A DNA stretch of 64,000 bases from Tunturiibacter gelidiferens (GTDB lineage: Bacteria; Acidobacteriota; Terriglobia; Terriglobales; Acidobacteriaceae), in the NCBI RefSeq assembly GCF_013410115.1, contig NZ_JACCCV010000001.1, positions 1,798,001 to 1,862,000 on the forward strand. Direction: 5' to 3'. A model generated the notes under the pieces. That model did not search any database, had not been told where the DNA came from, and was given only the letters and a program-made list of their open reading frames with translations. Positions 1-64,000 of the stretch are shown piece after piece. Made by a program: the position numbers and the translations under genes. Within the stretch, counting starts at the first letter, position 1, and the number at the start of each line of letters is the position of its first letter.

Positions 1-398
1 AGGAGGAAGACGCCGATGATCCAGGTGAGTTCACGCGGGAACTTGTAGGCTCCGAAGAGGAAGACCTGCACCATGTGGATGAGGACGATGGCGACCATGA
101 AGTCGGAGCCCCAGCCGTGCATGGCGCGAAGGAACCAGCCGAGCTTGACGTTGTGGTCGAGGAACTGGAGGCTGTTCCAGGCGTTGCTGGCGGTGGGGGC
201 GTAGACGAGCGCGAGCAGGACGCCGGTCATGATCTGCAGGACGAGGATGACGGTGGCGGCGCTGCCGAAGACGTACCACCAACTGGCGGTGTTGGCGGGG
301 ACTTCGTGCTCGGCTGTTTCGATGAGAGGGGTGCCGAGTCCGAGCCGGGCTTCGAACCAGTTGTAGACCTCGAGGCTGCGTTGCTTTAGGTCTGGCAT
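1..398 (-). CDS. petB: Cytochrome b of a bc1-type complex, N-terminal part (cut by the window edge)
   Basis: Membrane cytochrome b subunit of the quinol:cytochrome c oxidoreductase; it carries the b hemes and quinone sites. About 132 N-terminal residues are visible before the gene leaves the window at base 1. Residues after the start form an amphipathic lead-in, then the segment WWYVFGSAATVILVLQIMTG makes the first membrane helix. The second helix holds two histidines 14 residues apart, starting in the motif HGWGSDFMVAIVLIH, the usual heme-ligand spacing. The start overlaps the end of the Rieske gene by 13 bases, so the two are translationally coupled in one minus-strand operon. The ATG at 398 is the first in frame. 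Whether this is a full-length or split cytochrome b cannot be told. Confidence 0.9.
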   Translation of the reverse strand, partial: MPDLKQRSLEVYNWFEARLGLGTPLIETAEHEVPANTASWWYVFGSAATVILVLQIMTGVLLALVYAPTASNAWNSLQFLDHNVKLGWFLRAMHGWGSDFMVAIVLIHMVQVFLFGAYKFPRELTWIIGVFL

Positions 399-1087
399 GA
401 GCTGCACCTCGGCTGGGGTTGGTCGATGGTGTTGAGGCGAGCGGCGATCGGGGCTGCGGGGCTGCCTTTGATCTTTGTGTCGATCTGGGTTAAGGGACTA
501 ACGTTCTTTGCCTCGTTGGCGAGGGTTGGCATTCTTCCGGCGCTGATCATGAGGGTGCCGTTCGAAACTTTGTGTTGGTACTCGAAGAGGCCGCGTTCGG
601 GTGGTCCGGAGGCGCGGGCGCCGTCGGCGTAGTAGGCACCGCCGTGGCAGGGGCAAAGGAAGAGTTTGGACTGGGCGAACCAGCGGACTGGGCAGCCGAG
701 GTGGGCGCAGTTGATGGCGAAGACCTGGAAAGTGTCGCCGGAGACGCGGCGGACCCAGCAGGGGATGTCGCCTGTCTGGCCGTCCCATTTGTTGGTGATG
801 GGGTTGCGGTAGTTGACGAGGCGCGTTTCGCCTTCGGGGAAGTCCGAGAGCGGGCCGAGGTTGATCCAGGAGTTGTCGGAGGAGGTTTTCTTGAGTGCGG
901 GTCCGAGGAGGTAGCCGACGATGGGGATGGCAAGGACGAAGCCTACCAGCCCGTTGACCGCGAGAGCCAGCTTGAAGAGAAAGACGCGGCGGGAGTGGCC
1001 TGCGGCGATGCTCGGGTCTTTGACGGAGTCGGGGTGTGGCTCGGTCAAGGTTTGATCGGTTGGTGGGAGCTGTTCACTCGGTATCAT
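386..1087 (-). CDS. petA: Rieske [2Fe-2S] protein of the bc1-type complex
   Basis: Iron-sulfur subunit that takes electrons from quinol and passes them to cytochrome c on the outer face of the inner membrane. The 233-residue product has the two Rieske cluster motifs, CAHLGC (about 127-132) and CPCHGG (about 145-150). A single membrane anchor lies near residues 36-60. Just before it stands SRRVFLFK, which fits the twin-arginine consensus; Rieske proteins are classic Tat substrates, and tatB/tatC lie elsewhere in this window. The gene sits between a di-heme cytochrome c and cytochrome b, overlapping the latter. Residues after about 180 form a tail with no recognised domain, ending in two cysteines (CSSCQT). 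Confidence 0.93.
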   Translation of the reverse strand: MIPSEQLPPTDQTLTEPHPDSVKDPSIAAGHSRRVFLFKLALAVNGLVGFVLAIPIVGYLLGPALKKTSSDNSWINLGPLSDFPEGETRLVNYRNPITNKWDGQTGDIPCWVRRVSGDTFQVFAINCAHLGCPVRWFAQSKLFLCPCHGGAYYADGARASGPPERGLFEYQHKVSNGTLMISAGRMPTLANEAKNVSPLTQIDTKIKGSPAAPIAARLNTIDQPQPRCSSCQT

Positions 1088-1151
1088 TGCTTGCTGCTCC
1101 TGCGTTGCTTCGTTTTCAATTCTTCTGATCGTCCGAATCTAGAGTGAGTGC

Positions 1152-1916
1152 TTAGTGGGAGTGATAGGGCTGGCCGGGCTCGGCAACGCGTTTGGAGGCT
1201 AGCCAGGCGATGATGTCGGTGATTTGCTGGTCGTTGAGGGGCTGGGCGGAGTCAGAGCGCCAGTCGGGCATGCCCTCGTCGGGACGGCCTGCGATGACGA
1301 TGCTGCGCAGGTCCTGATCGCTGATGAGGGCGAGATAGGATGGGTTGACGATGGAGCCAAGTTTGCCTGCGGTGGCTTTGGGATCGCTGGTTTTAGAATC
1401 GGCGGAGGTGCCTTCGCCGTCTGCGCCGTGGCATCGGGCACAGGCTGCGGAGTAGGCTTGCTGTCCGCGGTTGGCATCGCCCTGCAGCGTGGCGGCATAG
1501 GGTGGAAGGGTCGTGCCTGCGAGTTGATCGGAGGCGCTCCACTGCTGCATGGCGCCTTGCGCCAAGATGGTGACCTGTTGATCGGTGAGCGATCCGCCGG
1601 AGGCTTTGGCGAAGGCAGGCATCAGGCCGCCGGGGACGCCTTGGGCGATGGTCTGGTGTATGGTCTGCTCTCCGGCTACTGCGAGGTAGACGGGGTTTGC
1701 GAGCGATATCGCTGCGCCGTTCTTGCCCTTGTTCCCGTGGCAGGCCGCGCAGTTTTGTTTGTAGAGGGTTGCGAAGTCCAGGACCTCATCGGGGCGTACG
1801 ACTTCAGGACCTGGTCCGGGGCGGCCGGGGATGCGACTGCAACCAGTGGTGGTGATGCAGACAGCCGACAGCATGAGGGTGCCGAACACTGCGAGTCTGT
1901 GAGGGGCGGATCTCAT
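1152..1916 (-). CDS. Di-heme cytochrome c lipoprotein
   Basis: Periplasmic c-type cytochrome, probably an electron carrier between the bc1 complex and the cytochrome oxidase encoded beside it. From the ATG at 1916 the product has 254 residues. The N-terminus is a short signal ending in a Cys after TTTG (residue 26), so a lipid anchor is likely. Two heme-binding motifs, CAACH (56-60) and CARCH (159-163), mark two class I domains; GLMPAF and EGMPDW hold the likely methionine ligands. An in-frame extension upstream to 2093 overlaps the neighbouring membrane-protein gene and lacks a signal peptide at its start, so I reject it. The exact partner is inferred from position only. Confidence 0.88.
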   Translation of the reverse strand: MRSAPHRLAVFGTLMLSAVCITTTGCSRIPGRPGPGPEVVRPDEVLDFATLYKQNCAACHGNKGKNGAAISLANPVYLAVAGEQTIHQTIAQGVPGGLMPAFAKASGGSLTDQQVTILAQGAMQQWSASDQLAGTTLPPYAATLQGDANRGQQAYSAACARCHGADGEGTSADSKTSDPKATAGKLGSIVNPSYLALISDQDLRSIVIAGRPDEGMPDWRSDSAQPLNDQQITDIIAWLASKRVAEPGQPYHSH

Positions 1917-1941
1917 TGTTGTTTGCTCATTGTTTCTTTGC

Positions 1942-2802
1942 TCATTGTTCGTCGTCTTTCGTAAGAGGTACATCGCTGTGGATACCGGCGCGAACGGCGA
2001 AGGGTAGGGATCGAAACTGCGGAGTGCGCACCTTGACCTGAAGGTTAACGACGAAGCCGCAGACGAGGCCGAAGGCGATCTGTGAGATGACAAACCACAG
2101 CCAGTTGATGCGGGCGTTGAGGACAGGGCTGATGATTCCGAGCGCCGAATAGAGAAGGCCGGTCCAGAGTAAGGGAGCGACGAAGCCGGCGGTGAGGATC
2201 GGTTTCCTGGGGAACATCGGCAGCATGGCTCCGTAGAGTAGGCCGATCAGGACGGAGGTGAAGGCGTGGATGCCGGTGGCGGCTAGAAGCCCTTCGAGGT
2301 GAAACTGACAGAGAAAGGCGGTGGTGGCGCTCGCCCAGCTGACGAAGCCGCCCGCGGCGAGTAGATTCACGGCGTACCAGATGCTGTGATATTTGAGCAG
2401 GCCGAAGAGAGCTGCGGGAACGATCATCGCGATGCCGCCTACGATGCCGCCCTTGATGCCGGAGGTGATGCTGAAGGTTTCGACCGGCAATAGCTGGCGG
2501 TGGGTGGCGCCGACGGGAAGCTGCTCGCGTGTGGTGCGGGTGCTCGAGATCTCCATGACGCCGGTTTGTACGGGGACAGCGACGTGAAGTTCGTGCGGGA
2601 AGATATCGAAGAACCATCCGACCATGGAGCGGAGCGTGAGGATAAGACCTAACAGGCTGATGACCCAGTGCGTGACCATTCCGGCGATCATGAGCGAGAG
2701 ACCGAGCGCGAGGACCATGGGCCAGGGTGTCGACGCCGGGAGGATGACGGTGTCGGATCGGTGCTCGTGTTGGTGGCCTTGGGTGGACTGTTCTTCCTGC
2801 AT
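1942..2802 (-). CDS. Polytopic membrane protein of the cytochrome oxidase operon, unrecognised
   Basis: 286 residues. A His-rich cytoplasmic start (QGHQHEHRSD) is followed by two close membrane helices (about residues 28-65), a soluble stretch with HELHVAVPVQ, and then at least four more helices (about 117-250). The first pair of helices sits where oxidase subunit IV is often encoded, right after subunit III, which suggests an accessory or assembly role. No cofactor-binding motif is visible. It lies 21 bases downstream of ctaE and 25 bases upstream of the cytochrome c gene on the same strand, so co-transcription is likely. I cannot name a family. Confidence 0.7.
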   Translation of the reverse strand: MQEEQSTQGHQHEHRSDTVILPASTPWPMVLALGLSLMIAGMVTHWVISLLGLILTLRSMVGWFFDIFPHELHVAVPVQTGVMEISSTRTTREQLPVGATHRQLLPVETFSITSGIKGGIVGGIAMIVPAALFGLLKYHSIWYAVNLLAAGGFVSWASATTAFLCQFHLEGLLAATGIHAFTSVLIGLLYGAMLPMFPRKPILTAGFVAPLLWTGLLYSALGIISPVLNARINWLWFVISQIAFGLVCGFVVNLQVKVRTPQFRSLPFAVRAGIHSDVPLTKDDEQ

Positions 2803-2823
2803 CGTGTTCCTCCTTCCCTGAAG

Positions 2824-3438
2824 CTATCTGCCTATAACGTAGACGACGAGAAATACGACGACCCAGACGGCGTCGACGAAGTGCCAGTAGAGCGAGAGGA
2901 CTTCGAGCTTCTCGGAGTGCTCTTCCTTGACGCGGCCTGCTAGAGAGAACGCAAGGACGAGAGAGAGCATGATGAGGCCGACAACTACGTGGGTCGCGTG
3001 CAGGCCGACCAGCGAATAGTAGGTGGTGCCGAAGAGGTTGGTCTTGATGGTGAGACCTTCGTCGTGGATGAGGTGGTACCACTCGCGGGCTGTGGTGAGG
3101 AGAAAGATGCCTCCTAGCAGCACAGTGCCTGCCATGTTGAGCGTGAAGGCGCGGAGGTTCTCTTTGCGCAGAGCGCTGACAGCGAAGTGAACGGTGATGC
3201 TGCTGGAGAGCAGACAGATGGTGCCGAAGATGGGGAGTTCGAGCACCTGCGCGGGGGTTGGCCCGCTGAGGCTCTTGCCGATGTAGTAGATGTAGGCGAC
3301 GACGAAGATGATGAAGATCGCAGACTCGGCGATGATGAGACACGCCATGCCGACGGTGCCGCGGTAAGGCAGCTTCCATGGGGTTTCGATCGGCCCATCG
3401 ATTGGGATTCGGCTTGCAGTTGTAACGGTTGTAATCAT
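2824..3438 (-). CDS. ctaE: Cytochrome c oxidase subunit III
   Basis: Third core subunit of the heme-copper oxidase in the inner membrane. At 204 residues it is the short five-helix bacterial form. The family signatures GLHATHVVVGLIML and LYWHFVDAVWVVVF near the C-terminus are clear, as is an Arg-Glu-Trp segment (TTAREWYHL) before the fourth helix. Its ATG overlaps the ctaD stop by four bases, showing translational coupling. Subunit III stabilises subunit I and supports proton uptake into it; it binds no metal. Confidence 0.95.
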   Translation of the reverse strand: MITTVTTASRIPIDGPIETPWKLPYRGTVGMACLIIAESAIFIIFVVAYIYYIGKSLSGPTPAQVLELPIFGTICLLSSSITVHFAVSALRKENLRAFTLNMAGTVLLGGIFLLTTAREWYHLIHDEGLTIKTNLFGTTYYSLVGLHATHVVVGLIMLSLVLAFSLAGRVKEEHSEKLEVLSLYWHFVDAVWVVVFLVVYVIGR

Positions 3439-5117
3439 TCGTAGTCCGAGTCTGGATCTTCAGGGTGTTTCAGATCCCATAGTGGCCTGCGGCTGTTGAC
3501 GGTCGGCTCGATGGCAAAGTTATAGGACGGCGGCGGCGAAGGGACGGACCATTCGAGGGTCCAGGCGTCCCATGGATCGTGGCCAGCCTCTTTGCCTTTG
3601 AAGTAGGAGTGGATCATGTTGTAGACCAGGACGATGGTGCCTGCTGCCTGAAAGATAGCTCCGATGCCGACTATGAGATTCAGAGTGTCCCAGCCGCGGC
3701 CCGCTTCGTAGGTGTAGATACGTCGCGGCATGCCGAGGATGCCGGGGACGTGCATGAAGTCGAAGGTGAGATGGAAGCCGATGAGGAAGAGCCAGAAGTG
3801 CCACTTGCCAAGCGTCTCGCTCATCATCCTGCCGGTGACTTTGGGGTACCAGAAGTAGAAGGCGCCGAAGAGCGAGAAGACGATTGCTCCGACGAGTACG
3901 TAATGGAAGTGAGCGACGACAAAGTAGGAGGCGCTGAGCTGCCAGTTGAACGGAGCGGCGGCGAGCATGATGCCGGTAAGGCCCGCGATGAGGAACTGAA
4001 AGAGAAAACCGATCATGAACATCATGGGGATAGCAAAGATGATCTTGCCGCCCCATATGGTCGCGAGCCAGTTGAAGATCTTGATTCCGGTCGGAACCGA
4101 GATGACCATGGTGGCGAAGACGAAGAAGGTGTTGCCCGCAGGGCCGAGGCCAGCGGTGAACATGTGGTGCGCCCAGACGCTGAGGCTGATGAAGCCGATG
4201 GAGACTGAGGCCGCCACCATCGCGGGGTAGCCGAACATGGCCTTGCGGGAGAAGACGGGGATGATCTCGTTGGCGAAGGCGAAGGCGGGGAGCACGAGGA
4301 CGTAGACCTCGGGGTGGCCGAAGATCCAGAAGAAGTGCATCCACAGGATGGCGGAGCCGCCGGCCTGCGTGTCGAAGAAGTGAGCGCCGAGGTAGCGGTC
4401 GAGCGTGAGCATGATCTGCGCTGCGGTGAGCGGACTGACGGCAACGAAGACGATGCCGGACATGACGAGGTAGAGCCACGGGAGCAGCGGCATGCGGCTC
4501 ATCTTCATGCCTTTGCAACGCATGCAGAGGATGGTGGTGACGATGTTGAGTGCAGTGCCGATGCTTCCTACACCACTGAGAAAGACGGCGAGCGTCCAGT
4601 AGTCGGTGCTGTGACCGGGCGAGAAGACCTTTGAGGTGAGAGGGGCGTAAGCGAACCATCCGACGTCGGGCGCAGAGCCTGCGGCGTAGAGGCCGCTGCC
4701 GCCGATGTAACTGAAGTAGAGCAGGAGGCCGGCGAAGGCGGAGATCCAGAAGCTGAAGGCGTTCAGCCGCGGGAAGGCCATGTCGCGCGCGCCAATCATG
4801 AGGGGGACAAGATAGTTCCCCATGCCGAAGAGGATGGGCATTCCCATGAAGAAGACCATGGTGGTGCCGTGCATGGTGAAGAGCTGGTTGAAGACCTGAG
4901 GCGAGACAAAGTGGTTGTTGGGAATTGCGAGCTGAATTCGCATCAGGATCGCTTCGAAGCCAGCGATGACGAGAAAGATCAGGGCGTACACGATGTACAT
5001 CAGCCCGATTTTTTTATGATCGACTGTCGTTAGCCACTCGTAGATGACGTTGAGCGGTGGTCGACTCTGAGTCTCCAGTGTCTCGTCGACTGCTTCCAAT
5101 ACAGGAGTTGTGGTCAT
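3435..5117 (-). CDS. ctaD: Cytochrome c oxidase subunit I
   Basis: Catalytic subunit reducing oxygen to water at a heme-CuB centre while pumping protons. The 560-residue length is normal. Low-spin heme ligands lie in MHGTTMVFFMGMP and in VVAHFHYVLVG; the latter also holds the high-spin heme ligand. CuB ligands are in WIFGHPEVYVLVLP, whose His and Tyr form the cross-linked pair of A-type oxidases, and in WAHHMFTAGLG. The acidic residue in ARDMAFPRLN fits the D-channel entrance. It is 24 bases downstream of ctaC and overlaps ctaE. The motif set favours an A-family (aa3-like) enzyme over cbb3. Confidence 0.97.
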   Translation of the reverse strand: MTTTPVLEAVDETLETQSRPPLNVIYEWLTTVDHKKIGLMYIVYALIFLVIAGFEAILMRIQLAIPNNHFVSPQVFNQLFTMHGTTMVFFMGMPILFGMGNYLVPLMIGARDMAFPRLNAFSFWISAFAGLLLYFSYIGGSGLYAAGSAPDVGWFAYAPLTSKVFSPGHSTDYWTLAVFLSGVGSIGTALNIVTTILCMRCKGMKMSRMPLLPWLYLVMSGIVFVAVSPLTAAQIMLTLDRYLGAHFFDTQAGGSAILWMHFFWIFGHPEVYVLVLPAFAFANEIIPVFSRKAMFGYPAMVAASVSIGFISLSVWAHHMFTAGLGPAGNTFFVFATMVISVPTGIKIFNWLATIWGGKIIFAIPMMFMIGFLFQFLIAGLTGIMLAAAPFNWQLSASYFVVAHFHYVLVGAIVFSLFGAFYFWYPKVTGRMMSETLGKWHFWLFLIGFHLTFDFMHVPGILGMPRRIYTYEAGRGWDTLNLIVGIGAIFQAAGTIVLVYNMIHSYFKGKEAGHDPWDAWTLEWSVPSPPPSYNFAIEPTVNSRRPLWDLKHPEDPDSDYE

Positions 5118-5141
5118 GCTTCGCTTCTTTCCGGTAAAGGG

Positions 5142-6329
5142 TTAGTGAAGCTGAGAGAGATAAGCGGTGATGACGTCGAGATCGTGATCGTTCAAATGCA
5201 TCGCCGGCATTAAGGAACCGGGCTTCATGGAGTTCGGGTCATCGACCCACCGCCTCAGATTTGCCGGCGTGTTTTGAATCGGCCCGGAGGCGATGGTGTC
5301 GCGGCTAGCGAGGTGGGTCAGGTCGGGGCCGAAGCGGCCGGTGGCGACGGTTCCTTTGATGGCGTGGCAGTTGATGCAGGCGTTTTTCATGAAGACGGCC
5401 TGACCGTCGGTTGCGGCGGCGTTGCCGGGGAAGTCCTTCTGTGCGGGCCTATTTTGCTGGTCGAGCCAGGCGGCAAAGTCTTGCGGGGTCTGCGCGTAGA
5501 CGCGGAGGAGCATCTTTGCGTGTTGGGTTCCGCAGTATTGGGCGCACTGGCCGAGATAGAGGCCCGTCGCTTCAGGGTCGATCCACATTGTGTTGACGCG
5601 GTTTGGAATCAGGTCCATCTTGCCGGCGAGACGAGGTATCCAGAAGCTGTGGGAGACGTCGGCCGAGGACATCGTCAGATAGGTCGGGGTTGGCGATGCT
5701 GGGTCGCTGATGGGAACGTGGAGCTCGTTGGCTGTAACGACGCCGGACTTGGGATAGCGGTACTCCCACCAGAACTGGTGGCCGATGATCGTTACGTCGA
5801 GTGCACTCGCGGGCTTGGGAATCGCCTCGGTTCCGAGGATGACGCGCGTGGTCGTGAGGAAGAGCGTTACGACGATCAGGATCGGGATGACGGTCCAGGA
5901 GAGTTCGATCTGGTTGCTGCCGTAGATCTGGGCGGGCTCGCGATTGGAGTCTGTGGGGCGGTGCCGGAAGCGGATGAGGGCATAGAGCAAGAGTCCGGCG
6001 ACGATGAGAAATATGACCAGCGTGATGGAAAGAACTAACATCGACAGGCCGAAGGCAGAGCGCGCCGGCGTGCCGGCAGGATCGAAGATGTTGGTGGGAG
6101 ATTGGGCGTAGGCTGTGCCGGTAAGCAAAGACACGCCGCACACCGCTCTCCGTAAGATCCATGCAGGCATGGTCTTGGTTTTAGGGATATCTGCCGGCGA
6201 GGGTTTGGCGAAAGGAGACAAGGCGGTATGACCTCGATACGCAACAGGTTGAAGGAGCATCACTAAAGCCAAGGGTCTGAGTAGGATGTTAAACCAATCC
6301 AGCCATTGTTGATTGACGTTGCGAAACAT
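5142..6329 (-). CDS. ctaC: Cytochrome c oxidase subunit II with fused cytochrome c domain
   Basis: Receives electrons from cytochrome c through a dinuclear CuA centre and passes them to subunit I. Two membrane helices precede a cupredoxin domain with SHSFWIPRLAGKMDLIPN and the CuA motif QCAQYCGTQHAKM. A C-terminal class I cytochrome c domain carries CINCH, so this is a caa3-type subunit II. The first gene of the operon. The start is uncertain: the long form (ATG at 6329) is used, but an inner ATG at 6170 gives a typical signal peptide (MPAWILRRAVCGVSLLTGTA) and may be the real start. Neither has a strong ribosome-binding site. Confidence 0.93.
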   Translation of the reverse strand: MFRNVNQQWLDWFNILLRPLALVMLLQPVAYRGHTALSPFAKPSPADIPKTKTMPAWILRRAVCGVSLLTGTAYAQSPTNIFDPAGTPARSAFGLSMLVLSITLVIFLIVAGLLLYALIRFRHRPTDSNREPAQIYGSNQIELSWTVIPILIVVTLFLTTTRVILGTEAIPKPASALDVTIIGHQFWWEYRYPKSGVVTANELHVPISDPASPTPTYLTMSSADVSHSFWIPRLAGKMDLIPNRVNTMWIDPEATGLYLGQCAQYCGTQHAKMLLRVYAQTPQDFAAWLDQQNRPAQKDFPGNAAATDGQAVFMKNACINCHAIKGTVATGRFGPDLTHLASRDTIASGPIQNTPANLRRWVDDPNSMKPGSLMPAMHLNDHDLDVITAYLSQLH

Positions 6330-6508
6330 TTTGTTTCGTTTATGACATTCACCGCGTTAGATGGGGATGACGTTCAAATGGCGGCAGGTTTGTCAGGAGA
6401 AATTTTTGGGGTGTAACGCTGGTGGTTGCGAGGAGCTTTACAGCGGCTAACTCAAGCCAGGTGGAGAGAACGCTGCTGCCACAGCCATGCCACCTTCTTG
6501 TGGTGGTT

Positions 6509-7567
6509 CTATTCGAACAGGGGAGATTGCAGACCTTCAGCGTCTCGAAAGTTACTCAGGCCGACGCCCACCAAACGAAAACGTTGAGCTGGTTCGAGAT
6601 TTATACGCTCTCGGAGGAAGAGAGCGATTGCTGTGAGTTCCTCGCAGGATTCCGGAGGAATAGGCGGAGTGTGGCTGCGCGTGAGGATGTTAAACTCGCT
6701 GGTCTTCAGTTTCAAAACCACAGTGCGAGCCACTCGGCCATCCTGGCGGGAAGCGGTCCAGACTTTTTCTGCGAGCCGTCGGATCAAGTCCTCGGTTTCG
6801 GACAGCCGGATGTCGCGTTCGAAGGTGTCTTCGGCAGAGATGGATTTTGTTGGTCTATCTGGGATGACCTTACTGTGATCGATCCCACGGGCGAGCTCGT
6901 AGAGCCGTATTCCGTAGCGTCCGAAGTGTGCTTCCAGTTGGCTCGGCTCCAGAGCCCGCAGGTCGGCGATGGTCATAATGCCGATCTGCTTCAGCCGGGT
7001 TTCGGTGACCTTTCCGACGCCTGGAATACGTGCGACGGGAAGTGGAGGGAGGAAGGTCTGAACCTCTTCGGGTTGAATGACGAAGAGACCGTTTGGTTTG
7101 CGCCAGTCGGAGGCGATCTTGGCGAGGAACTTATTCTGCGCCACGCCTGCGGATGCGGTCAGGTGCAACTCGTCGTGAATCTGTTGCCGGATGGTGATGG
7201 CTACTCGCGTTGCAGTGGGGAGGCCTGTCTTGTTTTCGGTGACGTCGAGATAGGCTTCGTCGAGTGAGAGAGGCTCGATCAAATCGGTGTGTCGCTGGAA
7301 GATCTCTCGCACTGCGCGGGAGACGGCGCGGTAGCGAATGAAGTCGGGAGGAACGAAGATCGCGTCCGGGCATAGTCGTTCGGCGCGGGTGGCGGGCATT
7401 GCAGAATGAACCCCGAAGCGTCGCGCCTCGTAGGAGGCGGCACACACAACCGACCGGTTGCCGCGCCATGCTACGACGACGGGTCTTCCGCGCAGCCCCG
7501 GATCATCACGCTGCTCGACCGAGGCATAGAACGCGTCCATATCTACGTGAACGATCTTGCGAATCAT
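6509..7567 (-). CDS. dinB: DNA polymerase IV (Y-family translesion polymerase)
   Basis: Low-fidelity polymerase that copies past damaged bases. At 352 residues it has the normal family length. Catalytic acidic residues lie in DMDAFYASVEQRD (about 9-21) and SLDEAYLDVTE (about 102-112). The helix-hairpin-helix region is RIPGVGKVTETRLKQIGI, followed by the little-finger domain. The C-terminus GLQSPLFE resembles the beta-clamp-binding tail of DinB proteins. It stands alone between the cytochrome oxidase operon and tRNA-Gly. I see no clear LexA box in the short upstream region. Confidence 0.95.
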   Translation of the reverse strand: MIRKIVHVDMDAFYASVEQRDDPGLRGRPVVVAWRGNRSVVCAASYEARRFGVHSAMPATRAERLCPDAIFVPPDFIRYRAVSRAVREIFQRHTDLIEPLSLDEAYLDVTENKTGLPTATRVAITIRQQIHDELHLTASAGVAQNKFLAKIASDWRKPNGLFVIQPEEVQTFLPPLPVARIPGVGKVTETRLKQIGIMTIADLRALEPSQLEAHFGRYGIRLYELARGIDHSKVIPDRPTKSISAEDTFERDIRLSETEDLIRRLAEKVWTASRQDGRVARTVVLKLKTSEFNILTRSHTPPIPPESCEELTAIALFLRERINLEPAQRFRLVGVGLSNFRDAEGLQSPLFE

Positions 7568-7711
7568 GATTCAGGTCCATGATAGGCCTCGGAGTTTGAG
7601 ATGGAGATATGCAGCCTCTATGCCAGGTGCATTTCTGTTTGAGGGAAGCTCCGTGAAGCGGGGAGGCGTTCGAGTCTTACCTGAATCTTTTTGCGTATAA
7701 TGGGATTCGAT

Positions 7712-7786
7712 GCGGGAGTAGTTCAGTGGCAGAACGTCAGCTTCCCAAGCTGAATGTCGCCGGTTCGATCCCGGTCTCCCGCTCCA
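7712..7786 (+). tRNA. tRNA-Gly, anticodon CCC
   Basis: The 75-base gene folds into a full cloverleaf. The acceptor stem GCGGGAG pairs with CTCCCGC, the D arm is GTTC/GAAC, and the anticodon stem TCAGC/GCTGA holds the loop TTCCCAA (anticodon CCC, reading GGG). The T arm is GCCGG-TTCGATC-CCGGT. The 3' CCA is encoded (7784-7786). A minus-strand reading frame across this gene is an artefact of the tRNA. Confidence 0.97.
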
Positions 7787-7801
7787 GATTTGCGAAGCAT
7801 A

Positions 7802-7846
7802 GAAAAAGGCGCTCAAGCTGATGCTTGAACGCCTTTTTCTATTTTT
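7802..7846. terminator. Bidirectional intrinsic terminator
   Basis: The stem AAAAAGGCG/CGCCTTTTT with the inner stem TCAAGC/GCTTGA around the loop TGAT is followed by T runs on both strands. It lies between tRNA-Gly (plus) and the convergent S41 protease gene (minus), so it can end both transcripts. Confidence 0.85.
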
Positions 7847-7861
7847 GCGATGAGTTGAAGT

Positions 7862-9475
7862 TTAGCGGCTGGCGGTGTTCTTCTGAGCCAGCTTGGAGTG
7901 ATCTTCGAGGGTCTGGGCTTCGGGCAGGAAGGTAACTGCCTTGGCGATCTGCGGATCCCATTCGGCGCGGACCTTGAGCCCTTCGAGTTGACCGAACTGC
8001 GAGGTGAAGAGCTCGCTCTTGATGCTCTCCTTAACCCAGTCGCTGACTCCTGCGATGTCGGAGTCGGTGTAGTCGATTTGATTGTCCTTGAGGAAGGCCT
8101 TGAACTGCTGAAAGACTGCGTCGTCGACCGCGAAGTCTTTGGTGACGGTGTGGCTGGCGAGGTAGTGCTTGCTGAAGTTGAAGAAGGCGTAGTGGATGAG
8201 GAGATTGTCCTGGAAGTGGTTCAACTTCTGGTTGTCGATCTTCTCATCGGGGGTGATGCCGCCGCCGCCGTAAACGGTACGTCCGGAGTCGGTGAGTTTG
8301 ACCTCCAGGTTGTTCTTGTTCTTCGCTTTGTCGGAGTCGTCGCGCACGTAGTAGTAGTCATAGAGCGAGACATGGTCGTAGTTGCGCTGGATGAGACGGC
8401 CCGACGGCGTGTAGTAGTGATAGGTGGTGAGGGCGAGGCCAGTGTTCTCGGTGATCTGGAAGACAGTCTGCACGAGGCCCTTGCCGAAGGTGGTTTCACC
8501 GACGATCAGGGCGCGGTCGTGATCCTGGAGGGCGCCGGAGACGATCTCAGCGGCTGAGGCGGTGTTGCGGTTGACCAAGACGACGATGGGGAACTTGGGA
8601 CCCTCTTCGCCACGGGTGGCGCGATAGACCTGATCAGGGAAGGCGCGGCCGCGTTGGGAGACTACGATCTGTCCCTTTTGCAGGAATTTGTCGGACATAT
8701 TAACGGCTTCGTTGAGCAGGCCGCCGGGGTTGCCGCGGAGGTCGAGAACGAGGCCATGGATGTCGCCGAACTTGTCGAGTGCGTCGCCGACCTCGTGGCT
8801 GGTGGTTTCGATAAAGCTGGAGACGTGGATATAGCCGACGCCGGGGCTCAGCAAGAAGGCGAGATCGACTGAGGGGCGCGGGATTTCATCGCGGACGAGA
8901 TCGAAGACCAGGGGACGGGCGGCGCCCTCGCGGATCATGGTGACTGAGACGTGGGTGCCGCGTGCACCTTTGAGAAGAGTGGCGACTGCGGCGGAGTCCA
9001 TGCCTTCGGTGGATTTGCCGTCGACGGTGAGGATCTCGTCACCAGGGCGGATGCCGGCTTTATACGAGGGAGTTCCTTCGAAGGGGTAGAGGACGACGAT
9101 CTTGGTCTTGCCGCTGGCAGTTGGCTGAGGCTGGATGGTCATGCCAACGCCGTAGTACTTGCCGTGCTGGTCCTCCCGCATCTGGGCGAAGGCCTTGGGG
9201 TCGTAAAAATTCGAGTGAGGATCGAGGACGTGGAGCATGCCTGGGATCGCACCGTCGTAGATGGCCTTGTCGGTCTTGTCGGTGTTGAGGGGCTCGGCGT
9301 AGTTCTGCTCGACCAGGGAATACACGTTGGTGAAGGAGTGAAGCGAGTCGCGCAGGGTGGACTCATCGCTGGCGGACTGGGCGGCTACCTTCTGGTTGAT
9401 GAAGGAGCCGATGACGGCGCAGGTGGCCAGAAAGACGGTAGCAGAGAAGAGTGCGCGGCGAGTACGGGGAGCCAT
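7862..9475 (-). CDS. S41 family C-terminal processing protease with PDZ domain
   Basis: Secreted or periplasmic serine protease that cleaves substrates near their C-termini. An N-terminal hydrophobic segment (about 8-25) is a signal or anchor. A PDZ domain spans about 105-190 (KAGIRPGDEILTVDGK). The peptidase core has the catalytic Ser in NTASAAEIVSG (Ser307) and the Lys in GETTFGKGLVQ (Lys332), the Ser-Lys dyad of CtpA-type enzymes, with DLRGNPGG before them. At 537 residues it has an extra C-terminal domain of about 140 residues. The gene is followed by the shared terminator near 7.82 kb and is monocistronic. Confidence 0.93.
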   Translation of the reverse strand: MAPRTRRALFSATVFLATCAVIGSFINQKVAAQSASDESTLRDSLHSFTNVYSLVEQNYAEPLNTDKTDKAIYDGAIPGMLHVLDPHSNFYDPKAFAQMREDQHGKYYGVGMTIQPQPTASGKTKIVVLYPFEGTPSYKAGIRPGDEILTVDGKSTEGMDSAAVATLLKGARGTHVSVTMIREGAARPLVFDLVRDEIPRPSVDLAFLLSPGVGYIHVSSFIETTSHEVGDALDKFGDIHGLVLDLRGNPGGLLNEAVNMSDKFLQKGQIVVSQRGRAFPDQVYRATRGEEGPKFPIVVLVNRNTASAAEIVSGALQDHDRALIVGETTFGKGLVQTVFQITENTGLALTTYHYYTPSGRLIQRNYDHVSLYDYYYVRDDSDKAKNKNNLEVKLTDSGRTVYGGGGITPDEKIDNQKLNHFQDNLLIHYAFFNFSKHYLASHTVTKDFAVDDAVFQQFKAFLKDNQIDYTDSDIAGVSDWVKESIKSELFTSQFGQLEGLKVRAEWDPQIAKAVTFLPEAQTLEDHSKLAQKNTASR

Positions 9476-9751
9476 GGGCTTGGGTTACCTCAAAGGGTGG
9501 AGACGGCGCTTAAGGATGCGCTGGGACAGACGTCCTATCTTGGACGGAGTATAGCATCCTGGGGTGAGCCGGGGCTGCGCTCGAAAGAGGGATTCGCTTG
9601 TTCGGGGCATGGCAGTTAGAATTGGGTACGGATACCGTCCAATCCTGGGTTGAGTCTAAAAAACCGGGGGGACGTGTTGGGCGATAAGGGTTCGGACCCG
9701 GTATATGGCTGGGATTTTGATGTTGGGATGTTGATAAAGATACGAGTGACG

Positions 9752-11719
9752 ATGACCTTGAGAATTTCGCAGTTTGCGGTGGTGTGCGGGCTAGGTTTGC
9801 TGACACTGCCGGGAGTGGTGCAAGCACAAGCGCCGCGGTACCAGAGCCCTTTGAGCGTTCCGAACGCGCCGCAACCTGTGCTGACGCTGCCAGTTACCCA
9901 GCCGATTACGCCGAATGGAACCGTGGTGGAGGATGTGGTCGTGCATGTGAACGACCAGATCATCAGCCGGAGCGACGTGGAGCGGGCAGAACAGCAGCTT
10001 GCCGAAGAGACCCGGCAGACCGGAGTGAGTGCTGCTGACGTAAACGAGAGGCAGAAGAACCTGCTGCGCGACATGATCGATAAGCAGCTGCTGCTCTCGC
10101 GTGGCAAGGAACTGGGAATCAACGCGGACGCCGATGTGATTCGGCGTTTGGACGAGATTCGCAAGCAAAACCACTTGGACACGATGGAGGACCTGGAGAA
10201 GGCGGCGCGGCAGCAGGGCGTCTCGTTCGAGGACTTCAAGGCGGGGATTCGCGATAGCGTGATTACCCAGCAGGTGGTGCGGGATGAGGTAGGCCGCCGT
10301 CTGCAGATTACGCAGGGTCAGGAACAGGCTTACTACGACGCGCACAAGCAGGAGTTTACTCAGCCGGAGCAGATCAAGCTGAGCGAGATCTTGATTCCTA
10401 CAGCTGCCGATGCCGATGATGCTGCGGTCGCGCAGGCGAAGGCGAAGGCGGAGTCGATTGAGGCAAAGCTGAAGGCGGGCAGTAAGTTCGAGGATTTGGC
10501 TGAGGCGTTTTCGGGTGGGCCCACGGCGGATAAGGGTGGGGATCTGGGACTTTACAAGCGCGGAGCGCTGGCGAAGGTGCTCGAGGACCAGACGTTCGAT
10601 CTGAAGGCGGGGGAGTGGACGGCACCGATTCGGACGCGGCAGGGATTTGTGATTTTGAAGGTCACCGACCATGTATCTCCCGGTGTGCCACCGCTGAAGG
10701 AGGTAGAGCCGCAGATTCAAGAGGCGATGTACTCGGAGCAGATGCAACCTGCGTTGCGCGCGTACCTGACGAAGCTGAGGGAAGAGGCTTATATCGACAT
10801 TCGCGCTGGGTATGTGGATTCGGGCGCAAGCGCGAAGCAGACCAAGCCGGTGTTTACCGCGTACGCTCCGCCAGTCGCGAAGAAGAAGACGGTTCAGCAG
10901 AAGAAGAGATTTGACCGAGGTACGAAGTTCTCCACTGCCGCGAAGACGACGGCGGCGCCTGTGGCTACGCCGGCTGTCGCGGTGACGTCTCCGACGACGA
11001 CTACCACAACGAAGAACGGCAAGGCTGCTAAACCGGCGAAGGTGAAGCGGGAGAAGGTCCGGTTTGGGCAGGCTCCGCGCAACTCTTTGCCGGCGGGGCC
11101 TGAGGAGACGGCTTCGGGAAGCGATGTAGGTGCTGGCGCGGCGTCGGCTTCTGCTGCCCCTTCGCAGGCCGCTGCTCCCGGGACGGCGATTGCACCTCTG
11201 GAAACGGGTGCGCAGGAGTCGAGCTCCGATGTGGGACCGAATCCCCTAGTAGCGACTGCGCCTGTAGTTGGTAAGACCCGCATGAGTGACCGCGCGAAGG
11301 TTGATGCGGCGGCGAAGAAGACGGCAAAGGTGAAGAAGGTGAAGGAGAAGGCGGCAGCTGCGCCTGCCCCTGCGAGTGCCGAAGAGAAGGCGACCCAGCA
11401 GACCCAGGCTGCACCGCTGGGACTGAACGGAGATACAGCCAAGAAGAAGAAAAAGAAGAAGGTGAAGGGCGCGAAGAAGGAGCGGCTTCAGGATAAGCCT
11501 CCTGCACCGAAGGCTGCCGCGCCAGAGGAGACGCCGTCGAAGGCTCCTGACCGCGGTACTCCACTCGAAGGAGTTCACGGGACGGGTACTCCTGCGCCGA
11601 AGCCGAGTGATAAGACGACGCTGCCTCCGGCGACTGCGCCTCCGGCTAGTAATCCTCCAGATGGGGGGCAGCCTCCAGCTACGCCGGGGTCACCGATACC
11701 GACTCCTCCACCACAGTAA
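9752..11719 (+). CDS. SurA/PrsA-like parvulin peptidyl-prolyl isomerase with long low-complexity tail
   Basis: Periplasmic folding factor that isomerises Xaa-Pro bonds in outer-membrane or secreted proteins. The ATG at 9752 is chosen because it opens a good signal peptide (cleavage after VVQA); a longer frame from 9650 lacks one. A SurA-N-like chaperone domain (about 50-170, VNDQIISRSDVERAEQQ) precedes one parvulin domain (about 195-300; SEILIPTA, GGDLGLYKRG, FVILKVTDH). From about residue 340 to the end the protein is an Ala/Lys/Pro/Thr-rich tail with lysine blocks such as KKKKKKVKGAKKE and a proline-rich finish. The tail, about 315 residues, is far beyond normal SurA length. Confidence 0.88.
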   Translation: MTLRISQFAVVCGLGLLTLPGVVQAQAPRYQSPLSVPNAPQPVLTLPVTQPITPNGTVVEDVVVHVNDQIISRSDVERAEQQLAEETRQTGVSAADVNERQKNLLRDMIDKQLLLSRGKELGINADADVIRRLDEIRKQNHLDTMEDLEKAARQQGVSFEDFKAGIRDSVITQQVVRDEVGRRLQITQGQEQAYYDAHKQEFTQPEQIKLSEILIPTAADADDAAVAQAKAKAESIEAKLKAGSKFEDLAEAFSGGPTADKGGDLGLYKRGALAKVLEDQTFDLKAGEWTAPIRTRQGFVILKVTDHVSPGVPPLKEVEPQIQEAMYSEQMQPALRAYLTKLREEAYIDIRAGYVDSGASAKQTKPVFTAYAPPVAKKKTVQQKKRFDRGTKFSTAAKTTAAPVATPAVAVTSPTTTTTTKNGKAAKPAKVKREKVRFGQAPRNSLPAGPEETASGSDVGAGAASASAAPSQAAAPGTAIAPLETGAQESSSDVGPNPLVATAPVVGKTRMSDRAKVDAAAKKTAKVKKVKEKAAAAPAPASAEEKATQQTQAAPLGLNGDTAKKKKKKKVKGAKKERLQDKPPAPKAAAPEETPSKAPDRGTPLEGVHGTGTPAPKPSDKTTLPPATAPPASNPPDGGQPPATPGSPIPTPPPQ

Positions 11720-11739
11720 ATAGACGGTTTGGTATACAG

Positions 11740-11770
11740 CGCGAGGGCTTCGGCTCTCGCGTTTCTGTTT
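11740..11770 (+). terminator. Intrinsic terminator after the parvulin gene
   Basis: A nine-pair stem CGCGAGGGC/GCTCTCGCG with one G-T pair closes a TTCG tetraloop and is followed by TTTCTGTTT. It begins 20 bases after the parvulin stop codon. Confidence 0.85.
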
Positions 11771-11807
11771 GTGGTGATGCGACGTGGTGCGCGGTATTCT
11801 GGTTGAG

Positions 11808-12788
11808 ATGAAAGACTTTTTTATTGAAGATGCGGCGCGGTTCGATAACGCGACAGTGACGACCTATTTTGTTTTGACGTCGATGCAGGTGAGAGACAAG
11901 AAGCAGGGTGGACAGTACCTAGCGTTGACGGTGAGTGACAAGACGGGCTCGCTCGAGGCACGTATGTGGGATGACGTGACGGAGGCGATAGCGACCTGCG
12001 ATGAAGGTTGCTATGTAAAGGTGCAGGGGGATATCTCCAAGTATCAAGGGAAGTTTCAGATCACGTTGAAGAAGCTGAGGCTGGCGGCTGAGTCGGAGAT
12101 CGATCCGAAGGATTTTCAACCTTCGACGAAGTTCGATGTGGAGGAGATGTGGGGGGAGTTGCGGGGGTATGTCTCTGCTTTCAAGAACTTGGAGTTGCGG
12201 CGGCTGGTGTTTGCGTTTCTTGATGATGAGCAGATAGGGCCTGCGTTCAAGGCGGCTCCTGCGGCGAAGCGATTGCATCATGCGTGGCTTGGGGGGCTGT
12301 TGGAGCATGTGTTGACGCTGGTGCGCGTGTGTCTGGGGGCGGCTCCGTTTTATCCGGAGGTGGATGCGGATCTGCTGGTTACGGGCGCAATTTTGCACGA
12401 TATTGGGAAGGTTCGTGAGTTGGAGTGGAAGTCAAGCTTCAGCTATACGCTGGAGGGCCAGATGATTGGCCATATCAGCATTGCGCAGGGGATGCTGCGG
12501 GAGAAGGTGCAGCAGTTGGCGCCGTTTCCGGAGAAGCTGCGGGTGCTGGTGGAGCATATGATTCTGAGCCACCATGGGAAGTATGAGTTTGGTTCGCCGA
12601 AGCTGCCGATGACGCCGGAGGCTATTCTTTTGAGTGCTTTGGATGATCTTGAGGCGAAGATGCAGGCGATGCGGAATGAGTTTGCGGCGGCGGTGGCGAG
12701 TGGGAAGAGCAGCGGTGAGGTGACTGATTGGGTGAGGAGTATGGATCGGCCACTGCTGAATACCCAGGGGTATTTGAAGGACGAGTAG
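11808..12788 (+). CDS. YhaM-like 3'-5' exoribonuclease (OB-fold plus HD domain)
   Basis: Predicted nuclease that shortens RNA or single-stranded DNA from the 3' end. An N-terminal OB-fold (about 15-85; LTVSDKTGSLEARMWDD) should bind nucleic acid. An HD phosphohydrolase domain follows (about 150-290) with HHAWLGGLLEHVLTL, the HD pair in GAILHDIGK and a later SHHGKYEFGSP, supplying metal ligands. This order matches Bacillus YhaM. ATG at 11808 starts at the first family-like residues (MKDFFIED); a GTG at 11784 would add eight residues. The gene stands alone downstream of a terminator. Confidence 0.85.
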   Translation: MKDFFIEDAARFDNATVTTYFVLTSMQVRDKKQGGQYLALTVSDKTGSLEARMWDDVTEAIATCDEGCYVKVQGDISKYQGKFQITLKKLRLAAESEIDPKDFQPSTKFDVEEMWGELRGYVSAFKNLELRRLVFAFLDDEQIGPAFKAAPAAKRLHHAWLGGLLEHVLTLVRVCLGAAPFYPEVDADLLVTGAILHDIGKVRELEWKSSFSYTLEGQMIGHISIAQGMLREKVQQLAPFPEKLRVLVEHMILSHHGKYEFGSPKLPMTPEAILLSALDDLEAKMQAMRNEFAAAVASGKSSGEVTDWVRSMDRPLLNTQGYLKDE

Positions 12789-13299
12789 GTGGTTTTTTCG
12801 ATTTGAATCGGGAAAAAATATGGAACGTGGTGGAGTGGCGTTTTTGCGGGGGTTTTTGCGAAAAATAGGTGTTTTTGTGGCGGTAAATCATGGTGTGGTT
12901 GTGGTGGATTGCTGGTGAGAACGTGGTGTTTCGCCGCCATATTTCCGGCCGCTAGAAATGTGACACGGTTTTGAACTTTATTTTGGGTGGATTTGGAAAA
13001 GCAGCGGCAACGGCAAAGGCCGTGAATTAGTCGCTCTGCCCTTCGGGCTTCGCGCCGGCGTGCGGCAGAGTGGTGGCCGCTGCGCGGCTGGCTTAGACGC
13101 GGGACTGAAGCCCCACTGTACCTAAAAGCAGAAGCGGATCTCAGGAACAGGCAAGAGCAAGTGCAACAGCAGATTCCTCCGCTGCGCTGCGGAATGACAA
13201 CAAAAGGACAGGCAACGGCAAAAGCATAGGGGAATACGGGGGTTCTTCCCTTCGACAAGCTCAGGGTCAGAATGACAATTGAAATAAACAACCGATGTC
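12789..13299. repeat. Noncoding stretch with T/G-rich part and REP-like hairpins
   Basis: No gene is supported in these 511 bases. The first 180 bases are rich in GTGGTG and GTTTTTG. After 13000 come short hairpin repeats: ATTCCTCCGCTGCGCTGCGGAAT near 13170, written as ATTCC/GGAAT ends around a CGCTGCGCTGCG core, and a TTCGACAAGCTCAGG unit near 13250. Both are followed by ATGACA, as in copies near 21.85, 26.12 and 63.08 kb. Confidence 0.6.
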
Positions 13300-14640
13300 C
13301 TAGAACTTGTAGAGGGATTCGGCGTTTTGGTGGAGGAGCATGTTGGCTAATTCTGTGGCGCGGGTGTCTGTGATCTCGTTGTCGCGGAGCATGCCGGTGA
13401 GGGCTATGCCGAGGGACTCGCGGAGGTTGCGGTTGGCGATCCAGGCGGCCTCTTCCCAGCCCATGGAGGAGGAGTAGGGGTAGGCGTCGGTGGCGTAGAG
13501 GATTTTTTCCGGGTAGAGCTCGAGCCACTCGCGCAGCCAGGCGGACATGGTGCGGGGGCTGATCATGAGGGACTGCTGGGAGAGATCGAGGTAGACGTTG
13601 GGTTTCTGGAGGAGCGCTCCTATCTCGTGGACGAAGGGCCAGCCGCCGTGGAGGAGGACGAAGTTGGTGTGACGCAGACGCGGGTCGTTGAAGAGAGGTT
13701 CGAGGAGGAGTGGGTTGTCGCCGGCGATGGAGAAGTAGCCGCCCCCGCCTGCGGTGGTGTGGAGGTGGACGGGAAGGTTGAGGCGGCCGCACTCGGCGGC
13801 GATGTAGCGGAAGAGGAAGTCCTGGAGGCGCTTGTACTGGGCCTCGTTGGGGTGGGGACGGTGGAGGAGCGTGGCGTAGATGCGGGCTGCTTCGGGCTGG
13901 GGGACGTCGTCGAAGCCGAAGGAGCGGAGGTAGGCGATCTCGAACTTTTCGGCGACTGCGCCGTTGGCCTTTTGTTGTTCGAGTAACGGGATGACGAGTT
14001 GTTTGAGGTAGGCGTCGAGGGTGGGTGGGAGAGCTTTGAGGCCGACTTGTTGGAGATACTTTTTGCGTAGCGCGTCTTCGAGGGGGAAGAACTGTTTGCG
14101 GTCGGGGGTTGCGGCAGCGAGGGCGGAGTTGTCGAGAGGGAAGAGAAGGGTGTCGACGTAAGGGACCCAGCGGAAGCGGGGTGACTGAACTCCGACGCCC
14201 ATGGCGACGCGGTTGGCGAGCATGGTGGCGATGTTGGACTTGTCGAGGATGTAGGCGGAGTAGTTGGTGCCTTGTTTTGTGCGGATGCTTTCGCGGGCTG
14301 CTTCAAGCTGAGTGAGACCGGCGGCGTCGAGTGGAGGCTGGCCGTTGAAGTGGAAGAGGGTCTGCCATGCGTCGTGGAGCTTTGCTAGATCGGGACGCAT
14401 GCCGACGGGGTCCGTGTACGGTTCCATATTGTCGACGGGGAGGGCGTCGAAGTTGCGGTCGGTGGCGTAGGCGGGCGGAGACAGCGTGGGGTGGGCGTGA
14501 TTGTCGATGGCAGGGATTGTGGCTATTTGCGCGGCGAGGGTGGGGTCGATGGAGAGATCGCCGGATTGTGCGGGGGCCTGTGCGAAGGTGGCGAGGAGGA
14601 GGGTGAGGGTTGCGATGATGGGATGGCGCGAGGGGCTCAT
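13300..14640 (-). CDS. Secreted amidohydrolase-2 family protein
   Basis: Predicted metal-dependent hydrolase or decarboxylase-type enzyme with a TIM-barrel fold; substrate unknown. A signal peptide (about 1-25, ending PAQS) suggests export. The N-terminal metal motif is DNHAHP (about 46-51). A middle strand has LPVHLHTTAGGGG, a later one VLLHGGWPF, and the C-terminal acidic ligand is probably in YATDAYPYSSSMGWEE. This His-x-His/His/His/Asp order fits amidohydrolase-2. At 446 residues the length is normal. It is transcribed away from the HEAT-repeat gene on the other strand. No neighbour hints at the substrate. Confidence 0.85.
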   Translation of the reverse strand: MSPSRHPIIATLTLLLATFAQAPAQSGDLSIDPTLAAQIATIPAIDNHAHPTLSPPAYATDRNFDALPVDNMEPYTDPVGMRPDLAKLHDAWQTLFHFNGQPPLDAAGLTQLEAARESIRTKQGTNYSAYILDKSNIATMLANRVAMGVGVQSPRFRWVPYVDTLLFPLDNSALAAATPDRKQFFPLEDALRKKYLQQVGLKALPPTLDAYLKQLVIPLLEQQKANGAVAEKFEIAYLRSFGFDDVPQPEAARIYATLLHRPHPNEAQYKRLQDFLFRYIAAECGRLNLPVHLHTTAGGGGYFSIAGDNPLLLEPLFNDPRLRHTNFVLLHGGWPFVHEIGALLQKPNVYLDLSQQSLMISPRTMSAWLREWLELYPEKILYATDAYPYSSSMGWEEAAWIANRNLRESLGIALTGMLRDNEITDTRATELANMLLHQNAESLYKF

Positions 14641-14693
14641 AGATTGTGGTCTTGATTTTACGGGGTGGCCGAAATCCGGGTGCTTGGTGTCTA

Positions 14694-14705
14694 TTGCTAT
14701 AGCAA
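14694..14705. promoter_or_regulatory. Perfect 12-bp palindrome in a divergent promoter region
   Basis: TTGCTATAGCAA lies between the divergent amidohydrolase (start 14640) and HEAT-repeat gene (start 14720), only 14 bases before the latter start. It could be an operator or chance; no second copy was noticed in the window. Confidence 0.3.
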
Positions 14706-14719
14706 ACGGGGTGAATGGA

Positions 14720-15454
14720 ATGGTCCGCGCTGACGATGTCGCTTCTCGTGTCAGGCTTGTGGTCGGAGTGTTGTTCGTTCTCGCTTCGGTTGGGAGCGGA
14801 TTGTGTCAGGCTCCGGAGACATTCTCTCAGGCTCTAAGTCGTCATGGCATAGTTCTTACGAAGCCGTCTCTGATTGAGGCACTGAGGAATCCTGATAAGG
14901 AGGTGCGTGGGCTGGCTGCTGCGGAGTTAGCTGAGTGGAAGGCGACGGATAGTCTTCCAGAGATCCTGCGAGCCGGCGCGGCTGAGCGGAACGAGCCGAC
15001 GAAGGTGAATATCGCTGCCGCCGCAACGTGGTTGGGCTCCTCGGAGGGGCTGGGATTACTCAAAGAGATGTGTCTGGATCAGACATTAGATTTTTACGTG
15101 CGCCAGAACGCAGCACGGAACGTGTTCGACAAGCGGGATCACGCCTGCTTCAGGGCAGTCGCCGATATGATGCTTCCATCGGCAAGTCCAGACAGTCGGA
15201 TTGGAGCTCTGTATCTTCTCTCGCAACTCAATGACAGAACGGAAGAGGAGACGGGGGTTGTGCTTAACCTTCTGGTGGGAATGCTGACCGATGCCGATCT
15301 CCGGGTGAGACTGGAGAGTTGTGAAGGACTTCGTTGGCTCAAGAGGCCAGAGGCGATCGCACCCTTGCGCAATGCTCTCGCGAATGAACGAGAAGATATT
15401 GTTCGGCAGCGGATGGAGTCGACGCTGGATTTTCTTGGTAAACCACGGACGTGA
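14720..15454 (+). CDS. Secreted HEAT-repeat protein
   Basis: 244 residues from the ATG at 14720, which opens a signal peptide (VRLVVGVLFVLASVGSGLCQA) and follows a weak GGGGTGA site. The mature part is built of HEAT-like helical repeats, for example LIEALRNPDKEVRGLAAAELAEWKA, written here as LIEALRN/VRGLAAAEL, and near the C-terminus LTDADLRVRLESCEGL and AIAPLRNALANE. Such scaffolds bind proteins; no catalytic motif is seen. Its end meets the convergent gene at 15486 with a 31-base gap. Function is not known; the periplasmic location is inferred. Confidence 0.75.
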   Translation: MVRADDVASRVRLVVGVLFVLASVGSGLCQAPETFSQALSRHGIVLTKPSLIEALRNPDKEVRGLAAAELAEWKATDSLPEILRAGAAERNEPTKVNIAAAATWLGSSEGLGLLKEMCLDQTLDFYVRQNAARNVFDKRDHACFRAVADMMLPSASPDSRIGALYLLSQLNDRTEEETGVVLNLLVGMLTDADLRVRLESCEGLRWLKRPEAIAPLRNALANEREDIVRQRMESTLDFLGKPRT

Positions 15455-15485
15455 GTTTGATATTGAAATGGAAAGTTGTCACGAG

Positions 15486-16418
15486 TCACGACTGAGTTGC
15501 GTTGTCGTACCAGCGTAGAACCCGGAGAGCGCGCAGGGTGTTCCAGCGGCTTGCCCTGGCGATGCTGATCTCCATCTCCAATGGAATATGTTCGGGATGA
15601 AGGAGGTTGAGGGGCCAGCGTCCATTCTGGTGGCGGCGCTCCGTCACGACTTCGATGGCTTCGCTGACGCGGCCGTCTGGTTTGATTCCCGCATCTCGCA
15701 GATAATCGAGTCCGCGCAAGACGTCGTAGTGCCAGAACGTCGGGAACGAGAAGCGCAGCCAGCGTTTGTTGATGACTTTGCCAGTTCGAAGTGAGCGGAA
15801 CATGTGGCGCTCGAGCAGATAGTTTTCTGCACGCTTGCGGGCCCTGGTGATGGCCGCTGATTTGTTTCCTGCTCGTTCGTGTTCCAGCAGACCTTCGAGC
15901 ACGCAGATGGTGGTGTGGAACGAAGAGCGCTGGCTTTTAGGCGCTTCGCAGTTCCAGCCGCCGTCTTCGAGCTGCTCGCGCAGGAGTTGATTGGCGAGTG
16001 CGTCGTTCGGTTCTTTGAAATAGGCGTTGATGCCGAGGATTCTGCCGTTGATGCACGGCTCGGTTTCGCCGTGAAGGAAGGGCCGATTGTTGAGCGGCTT
16101 GAACACGAGCCCCTTGTCGACGCGATCGATCATTTTGCGGGCTTGCTTGCTGGCGGGGTCGAGACCGAGGTCCTTGAGGACGACGAGACTCCAGAGAGTG
16201 ATGAGATCCCACTTTGTCCCGCCGCCCCAGTCGCCGGTGGGAGATTGGCGTGCGAGAAGCTGGGCTCCCCAGCCTTCAGTTGCGACGCGCGACCGTTCGG
16301 CTGCGACAGCGTTGGGAGCTTCGCCGGTGAGGTCCCGCATGACTTGCCAACGGATGGCCGGGTCAGAGTCGAGGAGCCATCTGATGTGCGCGGCGCTGGG
16401 AGCATAACCCTTACGCAT
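15486..16418 (-). CDS. Terpenoid-cyclase/prenyltransferase-fold protein, unassigned
   Basis: 310 residues with repeated alpha-alpha units typical of the squalene-cyclase/prenyltransferase barrel. Visible repeats include LARQSPTGDWGGGTKWD and LREQLEDGGWNCE, both of the loose QxxxGxW type. The acidic DxDD motif of squalene-hopene cyclase is absent, so hopanoid cyclisation is unlikely. There is no signal peptide. The start MRKGYAPSAAHIRWLL is followed by LDSDPAIRWQVMRDLTGE, seen in other uncharacterised members. The neighbour on the opposite strand is a HEAT-repeat protein; no operon context helps. Confidence 0.7.
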   Translation of the reverse strand: MRKGYAPSAAHIRWLLDSDPAIRWQVMRDLTGEAPNAVAAERSRVATEGWGAQLLARQSPTGDWGGGTKWDLITLWSLVVLKDLGLDPASKQARKMIDRVDKGLVFKPLNNRPFLHGETEPCINGRILGINAYFKEPNDALANQLLREQLEDGGWNCEAPKSQRSSFHTTICVLEGLLEHERAGNKSAAITRARKRAENYLLERHMFRSLRTGKVINKRWLRFSFPTFWHYDVLRGLDYLRDAGIKPDGRVSEAIEVVTERRHQNGRWPLNLLHPEHIPLEMEISIARASRWNTLRALRVLRWYDNATQS

Positions 16419-16535
16419 TGGTTTGTTATAGCAGGTGGTATGGAAGTTTTGACTGTGGCGAGCTGAGTTCAGACGGCTTCCTTGTCCGGCCGAATTTGGA
16501 GCAGGGAGCTGCGCGATTTGGGAGTGTTGCGTCGC

Positions 16536-16570
16536 GAAAAAGAAGTGGCCCGCTTGTGGAAGCGGGCCAC
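16536..16570 (-). terminator. Intrinsic terminator of the Gly/His-rich gene
   Basis: Read on the minus strand, the perfect 11-pair stem GTGGCCCGCTT/AAGCGGGCCAC around a four-base loop is followed by CTTCTTTTT. It begins 22 bases beyond the stop codon at 16592. Confidence 0.88.
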
Positions 16571-16591
16571 GATTGCCTGGTTGGCTGGGGC

Positions 16592-17065
16592 TTAGTGATG
16601 GCCGCCGCCGCCGTGATCTCCGCCGCCGTGGCTGCTACCGCCGCCGGGGTGACCGCCGCCCTGATATCCGGCGCTATGTTCGTTGGTAGGTTCGTGGCCG
16701 GCGTTGCCGACGTGGCCTTGTGGGTCGCGGGCTTCGTTCGCCTGGAAGTGGTTGAAGGGCTGGGCGCCGCGCTCCGGCATTGGACCTGCATATCCGTGAT
16801 GAGGATCGTAGCGGTTGTCGACGTGGCCGTAGAAGTTGCCGTGACCGTGATACCAGGGGCCGGCGCCGATGAAGACTCCTCCGGTGAACCAGTCGGGTCC
16901 GTAGTAGCCGTACGGAGCACAGGGGTATGGAGCGTAGTCAAAGTATCCGTAAGGGCATATCGGAGCGGCTCCGATGCTGATGGAGACCTGGGCGGGTGCT
17001 ACGGAAACGCTGCTCACCAGCGCAACGGCGAGAGCAGAGAGGGCGAACGACTTGCTTAGGGACAT
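16592..17065 (-). CDS. Small secreted Tyr/Gly/His-rich protein
   Basis: 157 residues from the ATG at 17065, which has an AGGAG site eight bases upstream. A signal peptide (about 1-26, cleavage near APAQ) leads to a Tyr/Pro-rich part (CPYGYFDYAPYPCAPYGYYG) with two cysteines, then WYHGHGNFYGHVDNRYDPHH and a C-terminal Gly/His-rich tail ending GGGDHGGGGHH. Proteins of this make-up are common hypothetical exports in Acidobacteriota. The His clusters could bind metals, but that is only inferred. It is single and has its own terminator. Confidence 0.75.
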   Translation of the reverse strand: MSLSKSFALSALAVALVSSVSVAPAQVSISIGAAPICPYGYFDYAPYPCAPYGYYGPDWFTGGVFIGAGPWYHGHGNFYGHVDNRYDPHHGYAGPMPERGAQPFNHFQANEARDPQGHVGNAGHEPTNEHSAGYQGGGHPGGGSSHGGGDHGGGGHH

Positions 17066-17282
17066 GTGTTTCTCCTGGATCACTTTATTTCGATTCCGGA
17101 GGAGAGGGGCGAGTTGTGTTTGCGGGACCGATTGTTCGTGAGATGGGATATCAGATGGAAGGAGCTGCTCGTGGCAGGGGTAGCCGGTGTAGCGCGTGAG
17201 GTTACGAATGCAATCGCGGAGTGGGTGGAATGGGTTGTTACAATTTAGGTTTGGGTGTTTGTTTCCTGAGGGATTGATACAG

Positions 17283-18467
17283 ATGTTGCGATTTTCTACG
17301 GCGGGAGAGAGCCACGGGGAGAGCCTGGTGGCGACGGTGAGTGGGATGCCCGCGGGTGTGACCGTGGATCAGGAGTTTGTCGATCGCGAGCTGTGGCGGA
17401 GGCAGAAGGGTTATGGCCGTGGTGGAAGGATGCGGATTGAAAAGGATACGGCGCATATTCTGAGCGGGGTGAGGCATGGGAAGACGATCGGGTCGCCGAT
17501 TGCGATGGTGCTGGCGAATAACGATTGGAAGAACTGGGTCGACATACTGCCTGTAGAAGTTGGGGACGCCACAAAGCATAAGGCTGTCGCTTCGCCGCGG
17601 CCGGGGCATGCGGATCTGGCGGGGAGTTTGAAGTACGACTTTCCGGATGCGCGGTATGTGCTGGAGCGGGCGAGTGCTCGGGAGAGCGCGGCCCGGGTGG
17701 CGGCGGGTGCGGTGGCGAAGCTTTTGCTTAGGGCCGTGGGCGTCGAGGTGGCGAGCCATGTGATTCGCGTGGGGAAGGCGGAGCTTGGAAGGGCGGCGAC
17801 CTGGGAGGAGATTGCGGCGTTGCAGTTGAAGGATGAGGTTTTGTTGAACTGCGTGGATTCTGAGGCTGAGGCTGCAATGAAGGCTGAGGTGGATGCGGTG
17901 TTGCGGACGGGCGATACGGTGGGTGGGGTGTTTGAGGTGGTGGTGCATGGTTTGCCTCCTGGTGTGGGGACGCATGCCAATTGGGATGAGCGGATGGATG
18001 GGTTGTTGGCTCAGGCGGTGATGAGTCTGCAGGCGGTGAAGGCGGTGGAGCTGGGGCGTGGGGTGACGGCGGCGGAGTCGGTGGGGTCGGCGGTGCATGA
18101 TGCGATTGGGTATGAGGGTGCTCCTGAGGAGGGGCGCGGGTTTACGAAGTTTTCGCGGGAGCAGAATAATGCTGGGGGGATTGAGGGCGGGATCTCGAAT
18201 GGCGAGGATGTGGTGGTGCGGGGGTATTTGAAGCCGATTTCGACGTTGCGGCGGCCGCTGGGTTCGGTGAGTTTTGAGACGCGTGAGCCGGTGAAGGCTG
18301 CGTATGAGCGGAGCGATGTTTGTGTTGTGCCTGCGGCTGGTGTTGCGGCGGAGGCGATGGTTGCGCTGACGGTGGCGCGACTGGTGGTGGAGAAGTTTGG
18401 TGGGGACTCGCTGCGTGAGATGCAGCGAAATTTCAATGGCTATTGTGAGCAGATTCGAGCGTATTGA
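17283..18467 (+). CDS. aroC: Chorismate synthase
   Basis: Last shikimate-pathway step: converts 5-enolpyruvylshikimate-3-phosphate to chorismate using reduced FMN, without net redox change. The 394-residue product begins MLRFSTAGESHGESLV, the family's first signature, with GRGGRMRIEKDTAHILSG following and the later signatures SPRPGHADLAG and REQNNAGGIEGGISNGE. ATG at 17283 is chosen because the family starts there; a longer frame from 17196 adds an unrelated leader. The stop is directly followed by the def start, so the pair forms an operon. aroB and aroDE lie far away in the same window. Confidence 0.97.
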   Translation: MLRFSTAGESHGESLVATVSGMPAGVTVDQEFVDRELWRRQKGYGRGGRMRIEKDTAHILSGVRHGKTIGSPIAMVLANNDWKNWVDILPVEVGDATKHKAVASPRPGHADLAGSLKYDFPDARYVLERASARESAARVAAGAVAKLLLRAVGVEVASHVIRVGKAELGRAATWEEIAALQLKDEVLLNCVDSEAEAAMKAEVDAVLRTGDTVGGVFEVVVHGLPPGVGTHANWDERMDGLLAQAVMSLQAVKAVELGRGVTAAESVGSAVHDAIGYEGAPEEGRGFTKFSREQNNAGGIEGGISNGEDVVVRGYLKPISTLRRPLGSVSFETREPVKAAYERSDVCVVPAAGVAAEAMVALTVARLVVEKFGGDSLREMQRNFNGYCEQIRAY

Positions 18468-19007
18468 GTGACTGGAAAAGTGAGCGAGAAGAAGACGAAG
18501 ATTCATGAGGTAGTGAAGTGGCCGGATCCGGTGCTGGCGAAGCCGGGTGCGACGGTGACGGTGTTCGACGCGAAGCTGAAGAAGCTGGTCGACGAGATGT
18601 TCGAGAGTATGTATGCGGCGCAGGGGATTGGGCTGGCCGCGCCGCAGATTGCGATCTCGCAGCGGATTACGGTGATCGATGTGAGCTTCAGGAAGAATCC
18701 GGAGGAGAAGATTGTGCTGATCAATCCGGAGATTGTGGAGCGCGAGGGCAAGCAGGTGGAGGAGGAGGGGTGCCTGAGTTTGCCGGAGATTCGTGAGAAG
18801 GTTTCGCGCGCGGAGTGGGTGAAGGTGAAGGCGCAGGATGTGACGGGGAAGTGGTTTGAGATTGAGGGGACGGAGTTGCTGGCGCGAGCGATGCAGCATG
18901 AGATCGATCATCTGGAGGGGGTGCTGTTTATTGATCGGTTGAGTCGTTTGAAGCGGGATCTGGTGATTCGGAAGATAAAGAAGCTCATCAAAAACGGAGA
19001 ATGGTGA
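18468..19007 (+). CDS. def: Peptide deformylase
   Basis: Metalloenzyme removing the formyl group from the N-terminal methionine of new proteins. The three motifs are present: GIGLAAPQ (53-60), EGCLSLP (100-106) and HEIDHLEG (144-151), giving the Cys/His/His metal ligands and catalytic Glu. At 179 residues the length is normal for type 1 enzymes. It starts with GTG right after the aroC stop. fmt, the enzyme adding the formyl group to initiator tRNA, follows after a 214-base gap holding one of the long inverted-repeat elements. Confidence 0.96.
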   Translation: MTGKVSEKKTKIHEVVKWPDPVLAKPGATVTVFDAKLKKLVDEMFESMYAAQGIGLAAPQIAISQRITVIDVSFRKNPEEKIVLINPEIVEREGKQVEEEGCLSLPEIREKVSRAEWVKVKAQDVTGKWFEIEGTELLARAMQHEIDHLEGVLFIDRLSRLKRDLVIRKIKKLIKNGEW

Positions 19008-19010
19008 TGG

Positions 19011-19208
19011 TGTCCTGCCGGACGGGCCCGCTACGCGCGGCGCGCCCACTTCGTGGGGGGTATACCTTGTCTTGGTGGGATGAGCGGCTTGGGTCCTCGC
19101 GATGCTCGGGCCGACCAGCGGGAGGATCTACGCGGATGATGGTGCCTTGACCGGTATACGCGTCACGAAGTGACCGCCCTCCGCGCAGGAGGCCCGTCCG
19201 GCAGGACA
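19011..19208. repeat. Long inverted-repeat hairpin-string element, copy A
   Basis: 198 bp with perfect 17-base ends TGTCCTGCCGGACGGGC and GCCCGTCCGGCAGGACA. Inside the left end is a hairpin CCGC-TACGC-GCGG, then CCCAC-TTC-GTGGG (other copies have GTCAC-TTC-GTGAC, a compensated change). The right half has GTCAC-GAA-GTGAC and CCTCC-GCGCA-GGAGG. It fills the gap between def and fmt. The central part matches copy B closely. Confidence 0.92.
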
Positions 19209-19221
19209 GAGGATTATCAAA

Positions 19222-20154
19222 ATGAAATTAGTTTTTTGTGGCACGCCGGAGTTTGCAGTACCTACGCTTCAAGCCGTGATTGCAGCAGGGCATGAGGTTG
19301 CGCTGGTGGTGACGCAGCCGGATCGTGCGGCGGGGCGCGGGCTGGAGGTGCATGTTCCTCCGGTGAAGCAAGCGGCCGTGACACACGGTTTGCCTGTGGT
19401 GCAGCCGGAGAAGATCAAGAACAATCTGGAGTTGCGCGCGCGTTTGGAGGAGATTGCGCCGGATGCGATTCTTGTTGTTGCGTATGGGCGGATCATTCCG
19501 CAGTGGATGCTGGAACTGCCGCGGTTTGGGAATATCAATCTGCATGGGTCGCTGCTGCCGAAGTATCGCGGGGCTGCTCCGATTCAGTGGGCGGTGGCTT
19601 GCGGCGAGGTGGTGACGGGTGTGACGACGATGCGGCTGGATGCGGGTCTTGATACGGGCGATATGCTGCTGGCGGCGGTGTGCCCGGTGGGGTTGGAGGA
19701 GACGGCGGTGGATGTGTATGGGTGTCTGGCTCCGCTGGGCGCGGAGCTGATGGTGGAGACACTGAGGCGGCTGGAGGCGGGGACAATCTGTCCGGAGGAG
19801 CAGAACCACTCGCTGGCTACGCTGGCTCCGATTCTGAAGCGGGAAGATGGGCTGGTGGATTTTTCCCGGTCGGCGAAACAGATTTATGACAGGTGGAGAG
19901 GGTTTCAGCCGTGGCCGGGCGCACATACGACGCTGCGGGGGAAGAAGCTGATCGTGTCGAAGATGGGGATTTGTAGTGGGCGCTCGGTTGCTGCGGGGGA
20001 GTTGCTGGTGGACGGAGAACAGATGCTGGTTGGTTGCGGTAGTGGGACGGTGGCGGAGTTGCTTGAGCTGCAGATGGAGGGGAAGAAGCGGATGAGTGCT
20101 GCTGAGTTTTTGCGTGGGTATCAGGTGAAGAGCGGCGAACGGTTGGGGCTATGA
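19222..20154 (+). CDS. fmt: Methionyl-tRNA formyltransferase
   Basis: Formylates Met-tRNA of the initiator using 10-formyltetrahydrofolate. The 310-residue protein has the start MKLVFCGTPEFAVPTL, the formyl-transfer site INLHGSLLPKYRGAAPIQW (Asn and His of the catalytic triad), and LDAGLDTGDML with the catalytic Asp. The C-terminal tRNA-binding domain begins around residue 210. It starts 13 bases after repeat copy A and overlaps rsmB by four bases. The def/fmt/rsmB neighbourhood is common in bacteria. Confidence 0.97.
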   Translation: MKLVFCGTPEFAVPTLQAVIAAGHEVALVVTQPDRAAGRGLEVHVPPVKQAAVTHGLPVVQPEKIKNNLELRARLEEIAPDAILVVAYGRIIPQWMLELPRFGNINLHGSLLPKYRGAAPIQWAVACGEVVTGVTTMRLDAGLDTGDMLLAAVCPVGLEETAVDVYGCLAPLGAELMVETLRRLEAGTICPEEQNHSLATLAPILKREDGLVDFSRSAKQIYDRWRGFQPWPGAHTTLRGKKLIVSKMGICSGRSVAAGELLVDGEQMLVGCGSGTVAELLELQMEGKKRMSAAEFLRGYQVKSGERLGL

Positions 20155-21536
20155 AGGACGAGTCGACGTCTGGAGGAGGAAAACGGAAGCGGGGTGCTGG
20201 TGCGGGAAAGCCTGGTGCGGTGAAGGCGGTTTCGGGTAAGGCGGTGGTGGCGCGGAAGAGGCCTGTGTCGGCTGGGCCTACGGCTTCGGTGGAGGCTGCG
20301 GTTGCGAAGATAACGCCGGCTCGGCTGGCTGCGTTTGAGATTTTGAAGCTGGTGGGGGAGAACAAGGGTCATAGCGACGAGTTGCTGCATTCGCCGCGGG
20401 TGGATGGCTTGTCGCCGGAGGATCGGAACCTGACGACTGCGCTGGTGATGGGGGTGCTGCGATGGCAGATTGCGCTGGATGCGCGGGTGAGGGGGTTGCT
20501 GCAGAGGCCGGAGCAGAGGCTGGCGGAGCCGGTGGCGATTGCGCTGCGGATGGGGGCGTTTCAGTTGCTGCATCTGGAGAGGATTCCGGCGCATGCGGCG
20601 TTGAGTGAGAGCGTGGAGTTGTGCAGGGCAGCGGGGGAGCCACATGCGACGGGGATGGTGAATGCGGTGCTTCGGAAGCTGGCGGGGACGCAGAAGCCGG
20701 GAGTGCGGATGCATGAATCGGTAGCGGCGTTTGCGGAGAGGCTGGGGCATCCGCGATGGCTGGTGGAGCGATGGGTGGCGGCTTATGGGCGCGAGGCGGC
20801 GTTGAAGATCTGTGAGGCGGATCAGCAGGAGCCGGCGGAGGGTGGGATGTTTGTGGAGCGCGGTGGGGATTGGCCGGTGATGGATGATGGGTCGCGGCTG
20901 GTGGGGGAGATTGCTGCGGCAGCTATGCCTGAGGCGAAGAGAGTTTGGGATTGCTGCGCTGCCCCTGGGGGGAAGACTTTGATTTTGGCGAAGCGGTTGG
21001 GTGGTGCGGAGATTGTGGCGAGTGATGTGAGTGTGAAGCGACTGGCTCAGGCGCAGGCGAGGCTGCGGCGGTATGCGTATGCGGAGCGAGTTAGGTTTTC
21101 CGTGGCCGATGCGTCGGATGCTAAGAGTGTTGCGGGGGAGTTTGATCTGATTTTGTGCGATGTGCCCTGCTCGGGGACGGGAACGATGGCGGGGAATCCG
21201 GAGATTCGGCATCGGCTGAAGGTGGAGGAGTTTGTGCGGCAAGCGGAGAGGCAGAGGACGATTTTGAAGGGGGCGTTGAAGCGGCTGGCTCGGGGTGGGC
21301 GGCTGGTCTATTCGACTTGCTCGCTGGAGGCGGAGGAGTGTGAGGGTGTGGTGGATGCGGTTGTTGGGGCGGGTGGGGTGGTGAGGGTGCCGGTGGATGG
21401 GGTGATGGCGGAGCTTGCGGAGCGTGGGGTTTTGAGTGGGGAGATGGGTTCGGCGGTGCGGGATGGGGCGCTTCGAACGCTGCCTGGTGTGCACGGGGGC
21501 GATGGGTTTTATGCGGTGATGTTGGAGCGGAAGTAG
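20151..21536 (+). CDS. rsmB: 16S rRNA (cytosine-967 C5)-methyltransferase
   Basis: Methylates C967 of 16S rRNA with S-adenosylmethionine. The 461-residue product has a Lys/Gly-rich leader (about 1-40), an NusB-like RNA-binding domain (about 45-180) and a Rossmann methyltransferase domain. The SAM motif is DCCAAPGGKT; the two cysteines of the mechanism lie in DVPCSGTG and YSTCSLEAEE. It overlaps fmt by four bases (ATGA). The last 29 codons, from 21450, are duplicated downstream at 21628-21714. Confidence 0.96.
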   Translation: MKDESTSGGGKRKRGAGAGKPGAVKAVSGKAVVARKRPVSAGPTASVEAAVAKITPARLAAFEILKLVGENKGHSDELLHSPRVDGLSPEDRNLTTALVMGVLRWQIALDARVRGLLQRPEQRLAEPVAIALRMGAFQLLHLERIPAHAALSESVELCRAAGEPHATGMVNAVLRKLAGTQKPGVRMHESVAAFAERLGHPRWLVERWVAAYGREAALKICEADQQEPAEGGMFVERGGDWPVMDDGSRLVGEIAAAAMPEAKRVWDCCAAPGGKTLILAKRLGGAEIVASDVSVKRLAQAQARLRRYAYAERVRFSVADASDAKSVAGEFDLILCDVPCSGTGTMAGNPEIRHRLKVEEFVRQAERQRTILKGALKRLARGGRLVYSTCSLEAEECEGVVDAVVGAGGVVRVPVDGVMAELAERGVLSGEMGSAVRDGALRTLPGVHGGDGFYAVMLERK

Positions 21537-21576
21537 GCGGTTGAATAGGTAAGGCGGTTTGCGCGGTGCGCGAAGG

Positions 21577-21602
21577 CCCACATCTCAAAATCGAGATATG
21601 GG
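21577..21602. repeat. Short palindromic repeat (CCCACATCTC hairpin)
   Basis: CCCACATCTC and GAGATATGGG pair with one mismatch around the loop AAAATC, followed by GCACCC. It lies between rsmB and the duplicated rsmB tail. The trailing GGGCACCC also follows the hairpins near 21.76 and 22.1 kb, which suggests one repeat class. Confidence 0.6.
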
Positions 21603-21627
21603 CACCCGGCACCCAGAGGAGTTGAGT

Positions 21628-21714
21628 TCAGCGGTGAGAGATGGGGCGCTTCGGACGCTGCCTGGAGTGCATGGGGACGATGGGTTTTATGCGGTGATGT
21701 TGGAGCGGGCTTAA
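21628..21714 (+). pseudogene. Duplicated 3' end of rsmB
   Basis: These 87 bases repeat the last 29 codons of rsmB (21450-21536), including a stop codon. Of the first 81 bases 74 are identical, and of the seven differences only one changes an amino acid (Gly to Asp); the final sense codon differs completely (Lys to Ala). The remnant is preceded by GAGGAGTTGAG, which keeps the frame. The synonymous bias shows that this tail came from another functional rsmB allele. Confidence 0.85.
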
Positions 21715-21744
21715 GAAGACGGTTCGCACTGCGGCGCCAGTGCC

Positions 21745-21910
21745 CTATTGCGATGAGACCGCGAAAGGATGGGGCACCCCGGGAATCGCTTCAGCCTAAG
21801 GAGTACAGGCAACGTCGGACATAGCTGGGGAATAACCAAAAGCAAATACAGGGATCCTTCGACTGCGTGGCTCACAAAATGCCGTGAGCCACTTCGCTCA
21901 GGATGACATG
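21745..21910. repeat. REP-like hairpin cluster
   Basis: Near 21745-21780 a weak hairpin TTGCGATGAGACCGCG lies before GGATGGGGCACCCC. At 21852-21910 an ATCCTTCGACT...GCTCAGGATGACA unit encloses a perfect nine-pair stem GTGGCTCAC/GTGAGCCAC. These intergenic hairpins belong to the same general class as those near 13.2, 26.1 and 63.1 kb. No gene is seen from 21715 to 22160. Confidence 0.65.
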
Positions 21911-21943
21911 GTTTTTGTGTGGGGTGGGAGAAACCAGCCGCGG

Positions 21944-22050
21944 CAACGACAACAACAACAAAGACAACAACAAAGACAACAACGACGACAACAACAACAA
22001 CAACGACAACAACGACAACAACGACAACAACGACAACAACGACAACACAA
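21944..22050. repeat. Imperfect CAA/CAACGA triplet microsatellite
   Basis: 107 bases made almost wholly of CAACAACGA and CAACAACAAAGA units on the plus strand. All frames stay open through the tract on both strands, which creates false low-complexity reading frames (Thr, Asn or Gln runs; Val, Cys or Leu runs on the other strand). It is flanked by hairpin repeats and lies in a gene-free gap. Confidence 0.9.
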
Positions 22051-22076
22051 AGGATTGCTGGGAAGAGGAATACATT

Positions 22077-22109
22077 CCCATCCATCGCGATGAGACTGCG
22101 ATGGATGGG
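22077..22109. repeat. Perfect 12-bp stem hairpin
   Basis: CCCATCCATCGC and GCGATGGATGGG pair perfectly around GATGAGACT, then GCACCC follows. The loop is nearly the same as in the decayed copy near 21750. It sits 52 bases before the stop end of the PASTA gene and could end its minus-strand transcript, but no T run follows. Confidence 0.65.
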
Positions 22110-22160
22110 GCACCCGATGGCTTGGGGCTGGTTGGGATTTCAAGAATAGGGAACAGACAA

Positions 22161-22997
22161 TTAATCGGTGAGGGTGATGTGGACTGGGTCGCCTTTGACG
22201 ACGCGGTGGCCGGCGGGTGGGGTTTGCGCGATGACGGTGCCGATGGATGAGACGGTGTGGGCGATGGGTTCGGTGAAAGACGGTGTGGTGGCGCTGGGTG
22301 GGGATTGAGATGTGAGTGGGGCGGAGTCTGAGGTGGAGTTGAGGTTGAGGTCTTCGGCGCTGGCGATGTGGAGGCCGGCGGATGCGGCTCTTGCGGCGGC
22401 AGCGGTGAGGGTGAGGCCGGCGAGGGAGGGCATGACGAAGGCTTCGGCGGAGTTGGTGGATTCGGGGTCGCTGAGGAGGAGGCTGACGCGGGGACGGTCC
22501 ACACCGATGGCGTTGGGGGTGGGGGTTTGGGCGATGATGACGCCGGGTTCGCCGGGGGCGGCGATGTGGGAGACGGCACCGAGTTCGAGGCCGAGACGGC
22601 GGATGTTGATGGTGGCGGTGCGCTCGGTCTGGCCGAGGAGGTCAGGGATGGCGACTTGTTGCGCGCCGAGACTTTCGGTGACGCGGACGGGCCACTCGCG
22701 GCGGACGGTGAGCCCCGGGGCGGGGGATTGTGCGAGGACACGGCCGGGTGGGGTGTTGGGAGAGTAAAAGCGGTTTTCGAGGCTGAGGACGAGGCCCAGG
22801 GAGCTGGTCTGCTTGCTGGCTTCGGAGAGGGTGAGCCTGGTGAGGTCGGGGACCTTGACCTCGTGGCCGTGGATGGCGAGGCGCATGGTGATAAAGGCGG
22901 AGACGAGCGCGACAGTGAGCATCGCGAGGGCGCCCAGAACGATGTTGAAGAAGCGATTGATGCTTCGGGTGACTTTTCTGGGGATTCGGAGCTTCAT
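22161..22997 (-). CDS. Membrane-anchored PASTA-domain protein
   Basis: 278 residues. A short basic N-terminus and one membrane helix (about 17-42) precede three PASTA-type modules: VPDLTRLTLSEASKQTSSLG, IPDLLGQTERTATINIRRLG and MPSLAGLTLTAAAARAASAG, each closing with an Ala-Gln-(Ser/Thr)-Pro-like segment. PASTA domains bind peptidoglycan fragments and usually sit on Ser/Thr kinases or penicillin-binding proteins. Here no kinase is attached, so it may be a stand-alone cell-wall sensor or scaffold. The third module is split by a Ser/Thr/Pro-rich stretch. Confidence 0.88.
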   Translation of the reverse strand: MKLRIPRKVTRSINRFFNIVLGALAMLTVALVSAFITMRLAIHGHEVKVPDLTRLTLSEASKQTSSLGLVLSLENRFYSPNTPPGRVLAQSPAPGLTVRREWPVRVTESLGAQQVAIPDLLGQTERTATINIRRLGLELGAVSHIAAPGEPGVIIAQTPTPNAIGVDRPRVSLLLSDPESTNSAEAFVMPSLAGLTLTAAAARAASAGLHIASAEDLNLNSTSDSAPLTSQSPPSATTPSFTEPIAHTVSSIGTVIAQTPPAGHRVVKGDPVHITLTD

Positions 22998-23017
22998 GCG
23001 TTTTCAGAGTATATCTT

Positions 23018-23201
23018 TGTCCTGCCGGACGGGCTCCCTGCGCGGGAGGCGGTCACTTCGTGACTTGTGTACCTTGTCTTGGTAGGATGAGCGGCTTGGG
23101 TCCTCGCGATGCTCGGGCCGACCAGCGGGAGGACCTTGGTTGATGACGGTGCCACGACCGGTATACGCGTCACGAAGTGACCGCCCCGCGCGTAGCGGGC
23201 C
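23018..23201. repeat. Long inverted-repeat hairpin-string element, copy B (right end lost)
   Basis: Left end TGTCCTGCCGGACGGGC is intact; then hairpins CTCCC-TGCGC-GGGAG and GTCAC-TTC-GTGAC. The right half has GTCAC-GAA-GTGAC and CCCGC-GCGTA-GCGGG but stops before the outer arm, seven bases from the stop codon of the TonB-receptor gene. Its centre is nearly identical to copy A. Confidence 0.9.
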
Positions 23202-23207
23202 TTTCTC

Positions 23208-25529
23208 TCAGTATTTGAAGCGGTAGCGTAGTTCGGCGAAGATCTCGCGGGGGTCGTTGAAGTGGAAGCCGCCGAAGGTGAGGCTGTTGTCAAGCAGCAC
23301 GCGGCGGTTGGCTACGTTGGTGGCGGTGATGGAGGCGGTTAGTTTTTCGGTGAAGGTTTTGCCGATAGAAAGGTCGAAGGTGGTGTGCTGTGGCAGGTAG
23401 GGGTTGGGATAGCGTGGGTCGGCTGGCGGGCCGGTGGGGTCGAAGCCGCCGTTGGTGAAGCCAGAGCCGTAGTAGACGTTGGTGGAGGCGGTGGTGCGCC
23501 AGGGGAGGGTGGCGTTGAAGCCTACGTTTAGGGTGTTGCGCTGGTCGTGGTCGACGGGGTGGTAGCCGGGGGCGGCATCGCACTCGGCTGAGGTGGGAGG
23601 AGAGCAGATGAGGCCGCCAGTGATGGCACCGCGCTGCTCGGCGATCTGGTTGGAGTAGGCGAGGTGGGCCTGTCCGAAGTTCCAGAGACGCGGGCTGCGG
23701 AGGGTGAGCTCCCAGGCGCGGACTAGAGCGCCGTCGACGGTGACCGGGAAGTAGATGCTGGAGTCGCCGATGTTGGAGTGGTCGAGGAAGTTGTTGATGC
23801 GGGTTTTGAAGGTGTCGGCGTCGAGGAGCCAGCCACGGTAGGGGATTTGGACGCCAAACTGATGCTCTTCGTCGCGCTCGCCATGGAGTGGGGCGAAGCT
23901 GGTGCCGGAGCTGAGGGCGAAGTTTTGCAGGTTGCAGGTTCCGTCAGCGATGGAGGCAGCAGTGCAGCCGAAGGTGAGCAGAGGCGGGGGTTGGTAGAAG
24001 CGGCCGTAGAAGCCGCGGAAGACCCAGTTGAGTTTGGGAATGCGGAGAGCTACGCCGAAGCGTGGGGCGGTGTAGTTCTCGGTGAACTCGGCTTGAAAGT
24101 GGGTTTGGCGCAGGCCGGCGATGAGGGTGAGCCAGGAGGTGGGTTTGTAGTTGTCGGAGATGTACTCCTCGATGACGCCGCCGGAGGCTGAGTCTGGTGT
24201 GGAGAAGGCGGGCGTGTTGGTGCCGTCGTTGAAGATGGCGCCGAAGAGGTAGCTGTCGTGCTGGCCGAAGGAGTAGAAGCCTGCCTGGATGGTGTTGCGG
24301 GCGATCTCGGTGGTGATGTTGGCTTGTGCTCCGGCGTAGGTGGAGCTGCGGTCGGAGGTGGTGGCTACGGGAATGTCGTTGGGGTGGGATTCGTAGTCGG
24401 CGCGGTTGTAGTGGAAGAAGGGTGAGACTTGCAGGACCGTCGCGGGGTTGAAGGTGTGAAGCCAGGAGAAGGCTAGGGTGCCGTCGAGTTCGTGTTGGCC
24501 GTCGCGGAGGCCGCTGGATTGAAACTGCTGGTTGCCGGGGCTGTTGGGGTCGGGGTCGTAGGGGATCTGGAAGTAGTCGGCGCGGAGTTGGGTGATGAGG
24601 CGGAGCTGGTCTTTTGGAGTGGCGTTGTAGAGGAGAGAGGCGAAGCCGCCGTAGCCGTTGGTGGCGTCGTGGATGACAACTCCGGTGGGTGGGGAGAGGC
24701 CGTAGTCGCTGCGGTTGCCGGTGAGGCTGGCGTAGTAGGCGAACTTTTCGGTGTGGTCGCCGAAGTTGAGCTGGTCGTTGGTTTGGAGGAAGCTGCCGGC
24801 GCTGAGGATGAGTTCGGCCTGTCGGTTGCGCTCGAAGCCGGTGCGGGGGACTACGTTGAAGACGCCGTAGGTGCGGTCGCCTACGTCGGAGGTGTAACTG
24901 CCGCGTTGAATTTCGATGTAGTCGATGTCTTTGGGGTCGATCTGCGCGCCGAGGTTGCTGGCGATGTTGGTGTTGGGGATCTGGACGCCGTCGAGGAGCC
25001 ACGAGACCTGGTGGCCGCCGCGCATGTGGAGCATGTCGTGGGTGATGTAGGCGCCGGGGACATAGTCGGTGATCATGGCGAGGGAGTTGGTGCGGTCGGC
25101 GCCGGGGGTTTGGGTGATGTCGTCGCGGCTGATGAGGGTGGTGGGGGTGACGGTGTTGATGTTGGCGGTGTTGGCGTCGGTGGTGACTGAGGTGGTTTGC
25201 TCGACGGTGCCGAGGTGGAGCTCGATGTGGAGGATGGGTGCGGTGTCGGAGGCTAACGTAAGGGATTGTTTTGCTGTATCGAAGCCTGGTTGCGAGATGG
25301 TGATGGTGTAGTCGCCGAGGGGGAGGGATGGAATGGTGAAGGAGCCGTCCTGCGCGGTGGTGGTGGATTTGGTGAAGGCTGAGTTTGCTGCGTGGAGTTC
25401 GATGTATGCGTTGGCGATGGGGCGGTGTTGCGGGTCGTGGACGACTCCGTGGAGCTGGCTGAAGATGGTGGCTCGAGCGGTGATGGCGGCGAGAGATGAG
25501 AAAAGACAGAGTAGAGCGAGCTTGCGCAT
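23208..25529 (-). CDS. TonB-dependent outer-membrane receptor with N-terminal carboxypeptidase-regulatory-like domain
   Basis: Outer-membrane gated transporter. The ATG at 25529 opens a signal peptide (MRKLALLCLFSSLAAITARA); a frame open to 26054 runs through a separate gene and is not used. After the signal comes an Ig-like domain (GVVHDPQHRPIANAYIELH, about 28-110), then the plug (about 125-235; LISRDDI, MRGGHQVSWLLDGVQIPNTN) and a barrel ending in an aromatic residue (ELRYRFKY). The 773-residue length is normal for a receptor of this type and shorter than the large SusC/OmpA-like forms of Acidobacteriota. Substrate unknown; the small Cys/His-rich secreted protein upstream hints at metal. 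Confidence 0.9.
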   Translation of the reverse strand: MRKLALLCLFSSLAAITARATIFSQLHGVVHDPQHRPIANAYIELHAANSAFTKSTTTAQDGSFTIPSLPLGDYTITISQPGFDTAKQSLTLASDTAPILHIELHLGTVEQTTSVTTDANTANINTVTPTTLISRDDITQTPGADRTNSLAMITDYVPGAYITHDMLHMRGGHQVSWLLDGVQIPNTNIASNLGAQIDPKDIDYIEIQRGSYTSDVGDRTYGVFNVVPRTGFERNRQAELILSAGSFLQTNDQLNFGDHTEKFAYYASLTGNRSDYGLSPPTGVVIHDATNGYGGFASLLYNATPKDQLRLITQLRADYFQIPYDPDPNSPGNQQFQSSGLRDGQHELDGTLAFSWLHTFNPATVLQVSPFFHYNRADYESHPNDIPVATTSDRSSTYAGAQANITTEIARNTIQAGFYSFGQHDSYLFGAIFNDGTNTPAFSTPDSASGGVIEEYISDNYKPTSWLTLIAGLRQTHFQAEFTENYTAPRFGVALRIPKLNWVFRGFYGRFYQPPPLLTFGCTAASIADGTCNLQNFALSSGTSFAPLHGERDEEHQFGVQIPYRGWLLDADTFKTRINNFLDHSNIGDSSIYFPVTVDGALVRAWELTLRSPRLWNFGQAHLAYSNQIAEQRGAITGGLICSPPTSAECDAAPGYHPVDHDQRNTLNVGFNATLPWRTTASTNVYYGSGFTNGGFDPTGPPADPRYPNPYLPQHTTFDLSIGKTFTEKLTASITATNVANRRVLLDNSLTFGGFHFNDPREIFAELRYRFKY

Positions 25530-25645
25530 GGGGCTTCGGACTTCCCTCGTCAGAGAGGCTGACGGAGTTGGAGCTGCGGAACGGGACGGCAGGGCGATGG
25601 CTCCCGTTTTGTTGCGGGAGGTGTGTCGGCTGCTGGTCGGGTCGC

Positions 25646-26035
25646 TTAGAGGGAGTAGGAGGGAGGGCCGCGCTTTTGGCGGGAGCGATCGAAAGCTACG
25701 CGGGCGCGGGCTTCGGTCTGGGTGGTGACGGAGGGGTGGCTTACGATCTCTGCAAAGATGAGGGAGGCAGTGTGGGACGAGAGATCTCCGTGCTGGATCG
25801 GAGTGACGGCCGCTGGGTATGCGGGGCACTTTTGCGGGATCGTCGAGACGTTGATGCTCGAGCTGGAGGACTCTGTTTGCTGCGTGTTCATCGTGCAGTG
25901 ATGCGCGCCGTTCCGTCTGCAACAGGCCGGAAGATTCGCAGCAGTGCTGGCGGTGAGAGCCAACAGAGGCGAGATCAGCGGTGAGCTGAAGAGGAGAAGT
26001 AACGTGATGGCGATGAGGCGTCGCACGGCTTTCAT
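25646..26035 (-). CDS. Small secreted protein with CCxxxGxHHC motif
   Basis: 129 residues. A signal peptide covers about 1-30 (LIAITLLLLFSSPLISPLLAL). Right after it is NLPACCRRNGAHHCTM, a compact Cys/His cluster that could bind a metal ion or heme; another single Cys follows in PQKCPAY. The rest is polar and has no recognised domain. It lies 116 bases upstream of the TonB-dependent receptor on the same strand, so both are probably co-transcribed. I do not recognise a named family; metal binding is inferred from the motif only. Confidence 0.65.
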   Translation of the reverse strand: MKAVRRLIAITLLLLFSSPLISPLLALTASTAANLPACCRRNGAHHCTMNTQQTESSSSSINVSTIPQKCPAYPAAVTPIQHGDLSSHTASLIFAEIVSHPSVTTQTEARARVAFDRSRQKRGPPSYSL

Positions 26036-26103
26036 TGTAGCGAACCTTTGTCAACGGATTGTCACGGATGGCTCAGACGACTAAGCGGATTTGCTGTTGG
26101 TGC

Positions 26104-26150
26104 GGAAGGCAACAGCAGATTCCCTTCGGGAATGACAACAAAAGGGCACG
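26104..26150. repeat. REP-like hairpin between two minus-strand genes
   Basis: GCAACAGCAG precedes the perfect hairpin ATTCCC-TTC-GGGAAT, then GACAACAAAAGG. The same flanks occur near 13160-13200 around a different stem, so the stem varies while the flanks are kept. Confidence 0.6.
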
Positions 26151-26208
26151 GCAGACTCTACGCCAACCGCTACTTTGCTCTAGGTTCAAAGATCGGCTGC
26201 TGCCGGAA

Positions 26209-27822
26209 TCAGCGGATGGTTGATCCGGTGTGCACACGGCTTTCCGCCAAATCGAGCTCTCTCTGCAAGGTACGCAGGACTTCATCGTCGATCTGCTCCT
26301 CATCTCGCAGTCTGATCAGCGCTTCGCGTTCGGCCTGCAGTGCGGTCAGAATTGCATCGTTTCGTCGAGCCTGGTTGATAAGTCCCGTCGTGGTCCGATC
26401 GCGTTCCAACGGCATCGCATCCAGTCGCTTCTGGTAACCGTCAATCAACTCCTGGAAGACTGAAGACTGGTCGCGATTTTTCGAGCGGGTGCGGTGCAGA
26501 TGGATGATGGCCTCGGTAGCCAGGACACGTCGCGCCTCTTGTTCCTCGCGGTCTGCGTGTCCCGACTCGGAGAGGCCCATGATTCGAATCAGCCAGGGCA
26601 GCGTCAGGCCCTGCACGACCAGCGTTGCTACGATCAGGCAGAACGCCAGATAGATGATCATGCTGCGCTGCGAGAAGGTTCTGCCGCCTGGAAGAGCGTA
26701 CGGGAGCGAGATGGCCGCTGCGAGCGATAGCACACCGCGCATGCCACCCCACCCAATGACAAACATCTGTCGCGGCCGGGGTGGCTGTACGTCCAACTTC
26801 CGGACCCATCGCCGGAGCGCGTAGGCGACGTAGGTTTCTGCGAAGACCCACGCCATGCGCAGACAGATCATCAGCGCGGAGAAGCCGATTCCGTATTCAA
26901 GGAGAACCGGGCGGCTCATGCCGACGATCTGCCCGATGACATAGGGAAGCTGGAGTCCGATTAGAACGAAGACGATGCCGTTGAGGATGAAGGTCAGTGC
27001 ATCCCAGACAGCGGTCGCCTGCAGGCGGACCTGGGGCGACATGTACTCGGGACTTTTGCGGCTCATGTACATACTGCAGGCGATGACTGCCATTACACCG
27101 GAGACATGCATGCGGGCGCCTAAGAGGTAAGCCCCGTAGGGCACCAGGATGCTGATTACGATCTCGATTGGCCCATCGTCCACCCATTTTTCAAACCACG
27201 CGACGACAGCTCCGATGGCCAGCCCCACGGCTACTCCACCGCAGGTCAGGAAGACGAGTTGACCGAGTCCTTCGATGAGTGATGGCGTTCGGCCTGTGAC
27301 CAGCAGAGTGAGGCCGAATTGCAGAGCGAGGAGGCCGGTGCCATCGTTGACGAGGCTTTCGGCTTCCAGTATGTCGACGATTCGTTGTGGAAGGCCCACT
27401 CTTCGCGCGATCGATGTGGCTGCGATGGCGTCAGTGGCTGCGACTACCGCACCAAGTAGCACGGCGGACTTCCAGTCGAATCCAGGAAGGAGAGACCCCG
27501 CGACCATCGCGAGCCCTAGGATGGTGAACAGCACCAGGCCGACGGCAAGCATGGCTATGCTGACAAAGTTGCGCTGAAACTCTCTCCATGACAGGGTCCA
27601 CGCGGCGGAGTAAAGCAGAGGAGGAAGGAAGACCAGAAAGACCAAGTCGGGATCGAGGCCGATGCGCGGCATGCCTGGCAGAAAACTCAAGAGAAGGCCG
27701 GCAATTACGAGCAGGATCGGATACGGTACTTTGAGTCGTCGGGCCAACCCGGCAAAGACCGCCACGAAGAATAGAAGAAGAAGGAAGACCGCTTGTACGG
27801 CCTGCACTCCGGCACCCGTCAT
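26209..27822 (-). CDS. Na+/H+ antiporter of the CPA1 (NhaP-like) family
   Basis: Inner-membrane exchanger of sodium (or potassium) for protons, 537 residues with about twelve helices. Family motifs are FLPPLLYSAAW in an early helix, VVAATDAIAATSIARR with the Thr-Asp pair, and ESLVNDGTGL with the Asn-Asp pair of electroneutral antiporters. The last 120 residues form a cytoplasmic helical tail rich in charged residues (RDRTTTGLINQARR, LRDEEQIDDEVLRTLQRELD), probably regulatory. The gene is single, with 165 bases separating it from the CDF gene downstream on the map. Confidence 0.93.
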   Translation of the reverse strand: MTGAGVQAVQAVFLLLLFFVAVFAGLARRLKVPYPILLVIAGLLLSFLPGMPRIGLDPDLVFLVFLPPLLYSAAWTLSWREFQRNFVSIAMLAVGLVLFTILGLAMVAGSLLPGFDWKSAVLLGAVVAATDAIAATSIARRVGLPQRIVDILEAESLVNDGTGLLALQFGLTLLVTGRTPSLIEGLGQLVFLTCGGVAVGLAIGAVVAWFEKWVDDGPIEIVISILVPYGAYLLGARMHVSGVMAVIACSMYMSRKSPEYMSPQVRLQATAVWDALTFILNGIVFVLIGLQLPYVIGQIVGMSRPVLLEYGIGFSALMICLRMAWVFAETYVAYALRRWVRKLDVQPPRPRQMFVIGWGGMRGVLSLAAAISLPYALPGGRTFSQRSMIIYLAFCLIVATLVVQGLTLPWLIRIMGLSESGHADREEQEARRVLATEAIIHLHRTRSKNRDQSSVFQELIDGYQKRLDAMPLERDRTTTGLINQARRNDAILTALQAEREALIRLRDEEQIDDEVLRTLQRELDLAESRVHTGSTIR

Positions 27823-27987
27823 CGGGCCAGCCTTCGGATGCGAGGTGCGGGCGATCTTCTAATCCAGAGGGGGAAGGACGAGGGCATGGGTCATTATCTC
27901 GCGCTTAAATGGGTAGAGAGTTGAAACGAAAGTGCGATAACGTCACTCACTCGGTTGACCTGATCGGAAGAAGATCGAAGAGTCGGA

Positions 27988-29442
27988 TCAGCGGCGGTTG
28001 TCGGTGGCGGGCTCGGGGTGGATGAGGAGGCGGGAGACTTCGGGGCAGTCGAGTTTGAAGGCGTTTTCGAGGGCGGTGATGATCTCGTGGACCTTCGACA
28101 TGGGGAGGTCGTCGGGGAGGGTGCAGTGGCAGTTGACCTGGATGCGATCGGCTCCGTTGTTGTGGGCGCGGGTGACGAAGACCTCGTGAATGTCGAGGAT
28201 CTCGGGGAAGGCTTGAGCGGCGCGGCGGAGACGGACTTCGAGCTGGCGATCGCGCTCGAGGGAGGCGGGACGCTCGATGGTGGCGGGTTCGCTTTCGATG
28301 TGAGTGAGGATGGTGGAGATCTCGGGGATCTCGCGGCGGATGTCGGACTCGAGTTGGGTGACGAGGGCGTGTGCGGCGCTGAGGGACATGTTCTCGTAGA
28401 CTTCGAGGTGCTGCTCGACGTGGAGCTCGTGGTTGTACTCCTGCACGGCTACGTCGTGGATTGCCAGATTTGAGCGGGCGGCTACTGCGCGGATGCGGTC
28501 GTGGAGGCTTTCGGCGATGGAGGCGGTGGGGATGGAGTGGACGACGACGTCGGCTCCGGGGAGATGGCGGCGGACGGCGGCGGTGGCGGCCATGGTGATC
28601 TGCTCGGAGCGCTGGAAGGTGAGGTTGCGTGGGAGGCCGAGGGTGAGGTCGGCGAAGTAGTTGGGGCCGGCGCGGCGGGTGCGGATGCGGTCGACGGAGA
28701 GGACGCCGTCGATGGCGGCGATGTCGCGGGCGATGTCGCGGGTCTGCGAGCGGGTTTCGATGGGGGTGGCGTCGGTGAGGGCGTCGATGGTGCGGCGGGC
28801 GAGGTTCCAGGTGACGTGCAGGATGATGCCGGAGACGATGATGGCGGCGATGGGGTCGGCTAGTTCGAGTTGGGGAATTTGGAAGCGCTCGCCTATGTAG
28901 CTGGCGGCGAGGCCGAGGAGGACGGCGATGGAAGACCAGATGTCGGTGCGGAAGTGGATGGCGTCGGCTTCGAGGGCTTCGCTCCTGGTTTCGGCGGCGA
29001 TGCGGTGGAGCTTGCGGGAGCGGGTGTAGTCGACGGTGATGGAGAGCAGGAGGACGAGGAAGGGCCAGAGGGAAAAGTTGAGTGCGAGATGCTGGCGGTG
29101 GGCGATGCGGCGGATGGCTTCGGTGAGGATCCAAACGCAGGAGCCGAGCATGAGGACGGATTCGATGGCAGCGGAGAGGCTTTCGATCTTGCCGTGGCCG
29201 TAGGTGTGGTCGGCGTCGGCGGGGCGGTCGGAGACCTGAACGGAGAAGAGGGTGATGGCGGCGGCGATGAGGTCGATGCCGGAGTGGGCGGCCTCGGAGA
29301 GCATGCCGAGAGAGCCGGTAAGGAGGCCGGTGAGGAGTTTGAGGAGGGTGACGGCGAAGGCGGCGAGGACGGAGAAGAGCGCGGCGGAACGCTTGGCGCT
29401 ATGAGGGGTCGCGGCTTGTTCGGGCTGGGCCGTAGTGCTCAT
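27988..29442 (-). CDS. Cation diffusion facilitator (metal efflux) with extended cytoplasmic part
   Basis: Proton-driven exporter of divalent metals such as zinc, cobalt, iron or manganese. Six membrane helices span about 20-215; metal-site motifs are HSGID in helix 2 and HFRTD in helix 5, and the loop has ADHTYGHGKIE. The cytoplasmic part is about 270 residues, much longer than the usual 90, and seems to hold two to three dimerisation-type domains in tandem (IETRSQTRDIARDIAAIDGV, SLERDRQLEVRLRRAAQAF). The start overlaps the stop of the MFS gene by one base (TGATG), so both form an operon. Which metal is carried cannot be read from the motifs. Confidence 0.92.
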   Translation of the reverse strand: MSTTAQPEQAATPHSAKRSAALFSVLAAFAVTLLKLLTGLLTGSLGMLSEAAHSGIDLIAAAITLFSVQVSDRPADADHTYGHGKIESLSAAIESVLMLGSCVWILTEAIRRIAHRQHLALNFSLWPFLVLLLSITVDYTRSRKLHRIAAETRSEALEADAIHFRTDIWSSIAVLLGLAASYIGERFQIPQLELADPIAAIIVSGIILHVTWNLARRTIDALTDATPIETRSQTRDIARDIAAIDGVLSVDRIRTRRAGPNYFADLTLGLPRNLTFQRSEQITMAATAAVRRHLPGADVVVHSIPTASIAESLHDRIRAVAARSNLAIHDVAVQEYNHELHVEQHLEVYENMSLSAAHALVTQLESDIRREIPEISTILTHIESEPATIERPASLERDRQLEVRLRRAAQAFPEILDIHEVFVTRAHNNGADRIQVNCHCTLPDDLPMSKVHEIITALENAFKLDCPEVSRLLIHPEPATDNRR

Positions 29443-30839
29443 CAGGACGATGGTACAGGGTTTTCCGTACGGAGTGCTGTGCTTCGGAGGCGTGTTTCGG
29501 CACGGAGATAGAACATGATGGCTGCACCGAGGAGCATGGGGAGGCTCATGAAGAGGAGACCTCGTTGATAGTCGCCGGTGAGGTCTTTGGCGAAGCCGAC
29601 GAAGTAGGGGCCGAGAAAGCCGCCGATCATGCCGATCATGTTGAGGGTGGCGATGCCGGCGGCTGCGGATCGTCCTTGAAAGAAGCTTCCGGGCAGAGAC
29701 CAGAGGGGACCCTGCATGGCGTTGTAGGCGATGATGATCGCGCCGATGGCGGTGACGACATTGATTGGATTTGTTGAGAGGCCACAGGCGAAGAATCCGG
29801 CGGAGATAAGGAAGGCCCAGGGGATGATGTGCATGTAGCGGGGATAGTTGCTGTGTGGCGTGCGGCGCTGGATGCGGTCGGAGTAGATGCCGTTGATCAG
29901 CATAGCGGCTGCTCCGAGGAGACTGAGGGTTGCGATGAGGTAGCCGACCTTTGATGTGCTGAGATGGGTTGCTCGCTGGATGACGTCGGGAGCGACAAAG
30001 GTGTAGGCGTAGGAGGAGGCCAGCATCAGCAACATGAAGAGGCCGAGCTGCCAGACGCGTGGATCGAGGAGGGCGGCGCTAAGATCGTGGCTGCGCTGGC
30101 CGCTTAGAGAAGGATCGTTGTGGACGTGGTGGATGATCCATGCGCGTTCGTCTTCGGTGAGCCACTTGGCCTGCTGGGGGCAGTCGGGGAGCAGGTAGAG
30201 GAAGGCGATGCCTAGCAGGATGGGAGGGATGCCTTCGACGAGGAAGAGCCATTGCCAGCCGCGGAGGCCGAGGTGGCCGTCGAGGTTGAGGAGTGGGCCT
30301 GCGATGAGGCCTGTGACGACGGAGCTGAGCGGCAGTGAGATGTAGAAGCGGCTGATGGCGCGGGCGCGGAGCTCCTGCGGGAACCATTGCGTGAGATAAA
30401 AGATGACGCCGGGGAAGAATCCGGCCTCGGCTAATCCGAGAAAAAAGCGTGCGGTGTAGAACTGCCATGGAGTGCGGACGAGCAACATGGCTATGGCAAG
30501 AATTCCCCAGGTGACCATGATGCGAGAGAGCCAGCGGCGGGCTCCGAAGCGATAGAGGAGGAGGTTCGAGGGGATCTCACAGGCGGCGTAGCTGAGAAAG
30601 AAGAGACCTGCACCGAAGCCGTAGACTGTGGCGCTGAAGTGAAGGTCGCGGTTCATTTGGAGGGAGGCGAAGCTGATGTTGACGCGGTCCATGTAGGCTG
30701 CGCCGTAGCCGAGGGCTATGAGAGGGATCAGGCGGCGGGTCGCTTTGCGCATGGCGGATGCGCCGACGGCTGCGTCAGCTGAGATCGGTGGCCTGTCGAG
30801 GATCGGCTGCGGAGTGGAGGCCATTGGGGTCCATCTCAT
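29442..30839 (-). CDS. MFS transporter, anion:cation symporter-like
   Basis: Twelve-helix major facilitator, 465 residues. The first helix holds ALGYGAAYMDRVNISFAS, whose Asp-Arg-x-Asn matches the anion:cation symporter group that takes up organic acids such as hexuronates or tartrate. The conserved loop after helix 4 is RFFLGLAEAGFFPGVIFYLTQWFP. Substrate cannot be told. The start is either ATG 30839 or ATG 30824; neither has a good ribosome-binding site. It is translationally coupled to the metal-efflux gene downstream. Confidence 0.88.
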   Translation of the reverse strand: MRWTPMASTPQPILDRPPISADAAVGASAMRKATRRLIPLIALGYGAAYMDRVNISFASLQMNRDLHFSATVYGFGAGLFFLSYAACEIPSNLLLYRFGARRWLSRIMVTWGILAIAMLLVRTPWQFYTARFFLGLAEAGFFPGVIFYLTQWFPQELRARAISRFYISLPLSSVVTGLIAGPLLNLDGHLGLRGWQWLFLVEGIPPILLGIAFLYLLPDCPQQAKWLTEDERAWIIHHVHNDPSLSGQRSHDLSAALLDPRVWQLGLFMLLMLASSYAYTFVAPDVIQRATHLSTSKVGYLIATLSLLGAAAMLINGIYSDRIQRRTPHSNYPRYMHIIPWAFLISAGFFACGLSTNPINVVTAIGAIIIAYNAMQGPLWSLPGSFFQGRSAAAGIATLNMIGMIGGFLGPYFVGFAKDLTGDYQRGLLFMSLPMLLGAAIMFYLRAETRLRSTALRTENPVPSS

Positions 30840-30961
30840 CGGGCGGGTGAACGTGCGATTAGGGGGTGGGGAACTGAGGGAAATATATCACTGGAGGTGG
30901 ATTGAGGGGTGCGTGTCTTGTTGTATGGTCGCTTGATTGGGTGAAGGCTCTGGAGGTTTCA

Positions 30962-31309
30962 ATGTCGCTGAAGGTTCGAATAGTTTTGGCTGCGACTTTG
31001 CTGTCGCTTATGTTTTCGTCGCGGGGGCGCGATTTGATGGGGACGCGATTATGACCTTGGTCAAGGCAGAACATGCGAAGGGGAGACGGTATGAGTGGAA
31101 TGTTAGGGAGCCCGATGTACATGTCATCGGCGACACGGCGTGGATTGCTTATGTGAATAAAGGCGCCGTGACGGATGAGTCAGGGACTAGAGCGCAGAGC
31201 TGGCTTGAGTCGGCGTTCCTTGAGAGACGCGGTGGGGCTGGAAGATTGTGTTCATGCATAGACCCGCGTGCCTGTGGCTCCGCCGGCTTCGACTGTGTCG
31301 AAGCGGTAG
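30962..31309 (+). pseudogene. Decayed secreted NTF2/SnoaL-like (DUF4440-type) protein
   Basis: Pieces of one protein lie in different frames. From ATG 30962 a signal peptide reads MSLKVRIVLAATLLSLMFSS and the frame soon stops. A second frame carries IMTLVKAEHAKG, VHVIGDTAWIAYVNKGAV and SWLESAFLERRGG, typical of NTF2-like proteins. Then a one-base loss in a G run shifts to a frame with WKIVFMH, and another one-base loss gives TRVPVAPPASTVSKR and a stop at 31309. At least three frame changes are needed, so it is not functional. It ends four bases before the convergent ubiE gene. Confidence 0.75.
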
Positions 31310-31313
31310 GTGG

Positions 31314-32093
31314 TCAGGGTTTGGTGGCGTGGTAGAGGCCGGCGGTGCCGAAGGTGTAGCTGGTCCAGGTGGCATTGGTGAAGCCGGCGGCTTTGATGAG
31401 TTGGAGCATGCGTTGGGGGCGGGGGAAGCGTTCGACCGACGCGGGGAGGTAGCTGTAGGCGGCGGGTTTGCCGGAGATGAGGCCGCCTAGCCGGGGGAGT
31501 ATGGATTTGAAGTAGAGATTGTAGAGTGCGCCGGTGAGGCCTTCGGGCTGGTTGGCTTCGAGGATTCCGAGCTGGCCACCGGAGCGGAGGATGCGGTGGA
31601 GTTCGGCGAGTCCTTCTTCGTAGTTGGCTAGATTGCGGAAGCCGAAGGCGGAGGTGACGAGGTCGATGGACGCGTCGGCGATGGGTAGATGGAGAGCGTC
31701 GGCTTCGATGGGGACTATGTTGTGGGGGGCGAATTTTTCTGCGCCGCGGGAGAGCATCTGGTGGGAGAAGTCTACGGCGAGGATGGGGGCGGCTTCGGGG
31801 GTGTGAGGGCGATGCTGGTAGAGCGCCATGGTCATGTCGCCGGTGCCGCAGCAGAGGTCAAGGATGACGGCTTCGGGGTGCTGGAGGATGGGGCGGAAGA
31901 GTTTGGCGGTGCGGTTCCACCAGTAGCGGTCGATGCCGACGGAGAGGACGTGGTTGGCGTGGTCGTAGGTGGGGGCGATGGTGTCGAACATCTGCTGGAC
32001 GGAGGTGGCGGCGGCCTGCTCGGTGGTGATGCCGGCGGGGCGGGCTCCGGTGGAGCATTCGTGTTCGTGTTCGGGTTTGATTGGGATTGTCAC
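31314..32093 (-). CDS. ubiE: Demethylmenaquinone/ubiquinone C-methyltransferase
   Basis: S-adenosylmethionine-dependent methylation of the quinone ring; in Acidobacteriota the product is expected to be menaquinone, the electron donor to the bc1 complex. The 259-residue protein has the UbiE start VQQMFDTIAPTYDHANHVLS, the SAM motif LDLCCGTGDM (about 79-88), and ALHLPIADASIDLVTSAFGFRNL plus HRILRSGGQLGILE. A His/Glu-rich leader (EHEHECSTG) of about 25 residues precedes the family homology. It stands alone; the next gene is divergent. Confidence 0.95.
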   Translation of the reverse strand: MTIPIKPEHEHECSTGARPAGITTEQAAATSVQQMFDTIAPTYDHANHVLSVGIDRYWWNRTAKLFRPILQHPEAVILDLCCGTGDMTMALYQHRPHTPEAAPILAVDFSHQMLSRGAEKFAPHNIVPIEADALHLPIADASIDLVTSAFGFRNLANYEEGLAELHRILRSGGQLGILEANQPEGLTGALYNLYFKSILPRLGGLISGKPAAYSYLPASVERFPRPQRMLQLIKAAGFTNATWTSYTFGTAGLYHATKP

Positions 32094-32155
32094 AACGCTA
32101 ATGTTAATCGCGAATGCTGATTAGGTTGGTTTCCAGGGCAAGTAGACTGATTGCT

Positions 32156-32692
32156 ATGGCTGCCTTCACGGAAAACGAAGTAGACAAGACTCTGGATTGG
32201 GAGATTCTCCTCTATGGAGGTATCTCCATGTATCGAAATCGTAAATACCTAAATGATGACCTGCAATGGCTGCGACTTCGCGGCTATCGCGTTTATAGGA
32301 TCGATTGCAAAGCGTGGACGTCTGAAGCCATGATGCTCGAGAGTTTTGGAGAGGTTCTTTCCTTTCCCGCTTATTACGGGCGGAATTTCAACGCCCTTAG
32401 AGACTGTCTTTGGGATGTTGAAGTTCCTAATGACAGTGGCTTAGCAATCATCCTCGATTCTTATGACTTGTACGCGCGCAACGCGGGATTAGCATTAAAG
32501 AACCTTGAGACTCGAGCCGCTGAGACTGTCCTCGACATTCTCGCTGAATGTTCACGCTACTTTCTCCTGCGTGGCCGGCGGTTCATCACACTTGTTCAAT
32601 CGGACGATCCATTGATGGCTTTTGAAGGGCTAGCAGGTGTTTCGACGCATTGGAACAGGCGCGAATGGCTCAACAAAGATCGTGGGCTCTAG
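32156..32692 (+). CDS. Barstar-like (barnase inhibitor family) protein
   Basis: 178 residues from ATG 32156. The C-terminal two-thirds resemble barstar: a beta strand [17 protein letters not shown], then [19 protein letters not shown], the hallmark of the family, and [11 protein letters not shown]. Barstar blocks a ribonuclease by covering its active site. No barnase gene lies in the window, so this is an orphan inhibitor or an immunity gene without its toxin. The base composition is clearly lower in GC than its neighbours, suggesting transfer. Its stop codon shares the palindrome CTAG with the stop of the convergent aroB. Confidence 0.85.
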
Positions 32693-33837
32693 CCAAATTC
32701 TTGGTCTCTGTCGGCTCTACGCATGAAGGTAAGCATGGATTCGGTGGCGGCCAGGAGTTCGGGTTCGGTGACGTTGCGGACGATTTCGGTGTGGCCGATG
32801 GCGGTGGGGAGGATGAAGGAGCGGATGCCGCTGCGGTTCTTCTTGTCGCGGCTGGTGAGGGATACTAGGTTTTCGGCGGTTGCTTTGAAGGTGGGAAGCG
32901 GGCCGTAGCAGAGGATGAGTTTTGTGATGCGCTCGGCTTCTTTGGACTTGATGGCTTTGCGGGCTATGGCTACGTTGAGGGCGGCGATCGAGCCCCAGGC
33001 TACGGCTTCGCCGTGGAGGAGCTGCTTGTAGTTGGTGGCGGCTTCGATGGCGTGGCCGATGGTGTGGCCGAAGTTGAGGATCATGCGGAGGCCGGATTCT
33101 TTTTCGTCTTTGCTGACTACGTCGGCTTTGACTCGCACTGAGGCGGCTACTACTTTCGCTAATGCTGTCGGGTCTGCGTTCTTTTTTGTGTTCAGGATGG
33201 CTTCGGCGTTTTGTTCCATGTAGCGGAAGAGCTTCGCGTCGTAGATAACTCCGGCTTTGATGGACTCCTGGAGGCCGGCGCGAAGTTCCGCGGGGGGGAG
33301 GGTGCGGAGGAGGTTGGTGTCGGCGAAGACGGCTTGTGGATGGTGGAAGCTGCCGATGAGGTTTTTGCCTGCCGCGAGGTTGACGCCGGTTTTGCCGCCA
33401 ATGGAGGAGTCGACCTGGGCGAGGAGCGTGGTGGGGATTTGCACGTAGCGGATGCCGCGCATGTAGATGGCGGCGAGGAAGCCAGTGATGTCTCCGATGA
33501 CGCCGCCACCGAAGGCGAGGAGGAGGGCGTCCCGGTCGGCTCCGGCGATGGCTAGTTGCTGTGCGAGGGATTCGACGCTGGCGAGGCGCTTGTAGCGCTC
33601 GCCTGCGGGATGGAAGAGGACGGTTGGGGGTTCTTTGAAGCTGGAGAGGAAGGGCTTTGACCAGAGGGCCCAGATGTTGGGCGAGGTGACGACGAATGGC
33701 CGGAAGGGTTTGCCGGGATTCAGTTTGCGGAGGCGAGGGTGGAGGGTGCGGAGGAGGTCTGGGGCTATCGTGACGTCGTAGGTTGCGGAGGGCGTGTTGA
33801 CAGGGATGACAGGCACGGTGTCTTCATCGTATCGCAT
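32689..33837 (-). CDS. aroB: 3-dehydroquinate synthase
   Basis: Second shikimate-pathway step, NAD-dependent cyclisation of DAHP to 3-dehydroquinate. The 382-residue product has [36 protein letters not shown] and metal-binding histidines in [12 protein letters not shown] and [13 protein letters not shown] at 33837 gives a start just ahead of the first conserved strand; the frame continues upstream through repeat copy C and antisense to nadB, but that part is not coding. It converges on the barstar gene with overlapping stops. Confidence 0.96.
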
Positions 33838-33844
33838 GGATTGA

Positions 33845-34014
33845 GTCCTGCCGGACGGGCCTCCTACGCGGAGGGCGGTCACTTCGTGACTTGTGTACCT
33901 TTTCTCTGTAAGTGAGTTGCTTTGGTCCTCCCGTTGGTCGGAAGGACGAGGTGTGATTTGATTGGACACGATAAAACGTCCGCGTCGTTGGCGCTGTGTC
34001 CGTTCGGCGGGACA
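33845..34014. repeat. Long inverted-repeat hairpin-string element, copy C (half element)
   Basis: The left half is intact to about 33950: end arm GTCCTGCCGGACGGGC, hairpins CCTCC-TACGC-GGAGG and GTCAC-TTC-GTGAC, and the central-arm half CCTCCCGTTGGTCGG. The right half is missing or decayed; only TCCG...GCGGGACA near 34000-34014 recalls the outer arm. It fills the divergent gap between aroB and nadB. Confidence 0.8.
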
Positions 34015-34044
34015 TCCTCTTCTAAACTCCGGTAGCATCGACTT

Positions 34045-35631
34045 ATGGAACGGGTTGACTTTTTGGTTATTGGGGCAGGGATTGCGGGGCTTAGCGCGGC
34101 GATTCGGTTGGCGGAGACGGGCACGGTGCTGGTGGTGACGAAGGAAGAGCTGGCTGAGTCGAATACGGCTTATGCGCAGGGCGGGATTGCAGTGGCGATG
34201 GGGGGCGACGAGGATGTCGCGCTGCATTTGGAAGACACGATGGCGGCCGGTGATGGGCTGGTGAATCGTGAGGCCGCGGCGGTGCTGGTGACCGAGGGGC
34301 CGAAGCGTGTGGAGGAGCTGCTGGAGTGGGGGACAGCGTTCGATCGGTATCCGGAGGGCGAGAAGGAACATAGCGGGGAGCTGATGCGGACGCGTGAGGG
34401 AGCACATAGCCTGTCGCGGATTCTGCATGCGAATGGGGACGCGACGGGGAAGGAGATTGCTGTGTCGCTGCTGCGGCATGTGCGGGAGGCTGGCAACGAC
34501 GGGAGGTCGATAGAGTTGATGGAGTGGACTACGAGTGTGGATCTGATGGTTGAGGGTGGGCGCGTAGTGGGGGCTACGCTGCTGGATGGAGAGGGTGGGC
34601 TGAGGGTGGTTCGGGCCGGGGCTGTGTTGCTGGCCAGCGGTGGGGCGGGACAGGTCTATAGCGATACGACGAACCCGGCGGTGGCTACGGGGGATGGGAT
34701 CGCAATGGCTTATCGGGCTGGAGCAGCGGTGAGTGATATGGAGTTTTATCAGTTTCATCCGACTGCTTTCAGCGAGCCGGGGGCGCCGCGATTTTTGCTG
34801 AGTGAGGCGCTGCGGGGTGAGGGCGCTTACCTGGTGAATGCGAAGGGGGAGCGGTTCATGGAGCGGTATCATCCGCTGCTGGAACTGGCTCCGCGAGATG
34901 TGGTGGCGAGGGCGATTACACGGGAGGGGATGGACGGGCCGGTGTATCTGGATATGCGGCATGTGGCTTCGAGTCCGACTGCAAGAGATTTGCAGACGCG
35001 GTTTCCGGGGATCTCGAAGTTTTTGGCGAGGTATCGGCTGGAGTTGGGGCGGGATCTGATTCCGGTGCGGCCGGCGGCACACTATCTGATGGGTGGGGTA
35101 AGGACGGATGTGCAGGGGAGGACCACGCTGCGGGGGTTGTATGCGGCGGGTGAGGCGGCGTGCACGGGGGTGCATGGAGCGAATCGGCTGGCGAGCAACT
35201 CGCTGCTGGAGGGGCTGGTGTTTGGTGCGCTGGCGGCAGAGACGATGGTTGCGGAGACGTCGTTGACCGAGCTTGATGCTAGCGCTTCGGTGGTGGCTGC
35301 GAGTGGGGGTGTGACGCCTGAGGCGGCGACAGAGAGATGGATCAAGGAGCTGCGCGATCTGATGTGGAAGGATGCCGGGCTGCTGCGGGATAAGGGTGGT
35401 TTGGAGCAGGCTAAGCGCGGGCTGGTTGCGTTGGCGGCGGCTATGCCTAAGGGGTTGACCCGGCGGGCGGTGGAGGCGAGGAATCTGCATGTCGTGGCGG
35501 AGTTGATCGTGGCTTCGGCGCTGGGGCGGGAGGAGAGCCGGGGAGCGCATTTCCGAAATGATTTTCCTCTGCGGGAGGAGGTTGCGAAGCACTCGGTGAT
35601 GCAGGAGGGGAGGCTAGAGTTTGTTGCTTGA
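34045..35631 (+). CDS. nadB: L-aspartate oxidase
   Basis: First step of de novo NAD synthesis: oxidises L-aspartate to iminoaspartate with FAD. The 528-residue product begins with the dinucleotide fold [20 protein letters not shown]. Active-site segments are [34 protein letters not shown], and [13 protein letters not shown] with [23 protein letters not shown], written here in pieces as [10 protein letters not shown] and [12 protein letters not shown]. The C-terminal helical domain is complete. nadA, the next enzyme, is 6 kb downstream under its own riboswitch; no riboswitch-like structure is seen before nadB, whose leader holds only repeat copy C. Confidence 0.96.
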
Positions 35632-35682
35632 GATGGGGATGGTTGTTGTGGGTACAGATTGGGAGTGAAAGGAGGTTTGGGC

Positions 35683-36033
35683 TTGAGTCGGGGACGGGGT
35701 CTTCAGCAACTGGTTGCATCGCTTGTCGGGGCGATGTTGAGTTTTTGCGTGGTTGCGGTGCCGATCTACTGCAAGATTGCGGATGTCAGGGTGAACGGAT
35801 TCTTCCATGGTGGCCCTGTGGCGCTGGCGGCGGCTATGGCCGGACTATTTGGGGGCGGCATCGTTGCGGTGATGGTGCTGGTGTTTCTTTTGCGATGGGC
35901 GAGTGGCCGTGAACAACGGGAGCTGGAGCCCAGAGCTGCTCCGACTCTGGAGCTTTTCGGTAAAGCACGGATCGTGACTAAAAAACGGTTAGAAGTACGG
36001 GAAGAACGACACCGGCGATCAGGAGGATCGTGA
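35683..36033 (+). CDS. Small two-helix membrane protein, hypothetical
   Basis: 116 residues from a TTG at 35683, chosen because GGAGG stands seven bases upstream; other in-frame starts (TTG 35659, GTG 35665) lack this spacing. Two membrane helices are predicted: LVASLVGAMLSFCVVAVPIY and the later MAGLFGGGIVAVMVLVFLLRW, with a basic, charged C-terminus. It follows nadB by 51 bases and may be co-transcribed. Its last 56 bases overlap the convergent PepSY gene. No family recognised. Confidence 0.55.
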   Translation: MSRGRGLQQLVASLVGAMLSFCVVAVPIYCKIADVRVNGFFHGGPVALAAAMAGLFGGGIVAVMVLVFLLRWASGREQRELEPRAAPTLELFGKARIVTKKRLEVREERHRRSGGS

Positions 36034-36514
36034 TCAGACCTCTGCGGCGGATGTATTTGTAGGACATGTAGATGCCTGAGATGGTCGAGATGAACAGACC
36101 TATGGAGACGAGAAGGAAGAAGATCTTGAGGGGCAGCGCGTTGTGCGGCTTTGGCGCGGGTGTGTCCGATGATTGGGGCGACAGGCTTTGCGCCGGCTCT
36201 GTGGCGGCAGATGGGGATTTTTCAGGCTGAGTGTCGCCGCTTTTGTTTGAAGGCCTGTCTGGTGATCTGTCTGGAGACCTGTCCGGCGGCGGGAATTTTC
36301 TTGCTGGAGCGATTGTGGTCTGCTTCTTGTGGACCTGGCCCAGCGTGACGGCCCAGGCGGGTGGCTTGTAGCTGCTGCCGCGAGCGGTTTCGTGGAGGCT
36401 GAAGGTCTGGAGCGCTCCGGTGAAGGCGAAGAAGAGCAGGGCAGGTGCAATGAAGACACCGAGATAGAGGTGAACGAGCTTGGTGTACTTCAAAAGGGTA
36501 TGGGAAGAGGACAT
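35978..36514 (-). CDS. PepSY-associated membrane protein
   Basis: 178 residues from ATG 36514, where the family homology starts (HTLLKYTKLVHLYLGVFIAP). The first helix ends in LLFFAFTGALQTFSLHE, typical of PepSY_TM proteins often linked with iron uptake or reductase systems. A long periplasmic segment is Pro/Ser-rich and has a short tandem repeat DRSPDRSPDRPS coded by imperfect 12-base units. The C-terminal helices are IFFLLVSIGLFISTISGIYM and ITILLIAGVVLPVLLTVF. Only the shortened form of the family is present. It overlaps the small membrane gene on the other strand. Confidence 0.75.
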   Translation of the reverse strand: MSSSHTLLKYTKLVHLYLGVFIAPALLFFAFTGALQTFSLHETARGSSYKPPAWAVTLGQVHKKQTTIAPARKFPPPDRSPDRSPDRPSNKSGDTQPEKSPSAATEPAQSLSPQSSDTPAPKPHNALPLKIFFLLVSIGLFISTISGIYMSYKYIRRRGLITILLIAGVVLPVLLTVF

Positions 36515-36852
36515 TAAGTCTTTTTTACACAATAAATTGATATCCGACAACTTCAGTCCTAGTTAGGCTTTCGTGCGCTTCGTATATTGCTCAGCACTTT
36601 GTAGAAGAATTTGAGAGGTGGGACTCTTCCGGCATTTTTTAGGGGGAGTTTCCGGATCCCCGATAAGGAGTTCGCATTGAAGATGGATTCAAAGTTTATG
36701 AATTAACTCGAGGTTTCGACCTTCTGCTCCAAAGGAGAGGAAACTCTTTTTCCATACGAGATAGGCAAATGTTGCCTCATTTGTAGGCTTCTCCTGCGAT
36801 CGATACCGTTTGAGTTCCTAGGATGGATTTGCGGCAGATTAAAGCGAACGGT
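36515..36852. other. Gene-free stretch between two minus-strand genes
   Basis: These 338 bases are AT-richer than the surroundings, especially 36520-36720. They must hold the promoter of the PepSY gene. I see no RNA gene, clear terminator or repeat; no convincing iron-box palindrome was found. Confidence 0.5.
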
Positions 36853-37776
36853 TCAGGATTGCTGGTTGGTCGCTTTCGAGAGAAGCGACAGAACGATGGT
36901 GATTCCCAGGATGGTAACGATCGTGGCAAGCGAGAGCAGAGGGCCGATCTCAATCCAGTGGACGGCGAGCATCTTGAAGGCGGCGAAGGCAAGGACTCCG
37001 GCGAGGCCGAAGTGGAGAAAACGCAGCTTGGCGAGCAGGTGAGCGAGAAGGAAGTAGAGCGATCGGAGACCCATGACGGCCATGATGTTCGAGGTGTAAG
37101 CGAGGAACGGGTGGCGAGTGATGGAGAGGACGGCGGGAATGGAGTCGAGGGCGAAGACGACGTCGGTGAGTTCGATGGCGATCAAGGCCAGAAAGAGGAC
37201 TGTGATCATGCGTTGGCCGCTCTCGAAGACGAAGAACTTGTCCTGACGAAGGCTTACGGGGTGGAGGCGGGAGAGCCAGGCGATCCAGCGGGGCGTTTCG
37301 GTTTTTGGCTTTTCGGCGCCCGGGAGAACGAGACGGATGGCGGCGATGAGCAGGATAGCGGCGAAGACGTAGCTGACCCACTCGAAGCGGGCCAGGAGGC
37401 CGAGGCCGGCGGCGATGAAGGCTCCGCGCATGAGGATGGCGCCGAGGACGCCCCAGAAGAGGGCTTTGGGCTGATTGGCGGGCTCGATCTTGAAGACACG
37501 GAAGAGGAGGAGAAAGAGGAAGAGATTGTCGACGGAGAGCGACTCTTCGATGGCGTAGCCGGCGAGGTATTGCGTGGCGGATTGGCCGCCCATGGAGCGG
37601 AAGAGGAAGAGGGCGAAGGCGAGGGCGGCGGCGATCCAGAGGATGGTGGCGGCGACCGAGGTGGATTGAGTTTTGGAGGGGCCCCGGTGGCGCACGTAGA
37701 GTAGTTCGGCCCCGAGGAGGATGAGGATGAAGAGGTGAAAACCTATCCAGTGGCTGATGGGGGTCGCGTCGAGCAT
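36853..37776 (-). CDS. TerC/Alx-family membrane protein
   Basis: 307 residues with about eight to nine helices. The core motif EESLSVDNLFLFLLLFRVF and the later ELTDVVFALDSIPAVLSITRHPF carry the conserved acidic residues of the family. Members such as Alx export manganese, and TerC belongs to tellurite resistance; the Alx-type spacing is closer here. A manganese-sensing yybP-ykoY leader often precedes such genes, but I see none in the 125 bases upstream. A small one-helix protein gene lies upstream on the same strand. Confidence 0.88.
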   Translation of the reverse strand: MLDATPISHWIGFHLFILILLGAELLYVRHRGPSKTQSTSVAATILWIAAALAFALFLFRSMGGQSATQYLAGYAIEESLSVDNLFLFLLLFRVFKIEPANQPKALFWGVLGAILMRGAFIAAGLGLLARFEWVSYVFAAILLIAAIRLVLPGAEKPKTETPRWIAWLSRLHPVSLRQDKFFVFESGQRMITVLFLALIAIELTDVVFALDSIPAVLSITRHPFLAYTSNIMAVMGLRSLYFLLAHLLAKLRFLHFGLAGVLAFAAFKMLAVHWIEIGPLLSLATIVTILGITIVLSLLSKATNQQS

Positions 37777-37901
37777 CTCTTTTGGATGCTACAGTGCGGG
37801 GCTGATCGGGGGGTCGTCGGTGTTGCCGGGGCTCGTCTGGGGAGGGTTTGACGGAGCTTTCGGCAGCCGCAGCTTACGGCCTTGCCATGATGGACGACTG
37901 G

Positions 37902-38105
37902 CTAGCGTGCGCCAGCGACCATCGAATAGACCGTGTAGACGATAATTGCGAGCGCCATCCACAGGAGGGAGGACAGGAACAGGCTGCGCGCGATATCGAC
38001 TATGTGATGGGTCTCGAGGAAGCCGTCTGCATTGTTCTGACGAGCGGTGCGGGTGGTTAGTTCTCTGTATCGGTTGTGTATGTCTGCGTACGATGGTGTC
38101 TGCAT
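37902..38105 (-). CDS. Small single-helix membrane protein, hypothetical
   Basis: 67 residues. The ATG at 38105 has a strong GGAGG site five bases upstream, the main reason to accept it. The N-terminal half is polar (YADIHNRYRELTTRTARQNN); the C-terminal half is one membrane helix (SLFLSSLLWMALAIIVYTVY). It precedes the TerC-family gene by 125 bases on the same strand. No family recognised. Confidence 0.6.
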   Translation of the reverse strand: MQTPSYADIHNRYRELTTRTARQNNADGFLETHHIVDIARSLFLSSLLWMALAIIVYTVYSMVAGAR

Positions 38106-38311
38106 GGTCCCTCCTATCGGCCAAGACTAGGGGGAGCATTAGCCAGGTGCCATCCCTCGAATGCAGTAGTTTGTAACTCGTTTGGGTCACAATTGGGCCT
38201 GTTTTTGGGGGGGTGATACCGTTTTTCGGGGTTTTTGATGACAGGGTAGGCCGGATGGGGTAGGATTTGGCGATATTCGGGCCACCTAAATTTAAATCAT
38301 CGGGAGTATTT

Positions 38312-38848
38312 ATGAAGATTGCAATCTGTTTGATGGCGGTTGCGGCAGGGCTGGTCGGTACACAGTTGGCTGTGGCCCAGGCAGCGCCACCGGCGGGATC
38401 TACGGGGATGTGCAAGGACGGAACCTATTCGACGGCCGCGAGTAAACAGGGGGCATGTCGAGGCCACCAAGGAGTGAAGGAGTGGTATGCGGCTACGGCA
38501 CCGGCTACTGCGGCTGCTACGGCACCCGCTGCTGCGGCTAAGACAGCTCCAGCTACTGCGGCTTCTGCACCTGCTGCTGCGGCGTCGTCCGCACCGGCTG
38601 CGGCGGCTTCTGCTCCGGCTTCGTCGGGCGGGACATCAGGGAAGATGTCTCCATCGCAGAAGGCGGCGGCTCGTACGCAGGCTGCGGGCGGTGGTCCCGG
38701 CCTGGTGTGGGTGAATACGTCGAGCAACGTCTACCACTGCTACGGGACGGATTTTTACGGGAAGACGAAGGAAGGGGCTTACATGTCCGAGGCCGATGCG
38801 AAGGCTAAAGGCGCGCACGGGGACCACGGAAAGAGCTGCACCAAGTAA
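38312..38848 (+). CDS. Secreted DUF3761-type protein with Ala-rich linker
   Basis: 178 residues from ATG 38312, preceded by GGGAG. After a signal peptide (cleavage near AVAQA) comes the DUF3761 segment MCKDGTYSTAASKQGACRGH followed by GVKEWY. A linker of about 65 residues is nearly all Ala/Pro/Ser/Thr, coded by imperfect GCTGCGGCT-type repeats. The C-terminal domain VWVNTSSNVYHCYGTDFYGK ends GHGDHGKSC-like (AHGDHGKSCTK) and resembles small secreted domains found beside DUF3761. Function unknown; four conserved-looking cysteines could form two disulfides. Confidence 0.78.
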   Translation: MKIAICLMAVAAGLVGTQLAVAQAAPPAGSTGMCKDGTYSTAASKQGACRGHQGVKEWYAATAPATAAATAPAAAAKTAPATAASAPAAAASSAPAAAASAPASSGGTSGKMSPSQKAAARTQAAGGGPGLVWVNTSSNVYHCYGTDFYGKTKEGAYMSEADAKAKGAHGDHGKSCTK

Positions 38849-38853
38849 AGACG

Positions 38854-39065
38854 GTCCTGCCGGACGGGCCCGCTTCGCGCGGAGCGGTCACTTCGTGACG
38901 CGTATATCTTTGCTTGCCGAGTAGGGCTGCATGGGTTCTCCCGCTGGTCGGGGGAAAAATTCTCATTCGACCAGCGTGAGAACGCATGCCTTCCGATTTA
39001 GCGACGCAAGGTATACAAGTCACGAAGTGACCGCGCTTCCGCGCAGGAGGCCGTCCGGCAGGACA
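38854..39065. repeat. Long inverted-repeat hairpin-string element, copy D
   Basis: 212 bp, nearly complete. Left: GTCCTGCCGGACGGGC, hairpins CCGC-TTCGC-GCGG and GTCAC-TTC-GTGAC. Centre: TTCTCCCGCTGGTCG pairs with CGACCAGCGTGAGAA. Right: GTCAC-GAA-GTGAC, CTTCC-GCGCA-GGAGG and GCCGTCCGGCAGGACA-like end. It lies between two convergent genes. Confidence 0.92.
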
Positions 39066-39072
39066 TTATCGT

Positions 39073-40104
39073 TTACGGGCGCTGGTTGATTAAGCGGATC
39101 ATCTCGAGGAAGATGTCGCCGGAGATCTGGAGGGAGTGGGCACTGATCTTGTCGAGGGTGTCCTTGTCGGTGTGGTGGTAGCCGTCGGGCATGGCGTCGG
39201 TGACGGGGCCGTAGTGGGCGTCGATCAGATCGAGGACGGGGATGCCGCGCGCTGCAAAAGGTAGATGATCGTCTTCTTCGGCTTCGCGATACTTGAAGAT
39301 GTAGGCGGAGTGGCCGGTGTTTTTGGCGGCGACTTTTAGCAGGTCGAGCAGCCATGGGGTGGAGTTTTCTACGTAGTCGATGTTGAGGTCCTTGTCGGCG
39401 ATCATGTCGGCGACGAGGAAGGCCTTGATTTTGGCGAGGGTGCCGTCCTGCGACCACTTTGCGGCGAGGTGGCGGGTGCCGTAGAGAGAGTCGGAGTTGG
39501 ACCAGGTTTTGACCGCCTCTTCGCCGTCGTCGAAGACGAGCCAGACGGAGTAGCCTTCGGGGGGATGGGCGCGGAGGATGGTGCCGATCTCGATGAGCAG
39601 GGCGGAGGTGGCGGCGCCATCGTTGGCTCCGTAGAAGTTGATATCGCGGAGGGGGTAGTTCGTCTCGTAGTGAGAGGCCAGGACGATGATGCCGTCTTTT
39701 TTGCCAGGATATTTGACGATGTAGTTGGTCATCGTCTGGAGACCGGCGGGGGTTGTGGCAGTGAAGGTGTCGGCGACGAAGTTGCCTTTGGCGGTTTCGG
39801 GGGCGAAGTGCTGTTTGAGGAATTCTTCGGCTTTGGCGTGGCCGGGGGAGCCGTTGAAGCGCTTGGGGGCTACGTCGAGGAGTTGCTTGGTGAGGGTGTA
39901 GGCGGCTTGTCCGCTGAACTGCGTGGTGGCGGTTTTCTGGGCGTGGGCGATTGGCCCGAGAAGGACGAAAAATATCGCCAAGACGAGGGATCGATGGCGC
40001 GGATGCTGTGATGAGAGAACCCCGGTCCTAGAGTTCAGACCTGGGGAACTCGGTTTTGTGGCGCAGCAATGATGTTGAGAGCGCAGATTCGGGAGAAGGG
40101 TCAT
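39073..40104 (-). CDS. Glutaminyl-peptide cyclotransferase-like M28 zinc enzyme
   Basis: 343 residues. After a long leader with a membrane segment (about 40-55, ending AHAQ) comes an M28 aminopeptidase fold. Segments LASHYETN, GANDGAATSALLIEIG, VFDDGEEAVKTW and DSLYGTRHLAAKW resemble animal glutaminyl cyclases more than ordinary M28 peptidases, as does DDHLPFAARGIPVLDLID. Such enzymes convert N-terminal Gln to pyroglutamate. One zinc site (Asp, Glu, late His in GYHHTDKDTLD) is likely. It overlaps the tatC stop by four bases (ATGA), so it is the third gene of a tatB-tatC operon. Confidence 0.8.
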   Translation of the reverse strand: MTLLPNLRSQHHCCATKPSSPGLNSRTGVLSSQHPRHRSLVLAIFFVLLGPIAHAQKTATTQFSGQAAYTLTKQLLDVAPKRFNGSPGHAKAEEFLKQHFAPETAKGNFVADTFTATTPAGLQTMTNYIVKYPGKKDGIIVLASHYETNYPLRDINFYGANDGAATSALLIEIGTILRAHPPEGYSVWLVFDDGEEAVKTWSNSDSLYGTRHLAAKWSQDGTLAKIKAFLVADMIADKDLNIDYVENSTPWLLDLLKVAAKNTGHSAYIFKYREAEEDDHLPFAARGIPVLDLIDAHYGPVTDAMPDGYHHTDKDTLDKISAHSLQISGDIFLEMIRLINQRP

Positions 40105-40889
40105 GCGGCTTTATTGGCCTCTTTGGCTTTGCGACGCGAGGGGTGAACGAAATAGGCGACACCCACGCCGAGGAAGTAGAGCACGAGCATGGGACTGGCG
40201 AAGAGGATCATGCTGAAGGGATCGGGCAGCGGGCAGATGATGGCCGAGATGAGGAAGATGACGAGGATCGCGTAGCGGATGTGTTTGAGCAGGAATTTGG
40301 CGTCGACGATGCCGAAGAGGGAGAGAAAAAATATGAGGATCGGCAGTTCGAAGCAGATGCCCAGGCCGAGGATTACGGCAAGAAAGAACTGGGTGTAGTC
40401 CTCGATGGTGAGGATAGGGTTGAATTTTTTGCCGAAGTCGAGGACGAGGACTTTGATGGCGCCGGGAAGGACCCAGTGGTAGCCGAACCATGCTCCAGCG
40501 AGGAAGAGCCCGATGGTTGCAGCCATGAACGGGACAACGTAACGCTTCTCGTTGGCATACATGCCGGGCGAGATGAATAGCCACAGCTGGTAGAGGATGA
40601 AGGGAGATGCGAGGATCGCGCCACCGAGCAGGGCGGTCTTGAGGTAGAGGTTGAGGCCATCGGTGGGATGGGTGAAGTTGAGGGCGATATGGAGGTCGTC
40701 GAGGGGTTTCTGGACGAAGCCATAGAGGCGCTCGTGAAAGGCGTAGGCGACGGCAAATCCGATGAGCAGATAAATGGTGGAGTGGATGAGGCGCTTGCGG
40801 AGCTCGGTGAGATGCTCCATCAGGCTCATGCCGGGGAGCTCGGCGCGGTCGGTGACGGCGGCGCGGACGCTGTCGACGAGATCAGCCAT
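40101..40889 (-). CDS. tatC: Sec-independent translocase subunit TatC
   Basis: Core receptor of the twin-arginine pathway that exports folded proteins. 262 residues, six helices. Signal-recognition residues lie in MSLMEHLTELRKRLIHS near the N-terminus; the conserved Phe-Glu-x-Pro is in GICFELPILIFFLS. The start overlaps tatB by eight bases. Likely substrates in this window include the Rieske protein. Confidence 0.96.
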   Translation of the reverse strand: MADLVDSVRAAVTDRAELPGMSLMEHLTELRKRLIHSTIYLLIGFAVAYAFHERLYGFVQKPLDDLHIALNFTHPTDGLNLYLKTALLGGAILASPFILYQLWLFISPGMYANEKRYVVPFMAATIGLFLAGAWFGYHWVLPGAIKVLVLDFGKKFNPILTIEDYTQFFLAVILGLGICFELPILIFFLSLFGIVDAKFLLKHIRYAILVIFLISAIICPLPDPFSMILFASPMLVLYFLGVGVAYFVHPSRRKAKEANKAA

Positions 40890-41412
40890 GTTGGGTGGCC
40901 TCGCTGGCGGTTACTTCGGCCGTCGATTCAGATTCAGGCGTGTGGGGGATGGCGTCGAGGACGGGCGAGAGGGCCGAGTTGCTAATAGGAAGACCGGTGG
41001 ATGGGGGCATGAGATTGAGGTCACCGGAGGTTGCGATAGGAAGAGGCGTGGAGGGCGGGGGTGGCATGTGGGGGTGGTCTTCTACCAGTTCCTGAGTCAG
41101 CTGGGCGATGCGCTCGGGGGTGACGTCTGAGCTGGAGGCTTCGGGCAGGGAGGGTGGTGCGATGGTGTCTTCGCCGGCGGTGATGGCTGGTGTGACTGGT
41201 GCGGCGGCTTCCATTGCTGCGATCTTTTTGCGTTGTTCCTCCTGGTCGGCGACGCGGAGCTCGTCCTCCATCTGCATGCGGAACTCGTTGGAGGCGCGGC
41301 GGAACTCGGCCATGAGCTTGCCGAGTTGGCGGGCGAGTTCGGGCAGCTTCTTCGGGCCGAAGAGAAGCAGGGCGAGGAAGAAGATGACGGCGCTGTCCTG
41401 AAAGCTAGGCAT
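40882..41412 (-). CDS. tatB: Sec-independent translocase subunit TatB (TatA/B family)
   Basis: 176 residues. One N-terminal helix is followed by the hinge and amphipathic helix FGPKKLPELARQLGKLMAEFR typical of TatA/TatB, written in two parts as FGPKKLPELARQL and GKLMAEFRRA. The long Pro/Ala/Thr-rich acidic tail (about 85-176) and location before tatC favour TatB over TatA. It is first in the tatB-tatC-M28 operon; the divergent side holds the nadA riboswitch. Confidence 0.88.
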   Translation of the reverse strand: MPSFQDSAVIFFLALLLFGPKKLPELARQLGKLMAEFRRASNEFRMQMEDELRVADQEEQRKKIAAMEAAAPVTPAITAGEDTIAPPSLPEASSSDVTPERIAQLTQELVEDHPHMPPPPSTPLPIATSGDLNLMPPSTGLPISNSALSPVLDAIPHTPESESTAEVTASEATQHG

Positions 41413-41594
41413 AAGTCAGTCCCATGATACGGCTTACGAGTTGACGGAACAAATGGATGGAGGGCATTGATACTGTTGTAAAATTTCTGGTGTAGGGCAG
41501 CAGGATCGTTTGAAGAAAGGCGCATCGTCTGATTACAGATTGCGTCTAATTGTGAACGAGCGATCTAACGGGTCGCGAGTAGAGAAGTGGTAGG

Positions 41595-41726
41595 AGTTGC
41601 AACACCCCCGTGGGTTGGGTGTCGGCTTGCAAGAGTCGACACAGTGAATCCACTGCAACTCAAGCAGTGCATGCTTTCAACATCCCCGTCTCAGAGGCGA
41701 AAAGACGGTATCGGCTAAGCCGCTGC
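41595..41726 (+). promoter_or_regulatory. Tandem-domain NAD+-I (nadA) riboswitch
   Basis: Two similar domains stand directly before nadA. Domain 1 (41595-41660): AGTTGC/GCAACT closes a loop with CAACACCCCCGTGGGTTGGG, an inner hairpin TGTCG/CGACA and CAGTGAATCCACTG. Domain 2 (41664-41726): GCAGTG/CGCTGC closes a loop with TTTCAACATCCCCGTC and the hairpin CCGTC/GACGG. This conserved CAACA-CCCCG pattern and the twin layout match the known nadA motif, which senses NAD+ or its ADP part and lowers nadA expression. The ribosome-binding site GGCGGAG (41749-41755) lies 23 bases downstream. Confidence 0.9.
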
Positions 41727-41759
41727 CAGACGACCTTGCGAGACTGAAGGCGGAGTACT

Positions 41760-42914
41760 TTGAACGGACTATTGGATATCGCACCGGCTGAGGCCGTGGC
41801 GGAGAATGTTGCAGACTCGTGTTCCTTAGACAACTACCTTGCGCAACCCGACCATACGATGGATGCGCGGATCGCTGCTGCGCGGGAGAAGCTTGGCACC
41901 GACGTTGTTTTGTTGGGGCATCATTATCAGCGGGATGAGGTGATTCGATTTGCTGACTTTACCGGCGACAGCTACAAGCTTTCGAAGGTGGCGGCAGAGA
42001 CGGATGCAAAGTACATGCTGTTTTGCGGCGTGCACTTTATGGCGGAGACGGCGGATGTGCTGGGGCGTCCGTGGCAGCAGGTAATTCTGCCCGATTTGAA
42101 CGCAGGCTGTTCGATGGCCGATATGGCGGAGATCGGGCAGGTGGAAGACTGCTGGGATTCGCTGGAGCGCGCGGGGATTACTGATGAGGCTTCGGGTGGA
42201 TTGATTCCCCTGACCTATATGAACTCGGCTGCTGCGATCAAGGCTTTCTGCGGCGAGAGGGGCGGCTTGGTGTGTACGTCTTCGAACGCTCGTGGGGCCT
42301 TTGAGTGGGCGTTTGCGCGTGCCGGGAAGATTCTTTTTCTGCCGGATCAACACTTGGGACGGAATACAGCGTTTGCGATGGGGATACCGCTGAACGAGAT
42401 GGTGGTCTGGGATCCTTATCAGATCAATGGCGGCCTGAGTCCGGATCGGTTGAAGGCGGCTAAGGTGATTTTGTGGAAGGGACACTGCTCGGTGCATCAG
42501 CGGTTTCTGCCGGAGCATGTCGATCGCGTGCGCCGGGAGGAGCCTGGGATGCAGGTGATTGTGCACCCCGAGTGCCGCTGGGAGGTTTGCCAGAAGGCGG
42601 ATGATGTGGGTTCGACCGAACACATTATTCAGGCGATTGAGCGGGCGCCGGAAGGTTCGAGCTTTGCGGTTGGAACTGAGATTCACCTGGTGAACCGGCT
42701 GGGGAAGCGGTTTGCTCCATTAGGCAAGCGGGTGATTACGCTCGATGACTCGGGCTGCTTGTGCACAACGATGTACCGGATCTCTCCGCAGCATCTGGCG
42801 TGGGCTCTGGAGAATCTTGTTGAGGGACGGGTTGTGAATCGCATCAAGGTGGACGATGATGTGAAGCAATGGGCGCGCGTTGCGCTGGACAGGATGCTGG
42901 AGATCAGGATTTGA
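41760..42914 (+). CDS. nadA: Quinolinate synthase
   Basis: Second step of de novo NAD synthesis: condenses iminoaspartate with dihydroxyacetone phosphate to quinolinate with a [4Fe-4S] cluster. 384 residues. Substrate motifs are LLGHHYQRDEVIRFADFTGDS, written here as LLGHHYQRDEV and FADFTGDS, with CGVHFMAETA and YMNSAAAIKAF. Cluster cysteines are expected in CGVHF, HPECRWEVC and SGCLCTTM. It begins with TTG at 41760, seven bases after a GGAG site; no better start is near. The DUF2203 gene follows with a four-base overlap. Confidence 0.96.
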   Translation: MNGLLDIAPAEAVAENVADSCSLDNYLAQPDHTMDARIAAAREKLGTDVVLLGHHYQRDEVIRFADFTGDSYKLSKVAAETDAKYMLFCGVHFMAETADVLGRPWQQVILPDLNAGCSMADMAEIGQVEDCWDSLERAGITDEASGGLIPLTYMNSAAAIKAFCGERGGLVCTSSNARGAFEWAFARAGKILFLPDQHLGRNTAFAMGIPLNEMVVWDPYQINGGLSPDRLKAAKVILWKGHCSVHQRFLPEHVDRVRREEPGMQVIVHPECRWEVCQKADDVGSTEHIIQAIERAPEGSSFAVGTEIHLVNRLGKRFAPLGKRVITLDDSGCLCTTMYRISPQHLAWALENLVEGRVVNRIKVDDDVKQWARVALDRMLEIRI

Positions 42915-43342
42915 GTAAGACGTTTACGTTGGGCGAGGCACAGACACTGTTGCCAGTGGTAGAGGCTCTGCTAAGAAAGGCTCGGGAGGGACAGGCTCGG
43001 GCCGCGGAGTTTGAGTACGAGATGCAGCAGTTGAGTCACAGGATCTTTCTGTCTGGTGGGATGCATGTGGATGTGAGTGTTGCTGCTCGGCGCCGGGCGG
43101 AACGGGACAAGGCCGTTCAGGGGGCCAGGGATACATTGGCTGAGATCGACGCGATCGGGGTGCAGGTGAAAGACCTCGAGGAGGGGCTGCTGGACTTTCC
43201 TTACGTGATGGATGGGAGAACGGTGCTGCTTTGCTGGAAGCTGGGTGAACCGGCGATTACTCACTGGCATACCGAGGAAGAAGGCTTCGACGGCAGAAAG
43301 CCTTTGGACTCGCGGTTTGGCAAGACAGAACGATTGAATTAG
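42911..43342 (+). CDS. DUF2203 family protein
   Basis: 143 residues from TTG 42911, which overlaps the nadA stop (TTGA). The start KTFTLGEAQTLLPVVEALL and the end DFPYVMDGRTVLLCWKLGE followed by ITHWHTEEEGFDGRKPL are the family hallmarks. The middle is helical. DUF2203 proteins have no established function; the C-terminal HWH could bind metal. Translational coupling with nadA suggests a link with NAD metabolism or simply a shared promoter. Confidence 0.88.
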   Translation: MSKTFTLGEAQTLLPVVEALLRKAREGQARAAEFEYEMQQLSHRIFLSGGMHVDVSVAARRRAERDKAVQGARDTLAEIDAIGVQVKDLEEGLLDFPYVMDGRTVLLCWKLGEPAITHWHTEEEGFDGRKPLDSRFGKTERLN

Positions 43343-43384
43343 GTCGCGGTGGCCGATTTCTGCTGTGGATAACTAAATTTATTG

Positions 43385-43403
43385 AACGATAATCTTTATC
43401 GTT
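43385..43403. promoter_or_regulatory. PerR/Fur-type operator upstream of perR
   Basis: AACGATAA and TTATCGTT form a perfect inverted repeat with a three-base spacer, in an AT-rich stretch 13 bases before the perR start. Such 8-3-8 palindromes are typical for Fur-superfamily regulators, so autoregulation of perR-katA is likely. Confidence 0.75.
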
Positions 43404-43415
43404 TATACTCAGTCC

Positions 43416-43844
43416 ATGTTGGTGAATGAGGCCAAGTCGTTTCGTGAGCTTTGCCGGGAGAACGGCATCGCGGTGACGCACCAACGGCAGGTCTTGTACG
43501 AAGTGATGAAGACGATGCATGGCCATCCGAGTCCGGAAGAGGTCTATGCGCAGGTGAAGAAGAAGGTGCCGGCGATCTCGCTGGCTACCGTTTACAAAAA
43601 CATACATCTGTTTGTGGAGAGCGGCGTCTTCCGCGAGGTGAGCATGCATCACGGCTCGCTGCGCGTGGAGATGAACGATGAATCGCATCACCACATGGTG
43701 TGCTCGAAGTGTAAGGCGATTACCGACATCGGAGAAAAAGAGCCTGGGCTGGTGTCGAAGCAGGACAGACTGCCGGGCGGATTTCTGGTGGAGCGGTATG
43801 CAGTGGATGTGATTGGCATTTGTGCGAAGTGCCAGCAGGCTTAG
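43416..43844 (+). CDS. perR: PerR/Fur-family peroxide-type regulator
   Basis: 142-residue metal-dependent repressor. The winged helix covers about 12-85 (AVTHQRQVLYEVMKTMHGHPS; SLATVYKNIHLFVESGVF as recognition helix). The regulatory site has HHHMVCSKCKAITDIGE, and a second CxxC closes the C-terminus (CAKC), the structural zinc site. The direct downstream katA (32-base gap) supports PerR rather than Fur. In PerR the His/Asp iron site oxidises with peroxide and releases DNA. The palindrome upstream is a likely self-operator. Confidence 0.9.
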   Translation: MLVNEAKSFRELCRENGIAVTHQRQVLYEVMKTMHGHPSPEEVYAQVKKKVPAISLATVYKNIHLFVESGVFREVSMHHGSLRVEMNDESHHHMVCSKCKAITDIGEKEPGLVSKQDRLPGGFLVERYAVDVIGICAKCQQA

Positions 43845-43876
43845 GGCGATTTCCTAACGAGTGTAAGAGGTGACTT

Positions 43877-45370
43877 ATGGCAGAAGACTTGAAGAGCAAG
43901 CAAATGACTACCGATGCCGGGCGACCGGTTGGCGATAACCAAAACTCCATCACGGTAGGGAATCGTGGGCCGATCGTGTTTGAAGACTATCTTCTGTTTG
44001 AGAAGATGGCGCACTTCAACCGTGAGCGCGTACCTGAGCGTGTGGTTCACGCGAAGGGTTCGGCCGCGCATGGCACGTTTACCTGTACCCACCCTGATAT
44101 GGCGAAGTACACGACCGCGAAGGTGTTTGAGAAGGGTAAGAAGACACCGACTTTCCTGCGCATGTCTACCGTTGGCGGTGAAAAAGGTTCGGCTGACTCT
44201 GAGCGCGATCCGCGTGGGTTCGCGTTGAAGTTCTATACGGAAGAGGGCAACTGGGATCTGGTGGGCAACAATACGCCAGTGTTCTTCATTCGTGATCCTT
44301 TGAAGTTTTCGGACTTTATCCATACTCAGAAGCGTGATCCGGAGACGAACCTGAAGTCGCCGAAGATGATGTGGGATTTCTGGTCGCTTTCGCCGGAGAG
44401 CCTGCATCAGGTGACGATTCTGTTCTCGGACCGCGGCACTCCCGATGGCTATCGCCACATGAACGGATACGGCAGCCATACTTTCTCGCTGATCAATGCG
44501 AAGAACGAACTGTTCTATGTGAAGTATCATTTCAAGACGAAGCAGGGAATCAAGAACTTCAATCGCGAAGAGGCCGACCACATGAAGTCTGTGGACATGG
44601 ATCACTCGCAGAGCGATCTCTTCAGAGCAATTGAGAAGGGTGACTTTCCCAAGTGGACGGTACAAATCCAGGTTATGCCGGAGGCTGAGGCGGAGACGTA
44701 TCACATCAATCCGTTCGATCTGACGAAGGTCTGGCCTCACTCGGACTATCCTGTGATCGAGATCGGCGAGTTGGAGTTGAACCGAAATCCGGTGAACTAC
44801 TTTGCTGAGGTTGAGCAGGCTGCGTTCGATCCGAAGAACGTTGCTCCGGGCATGGGCTTTTCGCCGGACAAGATGCTGCAGGGTCGTTTGATCAGCTATC
44901 CGGATGCACACCGGTATCGCATCGGGGTGAACTACAACCTGCTTCCAATCAACGAGCCGAAGTGCCCATACAGTACGTACAACCGCGATGGCAGCATGCG
45001 TTACGGCGAGAACGGCGGCAGTGGTCCGAACTATGAGCCGAACAGCTTTGGTGGACCTACTCAGGACAAGAAGTATCTTGAGCGTCCGGTGACGTACAAC
45101 ACGGCGACCGTGGGACGTTACGACCATCGCGAGCATGATGGCGACTACTACACGCAGCCGGGGAACCTGTTCCGTCTGATGACGCCGGATGCGCAGGAGC
45201 GGCTGTGCGGGAATATCGCGGCCGGTCTGGGGCAGGTCGAGACGCGGATTCAGGACCTGCAGATCAATCACTTCTACAAGTGCGATCCGAAGTACGGCGA
45301 AGGCGTTGCCAAGGCTATCGGACGCAAGATCGAAGAGATTGTGAAGAAGGAAGAGCTGGTTGGTGCATAA
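43877..45370 (+). CDS. katA: Monofunctional heme catalase
   Basis: Breaks down hydrogen peroxide to water and oxygen. 497 residues, the small-subunit clade. The distal His lies in ERVVHAKGSAAHGTF, the distal Asn in DLVGNNTPVFFIRD, and the proximal Tyr in LQGRLISYPDAHRYR. PerR is the gene before it, with AGAGGTGACTT as ribosome-binding site, so it is probably induced by peroxide. A strong terminator follows. No signal peptide, so cytoplasmic. Confidence 0.97.
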   Translation: MAEDLKSKQMTTDAGRPVGDNQNSITVGNRGPIVFEDYLLFEKMAHFNRERVPERVVHAKGSAAHGTFTCTHPDMAKYTTAKVFEKGKKTPTFLRMSTVGGEKGSADSERDPRGFALKFYTEEGNWDLVGNNTPVFFIRDPLKFSDFIHTQKRDPETNLKSPKMMWDFWSLSPESLHQVTILFSDRGTPDGYRHMNGYGSHTFSLINAKNELFYVKYHFKTKQGIKNFNREEADHMKSVDMDHSQSDLFRAIEKGDFPKWTVQIQVMPEAEAETYHINPFDLTKVWPHSDYPVIEIGELELNRNPVNYFAEVEQAAFDPKNVAPGMGFSPDKMLQGRLISYPDAHRYRIGVNYNLLPINEPKCPYSTYNRDGSMRYGENGGSGPNYEPNSFGGPTQDKKYLERPVTYNTATVGRYDHREHDGDYYTQPGNLFRLMTPDAQERLCGNIAAGLGQVETRIQDLQINHFYKCDPKYGEGVAKAIGRKIEEIVKKEELVGA

Positions 45371-45390
45371 GTAACTGATTGAGTCACATA

Positions 45391-45426
45391 AAAGCGGCCC
45401 CTTTGCGGGCCGCTTTTCTCTTTTTT
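45391..45426 (+). terminator. Intrinsic terminator of perR-katA
   Basis: Stem AAAGCGGCCC/GGGCCGCTTTT around CTTTGC, followed by CTCTTTTTT. It begins 21 bases after the katA stop and directly precedes repeat copy E. Confidence 0.9.
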
Positions 45427-45434
45427 AGAGGATA

Positions 45435-45645
45435 TGTCCTGCCGGACGGGCTCGCTGCGCGCGAGGCGGTCACTTCGTGACTCGTGTACCTTTTTTCGGC
45501 GGGATGATCTGCATTAGGGCCTCCCGTTGGTCGGCATCACCTCTCTTTCCGACCAACGGGAGGACGACTGTCCTTCACTCGCCATCACAGGGTATACGCG
45601 CCACGAAGTGGCCGCCCTCCGCGCAGGAGGCCCGTCCGGCAGGAC
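45435..45645. repeat. Long inverted-repeat hairpin-string element, copy E
   Basis: 211 bp, the best-preserved copy. Left: TGTCCTGCCGGACGGGC, hairpins CTCGC-TGCGC-GCGAG and GTCAC-TTC-GTGAC. Centre: a perfect 15-base stem CCTCCCGTTGGTCGG/CCGACCAACGGGAGG. Right: GCCAC-GAA-GTGGC (compensated change), CCTCC-GCGCA-GGAGG and GCCCGTCCGGCAGGAC. It separates convergent katA and an M28 peptidase, ending three bases from the latter's stop. Confidence 0.94.
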
Positions 45646-45647
45646 TT

Positions 45648-46724
45648 TTAAGGTGTTGGGCCCGTGGGATTGGCTTCGGGTCTGCGGCCTGGGTTCCATT
45701 CGGGTCTCCAGGTGGAGTCGGCCAGCCAGCGGATGGGATTGACCATGGAGGCGATGGCGTTGGTCATGTGGGTGAAGTCGATGGTGCAGATCTCGTCGCT
45801 GGGCTGGTGGTAGTCCTTGTGCAGGCCGTAACTGGAGACGGTTTGGGCGATGATGCCTTGCTGGGCGAGCGCGTAGTTATCGGAACGGCGGAAGAAGTTT
45901 TCTTTGGGGTGAGGGTCGTTGACCAGATGGGCACCGTGTTTTGCAAGCTCGGGGCCAAGGTTGGAGCGGTCGAAGCCGGTGAGCCAGAGGGTTCCAGCGG
46001 GTACTGCCGGGTCGGGTCGACCGATCATCTCGAACTCGAGGTTGGCGACGATGCTGGTGAGCGGTACCGGCGGATGGGCAAGGAACGCGCGGTTGCCGAA
46101 GCCGCCGAGTTCCTCGGAGCCGAAGAGTGCGAAGACGATAGTGCGCTTCGGGCGTGGACCTGTGGCGAGAATGTGGGCCAGGGTCAGCACGGCGGTGGTG
46201 CCGGATGCGTCGTCATCGGCTCCGTTGTAGTTGGTGTCGCCGGAGCTGTTGGCGGGACCTATGCCCAGATGGTCGAGATGCGCTGTGAGAAGGATGACCT
46301 CGTTGGGTGAGGTAGTGCCGCGAAGGACGGCGACGGCGTTCCAAGTCTCTTTGCGTGGGACGTCCTGAAATTTTGCTATACGTTGCTGGGTTCTTGCGGG
46401 CAGAGGATCGGGAAGGGCGGATTTCTGGAGGAAGGTTCCATTATCTCCGCCGGGTTCGAGGCCGAGGGATTGAAGCTGTGAGGCGACGAAGAGGGCGGCG
46501 ATGTGCTCGTCGCGCGTGGCTGAGCCGCGGCCGTGAAGTTCATCGTCGGCGAGAAAGTTCATATCTGCGTGAACTTCCTGTTGCAGCGTGGTAGAGAGCG
46601 ATACTGTTTGCCGGGCTGCTGCGTCGAAGGAGTGAGACTGCTGTGCTTGTGATGTGGAGGGAAGAGTTTGTGTCAACAGAATCGCGGCCCAGGGCAGAAA
46701 ATATAAGAGCTTCGAGGAATACAT
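45648..46724 (-). CDS. Secreted M28 family metallopeptidase
   Basis: 358 residues with a signal peptide (cleavage near SQAQQ). The two-zinc aminopeptidase site is formed by LTAHLDHLGIG (His, Asp), NGADDDASGTTAVL (Asp), FGSEELGGFG (Glu pair), NLEFEMIGR and SSYGLHKDYHQPSDE (His). This differs from the glutaminyl-cyclase-like M28 protein near 39 kb, so it is probably a true aminopeptidase. It is single; the beta-propeller gene is divergent. Substrate unknown. Confidence 0.9.
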   Translation of the reverse strand: MYSSKLLYFLPWAAILLTQTLPSTSQAQQSHSFDAAARQTVSLSTTLQQEVHADMNFLADDELHGRGSATRDEHIAALFVASQLQSLGLEPGGDNGTFLQKSALPDPLPARTQQRIAKFQDVPRKETWNAVAVLRGTTSPNEVILLTAHLDHLGIGPANSSGDTNYNGADDDASGTTAVLTLAHILATGPRPKRTIVFALFGSEELGGFGNRAFLAHPPVPLTSIVANLEFEMIGRPDPAVPAGTLWLTGFDRSNLGPELAKHGAHLVNDPHPKENFFRRSDNYALAQQGIIAQTVSSYGLHKDYHQPSDEICTIDFTHMTNAIASMVNPIRWLADSTWRPEWNPGRRPEANPTGPTP

Positions 46725-46807
46725 TGAGAAAATTATAGAGGAACGCCAATTGAGTTATTCTGCGTTGGCTTTGGCTGCTGCAAGATAGAGAAGAGGCTTT
46801 GGTGACG

Positions 46808-47968
46808 ATGGAACGACGGGGAAGCTTGCGGCGATGGACGATGGCGGGCGCTGCGATGATGTTGCTGGGCTTTACGGGGTGTTCGGGATTCTTTCCTCCG
46901 ATCAATAACTCTGGTGGCGGTACCGGAGCGACCGGAAACCAGGTGTATGTGCTGAATCAGACGACGAAGTCTGTAAGTGGCTTCGTGGTGGGTACGGGGA
47001 CCTTGACTGCGGTGAATAGCTCGCCGGTGGCGCTTGCGATATCGCCATTTGCGGAGGTTGTATCCCCAAACGATGCGTTTCTTTATATTGCAGGGCAAGG
47101 GTCAATCAGCTTGTACCTGATCAATGCCAACGGATCGTTGAGCGCTCCGAGCGGCGGCGCTGTGCAGGTTGCGGTGACTGCGAATTCACTGGCTGTTTCA
47201 CCGGACGGCCAATGGTTAATTGCGCTGGACAGTTTTACGCAGCAGCTTGATCTCTTCGAGATCAACGCCACGACGGGTGCGCTGACGGCTGCGGCTGAGT
47301 CGCCTGCGGCTTATTCGCTTCATTCGGGAGCGGGAACGTGGCAGCCATCGATGGTGCGGGTGTCGCCGGATGGGACGCTGATCTTTGCTGCGCTTGGAAC
47401 TGCGGGAGATGTCGTGTTTACGTTTAACACAACGACCGGCGCGGCTGTTCAGAGCCAGAGTCTAGCCAACGTGAATGCGAGCACTGGTGATTATGGGCTG
47501 GCGGTGGACCCGAAGACTGCCTATCTCTATATCGCGCGGAGTGGGACCAGCGGGGGAGTCGGAGTGTACTCCATTGGATCGGGAGGGGCCCTGAATGCGG
47601 TCACGGGGTCGCCGTTCGCAGCGGGGAGCGGAACCTTTTCGGTGGTGCTCGACAGTACCGGGACCTATGTCTATGCGGCAAACCGTACCGATGGCACGAT
47701 CTCTGGATATACGATTGCAGCGGGGACTACGCCGGCGGCTTTGTCGTTGACACCGCTGAGCGGATCGCCCTATAAGAGCGGGACGTCGGTGCAGTCGCTG
47801 GGGATTGATCGAACCGGGAAGTATCTGCTGGGGGCGTCGCAAGGGGGCGGTCCGGATCTAACGATGTACAGCTTCGACATTACGACTCCGGGCAAACTCG
47901 ATCCGGCAACCAGTATTGCTACAGATGCTGATCCTGCTGGGGCTATCGCGATCGCGCTGACTCACTAG
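46808..47968 (+). CDS. Beta-propeller lipoprotein, lactonase-like fold
   Basis: About 386 residues. The N-terminus is basic followed by AGAAMMLLGFTGC, a lipobox, so a lipid-anchored export is likely. The rest is a seven-bladed propeller with repeats such as VYVLNQTTKSVSGFVVG, LAVSPDGQWLIALDS and VYAANRTDGTISGYTIA. The family includes 6-phosphogluconolactonase-like and surface-layer proteins; catalytic residues cannot be assigned. The start is ambiguous among TTG 46799, GTG 46802 and ATG 46808, all downstream of AGAGG. Confidence 0.8.
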   Translation: MERRGSLRRWTMAGAAMMLLGFTGCSGFFPPINNSGGGTGATGNQVYVLNQTTKSVSGFVVGTGTLTAVNSSPVALAISPFAEVVSPNDAFLYIAGQGSISLYLINANGSLSAPSGGAVQVAVTANSLAVSPDGQWLIALDSFTQQLDLFEINATTGALTAAAESPAAYSLHSGAGTWQPSMVRVSPDGTLIFAALGTAGDVVFTFNTTTGAAVQSQSLANVNASTGDYGLAVDPKTAYLYIARSGTSGGVGVYSIGSGGALNAVTGSPFAAGSGTFSVVLDSTGTYVYAANRTDGTISGYTIAAGTTPAALSLTPLSGSPYKSGTSVQSLGIDRTGKYLLGASQGGGPDLTMYSFDITTPGKLDPATSIATDADPAGAIAIALTH

Positions 47969-48061
47969 TTCGTTTCCTGACCTGGGTAGAGGTGTTCGAG
48001 TTGATGCCGACACGTTATGGATTTGGCGAGGCCGCCGTTAGTATGGAGTAAGTGGTGTGCT

Positions 48062-49327
48062 GTGACGCGGAGTTTCAAGGCTATCGTTTCTTCATCTGGA
48101 CAATTCGGTTTTGTGCGGCGCTTTTCGCGGATTTGCAGCGTAGTGGCGGTTTCGGTGCTTTTGGTGGCTGGGGTGAGCGGGTGCTCGCGGCTGCGGCCTA
48201 AGCCCGCGGCACAGTATGTGTATGTGACGGCGAAGCAGACGTTTCTGCGTGACCGCGTGGCGGCAGTGTCGAACCGCACAGCTACGGTGGAGAATGGGGA
48301 TCGGCTCGAGGTACTGGACCGCGGGCGGCGGTTTGTGAAGGTACAAACAGCCAAGGGGGAGCAGGGTTGGATCGATGAGAAAGTCGTTGCGACCCAGGAT
48401 ATTTTCGACCAGTTTGAAAAGCTGAAGCAGGATCACAAGGCTGATCCAGTGGTTGCGTCTGCGGTGGTGCGGGACGAGGTTTATATGCATGCGAAGCCTG
48501 GCCGCGACACGGAGAGATTCTTCCGGCTGGCGGAAGGCGAAAAGCTGAAACTGCTGGCTCGAGCTACGTTGGCCAAGCCTTTGCCGCCGGGAACGCGGGT
48601 GGCGAAGGCTGCACCTGTTCCAAGTCCAGTTGCCACGACGACCGGTTCTGGGGAAAAGGCTCTTGCGACTGCTGCTCCGACCATTCCGGAAGAACCTGCG
48701 CCACCGGCGATGGAAGATTGGTGGCTGGTTCGTGACTCGAAGGGCGACACGGGTTGGCTCTTTAGCAGGATGATGGATGTGGATGCTCCCGATGCAATCA
48801 CGCGGTACTCCGAAGGGCAGCGGATCGTCGGTTCGTATGTTCTGACTAAAGTTAATGACCCGGAGGCGGAGCAGGATGACAAGAACATTCCGATCTATGT
48901 GACGGTGTTGAGCCCATATAAAGCAGGGCTAACCTATGACTTCGATCAGGTTCGAGTCTTTACTTGGAATATAAAGAAGCATCGCTACGAGACTGGCTTT
49001 CGCGACAGAAATATCGAGGGGTATCTGCCGGTTACTGTGACGATGGCGACAGATCCTTATGGGAAGTCGCCTACGGCTACTACGCCGGCGCCCACCTTCT
49101 CGTATCGAGTGCTGTCGGATGAGGCGGGGCCGGTCGTTCCGGATCCTGTGACCGGAGCGATTGTGCCGGGGAAGACCGTGGTGAAGACTTATCGGCTGGA
49201 GGGCAACCTGGTGCGGCGGGTCATTCAGCCGGGGACGACTGCGGCGGGAGAGGCCCATCCACAGCCGGTGTCGGACAAAAAGAAGGCTGCCGCTGCGAAG
49301 GGTGGCAAAGGAAAGAAGAAGCGGTAG
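48062..49327 (+). CDS. Lipoprotein with bacterial SH3-like domains
   Basis: 421 residues from GTG 48062; an ATG at 48017 would add 15 residues. A signal (SVVAVSVLLVAGVSGC) ends in a lipobox. Two SH3-like segments follow: QTFLRDRVAAVSNRTATVEN with EQGWIDEKVV, and VRDEVYMHAKPGRDTERFFR with GDTGWLFSRMMD. A 190-residue C-terminal domain (PIYVTVLSPYKAGLTYDFDQ) and a basic tail (KKKAAAAKGGKGKKKR) finish it. SH3 domains usually bind cell wall or metal-free peptides; role unknown. Confidence 0.78.
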   Translation: MTRSFKAIVSSSGQFGFVRRFSRICSVVAVSVLLVAGVSGCSRLRPKPAAQYVYVTAKQTFLRDRVAAVSNRTATVENGDRLEVLDRGRRFVKVQTAKGEQGWIDEKVVATQDIFDQFEKLKQDHKADPVVASAVVRDEVYMHAKPGRDTERFFRLAEGEKLKLLARATLAKPLPPGTRVAKAAPVPSPVATTTGSGEKALATAAPTIPEEPAPPAMEDWWLVRDSKGDTGWLFSRMMDVDAPDAITRYSEGQRIVGSYVLTKVNDPEAEQDDKNIPIYVTVLSPYKAGLTYDFDQVRVFTWNIKKHRYETGFRDRNIEGYLPVTVTMATDPYGKSPTATTPAPTFSYRVLSDEAGPVVPDPVTGAIVPGKTVVKTYRLEGNLVRRVIQPGTTAAGEAHPQPVSDKKKAAAAKGGKGKKKR

Positions 49328-49749
49328 GGCGGCCTGATACGGATTCCGCGCGTGAGTCAAAGTGACAATGAGCGATTGAGCAACGGCTTTACGGTGGCAA
49401 TGTAGCGGCTTCGGTAGTCCGTGGCGGGCCGACGGTTCGCAAGCCTGTGACTTCGGTGACTCGCAGCGTCGGATCGCTTCTGGAACCTCTCTTTGGAATC
49501 TGGTGCGCGGCGGAGATCGTGAATCTTCATCGACTGGGATAGGAGTGGGCCAAGATCCGTTCTGTGGGACGTGGCTTATGCGGCGCAGACCTTTGGTGGA
49601 GAACCTGCTACGGACGGATTGCGACTACGCCGCTTTGTGATGGATATGGGCTTGATCGATCGCAGCGTGAGAGGTTGACAACCAAAAAGACAGACAGGTC
49701 ACGACGACCCAGGAGCCGCGATATATGGAAAGGAACCAGTGCGGGTTGC
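49328..49749. other. Gene-free stretch of about 420 bases
   Basis: No convincing coding frame or RNA. A short frame at 49564-49806 lacks a ribosome-binding site and runs into the aminotransferase gene on the other strand. No repeat of the families described here is present. Confidence 0.5.
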
Positions 49750-50916
49750 TCAGGCGTAGAAGGCGGCGATGGCGTCGACTACGGTTTGTTGCTCGTCTTC
49801 GCGTAGCTCGGGGTACATGGGAAGGGCGAGGACTTCGTGGGCGGCGGCTTCACTGATGGGGAAGTCGCCCTGCTTGTAGCCGAGGTGAGAGAGGCTGGTT
49901 TGCAGGTGGAGCGGGACAGGGTAGTAGATCTCGCTGCCGATCTTACGCTCTGCGAGATACTGGCGGAGTTCGTCGCGACGGGAGGTGCGGATGACGTACT
50001 GGTGGAAGACGTGACCTGCGCGCGAGTCGGTGATGGGTAGGACGACGCCTTCGTTTACGTTGGATGCAGTCAGGTTCGCTACATTGAAAAGCTGGTCGTA
50101 CCGGGCGGCGTGGTCGCGGCGCTGCTGGTTCCACTTGGGCAGGTAGCGGAGTTTGACCTCAAGGACGGCGGCCTGGATGGAGTCAAGACGGGAGTTCCAG
50201 CCGATCTCCTCGTGATAGTAGCGGTGGCGCATGCCGTGGGCGCGAAGGATGCGGGCGTGGTCATCGATCGCGGCGGAGGTGGTGGTGACCAGGCCGGCGT
50301 CTCCCATGGCGCTTAGATTTTTTGTGGGATAAAAGCTGAAGGCGGCTGCGTCTCCTAGTGCTCCAGCTGGGACGCTGTTCCATGTGGCTCCGAAGGCCTG
50401 GGCGGCGTCTTCGATGAGCAGGAGGTTGTGGTTTCGTTTCAGTGCGGCGAACGCGTCCCAGTCGGCGCACTGGCCGTAGAGGTGAACAGGGAGGACAGCT
50501 TTGACGTTTTTGCCCGCGGTGGAGCGGAGCACCTCTTCGACCGAGGCGGCAGAGAGATTGAAGGTGGCGGGGTCGATGTCGGCCAGCAGAGGTGTGGCGC
50601 CGCAGCGGAGGATCGCGCTGACCGTGGCGAAGAAGCTGAAGGGGGTTGTGATGACTGCGTCGCCGGGGCCGATGTTCGCGGCTGCGAGGGCGAGCCAGAT
50701 GGCGTCGGTACCGCTCGCGCAGCCAATGGTGTGAGGGACAGCGCAGGCGAGGGCGGCGGCGTGCTCGAAGCTGGTGACCTGGGGTCCGAGGATAAAGTGT
50801 TGCGAGGCACAGACTGCTTCGATGGAGTCGAGGATCTCCTGTCGGAGGATGGCAAACTGGCGGGAGAAGTCAAGCATTGGAACGGGTTGCGGATCGCGGA
50901 TGGTCACATCTGCCAT
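49750..50916 (-). CDS. DegT/DnrJ/EryC1-family PLP aminotransferase
   Basis: 388 residues. Fold-type I sugar aminotransferase: SGTDAIWLALAAANIGPGDAV near the cofactor pocket (given as SGTDAIWLAL), then HLYGQCADWDAF, LLLIEDAAQAFGA and the cofactor lysine in FSFYPTKNLSAMGDAG. The family makes amino sugars for lipopolysaccharide or other glycans. No sugar nucleotide genes lie nearby, so the substrate is unknown. It is transcribed away from hfq. Confidence 0.9.
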   Translation of the reverse strand: MADVTIRDPQPVPMLDFSRQFAILRQEILDSIEAVCASQHFILGPQVTSFEHAAALACAVPHTIGCASGTDAIWLALAAANIGPGDAVITTPFSFFATVSAILRCGATPLLADIDPATFNLSAASVEEVLRSTAGKNVKAVLPVHLYGQCADWDAFAALKRNHNLLLIEDAAQAFGATWNSVPAGALGDAAAFSFYPTKNLSAMGDAGLVTTTSAAIDDHARILRAHGMRHRYYHEEIGWNSRLDSIQAAVLEVKLRYLPKWNQQRRDHAARYDQLFNVANLTASNVNEGVVLPITDSRAGHVFHQYVIRTSRRDELRQYLAERKIGSEIYYPVPLHLQTSLSHLGYKQGDFPISEAAAHEVLALPMYPELREDEQQTVVDAIAAFYA

Positions 50917-51165
50917 GGTATATCGCTGGTATATAGCTGTGGAGACTGCGGTAGACTCTCGTTCTGTCTTGCAATGCGTCTAACGAAGTATTGCGTTCGT
51001 CGTTACAATGTGAGGGCGCAGGTTGATTATTGCCGTGGATGCTCGTATTGTTGACAGTCTTGGCTTCAGACTTAGCCGTTGAACACGCTGAGTTTTGTTC
51101 TGAAGCCGATGGGTCACGGCAAAACCTCATCGAAGTATGAACACTTGACAAAGGAGATCGGCCCC

Positions 51166-51489
51166 ATGGAATCAAAGCCGGCACAGAACATTCAGGATAC
51201 TTTTCTCAATACAGTGCGAAAAGACAAGAGTCCGATCACGATTTACCTGGTAAGCGGCGTGAAGCTGACAGGAAAGATTCGGTCGTTCGATAAGTACTCG
51301 GTGTTGCTGGAGAACAATAGCCAGGAGCAACTGATCTTCAAACATGCGATCTCGACTGTGGTAAGTGGGCGAGCGGGTGCGCATGGTGATGTGCGGAGTG
51401 ATGCGAAGCCAGAGGTGCGGGCGGCGGTCGGTTCGGCGCCTGCTACGGGTGCACCGGTACAAGAGGCGACAGGGACGCAAGGCCGTTAA
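51166..51489 (+). CDS. hfq: RNA chaperone Hfq
   Basis: Ring-forming Sm-like protein that pairs small RNAs with messages. 107 residues from ATG 51166, with the strong site AAGGAGATC upstream. Sm1 is [22 protein letters not shown] and following ([17 protein letters not shown]); Sm2 holds [11 protein letters not shown], with the usual Lys-His. A 40-residue Ala/Gly/Val-rich tail follows. The gene lies four bases before the hflX start, the same order as in enterobacteria. Confidence 0.95.
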
Positions 51490-51492
51490 CCG

Positions 51493-52947
51493 TTGACAAC
51501 CGAAGGTGTGAAGATCGATAGAGTGAAGCCTGCGAGGCGCAGCCTGGTTGAAGCGCAAGAGACGGCGATGCACCATGGGCGGGTAGGCCTGTCCCAGGCG
51601 GAACGCGCGGTTCTGGTTGCCGTGCAATTTACTGGTGAGCGGCGCAAGCTGACTGCGGCGGCGAGGCTAGCAAGGACCGCGGCTGCGGTTTCGGCTGGTA
51701 CTGCGCTGGAGGCCGTTGATCTTTCCGCGACACCAAAGGCGACAGTTGACCTTGATTTCGATTCTTCTTTGGCTGAGTTTGAAGAGCTTGCGAGGAGTGC
51801 GGGGGCTGAAGTGGCTGCAACCCTGATTCAGCGGCGGCCAAGGCCGGATCCGGCGACACTCGTGGGACAGGGAAAGCTGGAGGAGATCGAAGGGGTGATT
51901 GCCTCGACGGGAGCGGATCTGGTGCTGTTTGATCATGATCTTTCTCCGTCGCAGTTGCGGAATCTGGAGGCGAAGCTGCCTTGCCGGGTCATCGATCGAA
52001 CGCAGTTGATTCTGGATATCTTCGCGAGACATGCGCGGACGCGGGAAGGTCAGCTACAGGTGGAGCTGGCACAACTGGAGTATCAGCTGCCCCGGTTGGC
52101 TGGACGCGGGAAGTCGATGTCTCAACTGGGCGGCGGTATCGGGACCCGTGGACCGGGTGAGACACAACTGGAGACGGATCGAAGGAAGATCAATCTGCGA
52201 ATCGATCATGTGAAAGAGCAGCTCGAGTCAGTGCGGCGAATTCGCCGGCAACAGAGGCAGAGGAGAGAGGCGGTTCCGGTGCCGGTGGTGGCGCTGGTCG
52301 GCTATACCAACGCAGGGAAGAGCACACTCTTCAACGCACTGACAGAGGCGGGAGTGCTGGAGTCTTCGCGTATGTTCGCTACGCTCGATCCCAAGCTAAG
52401 GCAGTTGACGCTGCCTTCGCGGAGGAAGATTTTGCTGTCAGATACGGTAGGGTTTATCCGCAATCTACCCCACACGCTGGTTACGAGTTTTCGGGCCACG
52501 CTGGAAGAAGTAGAGCGAGCGGAGCTGCTGCTGCATATTCGCGATGCGTCGAGTCCAATGGTGGATGAGCAGAAGATGCAGGTTGAGAAGGTGTTGGCCG
52601 AGCTGGATGTTTCGAAGAAGCCTGTGATCGAAGTGTTGAACAAGATTGACCTGGTCGGGAGCGACGATGGTATGCCTATGGGAGCGCCGGGAAGCATCGC
52701 AGTCTCCGGCTTAAAAAAGCTCGGGCTAGACCATTTGCTGGGTGCGATCGATGCTGCATTAGTTGTGGATCCACTGATTGAGATGCAGTTTCGTCTGCCG
52801 CAGTCGGAGGGAGCGGTGATGGCCGCTCTGGAGGCGGGGGCCGTCGTGGAGGGAAAGCGGTTCGAGGGAAATCTGGCGTACGTTACGGCGCGAGGGCCAG
52901 CTTCTCTGCTGAACCGGTTCAGAAGATTCCACGAGCGGGTGGGCTGA
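51493..52947 (+). CDS. hflX: Ribosome-associated GTPase HflX
   Basis: GTPase that splits or rescues stalled ribosomes, notably under heat. 484 residues. The N-terminal ribosome-binding domain has [14 protein letters not shown] and the Gly-rich [19 protein letters not shown]. The G domain carries GYTNAGKST (G1), [14 protein letters not shown] (G3) and NKIDLV (G4). A TTG at 51493 is used; an N-terminal extension of about 45 residues precedes family homology. It likely shares a transcript with hfq. Confidence 0.94.
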
Positions 52948-53316
52948 TTATCTAAAAGGCTCTTTAACTAGCATAGGCCGCCTGACGAGGAGCGGAGGTG
53001 GTGTCCTCAATCACGCGACCTATGTGACCCAGAGCTTAGGGTCCAGGTGGTAGCTTTAAGTCTAGTCCTTTGTCTCAGGAAGTCAAAGGAAAGGTGGAAA
53101 TAATTCCTCGATATAACTGGCAGAGGCGGTCGTGCGAATATCGTTCAATGTGGCCGATATTCATCGACGGGTTGGTTGACACCCTTGTAATCGCTTTGCT
53201 AAAACTAGGTGTACCTCGAACTATCATGCAGCTTCTGCGCCAGTGTTTCTGGAACAGAGTAGCGGTGTGAGACCGCTCACGACAGGACATCCAAGCGGCC
53301 CCGGCCGACCCCATTC
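52948..53316. other. Leader region of the ATP synthase operon
   Basis: No gene is supported in 369 bases; a 66-codon frame at 53070 has no ribosome-binding site. A sigma-70-like element may lie at 53176-53205 (TTGACA, 17-18 bases, TAAAAC), about 110 bases before the first atp gene. Confidence 0.45.
53176..53205 (+). promoter_or_regulatory. Putative sigma-70-type promoter of the atp operon
   Basis: TTGACA at 53176-53181 matches the -35 consensus; after 18 bases stands TAAAAC as a weak -10. The location before the operon is sensible; the -10 is poor. Confidence 0.35.
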
Positions 53317-53784
53317 ATGGATCAGATACTGAATCAACTCGGTGGACTTGTGCTCGGCTCTGTGCCGACGATTGTCCTATTTATTTTGTTAGTGGCAACT
53401 TATGGGCTCCTTGTCCGGCGCCCGTTGGATCGAGTGCTGGCTGAGCGGCGCGCACGGACCTCAGGCGCAATCGAGCAGGCTCGACGGTCGATTGCCGCTG
53501 CTGAGGCGGAGACCGCGGCCTACGAAGAAAGGCTGCGCAACGCCAGGGTCGAGATCTTTCAGATGCGCGATAAGAAACTGAAGCAGTGGAATGCGGAGCG
53601 TGAGGCGGCACTTGCGCAGGTTCGTCAGCATACACAGGATCGAGTTCATGGAGCTAAGCAGGAGATTGCGCAGAGCGCCCATGAGGCGCGGCTCCAGATT
53701 GCAGAAATGAGCGAAGAGTTAAGCTCGCGCATTCTCAATGCGGTGCTTCCGGCTGGCGTTCATGCGACGGAGGTTGCACAGTGA
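53317..53784 (+). CDS. atpF: ATP synthase F0 subunit b (first b-type copy)
   Basis: Peripheral stalk subunit linking F0 and F1. 155 residues: a helix near the N-terminus (about 13-33, VPTIVLFILLVATYGLL) followed by a long charged coiled coil (DRVLAERRARTSGAIEQARR). Shorter than the next gene product and without a signal sequence, it is like subunit b'. It overlaps the second b gene by four bases. Two different b subunits would form a heterodimeric stalk. Confidence 0.9.
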   Translation: MDQILNQLGGLVLGSVPTIVLFILLVATYGLLVRRPLDRVLAERRARTSGAIEQARRSIAAAEAETAAYEERLRNARVEIFQMRDKKLKQWNAEREAALAQVRQHTQDRVHGAKQEIAQSAHEARLQIAEMSEELSSRILNAVLPAGVHATEVAQ

Positions 53785-54503
53785 AGACTTCCTTTGTAAA
53801 GAGGTTTTTGCCCGTTGTTATTTTGATTGGTTTTCTATTTGCGCCGACCTGCCAGGTGAAGGCGCAGGATGCAAGTGTTTCGAGCGCAAACGCCGGACAG
53901 CAGGCACCTGAGGCGCAGTCGCCGGAGAAGAGTCAGCAGGAAGAAGATGAGAACGACAAGTATCTCCATTCGCCCATGGTGCGTGCTCTTGGGGCGAAGG
54001 TTGGCTTGAACGCTGAGCAGGCGGCCACGGCGTTTACGGTTGCCAACTTTGTGGTCCTCGCTGGGCTCGTGGGGTGGTTCCTGGCAAAGACCTTGCCAAA
54101 GACGTTTCGCGATCGGAACACGTCGATTCAGAAGCAGCTTGTTGACGCGCGTTCGGCGACTGAAGATGCCAATGCCCGGCTGAGCTGTGTCGAAAGTCGT
54201 TTGAGCAGGCTGGACGGTGAAATCGCTGCGATGTGCGCCCAGGCAGAGAAGGATTCAGCGCTTGATGAGCGGCGCATCGCTGCGAGCGTGGAAGAGGAGA
54301 AGCAGAAGATTTTAGCGGCTGCGGAGCAGGAGATCACAGCCGCGACGGCTCTTGCGCAGCGACAGATTCAGCAGTATGCGGCAGAACTTGCTATCGAACA
54401 GGCAGCACGCAAACTGGTAGTAACGGCGGAGACTGACCGTCTGCTGGTGCAGAGTTTTGCGCAGCGGCTGACAGGCGACGATTCAAAGAAAGGGCAAAAC
54501 TAA
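53781..54503 (+). CDS. atpF: ATP synthase F0 subunit b (second, with extra N-terminal part)
   Basis: 240 residues. It has an N-terminal hydrophobic segment like a signal peptide (FLPVVILIGFLFAPTCQVKA), a polar linker rich in Gln/Glu/Ser, then the true membrane helix (AFTVANFVVLAGLVGWFLAK, about 95-115) and a coiled coil ending QSFAQRLTGDDSKK. Normal b subunits have about 160 residues, so about 80 extra residues stand in front. Its stop overlaps the delta-subunit start (TAATG). Confidence 0.88.
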   Translation: MKTSFVKRFLPVVILIGFLFAPTCQVKAQDASVSSANAGQQAPEAQSPEKSQQEEDENDKYLHSPMVRALGAKVGLNAEQAATAFTVANFVVLAGLVGWFLAKTLPKTFRDRNTSIQKQLVDARSATEDANARLSCVESRLSRLDGEIAAMCAQAEKDSALDERRIAASVEEEKQKILAAAEQEITAATALAQRQIQQYAAELAIEQAARKLVVTAETDRLLVQSFAQRLTGDDSKKGQN

Positions 54504-55042
54504 TGTCTGTCCTTTCGTTGCGATATGCACACGCGTTTGCGTCGGTTGCCGCTTCTGCTCACCTTAACGCAGCTGCGGCTCAACAGCAGCTAGGTGATTT
54601 CAGTGGAACGCTTGCCGGGAGCCATGATCTGCGCGAGGTATTGATGAATCCTTCGATCGCGAATGAGCAAAAGTTGAAGGTGCTCGATGCGATTGCCAGC
54701 CGTATTGGGATGTTCCCGCAGGTGCGGAACTTTATTGCCGTGATCATGGATCATCAGCGCCTGGATGAGTTGGACGGGATTCTCAATGAGTACCATGTTC
54801 TTGCCGACGAGCAATCCAACGTGGCGGAGGCGGAGATTACGAGTGCACGACCTCTGAACGACCAGGATCGTGCGGAGCTCGAGGCTCAGGTTGCGAAGCT
54901 TGCAGGGGGACGCGTTCGGGCTACCTATCACCAGGATGCAACCTTGTTGGGTGGGGCTGTGGTGCGACTTGGTTCCACCGTCTATGACGGGTCGATCCGG
55001 GGACAGTTGCAGCAGTTGAAGCAGAAGCTTGTGAACGCGTAG
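54503..55042 (+). CDS. atpH: ATP synthase F1 subunit delta
   Basis: 179 residues, connects the stalk to the top of F1. It begins with SLRYAHAFASVAASAHL, and the C-terminal signature GGAVVRLGSTVYDGSIRGQL is conserved. Translation is coupled to the second b subunit by a one-base overlap. Confidence 0.94.
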   Translation: MSVLSLRYAHAFASVAASAHLNAAAAQQQLGDFSGTLAGSHDLREVLMNPSIANEQKLKVLDAIASRIGMFPQVRNFIAVIMDHQRLDELDGILNEYHVLADEQSNVAEAEITSARPLNDQDRAELEAQVAKLAGGRVRATYHQDATLLGGAVVRLGSTVYDGSIRGQLQQLKQKLVNA

Positions 55043-55096
55043 AGTCTTGCCGGTGACGGCGCTAAGTTTTTTCAAGATTTGACACGAATCGAGTAG

Positions 55097-56665
<1,569 letters not shown>

Positions 56666-56668
56666 ACC

Positions 56669-57760
56669 ATGGCAAACGTACTCGATTTACGGCGTCGCAT
56701 CCGCAGTGTGAAGAACACGCGGCAGATCACGAAAGCCATGAAGATGGTTTCGGCGGCTAAGCTGCGCCGCGCGCAGGAGCGTGCCATGCAGGCTCGGCCC
56801 TACGCGCAGATGCTGATCAACGTGCTGGAGTCCCTGGTACGCCGCACCGATATCTACAACGAGCAGACCGGCGAGATTCTTCATCCTTTGTTGATTGAGC
56901 GTGAAGAGAAGAACGTACTTGTCGTTGTGATTGCCGGTGACAAGGGATTTGCAGGCGGTTTCAACTCCAATGTGGGGAAGGCAGCGCAGAAGTTCATCGA
57001 TACTCGCGTAGCGAGAGGACAGAACATCGATCTTGAGCCCATTGGCAAGAAGGCGATTGGCTTCTACAAGAGAAAGTTTCCAGCGGCGAACTACGAGAAG
57101 ACCGAAGAGCACTACGACAACGATCTCGCAATCCACTACGATACGATCCGTCATCGTGCAGCACAGATCGAAGTTGCGGCGGAGCATCCGGACCTGCTGG
57201 TTAAAACCGAATTTGAGGCTGTCTCCAAGCTGGCGCACTCGATCATCGAACGTTACGAACGGTCGGAGATTGACTCTGTTTATCTCGTCTACAACGAGTT
57301 CAAGTCGGTGCTGCAGCAGAGGATCGTCGTAGAAAAGCTGCTGCCGATTGTCGAGCTTGGAGCTCACAACGTTGAGTCTTCCCTGGAGCCTACCCAGGAG
57401 GAGCGCGATGCTGCTGTTCGGGCGGCGCAATCGGAAGGCATCAGCGTTCACGTGCCCGAAGCCAGCGAGATGGAAGAAGAAGCCAAGAAATTTGGCACCG
57501 CCGATGTCGACTACATCTTCGACCAGTCGCCGGAGAGACTCTTCCGGCATCTGATGCCTCGTTATGTGACGACGGTGATCTTTCATGCTTTGCTGGAGTC
57601 TACTGCTGCGGAACACGCAGCGCGCATGACGGCAACCGATGCTGCGACGAAGAATGCGGGCGATCTGATTGACAGCTTGAGCCTCACCATGAACCGCGTA
57701 AGGCAGGCAGCAATTACCAAAGAAATTATCGAGATTGTGAGTGGTGCGGCTGCCCTGTAA
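56669..57760 (+). CDS. atpG: ATP synthase F1 subunit gamma with internal insertion
   Basis: 363 residues, whereas usual gamma subunits have about 285-300. The rotor helices are intact: RRRIRSVKNTRQITKAMKMV at the start and ATKNAGDLIDSLSLTMNRVR with ITKEIIEIVSGAAAL at the end. The globular part has VIAGDKGFAGGFNSNV. Extra sequence of about 60-70 residues lies around 215-285 and is acidic (SLEPTQEERDAAVRAA, VPEASEMEEEAKKFG). It could limit ATP hydrolysis, as insertions in some other gamma subunits do, but that is inference. Confidence 0.94.
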   Translation: MANVLDLRRRIRSVKNTRQITKAMKMVSAAKLRRAQERAMQARPYAQMLINVLESLVRRTDIYNEQTGEILHPLLIEREEKNVLVVVIAGDKGFAGGFNSNVGKAAQKFIDTRVARGQNIDLEPIGKKAIGFYKRKFPAANYEKTEEHYDNDLAIHYDTIRHRAAQIEVAAEHPDLLVKTEFEAVSKLAHSIIERYERSEIDSVYLVYNEFKSVLQQRIVVEKLLPIVELGAHNVESSLEPTQEERDAAVRAAQSEGISVHVPEASEMEEEAKKFGTADVDYIFDQSPERLFRHLMPRYVTTVIFHALLESTAAEHAARMTATDAATKNAGDLIDSLSLTMNRVRQAAITKEIIEIVSGAAAL

Positions 57761-57778
57761 GTGAGAGAGCCGCAATAA

Positions 57779-59233
<1,455 letters not shown>

Positions 59234-59236
59234 CCA

Positions 59237-59671
59237 ATGGCAGAGACGACGAGCAATTCGGGTTTGTTAGCGGTTCGGCTGGTTACGCCGGACCGTGTTC
59301 TGCTGGATGCGACGGCGGAGGCGGTGGAGTTGCCGTCGATGTCGGGGTATCTCGAAGCGCTGTATGGCGCGGCGCCGCTGCTTGCGGAGCTTGGTGCTGG
59401 TGAGGTCCGGTTGCATGGTGGAAGCTCTGGCGATCAGAAGTTCTTTGTTGCCTGGGGCTTCGTGGAGGTTCTGCCGGAGCGTGTCACGATTCTGGCGGAG
59501 ACCGCGCTGCATCCGAACGAGATTGACACCGCCGAGGCTCAGAAGGAGCTTCAAGAGGGGCAGAAGCTCTGGAACGAGGCTGGCGACGACGGTGAGAAGT
59601 ACGACGAAGCTAACGCGATTACTCGGAAGGCTGAAGAGAAGATCGCTTCGGCTCAGGGTAAGAGCAGCTAG
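59237..59671 (+). CDS. atpC: ATP synthase F1 subunit epsilon
   Basis: 144 residues. The N-terminal beta sandwich (LAVRLVTPDRVLLDATAEAV; FVEVLPERVTILAETA) is standard; the C-terminal two-helix part is IDTAEAQKELQEGQKLWNEA with a following helix. In other bacteria this part can inhibit ATP hydrolysis. Last gene of the operon; a terminator follows at once. The F0 a and c genes are not here. Confidence 0.93.
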   Translation: MAETTSNSGLLAVRLVTPDRVLLDATAEAVELPSMSGYLEALYGAAPLLAELGAGEVRLHGGSSGDQKFFVAWGFVEVLPERVTILAETALHPNEIDTAEAQKELQEGQKLWNEAGDDGEKYDEANAITRKAEEKIASAQGKSS

Positions 59672-59685
59672 CACACGAGAACTTC

Positions 59686-59717
59686 AAAAGCCGCCTGCGG
59701 GCGGCTTTTTTCTTTTT
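59686..59717 (+). terminator. Intrinsic terminator of the atp operon
   Basis: Stem AAAAGCCGCC/GGGCGGCTTTT around a short loop, followed by TTCTTTTT. It begins 15 bases after the atpC stop. Confidence 0.92.
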
Positions 59718-59990
59718 AGAGATTCCCTTTCCGGGGGTACCCCCTGGGGGGTATCTGCGTGCAAGCTCCCTTAAATGAATGAGTTAAGAATTTACGTTTT
59801 TGCAAAATAGTCTAAACAAAAGGGTTGCGGGTAAATTCGTCTTTCTAAAAGCGTTATGAGTTTTCGGCCTGATTAGATGTTTTTATTTCCTCTACTTCAT
59901 AAGCATAGCTGATTCGGCATAACTCATACGCCATGCGTAAGTGCATTGTGATGAATGAGATATGTGATGTAGGGGCTTGACAACGACTTT
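59718..59990. other. AT-rich intergenic island
   Basis: 273 bases clearly lower in GC than the surrounding genes. Near its start is the perfect palindrome GGGGGTACCCCC (about 59733-59744) followed by TGGGGGGTATC. The remainder has no open frame, tRNA or clear hairpin. It runs into repeat copy F. Confidence 0.5.
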
Positions 59991-60200
59991 TGTCCCTGCC
60001 GGACGGGCGCCCTGCGCGGGCGGCGGTCACTTCGTGACTTGTGTACCTTGTTGTGTCGCGTTAAAAAGCTTTGGTCCTCCCGCTGGTCGGAGAGGATGGT
60101 GCCGACCCAGCGCGAGGACCTGTGGTGCTGGTGTTGCCAAGACCGGTAGACGAGTCACGAAGTGACCGCCCCACGCGTAGTGGGCCCGTCTGGCAGGACA
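59991..60200. repeat. Long inverted-repeat hairpin-string element, copy F
   Basis: 210 bp. Left: TGTCCCTGCCGGACGGG (one extra C), hairpins CGCCC-TGCGC-GGGCG and GTCAC-TTC-GTGAC. Centre: GTCCTCCCGCTGGTCGG pairs with CCGACCCAGCGCGAGGAC with a small bulge. Right: GTCAC-GAA-GTGAC, CCCAC-GCGTA-GTGGG and GCCCGTCTGGCAGGACA. It ends seven bases before the stop codon of aroDE; atpC is convergent. Confidence 0.93.
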
Positions 60201-60206
60201 CTTTCT

Positions 60207-61799
60207 TCAGGAAGCTTTTTTCGTCTTGGCTGTGGGTGCAGGAGTCTCCGCGGCAGATTCGGCCTGCTGGCGTAGAGCGTGGATGACGACGCGCAGCATC
60301 TCCTCTTCTGGAGCAGGTTTTCCGGTGAAGATCTCGAACTGGCGCGCTCCCTGTTGTACGAACATCTCGATGCCCGTGATGATGGGGATGCTGTGCTGGC
60401 GTGCGAGGCGCAGGAGTGGGGTTTCGAGTGGGTTGTAGACGAGATCAAAGACCAGCTTGGTGTTGAGATCTGCAGCTTCGAGGATTTGCGCGCCCTTGAT
60501 GCCGGTCATGCCGATGGGAGTCGCATTGACGATTACGTCGAAGGTGGTCTTGGAGAGGGCGTCCTTCTTGATGGTCTTTGAACCGGACTGCTTCGCCAGC
60601 TTTTGCGCTGTTTCGGCGGTGCGATTCAGAATGAAGACCTCGGCTCCCTTGTCACGCATACCGAAGACAGCAGCGCGAGCGGCTCCGCCAGCCCCGAGGA
60701 CGAGGGCCTTTGCTCCGCGAAGAGACAGGCGCTTCTCAATAGGTCCTGTAATGCCGGCGACGTCGGTGTTGAACCCGTAGAGCTTGCCGTCCTGGCGGAG
60801 GACCGTGTTACAGGCGCCGATTTTGGCGGAGAGGGGATCGGTCTTTTCGAGGTGCGCCATGATCTCCTGCTTGAGCGGCATGGTGACGCTGAGGCCCTGG
60901 ATGGGAATCTCGTGGACGAGCTTGAGGAGGTCGGAGAGTTTGTTGGCCTGAAGCGCGAGATAGACAGCGTTGACGGTCTCGCGGCGGAATGCTGTGTTCA
61001 TCATGATGGGCGAGAGCGAGCTTCGGATGGGATTGCCGGCGACGCCGTAGACCTTGGTGGCTGCGTCGACCTGATCGATGCGATAGGTTTCGATGAGTGT
61101 GCGGGCGGCGATCTGGCCTGGTCCGGTCTCTTCGCCGGTGGTTGCGGCGGCGAAGGTAAAGGCGCTGCCGGCGCGGACGCCGAGGACACGCGAGATGATG
61201 CCGGCATCGCCCATACAGATGCCGATGATGTTGGAGTGATCGTCCATGCGTTCGATGAAGCGCATGAGGGTTACGTTGTCGGTGAGCGTCTTGGCAGTTG
61301 GGACTATTTTGATGAAGTCAGGTTGGAAGGGCTCAATGCGTTTGAAGATGTTTTCAAGATCCTTGGTGGCGGTAAAGTCGTGGTGGCTGACGATCAGCGC
61401 GACGCCTGTTTCACGAAGCTTTTGAAGCTCGCCTTTTTTCAGACTCTCAGCGGATTCGAGCTCAAGATCGACGAGGTGGAAGCCGGAGGTTCCTGCCTTG
61501 GAAAGAATCTCCATCTGGGCGGCGAGGTTGCCGGCAAACTTACCGCCGTTGGCTGCGCGGCGGCAGGTGGCGATGGCGGTAACGGCGGTGTTTTCGCTAA
61601 GGAAGTGTTTCAGTTTAGGCAAGGCGAGGAGAGGCTTTTCCAGATAGTCGAGGCGAAACTCGAGGAAAGGGGTCTCTTTGACAACGGCGCTGGCTTTTTC
61701 AAGCATCTCGACGGGCGTGCCGCCGATGATGGCCACGCAGACTTTGCCGATGCGGGAACGAAGAAATTGGGGGGCTACGGTGGGCACATTCACTCTCAT
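60207..61799 (-). CDS. aroDE: Bifunctional 3-dehydroquinate dehydratase (type I)/shikimate dehydrogenase
   Basis: 530 residues fusing two sequential shikimate steps. The N-terminal type I dehydratase (about 15-235) has EFRLDYLEKP, the catalytic His in VSHHDF and the Schiff-base Lys in DFIKIVPTAK. The C-terminal NADP-dependent dehydrogenase (about 245-505) has GNPIRSSLSPIMMNTAF, VTMPLKQEIM with the catalytic Lys, NTDVAGI, and the nucleotide fold VLGAGGAARAAVFGM. A Lys/Ala-rich tail ends the protein. The fusion order resembles the plant enzyme. Repeat copy F lies just beyond its stop. Confidence 0.96.
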   Translation of the reverse strand: MRVNVPTVAPQFLRSRIGKVCVAIIGGTPVEMLEKASAVVKETPFLEFRLDYLEKPLLALPKLKHFLSENTAVTAIATCRRAANGGKFAGNLAAQMEILSKAGTSGFHLVDLELESAESLKKGELQKLRETGVALIVSHHDFTATKDLENIFKRIEPFQPDFIKIVPTAKTLTDNVTLMRFIERMDDHSNIIGICMGDAGIISRVLGVRAGSAFTFAAATTGEETGPGQIAARTLIETYRIDQVDAATKVYGVAGNPIRSSLSPIMMNTAFRRETVNAVYLALQANKLSDLLKLVHEIPIQGLSVTMPLKQEIMAHLEKTDPLSAKIGACNTVLRQDGKLYGFNTDVAGITGPIEKRLSLRGAKALVLGAGGAARAAVFGMRDKGAEVFILNRTAETAQKLAKQSGSKTIKKDALSKTTFDVIVNATPIGMTGIKGAQILEAADLNTKLVFDLVYNPLETPLLRLARQHSIPIITGIEMFVQQGARQFEIFTGKPAPEEEMLRVVIHALRQQAESAAETPAPTAKTKKAS

Positions 61800-62105
61800 G
61801 TCTACAATCGCGGTATATTACAGACCCGCGGGGAAGGATGCAAATTTTTGTTGAAATATAAGGGGGTTAGTTCATGCCCCTGCATCGTCAATTGTTTCCG
61901 TCTCTTTGGATGCGCGAAGCCTTGTTGCGGTACCTATAAAAAGTAGACTCTGCATCTTGAAGAATGTTACTGGGTACTGTTCCACTGGAAGAATGCGCGA
62001 TGACATGACTGAGCGGACCCGGATTCCGGAATCGTTTGGTGAATCTCCTGGTAGGGAGAGACACTACGATCCAAGCTAAGGTACGTTCGAAGTAAAGGAG
62101 TTAGC
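61800..62105. other. Divergent intergenic region, 306 bases
   Basis: It should hold the promoters of aroDE (minus) and pgeF (plus). AT-rich parts lie near 61835-61875 and 61935-61970. The site AAAGGAG (62094-62100) serves pgeF. No RNA gene or repeat is recognised. Confidence 0.5.
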
Positions 62106-62957
62106 GTGAGCGATGGGATTGAAACTATACGGGTTGGGGCCTGGCGGAGGTTTGGGTGGCTGAGACATGGGTTTAGTACCCGAGGCGGGGGTATTTCCAC
62201 GATTTATGGGGGAAAGTCGCTGAATCTAGGGTGGACCAAGGAGGATGAAACAACGCTGGTGGCGGAGAATCGGCGTAATTTTTTGCGGTATGTCGATGGT
62301 GATTTGGGGGATAAACGTGGTTCCGTGCTGGTGGGAGTGCGGCAGATTCACTCCGATGTCGTGCACATCGTTCGCGAAGCGGATGGGGCGCTCGATGGGA
62401 AGTTGCAGACGGCGGATGGGAGGGCTGTGCTGGAGGGCGACGGGTTGATTACTAACGTGCCGGGAGTGCTGGTAGGGGTGGGGACTGCGGATTGCGTTCC
62501 GGTGCTGGTGGTGGATCGGGAGAAGATGGCGGTTGGAGCGTTTCATGCCGGATGGCGGGGGACGGTGGCGCAGATCGTGCAGCGTGGGGTGGCGATGATG
62601 ATGACTGAATACGGGTCACGGGTGGAGGACCTGGAGGCGGCGGTGGGGCCTAGCATCGGGGCTTGCTGCTACTCGGTGGGCCGGGAGGTTCACAGGGAGT
62701 TTAGGGAGCGATTTGCGTATGGTGAGGAGCTCTTCCGGGTTGGCGTGGGTGAGGAGGAGGAGAAGTTGTACCTGGATCTTTGGGAGGCAAATCGGAGGCA
62801 GTTGCTGGAGGCCGGAGTGGGCGAGGATCGCATCACTGTGGTTGGGGAGTGTTCCGCTTGCAAGGTGGATGCGGTGGGGGAGCTGAAGTACTTTTCGCAT
62901 CGTGGGGAGAAGGGTGTTGCTGGGAGGATGTTGAGCGTGGTGGGTGTGGTTGGGTAG
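62106..62957 (+). CDS. pgeF: Multicopper-polyphenol-oxidase-like (YfiH/PgeF) protein
   Basis: 283 residues from a GTG with AAAGGAG upstream. The family acts on purine nucleosides (adenosine deaminase and phosphorylase activity) and in peptidoglycan editing in enterobacteria. Active-site residues are His in VRQIHSDVV, Cys in GTADCVPVLVVD, and His in GAFHAGWRGT. The segment VGPSIGACCYSVG and the end YFSHRGEKGVAGRML are typical. Single gene. Confidence 0.93.
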   Translation: MSDGIETIRVGAWRRFGWLRHGFSTRGGGISTIYGGKSLNLGWTKEDETTLVAENRRNFLRYVDGDLGDKRGSVLVGVRQIHSDVVHIVREADGALDGKLQTADGRAVLEGDGLITNVPGVLVGVGTADCVPVLVVDREKMAVGAFHAGWRGTVAQIVQRGVAMMMTEYGSRVEDLEAAVGPSIGACCYSVGREVHREFRERFAYGEELFRVGVGEEEEKLYLDLWEANRRQLLEAGVGEDRITVVGECSACKVDAVGELKYFSHRGEKGVAGRMLSVVGVVG

Positions 62958-63250
62958 TTCTGAAAGTCAACGGTTCGATTGCTTAGGTCGAGACTTTTGG
63001 GTTGGCGAAGAAGGCGACGGCTGGAGTGTTTGGGCTGGAGGGTTCGAACGGTATGGGGAGGTGGAATGTGTTGGGATCCTTCACTACGTTCAGGATGACA
63101 GCTAAACTCAAATGGCGACTTCGGTTCAGGGTGACGACTTCGGTTGTTGCACGACTTCGCTCAAGGTTGGGATGACGGTTTCAGTTGTCGTGATCGTTCA
63201 CTGTTCGACTTCGCTGATGCTCGGGAGTGTTACGCCGCCTCGTGGCTGCT
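62958..63250. repeat. Intergenic stretch with degenerate REP-like units
   Basis: About 290 bases. From 63073 on there are three to four decayed units of the type CTTCACTACGTTCAGGATGACA, shown in parts as ATCCTTCACTACG and TTCAGGATGACA, then TTCGGTTCAGGGTGACG and ACTTCGCTCAAGG...GGGATGACG. They relate to the hairpin repeats near 13.25 and 21.85 kb. No gene. Confidence 0.6.
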
Positions 63251-64000
63251 TTAGTCCATCAACTTTCGGGTTAGGTAGGTGTATTGTTCGGCGCGGGTAT
63301 TTGCCTGCTCTTTGAGGTTGGCTCCGGCGGCGTGGCCGCCTTCGACGATCTCGTCGTAGAAGAAGGGCTTGTGAAGCTCTTCGAGGCGTGCGGCGAATTT
63401 GCGTGCGTGGACGGGGCCGACGCGGTCATCTTTGGTGGTGGTGAAGATGAGCGGCTCGGGGTAGTTGGTGTTGGGGTTCAGCTGGTTGTAGGGGGAGATG
63501 GATGCGAGGAACTTTCGCTCGGCGGGGATGGTGACGGTACCGTACTCGCCGACCCAGGAGGCTCCGGCGGCGATGTGCTCGTAGCGGAGCATGTCGAGGA
63601 GGGGGACCTGGATGACGACGGCATTCCACATCTCGGGGTGCTGGGTGAACTCGACGCCCATGAGGAGGCCGCCGTTGGAGCCGCCTACGATACCGAGGCG
63701 GCGAGGCGAGGTGATCTTGCGGGTGAAGAGATCCTGGCCTACTGCGGCGAAGTCGTCGTAGATGCGCTGGCGGTGGATCTTGAGGCCGGCGTCGTGCCAG
63801 GCGGGGCCGAACTCGCCGCCTCCACGTATGTTGGCGAGGACGAAGGTGCCGCCGCGCTCAAGCCAGAGCTTGCCGAGGATGGGATTGTAGAGAGGCGTCA
63901 TGGAGACTTGAAAGCCGCCGTAGGCATTCATGATAGTGGGGTTTGAGCTGTCGTACTTAATGTCTTTGTGGCGGACGAGGAAGTAGGGGATTTTGGTCCC
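63251..64000 (-). CDS. Prolyl oligopeptidase (S9 family), C-terminal part
   Basis: The last 249 residues are visible; the gene continues past base 64000. This is the alpha/beta-hydrolase domain: the nucleophile Ser in GGSNGGLLMG, the Asp in TTKDDRVGPVHARKF and the His in EGGHAAGANL. The upstream part, YDSSNPTIMNAYGGFQVSMTP, is the typical entry into this domain. Such enzymes cleave short peptides after proline. An internal ATG at 63931 is not the true start. Confidence 0.93.
   Translation of the reverse strand, partial: GTKIPYFLVRHKDIKYDSSNPTIMNAYGGFQVSMTPLYNPILGKLWLERGGTFVLANIRGGGEFGPAWHDAGLKIHRQRIYDDFAAVGQDLFTRKITSPRRLGIVGGSNGGLLMGVEFTQHPEMWNAVVIQVPLLDMLRYEHIAAGASWVGEYGTVTIPAERKFLASISPYNQLNPNTNYPEPLIFTTTKDDRVGPVHARKFAARLEELHKPFFYDEIVEGGHAAGANLKEQANTRAEQYTYLTRKLMD

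Follow-up and report, generated by a model that had tools for sequence, protein, structure and literature searches.

Organization of the rsmB Locus

The window analysed is a 64,000-nucleotide stretch of the genome of Tunturiibacter gelidiferens (G000; 5.29 Mb in 4 contigs, Edaphobacter/Granulicella group). On its forward strand, fmt is followed by rsmB (20151–21536), a working gene recognised by profile matches, whose product of 461 amino acids has RsmB as the best NCBIfam match (E 2e-72; 244 bits, below the model cut-off of 319) and exceeds the cut-offs of both Pfam models, Methyltr_RsmB-F and NusB. Named relatives found in the RsmB search include Edaphobacter lichenicola X5P2, M8UP22 and M8US30. 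The 3′ end of the gene, tail A (21440–21530), served as the reference copy of a repeat and is followed by the last codon AAG, the stop TAG and a short spacer (21531–21552), which are unlike the gene ends of the other species read. Palindromic repeat 1, with a few bases adjoining the next feature, occupies 21553–21617. It is succeeded by tail B (21618–21708), which repeats the rsmB 3′ end without being attached to a gene and has the last codon GCT and the stop TAA (21709–21714), and by palindromic repeat 2 (21718–21782), which belongs to a different subtype from repeat 1. All these features lie on the same strand, and tail B is offset by 178 bases from tail A. Further downstream there are more repeats and then a PASTA-domain gene on the opposite strand. 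An (AAC/GAC)n repeat at 21940–22055, behind tail B, shows a 27-base difference between G000 and the conspecific genome G065.

The similarity of the two tails extends over 91 bases with 9 changes (90% identity; E 4.6e-29 in a search within the genome), which is far beyond chance, and the presence of tail B, a second rsmB 3′ end without its gene, is real. Six of the differences are silent and three are replacing. A previous sequence-only reading of this DNA had counted seven changes in 81 bases, six of them silent, and these counts hold for 21628–21708 against 21450–21530 (silent changes at S, R (two in one codon), R, G and H; one replacing change, G to D); the repeat, however, starts earlier, at 21618, matching 21440, and the 10 extra bases carry two changes, both replacing (M to L and G to S). 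The palindromic repeat that the same reading had placed at the junction was found again as a repeat-family copy at 21554–21610, and a DNA fold is predicted there (21551–21616, −16.3 kcal/mol, z −2.84).

Distribution among Relatives

Among 30 loci (G000 and 29 relatives), G000 alone gave more than one match to either tail, and the other rsmB loci read have a single tail at the cut-off used. In 62 genomes of the genus, the whole 761-base region was matched only in G065 (96%). This genome has both tails and differs from G000 by one substitution in about 820 bases compared, namely CAC in tail A of G000 against CAT in G065.

Tail B might, as was suggested from the letters alone, be the remnant of a second, lost rsmB paralogue, and the only support for this is the presence of a gene end without a gene. 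A second full rsmB was looked for in G000, G002, G024, G028 and G031, and none was found; moreover, tail B begins 178 bases after the working gene's own end, directly beside this gene and parallel to it. We regard such an origin as very improbable. A partial rsmB-like stretch matching residues 314–409 and 436–460 was seen on another contig of G005 (C107, 556–973).

Boundary of the Similarity at the Gene End

The agreement between the two tails runs to one codon before the stop, and beyond this point the last codon, the post-stop spacer and the palindrome subtype all differ. Tail A is followed by AAG TAG, a spacer and a palindrome of the CACATCTC type, and tail B by GCT TAA and then a palindrome of the GCGATGAGAC type; the sequences behind A and behind B align with each other only loosely, as palindromes. 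GCT is the final rsmB codon in G031, G063 and G064, as in tail B, and tail A differs from them all. Positions 21743–21779 of palindrome 2 share 94.6% identity with the repeat that follows rsmB in G063 and G064; in these genomes the palindrome of the B subtype lies farther from the rsmB stop, and similar copies also occur elsewhere. The last codon and the palindrome subtype are the only parts of the context of tail B that agree with G031 or with G063/G064. Judged by eye, the post-stop sequence of rsmB is mostly unalike between the species read.

These observations bear on a local tandem duplication, according to which the gene end, alone or with its palindrome, was copied next to itself by slippage or by microhomology at the palindrome. 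Selection would have maintained copy A while copy B drifted, and the palindromes would have been exchanged afterwards. If the end had simply been copied on the spot with the DNA that follows it, the match should go on past the stop, and the mismatched follow-ups argue against this. Orthologous alleles need no matching follow-ups, because post-stop DNA is mostly unalike between species. A continuous copy unlimited by gene boundaries was seen neither in rsmB nor in the DNA glycosylase gene described below, where the similarity likewise breaks off at the gene end; in each case, the additional 3′ fragment is found behind the intact gene and is oriented like it. A later replacement of the palindrome could have hidden a longer original copy.

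Palindromic Repeat Family and Its Flanks

The palindrome core has 18 copies in the genome at no more than 3 mismatches. REP palindromes, as described in PMC3733652, are short hairpin repeats that are mostly intergenic, near gene ends, and sometimes intragenic. The repeats considered here resemble them in being short hairpins near gene ends and, in some cases, within genes. Copies in frame were observed within conserved protein genes, namely within rsmB of G063 (locus L146) and, by matching position only, of G064 (L145), as well as within moaE of G031 (L217, 1365–2105) and a GidA-family gene of G028 (L197, 1206–1682); they are comparable to intragenic REPs (PMC3733652) and to Rickettsia palindromic elements. 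Unlike RAYT-associated REPs, G000 gave no match (0) to the Y1 (RAYT-type) transposase model PF01797, which as a control was matched in 5 of 14 genomes. For this reason, and despite the resemblance to REPs, the repeats are not classed here as RAYT-driven REPs.

When 124 palindrome sites were surveyed, with sites common to related genomes counted separately, a flanking repeat of at least 35 bases was found in 7 rows with 81–93% identity, none of them identical: rsmB and the glycosylase gene (two genomes each), L183, L228 and L266. One of 124 random control sites had a flanking repeat, and the match was at another palindrome-like repeat. General target duplication at palindromes was rejected on the basis of these 7 rows in 124. 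In a second pass over 88 right ends, further scores above the best of 85 controls (30) were those of L217 (45), L013 (41), L197 (41), a second L183 end (39) and L080 (31). Three of these are accounted for in other ways, L217 by a repeat within coding sequence, L013 by a further palindrome and L183 by its tandem copy.

The insertion of a palindrome with a long target duplication (about 36 to 110 bases), visible in genes only where the frame was restored, would account for the position of the old end, which starts 0, 2 or 8 bases after the right end of the palindrome in three genes, and for the in-frame palindromes in rsmB of G063/G064, moaE and the GidA-family gene. The scarcity of flanking repeats, their imperfect identity and the lack of a Y1 transposase match in the genome make this explanation unlikely in our opinion.

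A Second Case: Fpg/Nei-Type Glycosylase Gene

Of 24 palindrome loci in G000 whose two flanks were compared for repeats, L010 stood out; it contains the gene of an Fpg/Nei-type DNA glycosylase (Pfam Fapy_DNA_glyco and H2TH). Its end A is followed by the stop, a spacer of about 50 bases, a palindrome and, within 2 bases of the palindrome's right edge, end B, which has a one-base deletion. The double end is common to G000 and G065. A motif search revealed a single end in G031, G063, G064, G068, G002, G024, G066 and G076 (the motif missed G028), and in a protein search of 11 genomes, G000 and G065 were the only ones with an additional short match next to the gene. Full matches to the spacer, searched for as a trace of a donor in 62 genomes of the genus, were limited to G000 and G065, with partial hits of 20–38 bases in four other genomes (E 0.009 or worse); many species lie outside this sample, which makes the absence a weak one.

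Behind end B stands TAGATAGCTGAG, and these approximately 12 bases are similar by eye to TAGACGGCTGAG in G031 and TAGACGGCTGA in G024; the sequence behind end A is unlike them. Judging from this similarity, end B looks to be situated in the ancestral downstream context. Over 108 positions, with the gap in B counted, the ends differ from each other at 14, A differs from G002 at 9, from G068 at 13 and from G031 at 17, and B differs from G068 at 11, from G002 at 14 and from G031 at 24. Each end is thus closer to a relative (A to G002, B to G068) than to the other end. The A–B differences cluster in three neighbouring codons that are variable among relatives (VAV in A, ARA in B and ARV in G068). 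Summed over seven relatives and without the gap, the differences add up to 109 in A and 115 in B. Since B is hardly farther from the relatives than A, it probably still served as a working end not long ago. For a local duplication with free drift of the second copy, so small an excess in B is unfavourable, as is the fact that A and B are not nearest neighbours. The G024 end, misaligned because of an indel (52 and 55 differences), was excluded from the sums and from the site-by-site listing; a tail tree in which A and B were ungrouped was set aside, because it still included this misaligned sequence.

Substitutions and Distances of the rsmB Tails

Polarised with the relatives, the private changes of tail A are CGA, GGT and CAC, all silent, plus the last codon, and CAC is private to G000. 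The silence of all changes before the last codon is expected of a working gene. The private changes of tail B are TTG, AGT, TCA, AGA (two bases) and GAC, plus the stop TAA, three being silent and three replacing. The proportion of 3 changes in A only to 6 in B only corresponds to a constrained and a free copy and speaks for a tandem duplication.

The excess of silent changes between the tails had been taken in the sequence-only reading to exclude drift blind to codons, and for the private changes of tail B this argument is weak. In a neutral simulation, six random changes led on average to 4.0–4.2 replaced codons, and no more than 3 replaced codons appeared in 24–30% of the runs (P 0.24–0.30). 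As few residues unseen in other tails were obtained with P 0.11–0.16, and an equally good residue-frequency score, calculated against 43 other tail sequences, with P 0.04–0.07. The departure of tail B from neutral drift is thus marginal, and these values are compatible with codon-blind drift.

The comparison of both tails with the species tree, proposed earlier as a way to recognise the original one, gave no decision. Per 90 bases, the tails differ from each other at 9 positions, tail A differs at 7 from both G031 and G063, and tail B at 10 from each of them. In the tree of rsmB tails, which are too short for its resolution, A and B are not grouped together, and bootstrap values above 40% were found only for G063/G064 (98) and G068/G002 (72). 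Both tails read ATG TTG at a place where ATT or ATC, followed by CTG or TTG, is found in the nearest relatives. This shared feature suggests that A and B are sisters, as a tandem duplication would have it.

Local Duplications and a Possible Third Case

A gene of G064 encoding a DUF6321 protein also has its end followed by a palindrome and, directly at the right edge of the latter, by about 36 end-like bases. By eye, all codon changes in this ghost are replacing, and it is followed by a sequence resembling a decayed palindrome. Its near relative G063 has no such ghost; GCTGTTG stands at the same point there and is a possible microhomology. This case looks more like a local duplication and lends support to the same origin for the rsmB copy.

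In 1.29 Mb of partly redundant, palindrome-rich sequence, 10 spaced pairs of at least 60 bases were found, and the protein-gene ends recognised among them, with loci L105, L195, L211 and L218 left out, are those of rsmB and the glycosylase gene; none of L183, L205 and L266, inspected in this set, is a protein-gene end at a palindrome. A sample of 464 kb (20 stretches of 20 kb and the window) gave 9 rows of local duplications, and among the pairs inspected (the first L302 pair and L304; two other L302 pairs, L303 and L306 were left out) there was no palindrome-side protein-gene end besides rsmB. Short local duplication is, therefore, ordinary in these genomes, which keeps the duplication explanation alive; palindrome-ended units duplicated elsewhere, with 95% identity in L183 and 87% in L266, also favour it. 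We consider a tandem origin of tail B a serious possibility, though less likely than allele replacement.

Several observations concern these duplications in their own right. In L304 (7604–7848), partial copies of the 3′ end of tRNA-Arg(cct), three by eye, lie just behind the gene without this palindrome, and one 82-base pair of them has 94% identity. Repeated units containing the palindrome include, along with L183 (1335–1743) and L266 (1266–1533), L105 (1353–2004, 98%). The units of L183 and L266 have the palindrome at the right end and consist of apparently non-coding DNA; thus, palindromes also border plain local duplications.

Exchange Tracts and Ancestry Switches

The identity between G000 and G065, scanned in 300-base steps, is 99–100% at about 18.7–21.7 kb and 22.3–23.2 kb of the window, the dip between them being a length-variable repeat, and amounts to 92–97% upstream and 94–100% downstream of this fmt–rsmB tract. 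The stretch 18700–23200, containing fmt, rsmB and the PASTA gene, is nearly identical in the two genomes, the adjacent aroC showing 94.8%, and looks like a tract recently exchanged between conspecifics. At the glycosylase locus, the identity is 98.5–100% over the 3′ half of the gene, across the two ends and for 500 bases or more past them, up to the edge of the comparison, and 82–95% just upstream, falling to about 82% inside the gene. Recombination is active at both loci, which counts in favour of the allele replacement considered below. Since the tracts look recently exchanged between strains, the presence of the double end in both G000 and G065 gives no date for the event.

Switches of ancestry were sought in one glycosylase pair (G031/G002, G031/G068 being tabulated) and five rsmB pairs, uncorrected for the number of tests. 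Sites of the glycosylase gene that distinguish G031 from G002 stand at 64:36 up to position 865 of 927 and at 1:9 behind it, and 7 of 300 permutations were as strong. In rsmB, the similarity to G031 rises in the last 185–240 bases in comparison with G024 (1/200) and G028 (4/200); the switch is weaker with G063 (21/200) and is not clear with G068 (81/200) or G002 (166/200). These are modest signs of the import of 3′ ends, and a switch can also lie in the lineage of the relative.

Origin of the Second rsmB End

In our opinion, with a probability of about 0.55, the 3′ part of rsmB was replaced by a palindrome-bearing allele of a relative, and the old end was shunted downstream. Allele replacement had also been put forward in the sequence-only reading, and it is our best explanation too; the silent changes offered in its favour are a weak argument, and it is better supported by the edge of the similarity, the glycosylase case and the signs of ancestry switches near both gene ends. 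The incoming piece would have comprised its own gene end (ERK and the stop), a short spacer and the palindromic repeat. On the left side it would have recombined with the resident rsmB through homology, and on the right side it would have been joined, at or near the end of the palindrome, to a point in the resident gene some 95 bases short of the stop. Tail B, the resident end, would then have been pushed downstream of the new gene along with the DNA that originally followed it, and would now be dead. The right-hand joint may have formed by one-sided illegitimate joining or by a single crossover involving a small circle, of the kind proposed for rhs tips. We infer the donor, the singleness of the event and the way in which this joint arose, and the hairpin itself may have stopped the strand exchange. 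An import with a homologous anchor on one side and a right-hand joint at the palindrome explains the edge at the gene end, the differing follow-ups, the palindrome at the joint and the second case.

Several facts stand against the replacement. No donor was found, and no rsmB tail read outside the species ends in a single AAG. The ATG TTG common to both tails hints at their sisterhood, and the private changes (3 in A and 6 in B) fit neutral drift of B. The rsmB switch of ancestry is weak or absent in the comparisons with G063, G068 and G002. Glycosylase end B is farther from G031 than end A (24 against 17), and short local duplications occur elsewhere.

It is conceivable, though rather doubtful at present, that palindromes behind genes act throughout the genus as the right-hand joint for swaps of 3′ ends, each swap bringing in the end of a relative's gene with its palindrome and leaving the old end directly behind it. 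If so, past allele replacements can be read from the housekeeping genes themselves. Homologous allele replacement is normally scarless and its junctions are hard to read; an old end left in place would show where one event occurred, and a hairpin at the joint would connect repeat elements with the places where recombination tracts stop. The interest of these findings is that housekeeping genes are involved and that one genome has two scars beside one repeat family, with a possible third in a relative, which makes the idea testable by a genome-wide screen for duplicated palindrome-side gene ends.

Comparison with Known Systems

Among the literature matches listed, there was no report of palindromic repeats at displaced gene ends in Acidobacteria. 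The rsmB scar is regarded here as a variant of the displacement described for rhs and T6SS loci. At rhs loci, as presented by Jackson et al. 2009 (PMC2935791), an incoming gene end displaces the resident one, the old end and a piece of the core are left downstream, and the proposed mechanism is a crossover with a circular molecule on which core and tip are carried. The similarity consists in the old gene end left as a dissociated downstream fragment, and the difference is that rhs tips are distinct and exchangeable, whereas both rsmB ends encode the same conserved end of a housekeeping rRNA methyltransferase, with a palindrome at the joint.

For the T6SS of Vibrio cholerae, Kirchberger et al. 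2017 (PMC5361080) describe the displacement of effectors with retention of immunity genes and propose that homology-facilitated illegitimate recombination shifts the old 3′ gene downstream. The proposal is similar to the origin preferred here for the rsmB scar in having a homologous anchor on one side and an illegitimate joint on the other; whole effector–immunity modules arrive at T6SS loci, whereas rsmB would have received a near-synonymous allele of no evident benefit.
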